A stretch of DNA of 26,830 nt from a virus, in IMG/VR virus record IMGVR_UViG_3300048597_000649, positions 1 to 26,830 of that record; one strand, 5' to 3'. The notes under the pieces are model-generated. The model was not told the origin of the DNA and ran no database searches. It saw nothing but the letters and a program-made list of their open reading frames with translations. Below, one piece after another: positions 1-26,830 of this stretch (within the stretch, counting starts at the first letter, position 1; the number at the start of each line of letters is the position of its first letter). Both the position numbers and the translations under genes were made by a program.

Positions 1-288
1 CTGCCGCTTGATACGCAGGTCTTTTACGCGCCCGATCCACCAACGTGCTTTCGCCCGGTCCCGTTCGGCGTTGGCCCTGAGCCGTCCGGCCTGCTTGTCG
101 AGGCGGGCGGCCTGACGGGTCCGGCCAGCAGCGCGGGCACGGTCGGCCTTAGCTGAAACGGCGCGGGCTTTTGCGTCGGCTCGTTCGGCGGACTTCCGCT
201 TGCGGTTCTGGTTGTTGTAGGCGCGGTAGATGCTGAGCTGGATCAGCCCGAGCCTCTTGGTGATTGCCTTCAGGCGTTTACGAATCAC
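1..288 (-). CDS. Partial basic Ala/Arg-rich protein, runs off the left edge
   Basis: Reading leftwards from a GTG at 288-286 there is an open frame of 96 codons with no stop before the window edge. A good Shine-Dalgarno (AAGGAGAAA) lies just upstream, which supports this start. The visible protein begins MIRKRLKAITKRLGLIQLS and continues as a highly charged Arg/Lys/Ala-rich, probably helical segment with a WW pair near the end. I do not recognise the family. It sits directly downstream of a coiled-coil/membrane protein at the end of the tail gene cluster, where lysis genes often lie, but no peptidoglycan hydrolase motif is visible. The C-terminus lies outside the window, so function stays open. 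Confidence 0.6.
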   Translation of the reverse strand, partial: MIRKRLKAITKRLGLIQLSIYRAYNNQNRKRKSAERADAKARAVSAKADRARAAGRTRQAARLDKQAGRLRANAERDRAKARWWIGRVKDLRIKRQ

Positions 289-351
289 GGGTTTCTCCTT
301 CGGGTTAGCGCGCCTCTTACGAAGCGTCGGCAGCGGGGCTGGCATACGGGA

Positions 352-735
352 CTAGATGCGTCCGGTGAGAAGCAGGTTGATCAGCAGCGTTGCGGCGAGG
401 ACGAATACGCCGGACGAGATACCGGCGACAGCGGCGGGGGCGACCCCTGCCCAGCGGCGGTGTGAGTCAACAGCCTCGGCCTGCTGCTCTTTGGCGACCC
501 GCTCGCGCTCTTCCCTGAGCGTTTCGTCGTGGATGTGCTGCTCTTCGAGCTTGGTCATTCGACCGTTGTGACGTTTGGTCTGGTCTTCGATCCGGTCGAG
601 GCGTTTGTGCGTCTCGCGCTCGATCCGGTTCTGGCCTTCCTTCAGCTCTGCGACGGAGGTGTGGAGGGCTTCGTGGAGGCCGTCGAGGCGGCTCTCCAGC
701 AGCGCCCTGATTGCGTTTCGCTCGGTCGGGGTCAT
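352..735 (-). CDS. Coiled-coil protein with C-terminal membrane segment (possible holin)
   Basis: This is a 127-aa protein starting at the ATG at 735, which overlaps the stop of the preceding tail gene as ATGA. A longer frame to 870 exists but would run deep into that gene. Residues about 5-90 are heptad-like and charged (LLESRLDGLHEALH, then a long E/R/Q-rich helix). Residues about 98-122 are a hydrophobic segment (AAVAGISSGVFVLAATLLIN) followed by a short basic tail. Coiled coil plus one C-terminal transmembrane helix is the layout of XhlA-like and other phage holin-associated proteins. Its place after the minor tail genes agrees with a lysis role. A tail-associated membrane anchor is an alternative. 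Holin is an inference from topology and position only. Confidence 0.7.
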   Translation of the reverse strand: MTPTERNAIRALLESRLDGLHEALHTSVAELKEGQNRIERETHKRLDRIEDQTKRHNGRMTKLEEQHIHDETLREERERVAKEQQAEAVDSHRRWAGVAPAAVAGISSGVFVLAATLLINLLLTGRI

Positions 736-2345
736 ATGTTCGCCGCCTCGTTGAACACGCCCATCCGCTCCATGAGAGCGTCGATCTTCGAGGGGCTGGC
801 ATCGAGGGAGAGAGAGATGGTGTCTGTATCGGCAGTCCAGGTCTCTTCCACGATCCGCCGCGCCTTCCACTCCCGGTCAGGGAAGATGATCTGGTCGCCT
901 GCTTTGATCTTGGATACAGGGTGAGAGATACCGGCGACGTCTTTCACCATGCCTGATATTTCCGCATCGCCCCGCGTCTCCAGCATGTTTTTCTCCTGGA
1001 GTGCGCGGACGGCGGTCTGAATCACGTCGCGCTCTACTGCCGTCTCGGAGATGCTGAGCGGCAGGGTCCGCTTGCGGCCGCGCTTGGTCAGGGCGTTGCT
1101 GCCGCTGAGCGTCATGGCGGGGCTCTCGGTATCGCAGCCCGAGCCGGGCGGGCCGACGGTGAGAGACTTACCGGACGGATCGGTGTAGCGGGCGATGACT
1201 TCGCTGTAAAGCTCGTCGCCGGTCACACCGGCATCGTTGTAGGTGACACCGTTGTCATCCGTGCGAGCTACAAAGGTGCGGCCCGATCCCGGTGGGCGAA
1301 GAAACGGCGTCCGGTTTTCGTAGACACCCCAGTCGGAGATGTCGAAGCGGTTGATCCGAAGTATTGCCTCTTCGAGAGACTCGATATCGCGGAGGACCAG
1401 ATGGGGGATAACGAAGGTCGAGGCTTCAATGCCCCCGGAGCCGCGCCGAACATTCAAGTAAGGACAGAAGGCTTCCAGCAGGTAGGTGAGAACGTCGGAG
1501 GCCAGCACGCCGTTCGGCTCCCCGGTCACGGCCTGTTTCGGAATCGGGTGATCTCCATAGACAGCAATCTTGCGAAGATCCATGCTTTTTTGAGTGGTCT
1601 GAGCGGTGCCGGACCCGTAGAGGACCGGATGGATGAATCTCTTAGGTGTTGTCGGGGTATAGGTGCCGACTGAACTGGAGTTTGTGCCGGTGAGCATGTC
1701 AGCCCCCGTGACGATGCCCCCGCCCGCGTCCGTATCCGATCCTTGCCACTGCCCGATGTGGTTCGCACCGGAGGAAGAGATCATGTCGTAGTAGACCGAT
1801 GCCACCTTCGCCCCGGCCCCGGCGTCGTACCATGCCTCAGTAATTGGGATAGGGCTTGCCGGTGATTCGGGAACTACGAGCTGGAGTGTTGGCAGGTTCG
1901 TAGTTTCATCGGTCAAGACGGCGGGATCGTTGAACGGTTGATAGGTGTTGATGAGCGCGGCCCTGCGACCGAGGGCAGCCCCCGTCCATGCGTTCAAGTC
2001 CCGGTCCACGGGGATGATCGTCGGGCAGGGATTGTCCTTGAGCACCGAGGACCAACCCGTAGCGGTGATGCTTACAGTGTCGTCGTCGCCGTCCGAGGCC
2101 GGGTACTCGATGCCATATCCCTCGAAGAGGATTTCGTTTCCGTCGCCCATCACCACGAGTTCATCGAAGGGGTCGAGATCACGGCGCATTGCCGAGCGCG
2201 AAAGCGTGAAAGACGCCGAGGTCCAGCCCCCAGGAATGGCAGAGGAGCGGGTGAAACTCTGCGGGACGTTCCGGGGGTCCGGTTCATCCCCGGCGATACG
2301 GTCAATCCGACCGTCCACGCGCTTGATGTGGATCTTCAGGTTCAC
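732..2345 (-). CDS. Minor tail protein (tail hub/baseplate-like)
   Basis: This 537-aa protein follows the Dit-like protein with an ATGA overlap (ATG at 2345). The N-terminus (MNLKIHIKRVDGRIDRIAG, then SFTRSSAIPGGWTSASFTLSRS and DELVVMGDGNEILFEGYG) has the beta-rich pattern of phage tail hub proteins, the gp27/Tal-like N-terminal barrels that cap the tail tube. The middle has a region around DISDWGVYENRTPFLRPPG and the C-terminal part a domain that ends in DREWKARRIVEETWTADTDTISLSLD, typical of hub proteins that close with another beta domain. Gene order (tape measure, Dit-like, then this) fits. No enzymatic motif is evident. The general call of minor tail protein is firm; the hub assignment is by position and fold pattern. 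Confidence 0.75.
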   Translation of the reverse strand: MNLKIHIKRVDGRIDRIAGDEPDPRNVPQSFTRSSAIPGGWTSASFTLSRSAMRRDLDPFDELVVMGDGNEILFEGYGIEYPASDGDDDTVSITATGWSSVLKDNPCPTIIPVDRDLNAWTGAALGRRAALINTYQPFNDPAVLTDETTNLPTLQLVVPESPASPIPITEAWYDAGAGAKVASVYYDMISSSGANHIGQWQGSDTDAGGGIVTGADMLTGTNSSSVGTYTPTTPKRFIHPVLYGSGTAQTTQKSMDLRKIAVYGDHPIPKQAVTGEPNGVLASDVLTYLLEAFCPYLNVRRGSGGIEASTFVIPHLVLRDIESLEEAILRINRFDISDWGVYENRTPFLRPPGSGRTFVARTDDNGVTYNDAGVTGDELYSEVIARYTDPSGKSLTVGPPGSGCDTESPAMTLSGSNALTKRGRKRTLPLSISETAVERDVIQTAVRALQEKNMLETRGDAEISGMVKDVAGISHPVSKIKAGDQIIFPDREWKARRIVEETWTADTDTISLSLDASPSKIDALMERMGVFNEAANI

Positions 2346-5050
2346 GACGGCTCTGGCACGTCCGTGACACGCGGGATGACGGTGAGCTGCCCGGTGAGCG
2401 TGTCGAGGTTGGAGTCTGCGGCGTTGTCAGGGTCCACTCGGGAGTCCAGCACGGCCCAGCGAAGGGACTTGCCTTCCGGTCCCGCGCAGGGGACCAGCAG
2501 GCGGTCGCCTTCGTACTTGCCGATCTCACCTACGGCGGTGCCGTCTGCCGACTGACGCAGGGAGCGGTCGGAGGTGATGAAGGCTTTACGGCCTGATGCG
2601 AGTACGAGGTCTGGTGGCGCGTCGGAGGTGATGACCGAGCGAACACTTGGCGAGTAAAAGCTGGACTTGAAGACACTGGTATCGGGCCGTGTGCCCGTCC
2701 ACCATAGCTCGTGGTAAATGCCGTAACCGCCGGTGGCGAGAGTGCCGCCCGTCGCCAGGTCTGTGTCGGCAGGACAAGAGACCGTGTGGTTCCAGCCGAA
2801 TATGTCTTTCGACATAGTGACCGTCGCCGTTCCATCGGTTAAGACCATGAGGGTAAGGTTTCCAGTCCCATACTCCTGAACGGGAATCGCCTTGATCGCC
2901 AGAAGTGTCTCGACTCCGGCCTTGCGCTTACCGATCAGGAGATAAGCCGTCGGCACGGTAGGCCCAGCATTCCACCACACGCCCGCAAATACAAAATTGT
3001 TTGTGTCGGTGTAGCGAGTGATCAGGTAGGACTTATCTTTTGCCGTTAGCCCGAGATTTCGTGGATATGTTGAGTAAATACAACTCATCTGAACCCCGGC
3101 CTGTGTGCCCGTACCGAGTCGAGCGAACCGCCCGCCCCAAGCTGCGGAGTCGGTTGTAGCTGGATCGCGATTTACGAACGAGCCAGAGGTAAACGCCGAA
3201 AAGTCAGTCGCCGCTCCGGTCCCAGACCAGGTGCCGCCCAATTGCGCCACCCGTCCAGCCAGCACGGAGTTTGCCGCCGTTCCGAATCCCCGAGCAACAA
3301 GCCCGCCACCCACTGAAAGCGGCTGAGGATTAGGCCGAGACTCCGAGTAGTGCTCGTCAACCGGGAATACCTCAAGAGCGTCGAATGAGATTATGTCGCC
3401 GGGGACTGTGGACTTCGCCGCGATGCGCGGCTCCCACCTCCATGCTCCCGAGCTTCCCCAAGGGGCGACCTGCGGCGGCTCCAGACGGACCACGCCAAGA
3501 TCAACCCAGTCCCACGCGCCTTCCTGCGTGTCTGCGGGGATGGTCGCCGGGTCATTGATTGTCCAGCGCGTGAGGTCTGCGCCGGAGTATTCGAGCCGGA
3601 CCTGAGTCTCGCCGGTGTTTCCAGTCGGCAACCAGATTCGCGCCCAGATTCGGTAGCTGCCCTTGTGGGTCGGATAGACCCCGCCGAGGGTCTTTCCGGA
3701 CAGGTACGGCGTCCAGCCGTCGGTCATGATGGCGGCGACGACCCCGTTTGTGTAGCCGCCGTTGGTATTGCCTGCCGTGCCGTAGGAGTTAGTGAGTATG
3801 GCCCCGGACATCGGCGTGCTGTCTTTCGCCAGAAACTCGATGCCTGCGGTCGCGGCGGTATCCAGACGATCCGACTGAAGTGAGGTCAGCAGGAAGTTCC
3901 GGTTGGCCGATCCCGTGTCCGTGATCTCCAGCTTGCCGAGAGCGGGGTAGTTGCCGGGCACCGGGCCTTCGACTGCCGAGAGGATTGACTTCGCGGCGGC
4001 CTTTGTGCGGAGCGGGAATACGACCGGGGCGAGCCGGGCGGCAGGTTTACAGGTCAGCTCAAAGGCGAAAACGTTTTGCCCCTGAGCCATCGTCGGCTTC
4101 CAGTCTCCGACGAAGGTGGCTTCGATCACGTCGAAGACAATCGGAGTTCCGTCATGAAGGTACCTCTTGAAGGTTCCGCCAGAGCGGGCCAGCTTCTCGA
4201 TCTTCGACTCCAGGTCGTAGAGGGACTGGAGGAACCTCTTACGACCAAGCCCCTTACGGGTCGCGCTTGAAGCGTGAGCGGTGCCCGTCCACTTACAACC
4301 GGGAGTGTCGCCGTCGAAGTAGTAGGTGCTCTGAGTCTGTTCGAGCTGGAAGGCGTCGGCCAGCACCCCTACGGCCTGCGCAGAGTTATTGGTCAGCAGC
4401 ACAGCCGCCTTTACTCCCGTGCCGCCGAAGGTACGGGTGACTGACACCCGCTGCCAGTCGGCGGTCAGGGTGACTGTGGCGGTAGTTGTCCCGACCAGAG
4501 TCGGCGTCGTGGTGTATTCGGCCAGCCGGAGCTGAACGATCTTGCCGACGTCGCCTGCGGTCTTTGCTTTCACGTAGCAGGAGGCAACCCACGGCACCGA
4601 GGGCGTGGTAGTGGTGAGAACGTCCGAGGTCGCGCCGCTGCCGGAGGTCGTGGTGGTTGCGAGGTCGAGGGCGTACTCTCCGGCCACGCCGCCGAGAACC
4701 CGCGTCAAGGTGGCCGACGACACGGCGCTCCAGCCGGTCAGGTTCTTTTCCAGACTGGGGTTCGGGATGAAGTTCGTCGCCGCGTCCACGCCCTGCGATT
4801 CGGCGATGTAGACCTCTACCGGGATGCGGCGATTGGAGAACCGGGGAGCGCCGGTCCTCTTGTCGCCTTCTGAGGCAATCGTCGGGACGAAGTTGGAGGC
4901 CATCTCAGGCCGAGGGAAGTTCCACTCTCTGAGGCCGACCGCGTGCCCGTGGACCCCACCGGGCACCATCCCGCCCGTTACTTCCAGCGGCAGGTTGGCC
5001 GAGTCTTCACTGATCGGGTCGAGTATCCCTCTTTCCTGATATTCCGGCAT
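2342..5050 (-). CDS. Distal-tail-like minor tail protein with inserted carbohydrate-binding-like domain
   Basis: This is a 902-aa protein whose ATG at 5050 directly abuts the tape measure stop. Residues 1-85 and about 267-340 look like the two halves of one distal tail (Dit) N-terminal domain: strands around IPVEVYI, then FLQSLYDLESKIEKLARSGG and TPIVFDVIEATFVGDWKP, ending FELTCKPAARL. Between them, residues about 86-266 form a separate beta-sandwich-like module. It begins NFIPNPSLEKNLTGWSA and ends YYFDGDTPGCKWTGTAHASS, a pattern seen in carbohydrate-binding modules of tail proteins. The rest (about 340-900) is Gly/Thr/Ser-rich beta structure, probably more receptor-contacting domains. It probably forms the tail tip ring and helps in host surface binding. 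Family calls are from sequence pattern, not a search. Confidence 0.75.
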   Translation of the reverse strand: MPEYQERGILDPISEDSANLPLEVTGGMVPGGVHGHAVGLREWNFPRPEMASNFVPTIASEGDKRTGAPRFSNRRIPVEVYIAESQGVDAATNFIPNPSLEKNLTGWSAVSSATLTRVLGGVAGEYALDLATTTTSGSGATSDVLTTTTPSVPWVASCYVKAKTAGDVGKIVQLRLAEYTTTPTLVGTTTATVTLTADWQRVSVTRTFGGTGVKAAVLLTNNSAQAVGVLADAFQLEQTQSTYYFDGDTPGCKWTGTAHASSATRKGLGRKRFLQSLYDLESKIEKLARSGGTFKRYLHDGTPIVFDVIEATFVGDWKPTMAQGQNVFAFELTCKPAARLAPVVFPLRTKAAAKSILSAVEGPVPGNYPALGKLEITDTGSANRNFLLTSLQSDRLDTAATAGIEFLAKDSTPMSGAILTNSYGTAGNTNGGYTNGVVAAIMTDGWTPYLSGKTLGGVYPTHKGSYRIWARIWLPTGNTGETQVRLEYSGADLTRWTINDPATIPADTQEGAWDWVDLGVVRLEPPQVAPWGSSGAWRWEPRIAAKSTVPGDIISFDALEVFPVDEHYSESRPNPQPLSVGGGLVARGFGTAANSVLAGRVAQLGGTWSGTGAATDFSAFTSGSFVNRDPATTDSAAWGGRFARLGTGTQAGVQMSCIYSTYPRNLGLTAKDKSYLITRYTDTNNFVFAGVWWNAGPTVPTAYLLIGKRKAGVETLLAIKAIPVQEYGTGNLTLMVLTDGTATVTMSKDIFGWNHTVSCPADTDLATGGTLATGGYGIYHELWWTGTRPDTSVFKSSFYSPSVRSVITSDAPPDLVLASGRKAFITSDRSLRQSADGTAVGEIGKYEGDRLLVPCAGPEGKSLRWAVLDSRVDPDNAADSNLDTLTGQLTVIPRVTDVPEPS

Positions 5051-8000
5051 CTAGATTCTGGCCCTTCTGCCGGTAGACCCGGCTGCTCTTTGACGCTGCT
5101 TCGTAATGGAGCCGATCTGCGCTATCTGGCCGTTCACCCTGGCTTCGATATGCGGGTCGAGAGCAGAGAGCGTCGGATCGGCGATGGTGATGTGGACGGT
5201 CGGGGTGCTTCCGGCCATCGGTGAGCCGACGTACCCACCCGAGGCAAACCCGGCCAGAGCGCGGCTGCCGGAGTTGGCAACCCTGCCGGTCATCCGTACG
5301 TTTGTCTGGGCCTGAGAGAGCAGGTCAGATACGGCTGCGCCGCGTGAGCTGACAGTTTCAAAGCGGTCACGGATGTGCTCACGTCGGGCGGTCAGCGGCT
5401 TCATGGCGTTGGCCGGGTTATGCCGCTTGCGGATGGCCTGAGTCTGCTTGCGGATCGCCTTCGAGAACTGGGCACGAATCTTCCGCGCTTCCTTCTTCGA
5501 CGGCCTCTTGCCGTCCTTGCCCTTCAGCTCCTTCGCCATCATGGATTCGTAGTGCTCGCGCATCTTGCGCTCTGTCCGCTCACGCCTGCGGCGGATGTTT
5601 TCCTGCTGCTTGAAGACAGAGCGGGTGCGGTCCTCGTCGAAGGTGCCGAGGTACTTCTCCTTCAGCTCTGCCAGCTTCGGATCAATGCGCCCAAGCATCC
5701 CGAAGAGGCCGTTGTAGGCATCCAGATCGCTGGCGATGGGCGAGTGGGCATCCAACAGCCCGGCCTGACCGCGAATCTTCGGGCGGAAAGGCCTCTGGTA
5801 GCCGGGCAGGCCCATCTCTTTGGCGGAGCGCCCGAGCTTGATCTGGCCCTTACTGAAACGGTCCCAGCGGGCCTTACGTTCGGCTCTCCGCTGGCGGCGT
5901 GCTGCCTCTTTCTCCTTCTGCTTTTCGCTCTTGCCGCTGTCAGTGCCCTTGTAAGACGGCGAACCCTTCCGAGGGCGGCGAGTCTGGCCGAGGATCCACG
6001 CCTCTCCCACCGCGTCAGTCGGGAAGCTGCCGATACCGAGGCCCATCTTCCGAGCGGCGGGGTGCGATACGTCGATGGAGCGCCCGGTCCAGCCTGCGGG
6101 GCCGACGTCGATCATCGGGAAGATGCCGGACTTGCCGTTGATCCCGACGTCAGCGTAATAGGGCTTGCCTTCGGCGGCGGCTTCCATCCATCCCTGAGTC
6201 TTCGAGTTGTTCCAGCCGGAATCTGTCCCGGCCTTCAGATTGAGCGCCAGCCCTGCCTTCGATGCTGCTGAGATTCCCGAGGCCGTCACGGAGTCCGCGA
6301 AGCGGGACACCTTGCCCCGGATGATGCCCCCGCGTGCGAAACCGTTCTGAGCGAGCAGCGCGGCCGCAGCCGACTTCTGTGCGAGGTAGTTGGACCCGTC
6401 CGAGAACGCGGAGCCCTGAACCATCTGGGCGATCATGTGGGCCGGGATGGACGGGTCGTTCTGGTTTATCGAGATCGCGCCGCCGTTGCCGTAAAAGCCG
6501 CGTGTCAGGAAGGCCGAGGCCACCTGTCCCTCGTTGTGCGGGTCGATGCCCATTGAGGCGGCCGTCGAAGCGAGAAGCTGGAGGGAGCCCGTCGAGCTGG
6601 AGTCGCCATAGCCCAGATCCTGCATCCCCGATTCTGCGAGACCGGCCTGGAAGAGGGCCATCGCCACCTTCTTGTTGGCCCCGTACCGGCGAAGCGTATC
6701 CGCGAAGACCGAAACTACCTCTCCATCGGCTGAGTGAAGGTGCCCGCCACCCATCGCGGCGAACTTCTCCTGGAGGTAGGCCGACGCGGCCTTCCCGACC
6801 TTGTTGACGGCGGTCTGCCCGAAGGACTTCAGCGCGCCTTTCCTGCCGGTGAGGAGCTGCTTCTTGATCTGAGCAGGGGAGAGCCCTCCTGCCAGCCCGT
6901 TCACGATGGCGACGTGGATGTGGTCTTCGTGACCTGCCTGAAGACTGGAGTCGCTGAAACCCTGGCCAAAGTGCATCAGGGTCGGGCCGGGCAGATAGGA
7001 GGGGCCGAAAAGCTCAGCGAACTGCGCAGCGCGGGGTTTCAGGATCGACCAGAGGCGACCCTGATTGTTGACGGCGTCTCCGTAGTCGATGGCGTCACGG
7101 CTGCCGTGGTATGTCGAGGAGTCAGCGCGGTAGGTGGAAGTCGGGGTAAAGCCCAACCCCTGAAGCTGCTGGGCCAGACCACGAGCTGCGGGGTCCAGCT
7201 CCGTAAAGCCACCACTGGCGAACTTCGGCAGCCTGCCGCCACGCGCATAGGCGTAGTGCGGCGTGGTCACGTTGGCAAAGAGGGAATCGAGGGAGCCGTA
7301 GTTGCCCAGCCCGAGAGCGCGGGTCATGGCGAGCGACTGCTCGACTTCAGCCTGCTGCGGGCCCGAAAGGATCGCCTCCCCGGGCGCGGCCATGCCCATG
7401 ATGAGCGGTACGGTGTCTTGCTTGCCGCTGCCGGAGATGTATCCGCCTCCGGCGTAGGTCGCGTCGGTCTGCTTGATCCCGAAAGCGACAGGCTCTACCC
7501 CGAGAGCCTTCAAAGCGTTATTGGTCTGCTTGGCGATCTTGCCCATGCCGCCGATGACCGAGGACTGGAGGCCGGACATGGTTTCGCCCATCGACTGTTC
7601 CATGTCGCCGCCACGGGTGCGGACGGTCTTCAGCATCCCCCTGAAGCGCTTGCTCGTTGTCCGCTCAATCTCTCCGGTGCGCTTGGAGTGATCGGTGTCA
7701 ATATCGCGCCATGAGTCCTTGACCGACCTCTTCAGGCGGCCCTGAGATTCAGTGGTCTTCTTCCGCATCGACTGCCACGTTTTGACAACCTGGCGTTCGG
7801 TCTTCTCGGTGGTCCGCTTGGTCTGCTTGCCGAGGTCTTCGAAGGTCTTGCCGATCTCCTTCTTGCCGTCTTCAGCTTCGCCCTTGATCTCGCCCTTGTC
7901 GTTGAGGGAGCGCAGGAACGGGACACCGACCTTGTCCACGGCTTTCTTGCGCATGACGAACTCGCCCGGTTCCAGCATGGCGGGGACGGTGTCTTTCGGA

Positions 8001-9790
8001 TGGAGGCCGGGCACGGAGCCGCCCGCGTTGAAGCCGACCAGCCCGCCGTCGTGCTTGCCCCGTCGCCGTCGTCTGCCACGGTTTCGCCCGTAGCTGCCGC
8101 CGTAGCCTGGCACTGGCGTGCTCTGACCCGGCGTAGTGTTGTACCAGCCAAGCCCTTCGCTGCCGAAGGAGTTGTCGATCTGCTCCTGAGTTACATCGAC
8201 ATTGCCGATACTGGGAATGTTTGGCGCATCGATTCCGAGCTTGCCGAAGATGTTGGCCTCATCGAGGGCCGCGTTGATCCCCGAGATGCCGAGATTGATA
8301 GCCCCGACCAGAGCGTTGATTATCAGCTCGCCTAGTCCTGCCGCAGCACTGATCGCCTTCTTGCGAATCCCCTCGTCTGTGAGCGCAAGGGCGACGCCAG
8401 CGATTGCCGCCACCCCAAACGCCTTGCCGATGCGACCGCCCCACTTGCCCGACATCCGTCGGATTCCAGGCATACGGGCGGCAATAGTCGAACCGAGGCC
8501 GTTGGCTCCAGCTTCAACCGCAAAATAGGGGGCGACAGTTCTGAGGAATCGTTTACCGAGAGCCTTCGCCAGCCGCCCGCCAGCCTTCGCCCCCATCCCC
8601 GCCAGTGCCCCCCAGCCGCCCATGCGCTGGATCAGCCACACGCCGATAGCGAGCTTGCCGAGCCAGCCGGAGTTGACAAAAGTCGTAGCGATGCCCTTCG
8701 CAAGGGCTATCCCGATGCGTCCTGCCCTCTCGGCGACCTGCGGGGCCATCTTCTCTACAACATCCAGTATCCGGTCGGAGAGGCGGTTGAGCTGATTGGC
8801 GATACGCGCCGTCTTCTGCTCGTCCGTCAGGTTCGGGTCAGAGAGAACCTTCACAAAGTCCTGGAACTGCTTGGACGCCTGCTCAATCGCCGGACCCATG
8901 CCGATGGTGAACTGCTGCTGGAGGGAGAACATCGCCACTTTGTTGCGGCGCATCTCGGTCGTTACATCCCCGAGCGCCTTCGACTGCTTGTCACTGAGGA
9001 CGGTTGAGAACTCGTCAGCCCACCGGAGCTGCTCCTTCAGAGACTTTGTGCCCTGCGTGAACAGCGGGAGTACGGTCTGGAATCCACGCCCGAGAAGCTG
9101 CTGCGCTGCGGCCTGCCGGAGCGTGCCGCCTTCTGCGTCTCCGAGGGCGACTGCCACCTTTTCGAGCTGGGCCTGAAAGCCCTGCCCACCGGAGGTCAGA
9201 TCCTTCTGTGAGATGCCGAGACTCTCAAAGACTTCGACGGCGCTGTCTCCGCCGTTTTTTGCTTCCTCGATCTTCTTGGAGAGGGCAGTGAAGGACATGA
9301 CGAGGGACTTGTTGTCAATGTCACGCGCCTTGGCGACCGTAGCCCACCGGGACGCCTGCTCTACGGAGAGTCCGAGGTTCCGGTTGAGCCCCTGAACGGC
9401 CTTGTTGAACTCCAGCGTTGTAGTGATGGCCTGCTTGGCCTGCCCGATGCCGACGTATGCGGCTGCCAGCCCTATGGCGTAGCGGACGGCGGTCTTCATC
9501 TGGTTGCCTGCGGTCTGAGTAGACCTGCCGAGCTTCTCTGTGCTCAGGCGTGCCCGGTCCTGGGCGCGGGTGTAATCCTTCGCGGCCTTCTCAGAGATGC
9601 CGAGTTTCTTGGCAATATCGGCGGTTGCGACGCCGGCCTTCTTCATGGCGGCGGCCTGCCGCATCTGACCGGCAGACATCGAGTCCACTGACCGCTTGGC
9701 GGCAGACACGGCCCGGTCGAACTTGTCGAAGTTCTTGTCGTCGAGCCGCGCCTGAAGGACAGCCTCGATTGCTCCTACCTGGTAGGTCAT
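5051..9790 (-). CDS. Tail tape measure protein with cell-wall-acting-like domains
   Basis: At 1579 aa this is the longest gene, directly after the tail chaperones as expected for a tape measure. The ATG at 9790 has GGAG seven bases upstream. The N-terminal third is helical (Lys/Ala/Gln-rich), with hydrophobic segments near residues 100-120 and several around 380-520. Three later regions resemble peptidoglycan-acting modules. Around 895-959 is an M15-peptidase-like pattern (HGSRDAIDYGD, GHEDHIHVAI, His957/His959). Around 1040-1130 is a lysozyme/transglycosylase-like segment (AESGMQDLGYGD, candidate acid Glu1053). Around 1200-1260 is an RlpA/double-psi-barrel-like motif (DVGPAGWTGRSIDVSHPAA, Asp1228 and Asp1240). 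The C-terminus is a basic helical stretch. The protein sets tail length and probably helps DNA cross the cell wall. Catalytic activity of the three modules is inferred. Confidence 0.93.
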   Translation of the reverse strand: MTYQVGAIEAVLQARLDDKNFDKFDRAVSAAKRSVDSMSAGQMRQAAAMKKAGVATADIAKKLGISEKAAKDYTRAQDRARLSTEKLGRSTQTAGNQMKTAVRYAIGLAAAYVGIGQAKQAITTTLEFNKAVQGLNRNLGLSVEQASRWATVAKARDIDNKSLVMSFTALSKKIEEAKNGGDSAVEVFESLGISQKDLTSGGQGFQAQLEKVAVALGDAEGGTLRQAAAQQLLGRGFQTVLPLFTQGTKSLKEQLRWADEFSTVLSDKQSKALGDVTTEMRRNKVAMFSLQQQFTIGMGPAIEQASKQFQDFVKVLSDPNLTDEQKTARIANQLNRLSDRILDVVEKMAPQVAERAGRIGIALAKGIATTFVNSGWLGKLAIGVWLIQRMGGWGALAGMGAKAGGRLAKALGKRFLRTVAPYFAVEAGANGLGSTIAARMPGIRRMSGKWGGRIGKAFGVAAIAGVALALTDEGIRKKAISAAAGLGELIINALVGAINLGISGINAALDEANIFGKLGIDAPNIPSIGNVDVTQEQIDNSFGSEGLGWYNTTPGQSTPVPGYGGSYGRNRGRRRRRGKHDGGLVGFNAGGSVPGLHPKDTVPAMLEPGEFVMRKKAVDKVGVPFLRSLNDKGEIKGEAEDGKKEIGKTFEDLGKQTKRTTEKTERQVVKTWQSMRKKTTESQGRLKRSVKDSWRDIDTDHSKRTGEIERTTSKRFRGMLKTVRTRGGDMEQSMGETMSGLQSSVIGGMGKIAKQTNNALKALGVEPVAFGIKQTDATYAGGGYISGSGKQDTVPLIMGMAAPGEAILSGPQQAEVEQSLAMTRALGLGNYGSLDSLFANVTTPHYAYARGGRLPKFASGGFTELDPAARGLAQQLQGLGFTPTSTYRADSSTYHGSRDAIDYGDAVNNQGRLWSILKPRAAQFAELFGPSYLPGPTLMHFGQGFSDSSLQAGHEDHIHVAIVNGLAGGLSPAQIKKQLLTGRKGALKSFGQTAVNKVGKAASAYLQEKFAAMGGGHLHSADGEVVSVFADTLRRYGANKKVAMALFQAGLAESGMQDLGYGDSSSTGSLQLLASTAASMGIDPHNEGQVASAFLTRGFYGNGGAISINQNDPSIPAHMIAQMVQGSAFSDGSNYLAQKSAAAALLAQNGFARGGIIRGKVSRFADSVTASGISAASKAGLALNLKAGTDSGWNNSKTQGWMEAAAEGKPYYADVGINGKSGIFPMIDVGPAGWTGRSIDVSHPAARKMGLGIGSFPTDAVGEAWILGQTRRPRKGSPSYKGTDSGKSEKQKEKEAARRQRRAERKARWDRFSKGQIKLGRSAKEMGLPGYQRPFRPKIRGQAGLLDAHSPIASDLDAYNGLFGMLGRIDPKLAELKEKYLGTFDEDRTRSVFKQQENIRRRRERTERKMREHYESMMAKELKGKDGKRPSKKEARKIRAQFSKAIRKQTQAIRKRHNPANAMKPLTARREHIRDRFETVSSRGAAVSDLLSQAQTNVRMTGRVANSGSRALAGFASGGYVGSPMAGSTPTVHITIADPTLSALDPHIEARVNGQIAQIGSITKQRQRAAGSTGRRARI

Positions 9791-9812
9791 ACCGGGTCTC
9801 CAGACGCAACAA

Positions 9813-9840
9813 GCCCCGCCACTCGTGAGAGTGACGAGGC
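9813..9840 (-). terminator. Strong stem-loop between tail chaperone and tape measure genes
   Basis: In the 79-nt gap before the tape measure gene there is a 12-bp inverted repeat (10 Watson-Crick pairs and 2 G-U in the minus-strand RNA) with a 4-nt loop. The arms are 9813-9824 and 9829-9840. A CTTGTT follows on the minus strand, weaker than a classic U-run. It could be a leaky terminator that lowers tape measure expression relative to the tail tube, or an RNA processing or stabilising element. Structure is seen; role is inferred. Confidence 0.5.
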
Positions 9841-9869
9841 TCGGTTATGGCAGCGAAGGTGCTTCATTT

Positions 9870-10744
9870 TCAGTTGCGTCTCCTTGCTGCCTGCGCTTCA
9901 AGAATGACCCGGTGCTCGTGGGCCTTAGCGCGAATCCAGGCATCATTCGCGCCTTCTCCTACATCGGGCCCCGGTTGAACCGGGGCCTCTTCCTCATGCT
10001 GCTCGGCTATACGGTCGAGGTAGCCCTGGAGGTCGTCCCATCGGGCAGTGAGGACGTCTCTTCGGGTCCATCCGTAGGCAGTGGCGAAGGCGTGGACGAG
10101 GTCTCGCTCGGCGTCTCGACCGTCCCGATCTTGATCTCCTCCTCGCTCTCCTCCTCCGTCCCGCCGAACATCTCGCTGACCTGATCGACCAGCTCCCGGA
10201 CTTTTCCCTGGAACTGACCCTTCACCAGCTCGACCGACGCGAGCGCCAGCTCCGCCAGCTCATCGAGAGTGCCGTCGTAGAGCAGCTGCTTGCTGATCAC
10301 AGCCAGCGCTTCAGGCACGTTGTCGGCTTCGTCGGCGTCCTGGAGTTCCCGGTCCGGAATCACCACCAGGGCCATGACCTGCAGCACCTGATCGCGGGCC
10401 TGATCCATGACGGTCGGCAGGACCGAGAGCATGATCTGCTCCCAGCCGAGCTGAGCGTCGGGGTCTGGCAGCCTCACGACTCCGCCCGAGGAATCCCACG
10501 CTTCCTGAGAGACGTTCTTCGCGTCTTCGGGGTAGCGCAGCTCGAAGGCCGCCCGCGGGATGTCGATCATGTTCTGATCGCGGTGCTTCCGTGAGACCTC
10601 GGCGATCTGATCCTGGAGGTCCGGCAGCGTCTTCATCAACCCGCCGATGGCGGACATCAGGGAGATTGCCTTTAGGCCGCGGAACGGTCGGAGAGTGTAT
10701 GACCGCTCCCCGACCGTGACCGTAGCGCTAGACATATGCGACAT
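9870..10744 (-). CDS. Tail assembly chaperone, frameshifted long form (G-T type)
   Basis: A -1 frameshift at the slippery heptamer GGGAAAA (10208-10202) joins the chaperone gene to a frame that ends at the TGA at 9872-9870. It adds 110 residues after about residue 181. The extension reads on through ERDLVHAFATAYGW, then a second segment RRDVLTARWDDLQGYLDR, and ends EAQAARRRN. This FxxAYGW plus WDDLQ pattern is typical of the T domain that binds the tape measure during siphovirus tail assembly (lambda gpG/gpGT arrangement). The total is about 291 aa. The extension has no start of its own in a good context and lies immediately before the tape measure gene. The frameshift is inferred from motif, frame and position, and is a well known arrangement. 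Confidence 0.87.
10007..10744 (-). CDS. Tail assembly chaperone, short form (G type)
   Basis: The zero-frame product ends at the TAG at 10009-10007. The start is the ATG at 10744 (MSHMSSATVTVGERS); a GTG at 10747 and an ATG at 10735 are possible, and all overlap the end of the major tail protein gene. The first ~180 residues are a compact helical domain (YTLRPFRGLKAISLMSAIGG at the front, ELAELALASVELVKGQF near the slip site). After the slip site the zero frame becomes Glu-rich and then Ser/Thr/Pro-rich, the low-complexity end usual for short-form chaperones. It helps polymerise tail tube around the tape measure and is not part of the virion. Its position between major tail protein and tape measure is diagnostic. 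Confidence 0.88.
   Translation of the reverse strand: MSHMSSATVTVGERSYTLRPFRGLKAISLMSAIGGLMKTLPDLQDQIAEVSRKHRDQNMIDIPRAAFELRYPEDAKNVSQEAWDSSGGVVRLPDPDAQLGWEQIMLSVLPTVMDQARDQVLQVMALVVIPDRELQDADEADNVPEALAVISKQLLYDGTLDELAELALASVELVKGQFQGKVRELVDQVSEMFGGTEEESEEEIKIGTVETPSETSSTPSPLPTDGPEETSSLPDGTTSRATSTV
10202..10208 (-). promoter_or_regulatory. Programmed -1 ribosomal frameshift site GGGAAAA
   Basis: On the minus strand the zero frame reads CAG GGA AAA GTC, so the heptamer is phased G GGA AAA. That is the canonical X XXY YYZ form and is one base away from the lambda G/GT signal GGGAAAG. Slipping back one base opens the 110-codon extension ending at 9870. No obvious strong pseudoknot follows immediately, only short possible pairings. 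Confidence 0.85.
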
Positions 10745-11750
10745 CACCGTTCTTCACCGTGACAGTGCTCATCGGAGCACCGCCGCGGACCTGGCCGGTG
10801 AGGTTGATCTCGGTCGCCCCGCCGTCCGGGTTGATCGGGATCGCCACGTCCGGCGTCCACTTGACGCTCGGCAGGTCGATCTTGAGCTGACGGGCCGGGC
10901 TGAGGAGTCCGGCGGCGTTCCGGCTGTCGAACTGCGCGACGTAGCTGCCGTTGGCGGGCAGGTACTTCAGCGGCTTCGTGCCGGGCGACGGTGAGGCCGA
11001 TCCGTACACGAGGTTGTTGTAGCTGGCGAGCCCGTTCGAGTCGAGGTAGATCGTGACCGTGACGGTGATCGTCGGCTGACCCATGACCAGGTCGTAGGGC
11101 AGCACCGAGTCAGAGGAGATCAGAGACAGACCTTCGTCCCATGTCACCGAAAACTGCGACTGACCACGGAACACGGAGCCGTCGATGGTGAACGCACCTT
11201 CGGCCTCGGTGTAGAGGAACGGCGCGTTGCTCGTCTGGTTGACGCCGGCCGGGTCTGCGGCGATGGTCTCCGCCGGATCAAGGCCCAGGAGGGTTGGGGT
11301 GGCGCGAACCACCTTCTGACCCGTGGAGCCTTCGATCTGGAGGGAGCCGATACGCATGTCAGCGTGACGCTGCCGCTGGACTACCGATCCACCCTTGCGG
11401 GTCCACCACGTTGACCAGAAGCCGCCGTTGGCGTTCGGCGTGAACGTGTGAGTGTAAGGGTCAGCGCCGCCGGAGACCGACTCCGCACCGAAGAACAGGT
11501 AGCAGAGGTAGCCGATGTCGGGCGGCGTACACTGGACCTGCGGATCACCGGCACCGGACACCGAGTCGACGAAGTCCGCGTAGTTCAGGAACCGGGACTG
11601 GTTGCTGAACGGCTCAGAGCCGTCTTCACGGTTGGCCGAGATGTCGCCGCCGACCTGCCGGAGCTGCTTGATCGCGGTCCCCGCGGCAGTTCCCTTCGCG
11701 CTCTGTTTAGCGACCCAGAGGCCGTAGATGCTGCTTTCCATTACGGGCAT
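10728..11750 (-). CDS. Major tail (tube) protein
   Basis: This 340-aa protein begins at the ATG at 11750, sharing one base with the preceding stop (TAATG). It opens MPVMESSIYGLWVAKQSAKGTAAGT, a start much used by phage tail tube proteins, and continues as an alternating beta-strand protein with Gly/Thr-rich loops (YTHTFTPNANGGFWSTWW, FTIDGSVFRGQSQFSVTWDEG). The C-terminal part (DVAIPINPDGGATEINLTGQ, then STVTVKNGDVAYV) is also beta-rich. Its place immediately before the frameshifted chaperones and tape measure is the standard one for the tail tube subunit of siphoviruses. Stacked rings of it would form the tube that conducts DNA. No extra decoration domain is obvious. Confidence 0.88.
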   Translation of the reverse strand: MPVMESSIYGLWVAKQSAKGTAAGTAIKQLRQVGGDISANREDGSEPFSNQSRFLNYADFVDSVSGAGDPQVQCTPPDIGYLCYLFFGAESVSGGADPYTHTFTPNANGGFWSTWWTRKGGSVVQRQRHADMRIGSLQIEGSTGQKVVRATPTLLGLDPAETIAADPAGVNQTSNAPFLYTEAEGAFTIDGSVFRGQSQFSVTWDEGLSLISSDSVLPYDLVMGQPTITVTVTIYLDSNGLASYNNLVYGSASPSPGTKPLKYLPANGSYVAQFDSRNAAGLLSPARQLKIDLPSVKWTPDVAIPINPDGGATEINLTGQVRGGAPMSTVTVKNGDVAYV

Positions 11751-11971
11751 TACTTACTCTCCTTCTTGCTCGGCGCAGCCTTCACTACGGCGGGGTGGGT
11801 GTTGAGGATCTCCGCGACGTCTCGGTCATCGGAGTGGTCGAGGTCGAGGACGATGGTTCCGCCCCCGTCTTTGAGTGCGGCAGCGATGTCGAAGGTCAGC
11901 CCGTCGGCGATAGATGCGGTCGCCCCGGACAGATCCTCGCTGGCAGCCTTGAACGCGATCTTCTGCGCCAT
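11750..11971 (-). CDS. Small hypothetical protein upstream of the major tail protein
   Basis: This 73-aa protein has a strong AGGAGG Shine-Dalgarno before the ATG at 11971 and ends in a TAATG overlap with the major tail protein gene, so the two are probably translationally coupled. It reads MAQKIAFKAASEDLSGATAS, then an acidic middle (TIVLDLDHSDDRDVAEIL), and a basic Lys-rich end (APSKKESK). There are no Cys residues or membrane segments. I do not recognise the family. Between tail completion and tail tube genes it could be a minor tail or chaperone-like accessory protein, but that is position alone. Confidence 0.75.
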   Translation of the reverse strand: MAQKIAFKAASEDLSGATASIADGLTFDIAAALKDGGGTIVLDLDHSDDRDVAEILNTHPAVVKAAPSKKESK

Positions 11972-12000
11972 AGTGAGCCTCCTGTGAGGTGGTGATTTGA

Positions 12001-12014
12001 GACCCCTACGGGTC
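12001..12014. repeat. Short inverted repeat in a 66-nt gap
   Basis: GACCCCTACGGGTC forms a 5-bp stem with a 4-nt loop in the space between the tail terminator stop (12038) and the next gene's ribosome binding site. It is weak, and no U-run follows on the minus strand. It may be a minor attenuation or processing hairpin. Confidence 0.25.
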
Positions 12015-12037
12015 AGGATCGTCTTTTGCCCTATGGC

Positions 12038-12475
12038 TCAGACGTACAGCTCGAACCCAAACCCGATGACGTATGTGAACGCCTGCTCGGTGAGTTCGAT
12101 GGGCTGGAGTTCTTTCCAGACCCGTGAGTGGATGACCGTGAGGCCACCCATGCTCCAGTTGAACTTGTCGTCTATCTCGGCCCGAATCTGATCGGCCAGA
12201 GTCGCCGCGGCCGGAGCTGCGGTGGTCCTGATCCACAGATCGAGATTCTGCTGCCGGATGTAAGTAGCGGCCTTCGGCGGCTGGGTGATCCCGCCGGAGA
12301 GAAAGACCCCGAGCACGGCGGTTGCGCCGACCTCTGAAGGCTTGGTTCCTTCGCCAGGGGCCGGGACACCGTTGCGCGGTTCGATCCACATCGGAGGTTT
12401 CGGGCCTGAGACGGACGGGGCTCGGACGATGTTGGCCGAGACAAGGTGGGTGCGGAGAGCTTCACGAACGTCCAT
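12038..12475 (-). CDS. Tail terminator-like protein
   Basis: This 145-aa protein starts at the ATG at 12475, overlapping the previous gene by 14 nt. It begins MDVREALRTHLVSANIV, has a central strand-rich part (YIRQQNLDLWIRTTAAPAAATLADQIRAEIDD) and ends TEQAFTYVIGFGFELYV. Size, the helix-then-beta pattern ending in a strand, and position between an HK97 gp10-like protein and the tail tube match tail terminator / tail completion proteins, which form a ring that stops tail tube growth and joins the tail to the head. The assignment rests on position and general pattern. Confidence 0.7.
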   Translation of the reverse strand: MDVREALRTHLVSANIVRAPSVSGPKPPMWIEPRNGVPAPGEGTKPSEVGATAVLGVFLSGGITQPPKAATYIRQQNLDLWIRTTAAPAAATLADQIRAEIDDKFNWSMGGLTVIHSRVWKELQPIELTEQAFTYVIGFGFELYV

Positions 12476-12815
12476 TCTTCAGCCCCCTCTTGATCGTGTC
12501 GGCGATGGTCTGGGTGTAGCGGGCCGACTCGCTGGTCAGCGGCTCTTCGAGGTACTTGGCCTTCCCGCCCTTCGGGTGCGAAAACGTCGTGTTCTCGTGC
12601 TGGATCTGGGCGTACGGCGTTGAGAACGTGACGCGGCCAATCACGGTCGAGCCGTGGCGCTCCACTTCTGCGGAGCCGGTGCCTGCCAGAGTTCCCTCGT
12701 CTCGGGGTGCCTCCCGCTGCGCCCTGCCGACAAGATCCTCGGTGATGATCCGCATTGCCGCCATGAGGTCGCCCTTCATGGCCTGCCGGACTGCCTTGGT
12801 GTTAGGCGTTGGCAA
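12462..12815 (-). CDS. HK97 gp10-like head-tail/tail completion protein
   Basis: This 117-aa protein starts at the ATG at 12815, overlapping the MuF-like gene by 14 nt. The segment APRDEGTLAGTGSAEV followed by a strand pair and FSTPYAQIQHENTTFSHP, then GGKAKYLEEPL, is the typical signature of HK97 gp10-like proteins (tail completion or neck proteins). Members are usually 100-150 aa, so this is full length. It acts at the head-tail joint. Neighbours on both sides are connector or tail completion genes, which agrees. Confidence 0.85.
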   Translation of the reverse strand: MPTPNTKAVRQAMKGDLMAAMRIITEDLVGRAQREAPRDEGTLAGTGSAEVERHGSTVIGRVTFSTPYAQIQHENTTFSHPKGGKAKYLEEPLTSESARYTQTIADTIKRGLKNGRS

Positions 12816-13596
12816 AAGCGGCCTCCAGTTCCTTCAGGGTCGTGTCGGACGGGGTGAGGATGCATTCGCAGCGAGGATGCAGTGGGGGCATCGTCTCGAT
12901 CACCTCGTAGCCCGGGGTCGCCCCGGTCAGGCTGTACTCGTTGCCGTCGAGCGCCTGACACTCCTCGCAGGCTTCGCCGTTGGCGTCCCAGATCACGAGG
13001 TCCAGCCCGCCTTCGATCAGGCGGTTCTTCGTGCCCTCGCTTACGGCCTCGCGGGTGGTCGTTCTCATCACCATCTCGCTGTAGGACTTGAGCCCCCAGT
13101 CACGCCCTGCTCGGTCTACGAAAGTGGACACTCCTTGCTTGGTGAGGGCTTCGACCATGCCTGCGGTCGCCTCTACGCGGGTGCTGCCTTCGGCAATCTG
13201 GAGTGCGGCGAGCCGGAGTCCTTCGCGGCGGAAGACGTCTTCGGCCTGCCGTCCGATGTTGAGCATCCCCTGCCCGAGCCGGGTAGACATGGAGTCCGCC
13301 AGCACATTTACGGCTTCGGTGTGGATGCCGCCGAAAGCCCCCTGGACCCCGGCGATACCGGCTACCTTCAGCCCGTCTTTGTAGCTGGCCTGAAGGATGG
13401 CAACCGCCCGCGGCAAGGTAGCGGCCTGAAGTTCAGTGAGTAGACCTTGGATCTGCGCGAGCTGGTTTCGCCGGTAGGTGGCGGTCCCAAGCTGCCCGGA
13501 GGCGACGGCACGTTCGACCTGGAGTGCGAGCTGGCGCTCTGCGGTCTCGTATATGCGGATCAGCGCAGTGACCTGGCGCTGATGGTCCCAGGTCAC
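12802..13596 (-). CDS. MuF-like minor head protein
   Basis: This 264-aa protein starts at a GTG at 13596 (GTGA overlap with the previous stop; GGAAG about five bases upstream). The N-terminal 190 residues are helical. Residues about 190-255 hold the MuF C-terminal pattern: RTTTREAVSEGTKNR, then CEECQALDGNEYSLTG and PPLHPRCEC, with paired Cys and a His-Pro-x-Cys-x-Cys likely to bind zinc. In SPP1 the related gp7 binds portal and is packaged with the capsid. Here the gene is not next to the portal but lies after the connectors, about 5 kb downstream of it. Full length for a short-type MuF protein. No toxin domain is fused to it. Confidence 0.85.
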   Translation of the reverse strand: MTWDHQRQVTALIRIYETAERQLALQVERAVASGQLGTATYRRNQLAQIQGLLTELQAATLPRAVAILQASYKDGLKVAGIAGVQGAFGGIHTEAVNVLADSMSTRLGQGMLNIGRQAEDVFRREGLRLAALQIAEGSTRVEATAGMVEALTKQGVSTFVDRAGRDWGLKSYSEMVMRTTTREAVSEGTKNRLIEGGLDLVIWDANGEACEECQALDGNEYSLTGATPGYEVIETMPPLHPRCECILTPSDTTLKELEAAFANA

Positions 13597-13931
13597 GAGA
13601 CTTCCAGCGTGAGCCGCGTAGTGGCCAGGCTCCCCACCCCCGGCAGTGAGCGGGCTTCGATCAACTGAACCTTGCCGACGTATTCGGTGCCGCGGTGAGT
13701 GAAAGTGGCCTCTTCGCCTTCAGACCATGTCCGCAGGTCGGTTTCGACGATCAGGCTCCGGCGAATCAGCACATCGTCGGTCGGGCCGAAACTCCGCTCC
13801 CGGCTTTCGGTGAAGTAGGCCGGGGTCGAGCCGGACCAAAGGACAGTCCCGGCACCCGCGCCGGTGTTCCAGTCCTCGGAGCTTCCGCCTCCGGCGACTT
13901 CGGTGAGCAGGGCGTTGGACTGAGGGATCAT
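13593..13931 (-). CDS. Head closure / stopper-like protein
   Basis: This 112-aa protein has an ATG at 13931 overlapping the previous stop as ATGA. It begins MIPQSNALLTEVAGGGSSED, with a Gly/Ser-rich linker, followed by a beta-rich part (DVLIRRSLIVETDLRTW, then EEATFTHRGTEYVGKVQLIEA) and a terminal strand (LATTRLTLEVS). The small beta-barrel pattern and position right after the connector protein fit the head closure or stopper family (SPP1 gp16-like). Sequence alone does not give a strong family signature, so the name rests on position and general fold. Confidence 0.65.
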   Translation of the reverse strand: MIPQSNALLTEVAGGGSSEDWNTGAGAGTVLWSGSTPAYFTESRERSFGPTDDVLIRRSLIVETDLRTWSEGEEATFTHRGTEYVGKVQLIEARSLPGVGSLATTRLTLEVS

Positions 13932-14593
13932 CTGGCCCTGCCCGACCGCACGATCAGGTAGGCATCGATCAGAAGATCAGAAACTTCGGTGCCAAAGAGC
14001 GACCCCGAGCGGCCAGAGGTTTCGAAGTCCGGCCCCTTGATCGTGTCCCACTGCTGCGACTGGAGGACATCAGGGTTAGCGTGAAGCCGGGAGGCAACCT
14101 TTACGGTCGCCCGGTTGAGCTTGGTCCACTGCCAGGGCTGAACCTCTTCTTCGATCACCTTGCGCCCGGTGGCGGGGTCAGTCTCCCGCGCTCCGAGCTG
14201 GGCGTCGATCCAGTCTTCGGCGCTGAGGATGAGTTCCGTCGCCGCCTCGTCAGGAAGCTCAACATCGGTCAGATCGAGGGCTTCACGGAGCTGGGTGACG
14301 TTCGCGTAAGCCGTGCCCGAAGTCTGGTAGCGAATCGGGTCTGAATCGAAAGTCGAGGATCCATCAGACCACCGGATGACGTACCAGCCGTCTTCGACCG
14401 CTGCGAGCGCCGTCGTGAAATTGCGCGTCGCCGGGGCGGAAGGGTCAGCGTCTAGCGGAGAGAGGGCGATGGTCTGAATCGTGGTGTAGGGGCCCGCCTC
14501 GAAAGCGGCTTCGCGAATCAGCGCCGAAGTAAACGGCACCGAGTCATAACGGCGCGGGGGTGCGTAGCCTTCGAAAGTGCGGGTGTAAGGCAT
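13928..14593 (-). CDS. Head-tail connector (adaptor) protein
   Basis: This 221-aa protein starts at the ATG at 14593, directly abutting the previous stop. The C-terminal half is helical, with the pattern of gp6/gp15-type adaptor proteins: VTQLREALDLTDVELPDEAA, then LILSAEDWIDAQLG, WTKLNRATVKVASRLH and a final VSDLLIDAYLIVR. Those proteins bind under the portal as a dodecameric ring. The first ~95 residues are an additional beta-rich domain (TIQTIALSPLDAD, EDGWYVIRWSDGSSTFDSDPI), which makes the protein about twice as long as a minimal adaptor. The adaptor role is well supported by pattern and position; the N-terminal domain's role is unknown. Confidence 0.75.
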   Translation of the reverse strand: MPYTRTFEGYAPPRRYDSVPFTSALIREAAFEAGPYTTIQTIALSPLDADPSAPATRNFTTALAAVEDGWYVIRWSDGSSTFDSDPIRYQTSGTAYANVTQLREALDLTDVELPDEAATELILSAEDWIDAQLGARETDPATGRKVIEEEVQPWQWTKLNRATVKVASRLHANPDVLQSQQWDTIKGPDFETSGRSGSLFGTEVSDLLIDAYLIVRSGRAR

Positions 14594-14824
14594 CTAGCTA
14601 ATCCTTCCGGTGCGGCCTTTGCCGAGGTTGCCGTTGTCTTCCTGGGCGCCCGTCCCCCGCTTGCCGATCTGGGGCGTCGCGGGTGGCGCGAGCTCGCCGC
14701 GCTGGGCGATGATGGTGTGTCCGTTGCGGTCGTCTGCGCCCTTGCCTGTGCGCGGCTGGGTGACAAGCGTGGGAACGGCGGGCACGTCCACCGTGACGGT
14801 CATGCTCAGGTCGCCGTCCGCCAT
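14594..14824 (-). CDS. Small hypothetical protein
   Basis: This 76-aa protein starts at the ATG at 14824, overlapping the fibre gene's stop by one base (TAATG), so translation is probably coupled. It reads [20 protein letters not shown] and then a Gly/Arg/Lys-rich, low-complexity tail (GKRGTGAQEDNGNLGKGRTG). No domain is recognised and there is no Cys or membrane segment. Its place between the head fibre and the connector suggests a virion accessory protein. A longer frame reaching 14878 would overlap the fibre gene needlessly. Confidence 0.65.
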   Translation of the reverse strand: MADGDLSMTVTVDVPAVPTLVTQPRTGKGADDRNGHTIIAQRGELAPPATPQIGKRGTGAQEDNGNLGKGRTGRIS

Positions 14825-16554
14825 TAGATCAGCACCCAGGAGTTCGCGGCGTAGCATTGGAGCGTGGCGGACTGCCACTGCGTCAGGTCTTTCGTAGCCG
14901 CCCCGTCAATCGTGTCCGTGCTGTTGGCGTCGATGGTGACGGTGCCGGTGTTGACGTTCTTTACGACGTACACAGTTCCGACCACTGCGGCGGGGAGGTT
15001 GACCGTCATGGCGCTGCCCTTGTTGCACACCACCGTGTGGTCGGCGGCGGTCAGGGTGGTGGTGTCGGTGACCGTGCGGACTGCGAGCTTGAGCCCGGTG
15101 AAGGCGGCCTCGCCGTCCTTGCCGACCGAGGCCAGCGGGGTGCCGCCGCTGTTCTGCCACTCCTGAACTGCCGTGGTCTGCGCCGAGCCGCCCCGGATGA
15201 AGATGCGGCGGTTCGTCTGCGACGGGCCTACGCCTGCGCCGTAGATCGTGCTGCCGATGTTGAGCTGGTTCGACCCGGCAGCGGTGAGGGGCGAGGCCGA
15301 AACGCCAACGCTGATGTTGTGCTGACCGGAGGTGCAGTCGTTGTACGAACCCAGCATGACGTTGTTGCTGCCGGTGGTCGATGCCCCGCTGTAGTAGCCG
15401 ATGCCGATGTTGTGCGAGGCGGTGGACATCGCGGCAAGGACGTTTGCGCCGATGCCGACGTTGAAGCTGCCGGTTGTACAGGCTGCCAGCACCGACGCGC
15501 CGAAGGCGTAGTTTTGGTTGCCGGACGTGATGTTGCCCCCGGCTGAGGTGCCGAACAGGGTGTTGCCCGATCCGACCGTAATCTTGTTGCCCGCGTTCAC
15601 GCCGAGGGCTGTGTTCGTGCCGCCCGAGGTCAGTGATGCGAGCGCCCCGAAACCTACTGCGGTCAGCTTCCCGTCTGCGGTGAATACGCGGGTGCCGTCC
15701 ACGGTGATGTAGCGGGACGAGAGGTTCGCCTTGTTTGCGATGCTGCGGTCCAGAATGAAGGAGGGCAGTGATGCGTCCGGCACCGCGTCAACGTGAGAGG
15801 TCGTGGTGTTGTCCGCGATAGTCGCCACCAGCGAGCCGTAGGAAACCGAGTCGCCCACCTTGCCTCGGTATATCTTGCGCCCGACTACGGCAGGGTCAGG
15901 CGAGATGGGAATGTTGGTGATGCTGACCTGCTGGTTGCCCGAGGTCGTGGTGACGGCCATGCTGGTCCGGGCGGACGTGTCACCCAGTGCGGTGTAGTAG
16001 GCGACCGAGTAGTAGTACAGCCCGATCTGAAGCCCCGCCCCGGCTACAGCCGTAAGCGTCATGTTGCTGCTCGGCGGCTGAACCAGCTCCACGTTCAGTC
16101 CGGCCTTCGTGTTGATGCCGCCCGTGGTGCCGGTGCCGTAAACGTCGAGTTGATGCTGCGGTGTCCTGCCAACGCCGACGCGATTGTTGCTGTCGTCGTA
16201 GATCAGCGCGGAAGCGCCGCCGAAGGAGCCTCCGTTGTTGTACTGAACCTGCCCGTCAGACCCGGCAATTGCGGGCATAGGTCCAGGGTCGCCCTGTGGC
16301 CCGGTTGCGCCCGTGGCTCCGGGGTCGCCCTGCGGACCCTGCGGCCCGGTGTCTCCAGTTGGCCCCGCTGGTCCCGTGTCTCCGGTGTCACCCTTCGCGC
16401 CGGTAGCGCCAGCGGGTCCGGTGTCTCCGGGGATACCCTGCGGGCCGGGGTCGCCCGTGTCGCCCTTCGCGCCCTTGATGTCCTCAGCGGTGAGGGTACG
16501 GGTGTCGCCGTCCTCCTCGATAAGGATGGGGCCGGTGAAGGTGATTTCGGGCAT
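14824..16554 (-). CDS. Head-fibre-like protein with collagen-like and YadA-like repeats
   Basis: This 576-aa protein has a strong AGGAGG before the ATG at 16554. Residues 1-27 form a short beta-rich head-binding-like segment. Residues 28-92 are about 21 uninterrupted Gly-x-y triplets ([13 protein letters not shown]...), a collagen-like triple helix. Residues about 101-140 carry a fibre motif ([29 protein letters not shown]). Residues about 296-435 hold repeated units ending in [39 protein letters not shown] and NISVGVSAS, like the beta-roll head repeats of YadA adhesins. A C-terminal domain ([20 protein letters not shown]) closes it. It should be a trimeric fibre. Its gene lies between capsid and connectors, so it may decorate the head rather than the tail. 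Confidence 0.82.
16276..16471 (-). repeat. Collagen-like Gly-x-y coding repeats
   Basis: A run of imperfect 9-nt units encodes about 21 Gly-x-y triplets in the fibre gene. The units are similar enough at DNA level (GGCCCGGTG, GGTCCGGTG and relatives) to allow slippage and change in repeat number. Confidence 0.8.
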
Positions 16555-16580
16555 TGGGCCTCCTGAGAGGGGAGAAAGTT

Positions 16581-16603
16581 GGGCCGAGGCCGAAGCCCCG
16601 GCC
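16581..16603 (-). terminator. UUCG stem-loop, downstream copy
   Basis: A 23-nt sequence, identical to that at 16768-16790, folds in the minus-strand RNA into a 9-bp stem (one G-U) closed by C(UUCG)G. It lies just after the stop of the 44-aa gene (16610). The U-run after it is poor, so it may act as a weak terminator, an RNase barrier or a processing site. Confidence 0.55.
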
Positions 16604-16609
16604 GCTCTT

Positions 16610-16744
16610 TCACTTCGAAGGCTTGACCTCGTGCTCGCCCGTGTCGAGGTTGCGGGTCACGGTGACGGTCTCGCCGTCAGGGTTCACCACTTCGTAGGTC
16701 TCGACGCGGCCTTCGCTCTTCGGTGCTGCTTTCTTTTCTGCCAT
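16610..16744 (-). CDS. 44-aa acidic/basic small protein after the capsid gene
   Basis: This is a small open frame with a near-ideal Shine-Dalgarno (AAGGAGAG, about five bases before the ATG at 16744) and a TGA stop at 16612-16610. The protein starts [20 protein letters not shown] and ends [10 protein letters not shown] Lys-rich start is followed by beta-strand-like YEVVNPDG and ETVTVTRN. It lies alone between two identical hairpins, directly downstream of the major capsid gene. I do not recognise the family. Small proteins at this position in other phages are sometimes capsid decoration or assembly factors. The strong ribosome site and isolation by hairpins make it a real gene. Confidence 0.8.
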
Positions 16745-16767
16745 GTTCTCTCCTTGTCAGAAGTGAC

Positions 16768-16790
16768 GGGCCGAGGCCGAAGCCCCGGCC
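16768..16790 (-). terminator. UUCG stem-loop, upstream copy
   Basis: This is the same 23-nt sequence as at 16581-16603, here 8 nt after the capsid gene's stop. The stem is 9 bp with one G-U and a UUCG tetraloop. It could terminate part of the transcripts after the highly expressed capsid gene or protect its mRNA 3' end. Confidence 0.55.
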
Positions 16791-16798
16791 CTGATCAC

Positions 16799-17740
16799 TT
16801 ACGAGTTGAGGACACCTCGGAGACGGGCAGCGCCCGTGCCGAAGGTCGCCAGTCCGCAGTAGAACTCGATGCGAGTCCTGAGTGCGGGCTTGCTGTCCAG
16901 CTCGCCCAGGTCGGTGACCTGAACGCCGCCGTTGGTCAGGCCGGTCACGGCACCGTCGCTCTCGTCCGCGCCGTAACGCACGGCGTAGATCGAGGAGCAG
17001 ACGCTGGAGCCGCCCTGCGTCTCGGTCTGCGGCAGAATCTCGGTCTGAGATCCGACCGGCGAACCGATCAGCCCGGCGTGAACCAGCGGGATACCCTGAT
17101 AGGTCGGCTCCTGCTTGACACCAGCCGGTTCCACGTACTGGTTCTCACGCCGGAGGGCGGAGAGCAGCTTGCCGCGGATCGCCTTGTTCATGTAGAGCAC
17201 GTCCGGGTTGACCAGCGCGATCAGCTCGTCGAGCTTGTCGAGGAACGTCTGCCGGTCAGCGGAGGTGCTGCCGAGAACCGGGATGCCGTTGGTTCCCGCG
17301 TCGATGACCTGCGAGCCCGTCAGGCGCTTCTTCAGGCCATCGAAGCTGTTGGCATCCACACCCACGTCTCCGTTGAAAACGGTGTCCTGGAACTTCCGAA
17401 CGGCCGCCTTCACCTTCAGTGAGGTCTGGATCGCCCTCTGGTCGTTGATGTTGGAACGGGTCTGCTGGATGAAGCGATCGACATCAGCGTCGCCACCGAG
17501 GATCGCCAGCGTTTCCGTCGCCTGAACGATAGTGCCGGTGCTCTCCGTGTAGGAGCCGTTGACAGCTCGGAACGCCACTCCGGGGAGCGTCGCTTCCTTG
17601 TTGTAGGCGTAGGCGTTGCCCTCGATTTCGAGGAGAGGGATGCGGTCGAGGATGACCGACTCGTTGACGAATGCTTCGATGACGCCGCGCTGGAGATCAT
17701 TCTCCGACGCAACTGCTGCTTCTGCGAGTGATACAGCCAT
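16799..17740 (-). CDS. Major capsid protein (HK97 fold)
   Basis: This 313-aa protein starts at the ATG at 17740 just downstream of the scaffold gene. It begins MAVSLAEAAVASENDLQRGV and continues FVNESVILDRIPLLEIEGNAY, the N-arm typical of a common HK97-fold capsid family. Later come the spine helix region (DQRAIQTSLKVKAAVRKFQD), VNPDVLYMNKAIRGKLLSAL and the C-terminal LRTRIEFYCGLATFGTGAA, which are also characteristic. There is no protease gene or long N-terminal delta domain here; the separate scaffold gene upstream does that job. Size is normal for the family. It forms the icosahedral shell. Very secure. Confidence 0.93.
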   Translation of the reverse strand: MAVSLAEAAVASENDLQRGVIEAFVNESVILDRIPLLEIEGNAYAYNKEATLPGVAFRAVNGSYTESTGTIVQATETLAILGGDADVDRFIQQTRSNINDQRAIQTSLKVKAAVRKFQDTVFNGDVGVDANSFDGLKKRLTGSQVIDAGTNGIPVLGSTSADRQTFLDKLDELIALVNPDVLYMNKAIRGKLLSALRRENQYVEPAGVKQEPTYQGIPLVHAGLIGSPVGSQTEILPQTETQGGSSVCSSIYAVRYGADESDGAVTGLTNGGVQVTDLGELDSKPALRTRIEFYCGLATFGTGAARLRGVLNS

Positions 17741-17746
17741 GATGGG

Positions 17747-18349
17747 TTACTCCTTCTGTTTAGTCCCGGTCTGGGCGTATGCCTGCGACAGCCGCTGCTG
17801 CGGTGTCATCGGCTTGGTTTCGGTCTTGATCTCGGACTTGCCGTCCTCTTCGGTGCCCGTCACGTCGCGCTGACCGTTTCCCGGTGCCTTCAGATACGGC
17901 TCCTCCTTCAGGAGCGACTTGAATGCCCGCTCGACACTCGCTTCGTCGGCCTGGTCCTCTTCGGCGATCAGCTTGGACGCGAGATCGGGGTTTCGAATCC
18001 CCATCCGCGAAGCGACCGCTTTCACGGTTTCCGAACGCTTGGCCTGCTCGATGCCTGACTCCAGCTCGGTGACCTTCGCGTTGGCGGCTTCGAGTGCCTT
18101 CTCGGCACGGTCGGCCCGCTTGGTCTCCTTCGCCAGATCGTCATCGTTAGCGGTCGCGTCCTCCAGCTTCTGCTTGAGGTCGTCCAGCTCGGACTGAAGT
18201 TTGCGTTGGGCTTTCTCGCCCTCGGCAGCCTTGCGGCGGAGCTGGTCGGCTTCCTTCTTGTCGAGTGTCACGGTGTCTTCAGACCCACCGCCTCCGCCAT
18301 CATCGGCTTCGAACAGGGGCGCATACAACCGCGAGAACAGGGTGTTCAT
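17747..18349 (-). CDS. Capsid scaffold protein
   Basis: This 200-aa protein has an ATG at 18349 with an AGGAGAAG ribosome site. Residues about 28-105 form a long charged coiled coil (KEADQLRRKAAEGEKAQRKL... through ALEAANAKVTELESGIEQA). Residues about 108-150 are a helical module (VKAVASRMGIRNPDLASKLI, then ASVERAFKSLLKEEPYL), and the C-terminus is flexible and ends in a Lys-rich tail, often the capsid-binding part. Composition, coiled coil and position between portal and major capsid identify a scaffold (GP20/DUF4355-like) that guides procapsid assembly and leaves before DNA entry. Confidence 0.88.
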   Translation of the reverse strand: MNTLFSRLYAPLFEADDGGGGGSEDTVTLDKKEADQLRRKAAEGEKAQRKLQSELDDLKQKLEDATANDDDLAKETKRADRAEKALEAANAKVTELESGIEQAKRSETVKAVASRMGIRNPDLASKLIAEEDQADEASVERAFKSLLKEEPYLKAPGNGQRDVTGTEEDGKSEIKTETKPMTPQQRLSQAYAQTGTKQKE

Positions 18350-18383
18350 TCACTTCTCCTTCTGTAGCCGGAGGTTGTTTTCA

Positions 18384-18478
18384 CCCGCACCACGCGGGCG
18401 GCCTATCCGGTCTGGCCTTGTGCCTATGGGTCTCTCGGCAAAGAGGGCGACGTGGTTTATTTCCCGCTACAACGCGGG
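18384..18478 (-). other. Portal-scaffold gap with two short like stems
   Basis: The 117-nt gap between portal and scaffold genes holds two 5-bp stems with the same arms, CCCGC and GCGGG: 18463-18478, which contains the portal stop codon in its loop, and 18384-18398. No U-runs follow. They may modulate the portal/scaffold ratio, but the evidence is weak. Confidence 0.3.
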
Positions 18479-20008
18479 CGGCTCGTCGCCTGAGCCCGAA
18501 CCGGGAAGGTTCAGTTCTGGCACCGACAAGTCAATCGCCGGCATTGGATCGGGCCTGTTGGCTGCGATCCGGTCAAGTTCTTCCTGTACCTGGTCGTCTG
18601 ACCAAGAGGGATGAAGTTCGCGCACTGCGGTCTCGGTTGACTCGATCTCGGCGGCCACGAGTACCGAGTGGCGCTGGGCGGACTCCATCGGGTCTTGCGG
18701 CAGGGGATCGGTGCGTTCGAAGCTCGGCGGCTCACCCGCGGCAGTCCACGAAACGCCGAACCCGCCCATCGTCGTAGGCAGGGCGTCGAGGAGCTGGGCC
18801 ATCAGGAGCATCCTGGGGATCGCTCCGTCCCAGTATTGGCCCTTGCCGTGGGCGGCAGATGTGGTCGGGATCAGGCGGACCCGAAGCGCGGTGCCAGTTT
18901 CGGCTGCGCCTTCCTGCCCGGTGTAGGAGCCGACGAACTGCGGGGTGATTCCGGCGCGGGTGAGTGCGGAGGTCACGAGGTCGCGCTTGTACTCGACCAG
19001 TGCCTGGGCGTCGAAGCTGTACTCCAGCACCTTGTACGGCCCGCTGTCCTTGCCGTCGAGGGAGGTATCCATATCGTCGGCAGCGAAGACATCTTCGGAG
19101 GCGTCGAAGGTCGGGCGGTGGACCACGGATCTTGAGCCGTCGCCGTTGTCTACGGTTTCGACCCTGGGCTTCAGGAGGTTGCGAGGAACGACCACGCGCT
19201 TCTTCAGCGTGAGCCGGGCATTCTCGTGCCCGATGGTCACGGCCTCGTTCAGCGCCAGCAGATAGTCCTCGATGGCGCGATAGTCCGAGATACCGAGGCG
19301 GCGGTTCCTGCCGAGCTTGTTGGCGATCCGGCCGCAGAGCATCCCCGGCAGGCCGTGCTCCCAAACCTCTCCGAGGTCTTCGGTCTCGGGGTGAGAGCCC
19401 AGATCAACGCGGTTGCCGACCCGTTCACTGGTCCCGCGGTAAAGCAGGTTTTGAACCAGCCCTTCGGAGTGAACCTCGAAGTGCCGCCAGACGGTTCTCT
19501 CCTCGCCCTCTGCGGTGTCGGGCCCGAGAAACTCCGAGACGAAAGCAGCGGCGACCAGACGGTTACCGATCCAGTGCGGCACCACCAGCTCTCGGGAGTG
19601 GAACTCGATCAGCGGGTGATCGGAGACGGAGCGGTTGGCGTAGATCCGCCACCACACTTCGCCCTCTGAGGAGCAAAGGGTCTCGCCCCAGCGAAGCTCT
19701 GCCGCCATGTCAGAGTCTTCGAGCAGCGTCTCGAGAGCGTCAGTGTCGGCCTCGTCTGCCGGTTCGATGTGCGGCGACTCACCGAACAGCAGCGAAGCGT
19801 ACGCCTCGCTGATCTTCTCGGGCAGCGGGTCCACGAGGTAGCCGCGATCCATCTCCCAGTCAGCGACGTTCTTCAGGTGCTCTTTGTCGGCTTCGCGGAA
19901 CGCGGCCCACTTGAGAACCTGCTTGACGTTCTTTCGCTCGTCGAGCAGCGGCCATGTCTGGCCTGTCTTCTCGATCCTGCGAATAAGTAGTTTGGCGGTT
20001 TCTTCCAT
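18467..20008 (-). CDS. Portal protein
   Basis: This 513-aa protein shares one base with the terminase stop (TGATG at 20010-20006). The pattern is that of SPP1 gp6-like portals: helical N-terminus (KHLKN-like region, DPLPEKISEAYASLLFGESPHIE), a wing with ETLCSSEGEVWWRIYAN and PLIEFHSRELVVPHW, then IEDYLLALNEAVTIGHENARL near residue 250, and the conserved C-terminal YSFDAQALVEYKRDLVTSALTRAGITPQFVGS. The last 40 residues are Pro/Asp/Gly-rich. Twelve copies form the ring at one vertex through which DNA enters. Family and order are fully consistent. Confidence 0.9.
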   Translation of the reverse strand: MEETAKLLIRRIEKTGQTWPLLDERKNVKQVLKWAAFREADKEHLKNVADWEMDRGYLVDPLPEKISEAYASLLFGESPHIEPADEADTDALETLLEDSDMAAELRWGETLCSSEGEVWWRIYANRSVSDHPLIEFHSRELVVPHWIGNRLVAAAFVSEFLGPDTAEGEERTVWRHFEVHSEGLVQNLLYRGTSERVGNRVDLGSHPETEDLGEVWEHGLPGMLCGRIANKLGRNRRLGISDYRAIEDYLLALNEAVTIGHENARLTLKKRVVVPRNLLKPRVETVDNGDGSRSVVHRPTFDASEDVFAADDMDTSLDGKDSGPYKVLEYSFDAQALVEYKRDLVTSALTRAGITPQFVGSYTGQEGAAETGTALRVRLIPTTSAAHGKGQYWDGAIPRMLLMAQLLDALPTTMGGFGVSWTAAGEPPSFERTDPLPQDPMESAQRHSVLVAAEIESTETAVRELHPSWSDDQVQEELDRIAANRPDPMPAIDLSVPELNLPGSGSGDEPPAL

Positions 20009-22281
20009 CAGCTCCTCGATCTTGCGGCTATCGGTGCGACACCCGCGATCAGCGCGTCGGGGCCGTGGTCATCGCCCTTCTCAACCTTCTGGGCATCGGC
20101 GTCTTTCCAGTGAAGCCCGCGCAATTGCTCCAAGAGGACGGAACACCGGGGGGATATGGCGATCACCTGAGTTGTCTCTCCGGCTGCGGTTCGCTCAAAG
20201 AGTCGGCGGAGGTAGTTGATCGTTTCGACCTTGTACTTTGAGAACGGAATCTTCATCGTGCGGAGGTCCGGGTGCGTGCGTCGAGCCGCGGCAATGAAGG
20301 TGCGCTGGGACTGGACCCCGGCGGCGTCGTAATTGCTCTGCGATACAGGCCAGCCGGTAGCATCAGCCATGCGGAGCATCTTGGCTGCCGAGACTCCCGG
20401 CTCCTCTTTACTCAGCGGCAGCTCGTCCGTGACGTAAACCCCGCCACGCTCCAGCGGCCAGATGGTCAGGGCGTGAGTGCTCTCGCCCCAGTCGATGCCC
20501 AGCTCAATCGAGCCGCCAGCGGGTTCAGGCGGGTTGCCGTCGAGCAGGCGTCCGAGCGATTCGGCGGCATCGATGCCTTCCTGGTCGTAGACCCACTCGC
20601 CGGAGCCGCGGGCGTTCCAGTCTCCGTCCCTAAGTTGCGCGACTGTCTGTGAGTCGAGCTGCGAGAGCGCGGCGAGATATTCGTCCTGGTCGAGTCCCGG
20701 GTTATCGGCCAGCCGGGCCGGGATAAAGATGCGTTTGGACCCGTCGCCGTCCTTGTCAATGAAACGACGCTTGACCCAGACGTGGCCCTTGCCGCCGGGG
20801 TTTGATGCTGATCGCATCCGGGGCGGCACAGGGGAAGTCTCCGAGGAACGCAGCCGTGAGAAGAGGTAGCGGTACTGGTCTTCCTCGAAGTGGGTCAGCT
20901 CGTCGAAGCCACAGTTTGACGATACAATCCCCCCATATGAAACGTAATGAGATCCACCGGCCACAGTTAGATCCGCAACTTCCGCCTCACCCGCTGGGGC
21001 CATACCTGCCTGGGCGAGGTGGTAGACCTCGGAAATATCCAGAGGAGCAGACGTGTAGGGGTGGGGCAGCTCTCCTACATCCAGACGGTTACGCCCACGA
21101 ATACTCGCCGGATCATCCGGCTGCGAGTGGAGCCGGTCGAGTCCGGCAGCATCGCCTTGTGTTCGAGTGTTACCTAGGCCGGCTGCTGACCTCTGAAGAG
21201 ATCGTCCACCATCGGAACCGGAACAAGATTGATAACCAGTACGAGAATCTGGAGCTTCACACTCGGGACACCCATGGCCTGGAGCATGGTCCCGAGACTC
21301 GGGAGCGTTCGACTGCCGCCTTGACCGAGGATCAGGTCCGAAAAGCACTAGAGGGACGGACCACGCTGGAGGCAAGTCGCCTGCTAAACGTGAACCATCA
21401 AACCCTGCGGAACCGCTTTGCGGGTCTGATCTCAAAGAGGCGCTCGCCGGGTTCGGAGTTCGATCCTGATTTCGTCGAACGGCTGCGTACCCTTGCGGCT
21501 GACCCAACGGTGAGCACCCGCAGGGCGGCGGCGGTGCTGAATTGTGCTCAGGCGACGATGCGAGAGTGCCGCCGCATCCATGGCATTCAGTGGGTATCAG
21601 CTCCGCTGGGCAGACCCAGCCGGAAGGCGTAAGCAGCCGATGGGTCTCGCTGACCACTGAATAGCCGGTCTCGGTCGAAACCTTCACCACCGGCTTGACG
21701 CCGGGTCGGTGGGTGCGGGTGACGGGCCGCGGCCCTTCGAGGGTCGCCACAAGATCGCCAGCCTGAATGCCGCGGATTGGTCGCCAATCGCCGCTGGCCA
21801 TCAACACCGGAGTGTCAATCGCAACGCAGAAGTCGTACTCCGCGCCCTGGTAGTCGAAGTGACTGTCCTTGCGCTGGAGGTGGCCGAACTCCAGAATCGC
21901 ACCTGACGGGAAGCTCCAGCGGTGCTTCTGGTCGTTCCATGTGGCTTTCCCGGTAAGCCACTGCTTGGAGCGGTCGATTAGGCCACCGGCCTGAGATAGC
22001 TGAGGAAAGTTCTTTCGCAGTAGAAGGGCTTTGTAGCCGGGGATGTCGGCGTACTGAAGCGCAGCGCGGAGGAGTGCGTCTGACTTCCCGCCACCGGCTG
22101 CGCCTCCGTAGAGGGCTTCGAGGTGAGGCAAGGCAAGGAAGGCTCCCTGCGGGGGTGAGATCGGATAGTCCGGCCAGTACGGGCTCGGGCGGATTGGAAC
22201 CCTAGGTAGCGTCGGCTTCCGAGAGGATCTTGGCAACACTCTTTTGGAACTCGTCTTCGGTCGGGATGTGAGCGTGCTCAA
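20008..22281 (-). CDS. Terminase large subunit containing an intein
   Basis: This is a 757-codon frame encoding about 452 residues of terminase plus a 305-residue intein (residues 152-456). Walker A is GGAAGGGKSD (59-68). The Walker B/catalytic Glu segment becomes FCGFDELTHF only after the intein is removed, joining residue 151 to Cys457. The nuclease half has RDGDWNARG (551-559), the first catalytic Asp in ELGIDWGES (Asp597) and a late acidic HGPDALIAG (Asp741-742 region). It packages DNA using ATP and cuts the concatemer. The frame's outermost start is a TTG at 22281, overlapping the small terminase by 80 nt; a GTG at 22239 is equally plausible. The stop overlaps the portal start. Without splicing the ATPase site would be broken. 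Confidence 0.92.
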   Translation of the reverse strand: MSTLTSRPKTSSKRVLPRSSRKPTLPRVPIRPSPYWPDYPISPPQGAFLALPHLEALYGGAAGGGKSDALLRAALQYADIPGYKALLLRKNFPQLSQAGGLIDRSKQWLTGKATWNDQKHRWSFPSGAILEFGHLQRKDSHFDYQGAEYDFCVAIDTPVLMASGDWRPIRGIQAGDLVATLEGPRPVTRTHRPGVKPVVKVSTETGYSVVSETHRLLTPSGWVCPAELIPTECHGCGGTLASSPEHNSAPPPPCGCSPLGQPQGYAAVRRNQDRTPNPASASLRSDPQSGSAGFDGSRLAGDLPPAWSVPLVLFGPDPRSRRQSNAPESRDHAPGHGCPECEAPDSRTGYQSCSGSDGGRSLQRSAAGLGNTRTQGDAAGLDRLHSQPDDPASIRGRNRLDVGELPHPYTSAPLDISEVYHLAQAGMAPAGEAEVADLTVAGGSHYVSYGGIVSSNCGFDELTHFEEDQYRYLFSRLRSSETSPVPPRMRSASNPGGKGHVWVKRRFIDKDGDGSKRIFIPARLADNPGLDQDEYLAALSQLDSQTVAQLRDGDWNARGSGEWVYDQEGIDAAESLGRLLDGNPPEPAGGSIELGIDWGESTHALTIWPLERGGVYVTDELPLSKEEPGVSAAKMLRMADATGWPVSQSNYDAAGVQSQRTFIAAARRTHPDLRTMKIPFSKYKVETINYLRRLFERTAAGETTQVIAISPRCSVLLEQLRGLHWKDADAQKVEKGDDHGPDALIAGVAPIAARSRS
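20923..20928 (+). promoter_or_regulatory. Candidate -10 box for a leaderless HNH transcript
   Basis: TACAAT lies on the plus strand with its last base 8 nt before the A of the HNH start codon at 20937. This is the spacing expected if transcription begins at or next to the ATG. No Shine-Dalgarno is visible, only a run of C. No proper -35 is seen; TTGAC at 20916 is too close. Leaderless mRNAs with TANNNT boxes are common in actinobacteria. Confidence 0.4.
20937..21632 (+). CDS. HNH homing endonuclease encoded antisense inside the terminase intein
   Basis: This 231-aa protein is the only convincing plus-strand gene. I place the start at the ATG at 20937 (MKRNEIHRPQ), 23 nt inside the intein; the frame is open upstream to 20802, but that part only mirrors terminase. 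Residues about 70-117 form an HNH_3-type domain: QHRLVFECYLGRLLTSEEIV, HHRNRNKIDN (His91, His92) and YENLELHTRDTHGLEH. Residues 127-162 (ALTEDQVRKALEG, ASRLLNVNHQTLRNRF) and about 180-215 (TRRAAAVLNCAQATMRECRR) look like two helix-turn-helix DNA-binding units, usual for homing enzymes. The first ~45 residues are Pro-rich and lie opposite the intein's C-terminal splicing domain. It probably cuts intein-less terminase alleles and spreads the intein. Catalytic activity is inferred. Confidence 0.88.
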   Translation: MKRNEIHRPQLDPQLPPHPLGPYLPGRGGRPRKYPEEQTCRGGAALLHPDGYAHEYSPDHPAASGAGRVRQHRLVFECYLGRLLTSEEIVHHRNRNKIDNQYENLELHTRDTHGLEHGPETRERSTAALTEDQVRKALEGRTTLEASRLLNVNHQTLRNRFAGLISKRRSPGSEFDPDFVERLRTLAADPTVSTRRAAAVLNCAQATMRECRRIHGIQWVSAPLGRPSRKA

Positions 22282-22648
22282 GCGGTCCTCCTTCTGGCCC
22301 GCTGATCTCCGAGACCTGCTTCGGCTTGCCGTAGGCGCGGTCGTTTAGCGCCTCGACGGCTCGCAGGCGGATCGCGTAGTCGGGCACCTCTCGCCCGTTC
22401 TCGATGCGGGTTGCCTTCGTCGCTTCGCGGTAGACGGCGATCACGTCCTCAATCTCGTCCTCGATGCGTTCGCGGAGTACGTCGATGACGCGGGGCTTCT
22501 TCGGGCGGCCGCCGAGATGCTGGCCAGTTTGAAACTTGGTCCTACTACGTGTTTCTTGGTCCGCATGTGCGAGGCAAACGTCTCGATCCTTTAGGGCAGC
22601 CGCTCGGCAGGGCTTGCCCTTCTTTGTAGTGGCGGAACACGGATTCAT
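22202..22648 (-). CDS. Terminase small subunit
   Basis: This 148-aa protein starts at the ATG at 22648 (AGGAC five bases upstream); the frame continues to 22693, but that would overlap the previous gene. The N-terminus carries a Cys/His cluster (Cys4, Cys14, Cys25, His28 in CSATTKKGKPC and VCLAH) seen in some small terminases. It is followed by HLGGRPKKPRVIDVLRERIE, a helical middle and LRAVEALNDRAYGKPKQVSE with SGPEGGPLE near the end, a frequent small-terminase ending. It recognises phage DNA and hands it to the large subunit, whose gene overlaps its 3' end. The location fits. Confidence 0.85.
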   Translation of the reverse strand: MNPCSATTKKGKPCRAAALKDRDVCLAHADQETRSRTKFQTGQHLGGRPKKPRVIDVLRERIEDEIEDVIAVYREATKATRIENGREVPDYAIRLRAVEALNDRAYGKPKQVSEISGPEGGPLEHAHIPTEDEFQKSVAKILSEADAT

Positions 22649-22656
22649 GGAATGTC

Positions 22657-22950
22657 CTAGTAAGCCATCCGGGCTCGCTTGAGGGCCGAACACTTTTCCT
22701 TCAGGACGACGGTCATGTTCGGTTTTGCGATTCGCTCGAAGTCGCCAACCTGAACCAGCGCGACCACCTCTGAAGGCCGAAACGCCATGCGGGGGCCGTT
22801 GCCGGGTTCCCGCTGCGGGTCTTCGAGGTAGAAGAACTCAGTGAAATCTCGAAGGCCCGATATCTCGCTCACGATGTCGTGCGGAGCGCGATCCGGGACG
22901 AATGACGTGTGGCCGCCGCGAAGCTGAATGATTGTGCCGACTTTGGACAT
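22657..22950 (-). CDS. Small hypothetical protein before the terminase genes
   Basis: This 97-aa protein has a clear AAGGAGAA ribosome site before the ATG at 22950 and starts the packaging/structural gene run. It begins MSKVGTIIQLRGGHTSFVPD and includes a strand-rich part, FTEFFYLEDPQREPGNGPRM then EVVALVQVGDFERI, ending in a basic tail (EKCSALKRARMAY). I do not recognise the family and see no DNA-binding motif. Being first after the structured gap, it could be regulatory or packaging-linked, but the sequence does not show it. Confidence 0.75.
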   Translation of the reverse strand: MSKVGTIIQLRGGHTSFVPDRAPHDIVSEISGLRDFTEFFYLEDPQREPGNGPRMAFRPSEVVALVQVGDFERIAKPNMTVVLKEKCSALKRARMAY

Positions 22951-23056
22951 GGGTTCTCCTTGTGGGTGGGTTGGGGCAGTAGCAGGCTCGGGTACCGCCC
23001 CCGATTCTCGGCCGCATGAGAGCCGCGACTTACTTTCTGTCCCGCCTGCGGTGAAG

Positions 23057-23090
23057 CTTGGCCCGCATGTCAGCTATGACACGGGCCAAG
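23057..23090. repeat. Long hairpin, 9 bp plus 5 bp with a 2-nt bulge
   Basis: The arms CTTGGCCCG (23057-23065) and CGGGCCAAG (23082-23090) pair perfectly. Inside, TGTCA and TGACA pair around a GCTA loop, with CA bulged on the plus-strand left side. This is the most stable of the three hairpins. Neither strand has a U-run after it, so a simple terminator is not favoured. Confidence 0.7.
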
Positions 23091-23095
23091 AGTGA

Positions 23096-23119
23096 AGCCT
23101 GGTCGCTCAGACCCAGGCT
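23096..23119. repeat. 7-bp stem-loop
   Basis: AGCCTGG (23096-23102) pairs with CCAGGCT (23113-23119) around a 10-nt loop. It sits 5 nt from the neighbouring long hairpin. Confidence 0.55.
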
Positions 23120-23126
23120 CGTAAAA

Positions 23127-23168
23127 GTGGCTGCCAGCTAGAACGGGAGAGTTCAGGTGGCTGGCAGC
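23127..23168. repeat. 9-bp stem-loop overlapping a 12-nt direct repeat
   Basis: GCTGCCAGC (23130-23138) pairs with GCTGGCAGC (23160-23168). The 21-nt loop contains a further GAAC/GTTC pairing (23141-23144, 23151-23154). The same arms also make a near-direct repeat, GTGGCTGCCAGC and GTGGCTGGCAGC (one mismatch, 30 nt apart), so this could be either an RNA hairpin or a pair of protein-binding sites. Confidence 0.6.
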
Positions 23169-23316
23169 GATTCACCAGCGGGGGGAAGAGAGGAGCTGGC
23201 GAAGGTTGGGAAGCTCGTGAACGCAGTGGGGTCTGGCAACCTGAGAAAGGCCGCTTGAGCGTGCGGGCCAGTCCTCTTTGGCTCATTGGTAACTGTACGG
23301 CCTGCTCCGGACGGAA

Positions 23317-23886
23317 CTAGGCAGCGATGCTTTCAGACTCGATCTTGGCATCCAATTCGCTGATTTGGCGGTCCAGCTTCTCGATCATCGCCGGTATAAG
23401 CCGGGCACTGATCGGGCTGGAGGTGCGCATCAGGCGACCGCGCTGGGTTGTCCTCTCGGCCGCGAGTCGGTCACGCTTGACCTTCATTGCTCTGATGTCC
23501 ATGTAGCTGCTTTCTTTCGCGGGTGGTTCCATAATTTCGGCGTCGGGGTCGATTGACAGCCTGCTTGCCGTGACCCGCCCTCCCACCTTCGCCATGAAGG
23601 CGGGGTCTTCTATCCCGGTGGCGACGTACTCGGCGATCCAGCGGCCTTTGATGTTGCGCCGGACTGCGGTGATGGTCAGGTAAGTCGCAGGCCGGGTTCC
23701 CCTGGTCTTTGTCGGCACCTTCACCGGGTCAGGTCCGCTCTGGGTACTTTCGGCCCAGCGAATCTCGTCTTCGGTGATGTTGACGCCCAGATACTCGAAG
23801 ACGATCAGGTCGCCGGGGATCAGGTCCGGCTCCTGCTTGAAGCTCAGGACTTCCGGCAGGAGTTCCAGCCAATCATTCTCAGTCAT
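23317..23886 (-). CDS. Hypothetical protein with C-terminal coiled coil
   Basis: This 189-aa protein starts at the ATG at 23886 (GAGGGG seven bases upstream), overlapping the preceding gene by 8 nt; another ATG at 23892 is less well spaced. The first ~110 residues look globular and beta-containing (PDLIPGDLIVFEYLGVNI, PATYLTITAVRRNIKGRWIAEYV). The last ~60 are basic and helical and end in a heptad-like segment (MIEKLDRQISELDAKIESES). I do not recognise the family. It is the last gene before the structured gap and closes the small-gene cluster. No catalytic motif is visible. Confidence 0.75.
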   Translation of the reverse strand: MTENDWLELLPEVLSFKQEPDLIPGDLIVFEYLGVNITEDEIRWAESTQSGPDPVKVPTKTRGTRPATYLTITAVRRNIKGRWIAEYVATGIEDPAFMAKVGGRVTASRLSIDPDAEIMEPPAKESSYMDIRAMKVKRDRLAAERTTQRGRLMRTSSPISARLIPAMIEKLDRQISELDAKIESESIAA

Positions 23887-24115
23887 CCCCATGCCCCTCG
23901 TCCCCCCACATGACCTCCCGAATCTCACGGGCTACGGACCAGCCGGGTACGCCGTGCTGGACTTCTACGCGCTTGGCAAGGTCTTCGAGTTTGGCCCGCT
24001 GCTGTAGCCGTTGATTCCGCAGGTGGTGAACCTCTGCGGTCAGGTCTGCGCAGCGGACACTGAGGCGAGTTAGTTCGGGGTCTGCGGTGCGGGGTGGGTA
24101 GGTGCTGCTGGACAT
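23879..24115 (-). CDS. Small coiled-coil protein
   Basis: This 78-aa protein starts at the ATG at 24115, overlapping the previous stop by one base (TGATG). It reads MSSSTYPPRTADPELTRLSV and then a helical heptad-like stretch (CADLTAEVHHLRNQRLQQRA, KLEDLAKRVEVQH), ending in an acidic tail. The family is unknown. Tight coupling on both sides argues that it is real. Confidence 0.65.
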   Translation of the reverse strand: MSSSTYPPRTADPELTRLSVRCADLTAEVHHLRNQRLQQRAKLEDLAKRVEVQHGVPGWSVAREIREVMWGDEGHGDD

Positions 24116-24366
24116 CAGTAACGCCTCCCGATCCGCCGATACCACGGGCGCTCCTTTAGGCGAGATATGTGGTCACGCACTTCTGCCGCTTGGTGCCCGT
24201 TCAGGATCGTTTCGTTGTGGGTAAGTACAGCCGATAGCCCTTCGATCATCTGGTGAGAAGACGGGTTCCACTTGACGTGACCAACACTCCCGCCCAGCAG
24301 TTTCGGCAGCCCCAGTCGGTGCTCCCTCCTGGCCTGCGCATCCATGCTTGCCCACTTACGAGTCAT
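24115..24366 (-). CDS. Small basic hypothetical protein
   Basis: This 83-aa protein is taken from the ATG at 24366 (MTRKWASMDAQARREHRLGL), which overlaps the preceding stop by 11 nt; an ATG at 24345 is an alternative, and the frame extends to 24444 inside the neighbour. It contains EGLSAVLTHNETILNGHQAA and ends in a basic aromatic tail (KERPWYRRIGRRY). Function unknown. The basic tail could bind nucleic acid, but there is no domain signature. Confidence 0.65.
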   Translation of the reverse strand: MTRKWASMDAQARREHRLGLPKLLGGSVGHVKWNPSSHQMIEGLSAVLTHNETILNGHQAAEVRDHISRLKERPWYRRIGRRY

Positions 24367-25276
24367 CGTCTGCCCACTCGTCCATAGCCATAAGGGCGAG
24401 CCACAAGACTTTTCTCGCTCCTGCCGCCTCATCGCCGCTGTCATACTTCCCGGCCCCGGCTGCCCCGATGAATAGGTCCCGTACCTTCGCCAGAGTGTCG
24501 GCCCGGATTGCGGGTTCGATGTGCGGGAGGGCGGAGGTTATTGCCTGCCGCGCCCATTCCCACTTCAAGCCGATGTCGATTGCCTCGTCGGGAATGGGTG
24601 TCACCGTTCGGTTACTTGGCGGCAAACTGGTTGCGTTTTCGCCAGAAATGTCACCGTTCGGTGGCTTGGAATGTTCTGACAAGGGCGTGGAATTCTCAGC
24701 GGGAGGGTCAGACGCGGCGGACAATCCAGCAACAAGCACCCCGTCAGATTCACCGCTTCGATCCGGGGCGTTACCGCTACCCGCACCCTTGTCAGAAGTC
24801 TTGTGGGCTGGCTGTCCGGAGGCATCGTGGGTGCCGCCTTTGCCAGTTGCCCCGCATCCCCGCTCCACGCTCATAGGGAAGTCGGACCCACGCTGATCCG
24901 GTATGGGTTGCCCGGTTTCAGGCTCGTAGTCCACGAACTGATCCGGGCGGCAGCGTGAGCAACAACTGCCCTTCGTCCGGTTCCCGGCACAGTTCGGGCA
25001 GGGCTGAGTCCGGGCTTCAACCGTCATGCTCGTTACCTCCCCCGTCTTGCGGAAGTGGTCGGCCTTTGCCTTCCATCCCTGAGTCCGGGCTTCCCTGATC
25101 CGCGCTGCCGCAACCGCTGCCTTTGCCGTATTGCCTGCGTTGGCTTCGTCCACCATGCGGACCCTCTCTGCTGCTGTAAGGGCGGCTTCGGCTTGCGCTA
25201 GGTCTGCCGTGTTCGGCGTGAACCCTCCCGCTATCGCCTTCGCCGCTGCTTCTATCTCGGCTTGGCTAGGAGTCAT
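24356..25276 (-). CDS. Zinc-ribbon-containing hypothetical protein
   Basis: This 306-aa protein has an ATG at 25276 overlapping the previous stop as ATGA. Residues 1-75 are Ala-rich helix. Residues 93-109 form a Cys cluster, CPNCAGNRTKGSCCSRC, likely to bind zinc. Residues about 110-225 are low-complexity Ser/Gly/Pro/Asp-rich linker. Residues about 226-306 are a helical domain (IPDEAIDIGLKWEWARQAI, TLAKVRDLFIGAAGAGKYDS, ARKVLWLALMAMDEWADD). It may be a DNA- or RNA-associated adaptor; I do not recognise it. Confidence 0.75.
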   Translation of the reverse strand: MTPSQAEIEAAAKAIAGGFTPNTADLAQAEAALTAAERVRMVDEANAGNTAKAAVAAARIREARTQGWKAKADHFRKTGEVTSMTVEARTQPCPNCAGNRTKGSCCSRCRPDQFVDYEPETGQPIPDQRGSDFPMSVERGCGATGKGGTHDASGQPAHKTSDKGAGSGNAPDRSGESDGVLVAGLSAASDPPAENSTPLSEHSKPPNGDISGENATSLPPSNRTVTPIPDEAIDIGLKWEWARQAITSALPHIEPAIRADTLAKVRDLFIGAAGAGKYDSGDEAAGARKVLWLALMAMDEWADDDS

Positions 25277-25524
25277 GCTTTGCCCACCAGTCGATCTACC
25301 TCAGCTTGGATTTCATTCTTGCCGTGTGGTGGTGAGGGGTGCGGACAGTCCCAGAGCATCTGTGGCCGGGCTTTCTCGACGGTCGTAACCTCAACCACAA
25401 GTCCGTCCCGCATCCATCCCTTCAGTGTGGCCTTGACCTCTCGGGCTGGCGGTGCGTCGGTACATAGGGCCACCACGCAGCCACAGGCCTTCCTCCCCAT
25501 GTATGCCTTGTCCTGCTCACCCAT
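25273..25524 (-). CDS. Small Cys-containing hypothetical protein
   Basis: This 83-aa protein is best started at the ATG at 25524 (MGEQDKAYMGRKACGCVVAL), because GGGGGAG lies five bases upstream and the start overlaps the preceding stop by 8 nt. It has Cys residues in ACGCVVALC and WDCPHPSPPH, and a central strand-like VKATLKGWMRDGLVVEVTTVEKA. It could be a small metal-binding protein. The family is unknown. Confidence 0.65.
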   Translation of the reverse strand: MGEQDKAYMGRKACGCVVALCTDAPPAREVKATLKGWMRDGLVVEVTTVEKARPQMLWDCPHPSPPHGKNEIQAEVDRLVGKA

Positions 25525-25843
25525 CGTCACTCCCCCAGATGGCAACCGCGCATGGGTTGCCGCTCGTTTCGTGGCCCGTCTGGATTGGCACAGATGCGGT
25601 GATCGAGATTGACCCGACCCCCTCGCTGCGGAACCATTCCCGGACTCGCTCTATGGAAGCCGCTTGGTCGTAGCCAAGTTCGACTTCGGCCTGAACATCC
25701 CAGCAGCCGTGAAGGGCCATGTTCATCAGGTCAGAGGTATCCCGCCCCGCCCAGAGCGAATGAACCATCGCCGTGTAGTCCGGGTAGTCCACCATCCCGC
25801 CGACGAAGCGCCGGGTGAGGTCCAGCAGGTAAGCGTCACGCAT
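25517..25843 (-). CDS. Hypothetical protein
   Basis: This 108-aa protein is started at the ATG at 25843 ([20 protein letters not shown]) with AAGGGGAG upstream; a GTG at 25849 is too close to that site. A mainly helical first half is followed by QAASIERVREWFRSEGVG and strands SISITASVPIQTG. Function unknown. The neighbouring small genes share the same GGGGAGTGACG ribosome-site context, which suggests similar translation control across the cluster. Confidence 0.68.
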   Translation of the reverse strand: MRDAYLLDLTRRFVGGMVDYPDYTAMVHSLWAGRDTSDLMNMALHGCWDVQAEVELGYDQAASIERVREWFRSEGVGSISITASVPIQTGHETSGNPCAVAIWGSDDG

Positions 25844-26150
25844 CGTCACTCCCCTTGATTGCGCGGAGTACCGCGTCTAGGGCGAGGTTCCAGCCCCTAG
25901 CTTCGGTGGTGACCGGATTCACGCGCCGGTTCTTCACCAGTTCCACAATGCGGTTTCGTTCGGCTTCGGCTCCTTCTGTCCGGGCCTCGTCAATCAACTG
26001 TTCGGCCTCTTCTGCGTCTACCCTGACGCCTTGCGGGTGCTCGGCTCCGCCTACTGTGAAGCGGCGCTCCCAGGGGCAGGTACAGGGGTCAGCGGTCGGA
26101 TCATTCATCCCCCCGGGGCCGCATTGAGGACAAGCGTGATCGCGGCTCAT
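25836..26150 (-). CDS. Small zinc-ribbon-like protein
   Basis: This 104-aa protein has an ATG at 26150 overlapping the pentapeptide gene's stop as ATGA; the longer frame to 26357 is inside that gene. It begins [20 protein letters not shown] followed by [11 protein letters not shown], with four Cys able to bind zinc, and continues as a helical part with an acidic stretch ([20 protein letters not shown]) and [11 protein letters not shown]. Function unknown. Confidence 0.7.
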
Positions 26151-26830
26151 TCTCGGGCCTCCTCTTCTTCTCCCACTAGCCCACTCAAGTCCACCTCGCG
26201 GATCACCTTTACCTTGTGGACCCGGAACTTGCCATCTGTACCGTGCGGGATCGCCGCGATGTCTTTTGCGGTGAACTCGACCAGTAGCACCCGGTGGCCA
26301 GACCGCCAGTTTCGCAGACACCAGGGCAGGGTGGCGACGTTCACGCCGTTTGAGCATGGCTGTGTTTCATCGGTGTCCGCCTCCGCTTCAACGGTGCTGC
26401 CAATCTCGTAGGTCAGTTGGGCGGAGTTGATAGGTGACTTGAAGCCAGCAGTGACCAGTTTGTAAGCGCGTATTTTGCCTATTTGGTCAAGTAGGATTCG
26501 GATGTCATCGGTGAACTCCGGCCTAAAGCCTTTGGCCCAGCTCAGGTTGGCCCCGTGCACGTTGGCCCCGCTCAGGTCGGCCCCGCTCAGGTTGGCCCTG
26601 CGCAGGTTGGCCCAGCTCAGGTCGGCCCCGCTCAGGTTGGCCCTGCTCAGGTCGGCCCCGCTCAGGTCGGCCCCGCTCAGGTTGGCCCCGCTCAGGTCGG
26701 CCCCGCTCAGGTTGGCCCTGCGCAGGTTGGCGTCAGCTCGTCGCGCCTCCTCCACTGCCTCACGTACATCGCTTGCGTCCTTTGCTGTGTATATGACGTT
26801 GCCGTCTGTCCAGCGTTTGATCTCGATCAT
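26147..26830 (-). CDS. Pentapeptide-repeat protein
   Basis: This 227-aa protein has its ATG exactly at the window edge, so a start further upstream cannot be excluded. Residues 1-30 are a lead-in ([20 protein letters not shown]). Residues about 32-99 are about 13 units of the A(D/N)Lxx type ([20 protein letters not shown]...), which stack as a right-handed quadrilateral beta helix. Residues about 100-227 are a separate strand-rich domain ([33 protein letters not shown]) with no repeat. Some pentapeptide proteins mimic DNA and protect gyrase, but most have no known role; phages carry both kinds. Confidence 0.85.
26532..26731 (-). repeat. 15-nt tandem repeats encoding the pentapeptides
   Basis: About 13 near-identical 15-nt units (for example GGCCCCGCTCAGGTC on the plus strand) in tandem encode the pentapeptide helix. 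The DNA is much more conserved than needed for the protein pattern, which suggests recent expansion by slippage. Confidence 0.85.

Follow-up and report, generated by a model that had tools for sequence, protein, structure and literature searches.

How can an intein in a phage terminase gene keep an intact homing endonuclease gene when that gene is encoded not in the intein's own reading frame but on the opposite DNA strand? This question is raised by a 26,830-nucleotide stretch of viral DNA (the window), a complete IMG/VR record (IMGVR_UViG_3300048597_000649). The record derives from a tailed phage: portal, major head, minor head and tape-measure proteins match PHROGs, and every main gene, including that for TerL, lies on the minus strand. 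Sequence analysis indicates that one stretch of this DNA codes for two proteins in opposite directions, and that the same design recurs in about 29 distinct viral lineages; splicing, expression and homing are inferred from sequence.

Architecture of the locus

The TerL frame contains an intein from C152 to N456, located at the Walker B site (Table 1). The N-terminal part of the intein matches Hint/intein models (Vint, E 0.01; rSAM_Rv_intein, NF038136, E 1.1e-7), and the C-terminal part matches TIGR01443 (intein_Cterm) at 21.1 bits, above its cutoff of 15.6. C1 and N305 are invariant in 17 lineages, and the block B and block F residues are likewise invariant, although the residue preceding the C-terminal Asn is not the usual His (SSN here). 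The plus-strand frame matches PF13392 (HNH_3) at 37.6 bits, above its cutoff of 24.8, and PHROG HNH families to 1e-15. The coordinates and the arrangement given in the preliminary description are therefore confirmed. However, its statement that the splicing domains face only non-domain ends of the HNH protein requires correction: about 45 HNH N-terminal codons lie antisense to the C-terminal splicing module. These include an intein motif, HPY(T), of which HPY is invariant in all 18 lineages at this site, facing the conserved HNH motif (C/Y)(K/R)GG, so there is a short, truly dual-coding stretch in which both frames are constrained.

Table 1. Coordinates of the features of the TerL intein and the nested HNH gene in the window.
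Coordinates	Strand	Feature	Support
20008–22281	−	TerL (terminase large subunit) precursor frame, 757 aa, open through the intein	PHROG terminase, E 4.6e-56
21829–22281	−	N-extein (Walker A GGAAGGGKS; ends ...GAEYDF)	
20914–21828	−	Intein, 305 aa: C1, block B His63, block F Asp286/His294, block G Asn305, then +1 Cys	Profile matches at both ends; alignment of lineages
21589–21828	−	N-terminal splicing (Hint) module, intein residues 1–80 (predicted fold)	AF2 pLDDT mostly above 90; Foldseek hit to gp41-1 intein
21073–21588	−	Linker, intein residues 81–252: antisense translation of the HNH gene; no domain, open frame only	Low-confidence AF2 model
20914–21072	−	C-terminal splicing module, residues 253–305, with HPY(T) at residues 256–259 and ...GGIVSSN	
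20008–20913	−	C-extein beginning CGFDELTHF (Walker B)	
20937–21632	+	HNH homing-endonuclease-like gene, 231 aa, nested antisense within the intein	
21147–21278	+	HNH_3 nuclease domain, HNH residues 71–114 (QHRL, VHH, N..NL, H conserved)	PF13392, E 1.7e-9; alignment of 19
21327–21581	+	C-terminal helical repeats with HTH-like helices, HNH residues 131–215 (predicted)	AF2; weak HTH_32 match, E 0.00095, below its cutoff
20923–20928	+	TACAAT, −10-like element 8 nt before the HNH ATG; candidate promoter for a leaderless transcript	Suggestive only

Recurrence at two TerL sites

Single-sequence scans of viral contigs with the TerL and HNH proteins found nothing. A pattern scan for the C-terminal junction, N↓CGFDELTHF (arrow, intein–extein junction), identified one viral contig with the same arrangement, L003 (L-numbers designate the contigs and loci recovered here), whose HNH is 47% identical over 219 aa. 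Searches using HNH sequence alone then returned eight further lineages with near-full-length matches, and in all of these the HNH lies antisense inside a TerL intein. A first scan of genome contigs found none, while a second found one, L056, in a metagenome-assembled bacterial bin. Searches with the intein N-domain added further members, bringing the total to 18 lineages at the Walker B site. Examination of all other HNH hits for long antisense frames uncovered a second site, Walker A (...HN↓[S/T/C]GKT), with 11 lineages, of which one, L028, is at a related place. The phase is the same in every case: HNH codon positions 2, 3 and the next position 1 form one intein codon. Identical sequences recovered from separate samples (L005/L006, L069–L072) argue against assembly error; near-identical contig pairs showed no variation inside the intein.

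Other long antisense ORFs opposite HNH genes (L010, L021 and L053) looked like GC artefacts and were not counted, while L048 has a long, real-looking antisense ORF without intein motifs. The TerL of L148 holds two inteins, one at Walker A with an antisense HNH and a second later in the protein (...VLVHN↓CMMTPEQ), and the TerL frames of L063 and L082, of 1459 and 1243 codons, appear to hold more than one intein, with several HN↓T and HN↓C junctions.

Selection on the two frames

Both frames are selected, but differently: the HNH frame for sequence and the linker frame mainly for openness. Over codon-aligned core DNA, the HNH frame is 47% identical and the linker frame 21%. Nucleotide identity at HNH codon positions 1, 2 and 3 is 56, 65 and 34%; HNH position 3 is the intein's codon position 2, so the linker's most meaning-bearing position is the least conserved. 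Yet the linker frame contains no stop, where permutation of synonymous codons within each HNH gene predicts 114.5 over 19 lineages. Similarly, Phe followed by a codon starting with A, which forces a stop in the intein frame whatever the codon, occurs 0 times against 16.3 expected. Related lineages are not independent, and inclusion of some lineages in this test required an open frame; however, the lineages found by HNH alone do not have that bias, and they too show zero stops with about 54 expected. In the Walker A lineages, the other two antisense phases do carry stops while the intein phase has none.

Turning to the products of the two frames, 18 of 19 HNHs match HNH_3, whereas the linker has no Pfam match. 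AlphaFold2 gives pLDDT mostly above 90 for intein residues 1–80 and 267–305 and mostly below 50 between them, and the best PDB hits to the intein model are gp41-1 (Foldseek E 9.3e-6) and DnaB inteins, consistent with a Hint fold formed by the two ends. The HNH model has a mean pLDDT of 84, and its top PDB hit is the HNH homing endonuclease I-HmuI (1U3E; prob 0.97), although the Foldseek support is only E 0.012. Mini-inteins of 151 aa without any endonuclease occupy the same TerL site in L065/L066 and L077/L078, so the linker is dispensable; these mini-inteins keep HPYT 50 residues before the C-terminus.

Together, these results support the reading in the preliminary description that the endonuclease is a separate antisense gene and the intein linker only its antisense translation. 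No same-site relative with an in-frame endonuclease in place of the linker was found. One lineage, L073, keeps the intein (252 aa) and the open TerL frame while the core of its HNH (3562–4197, minus strand) is deleted; with 17 intact HNHs at this site, this fits ordinary decay of a homing endonuclease after fixation rather than an incidental frame.

Distribution and mobility

TerL relatives found through the N-extein have the site empty in 43 of 43 checked. The closest TerL found, L178 (50% identical over 456 aa), reads SEFDF-IGFDELTHF, against EYDF-[intein]-CGFDELTHF in the window, such that I at the +1 position is C in the window. TerLs that do carry the related inteins are only 31–38% identical to that of the window. 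In the window's subgroup (window, L003, L004, L005 and L056), the HNH is 46–57% identical but the exteins only 28–48%. This fits horizontal movement of the unit, which is inferred from relative identities and not from a formal tree test. The site-wide HNH tree is too short and poorly resolved to distinguish one origin from several.

Candidate expression signals

The HNH start ATG lies exactly 95 nt from the intein 3' end in eight lineages, and 23 nt from it in the window, L003 and L004. A Shine-Dalgarno 4-mer precedes 7 of 19 starts, against 6% of other ATGs in the same DNA, but the window itself has no Shine-Dalgarno before the HNH ATG. The GC-rich lineages without a Shine-Dalgarno instead show TANNNT exactly 6 nt before the ATG in six Walker A lineages (background 1.3%), and TACAAT or TACGAT 8 nt before it in the window and L003, with near-matches in L004 and L005. 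In the window's subgroup, the intein codon that creates the element is the rare GTA or ATA in all five. This suggests a promoter and leaderless start on the antisense strand, but the evidence is indirect.

Interpretation and alternatives

We propose, with good confidence, that the locus is a mobile TerL intein whose homing endonuclease is a separate gene on the opposite strand, placed between the two splicing modules. In this model, the TerL precursor is translated whole, and the two Hint halves fold around a floppy, approximately 170-aa antisense linker and splice it out. The HNH would be made from its own antisense transcript, cut intein-less TerL genes of co-infecting phages at the Walker B codons, and break repair would copy intein plus HNH into them. 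That the element splices and homes is likely, although no experiment shows splicing, HNH expression or cleavage. Antisense placement would let the HNH be expressed independently of the late TerL operon; such uncoupling of splicing from endonuclease expression, as suggested in the preliminary description, is plausible, and speculatively, late transcription might silence the HNH. More likely than not, these elements represent a widespread, undescribed class of mobile inteins in phage terminases, with a stop-free linker kept open by selection and with cutting and splicing under separate, opposed transcription. Such an arrangement breaks the rule that an intein and its homing endonuclease are one polypeptide, gives a natural test of how overlapping genes share constraint, and explains intein linkers that match nothing, which annotation pipelines miss. 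Inteins that tolerate a linker of unrelated, unconserved sequence may be useful splicing tools.

Of the alternatives, all unlikely, the one that survives best is that the HNH is not a homing enzyme but a packaging accessory that came to be nested in TerL, as HNH genes adjacent to terminase are widespread and can act in packaging (Kala 2014, as cited in PMC12613952). However, this HNH sits exactly between the splicing modules of an intein, is sporadic, is absent from intein-less TerL relatives and from the mini-inteins, and combines HNH_3 with HTH repeats resembling I-HmuI. A second, more doubtful possibility is that the TerL frame is the by-product, either because a free-standing HNH gene inserted and destroyed TerL or because the intein works as a split intein. 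Fractured genes in which an endonuclease gene lies between split-intein halves appear to exist (Dassa et al. 2009), and the top fold hit of the intein model, gp41-1, is a split-derived intein; against this, the frame is unbroken in every lineage with strong stop avoidance, there is no internal stop or restart, and the splicing motifs and +1 Cys/Ser/Thr are conserved. Similarly improbable is a mobile element that is now mainly a regulator, with the antisense HNH transcript controlling TerL: the full antisense overlap with a late gene and the candidate promoter elements would allow it, but protein-level conservation of the HNH is unexplained by an RNA role. Finally, although spurious antisense ORFs are common at 63% GC, a chance ORF opposite an ordinary but degenerate in-frame endonuclease is contradicted by the HNH_3 match, the conserved catalytic residues in 17 of 18 lineages at the site, the codon-position conservation pattern, the presence of the gene at 44–50% GC (L059, L061, L064, L067 and L069) and the lack of any in-frame domain.

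Comparison with known systems

Canonical large inteins share with this element the Hint splicing modules, insertion at an ATPase active-site motif, placement of the endonuclease between blocks B and F, and the homing logic, but carry the endonuclease (LAGLIDADG or HNH) in frame; loci L046 and L051 do so with HNHs related to those described here. The claim in the preliminary description that no intein class built this way is known is too strong. In the ShiLan insertion (Genes 2025; PMC11855218), an HNH gene is hidden in another frame of a methylase whose own frame stays open, with a proposed leaderless start and a mobile distribution; that HNH is on the same strand, the authors find no intein splicing domains and propose that the insert stays in the protein, and antisense coding is not mentioned. 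Actinobacteriophage inteins with "non-canonical architecture" (Gosselin et al., bioRxiv 10.1101/2025.01.02.630785) may include out-of-frame endonucleases, judging from the title and from the citation in PMC11855218. In the fractured genes noted above, a separate endonuclease gene likewise appears to lie between two intein halves, but the host gene is probably broken into two genes and splices in trans, whereas one unbroken frame here would splice in cis. Group I introns with endonuclease ORFs, such as that encoding I-HmuI, share the HNH with helix-turn-helix DNA-binding repeats, but are RNA introns. We found no report of an antisense endonuclease within an intact intein in the literature searched, which did not extend to the full text of the Gosselin et al. 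preprint.

Other TerL inteins carry endonucleases on the same strand but out of frame. In L085, L100, L102, L104, L119 and L130, a TerL intein at WCH...HN↓CDELAAW contains an HNH gene in another frame. About 25 inteins of the CMTGDTPV...SHN↓TRW type contain Endonuclease VII (PF02945, E 3.8e-21), often with GGAG just before the ATG. There again the nested frame is better conserved (58% versus 30% identity for the linker), and no stop is seen where 42 are expected, a total that also includes three HNH inteins. Gordonia phage Fosterous, an isolate and a possible laboratory system, carries such an EndoVII frame (L175, 1311–1844, plus strand), unannotated, inside the intein of its annotated TerL. 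Additionally, the TerL of Gordonia phage GMA6 (L001, 370–2850, plus strand), annotated only as terminase, holds an intein-like insert of 300-odd residues, apparently LAGLIDADG-type, a few residues upstream of the window's site.
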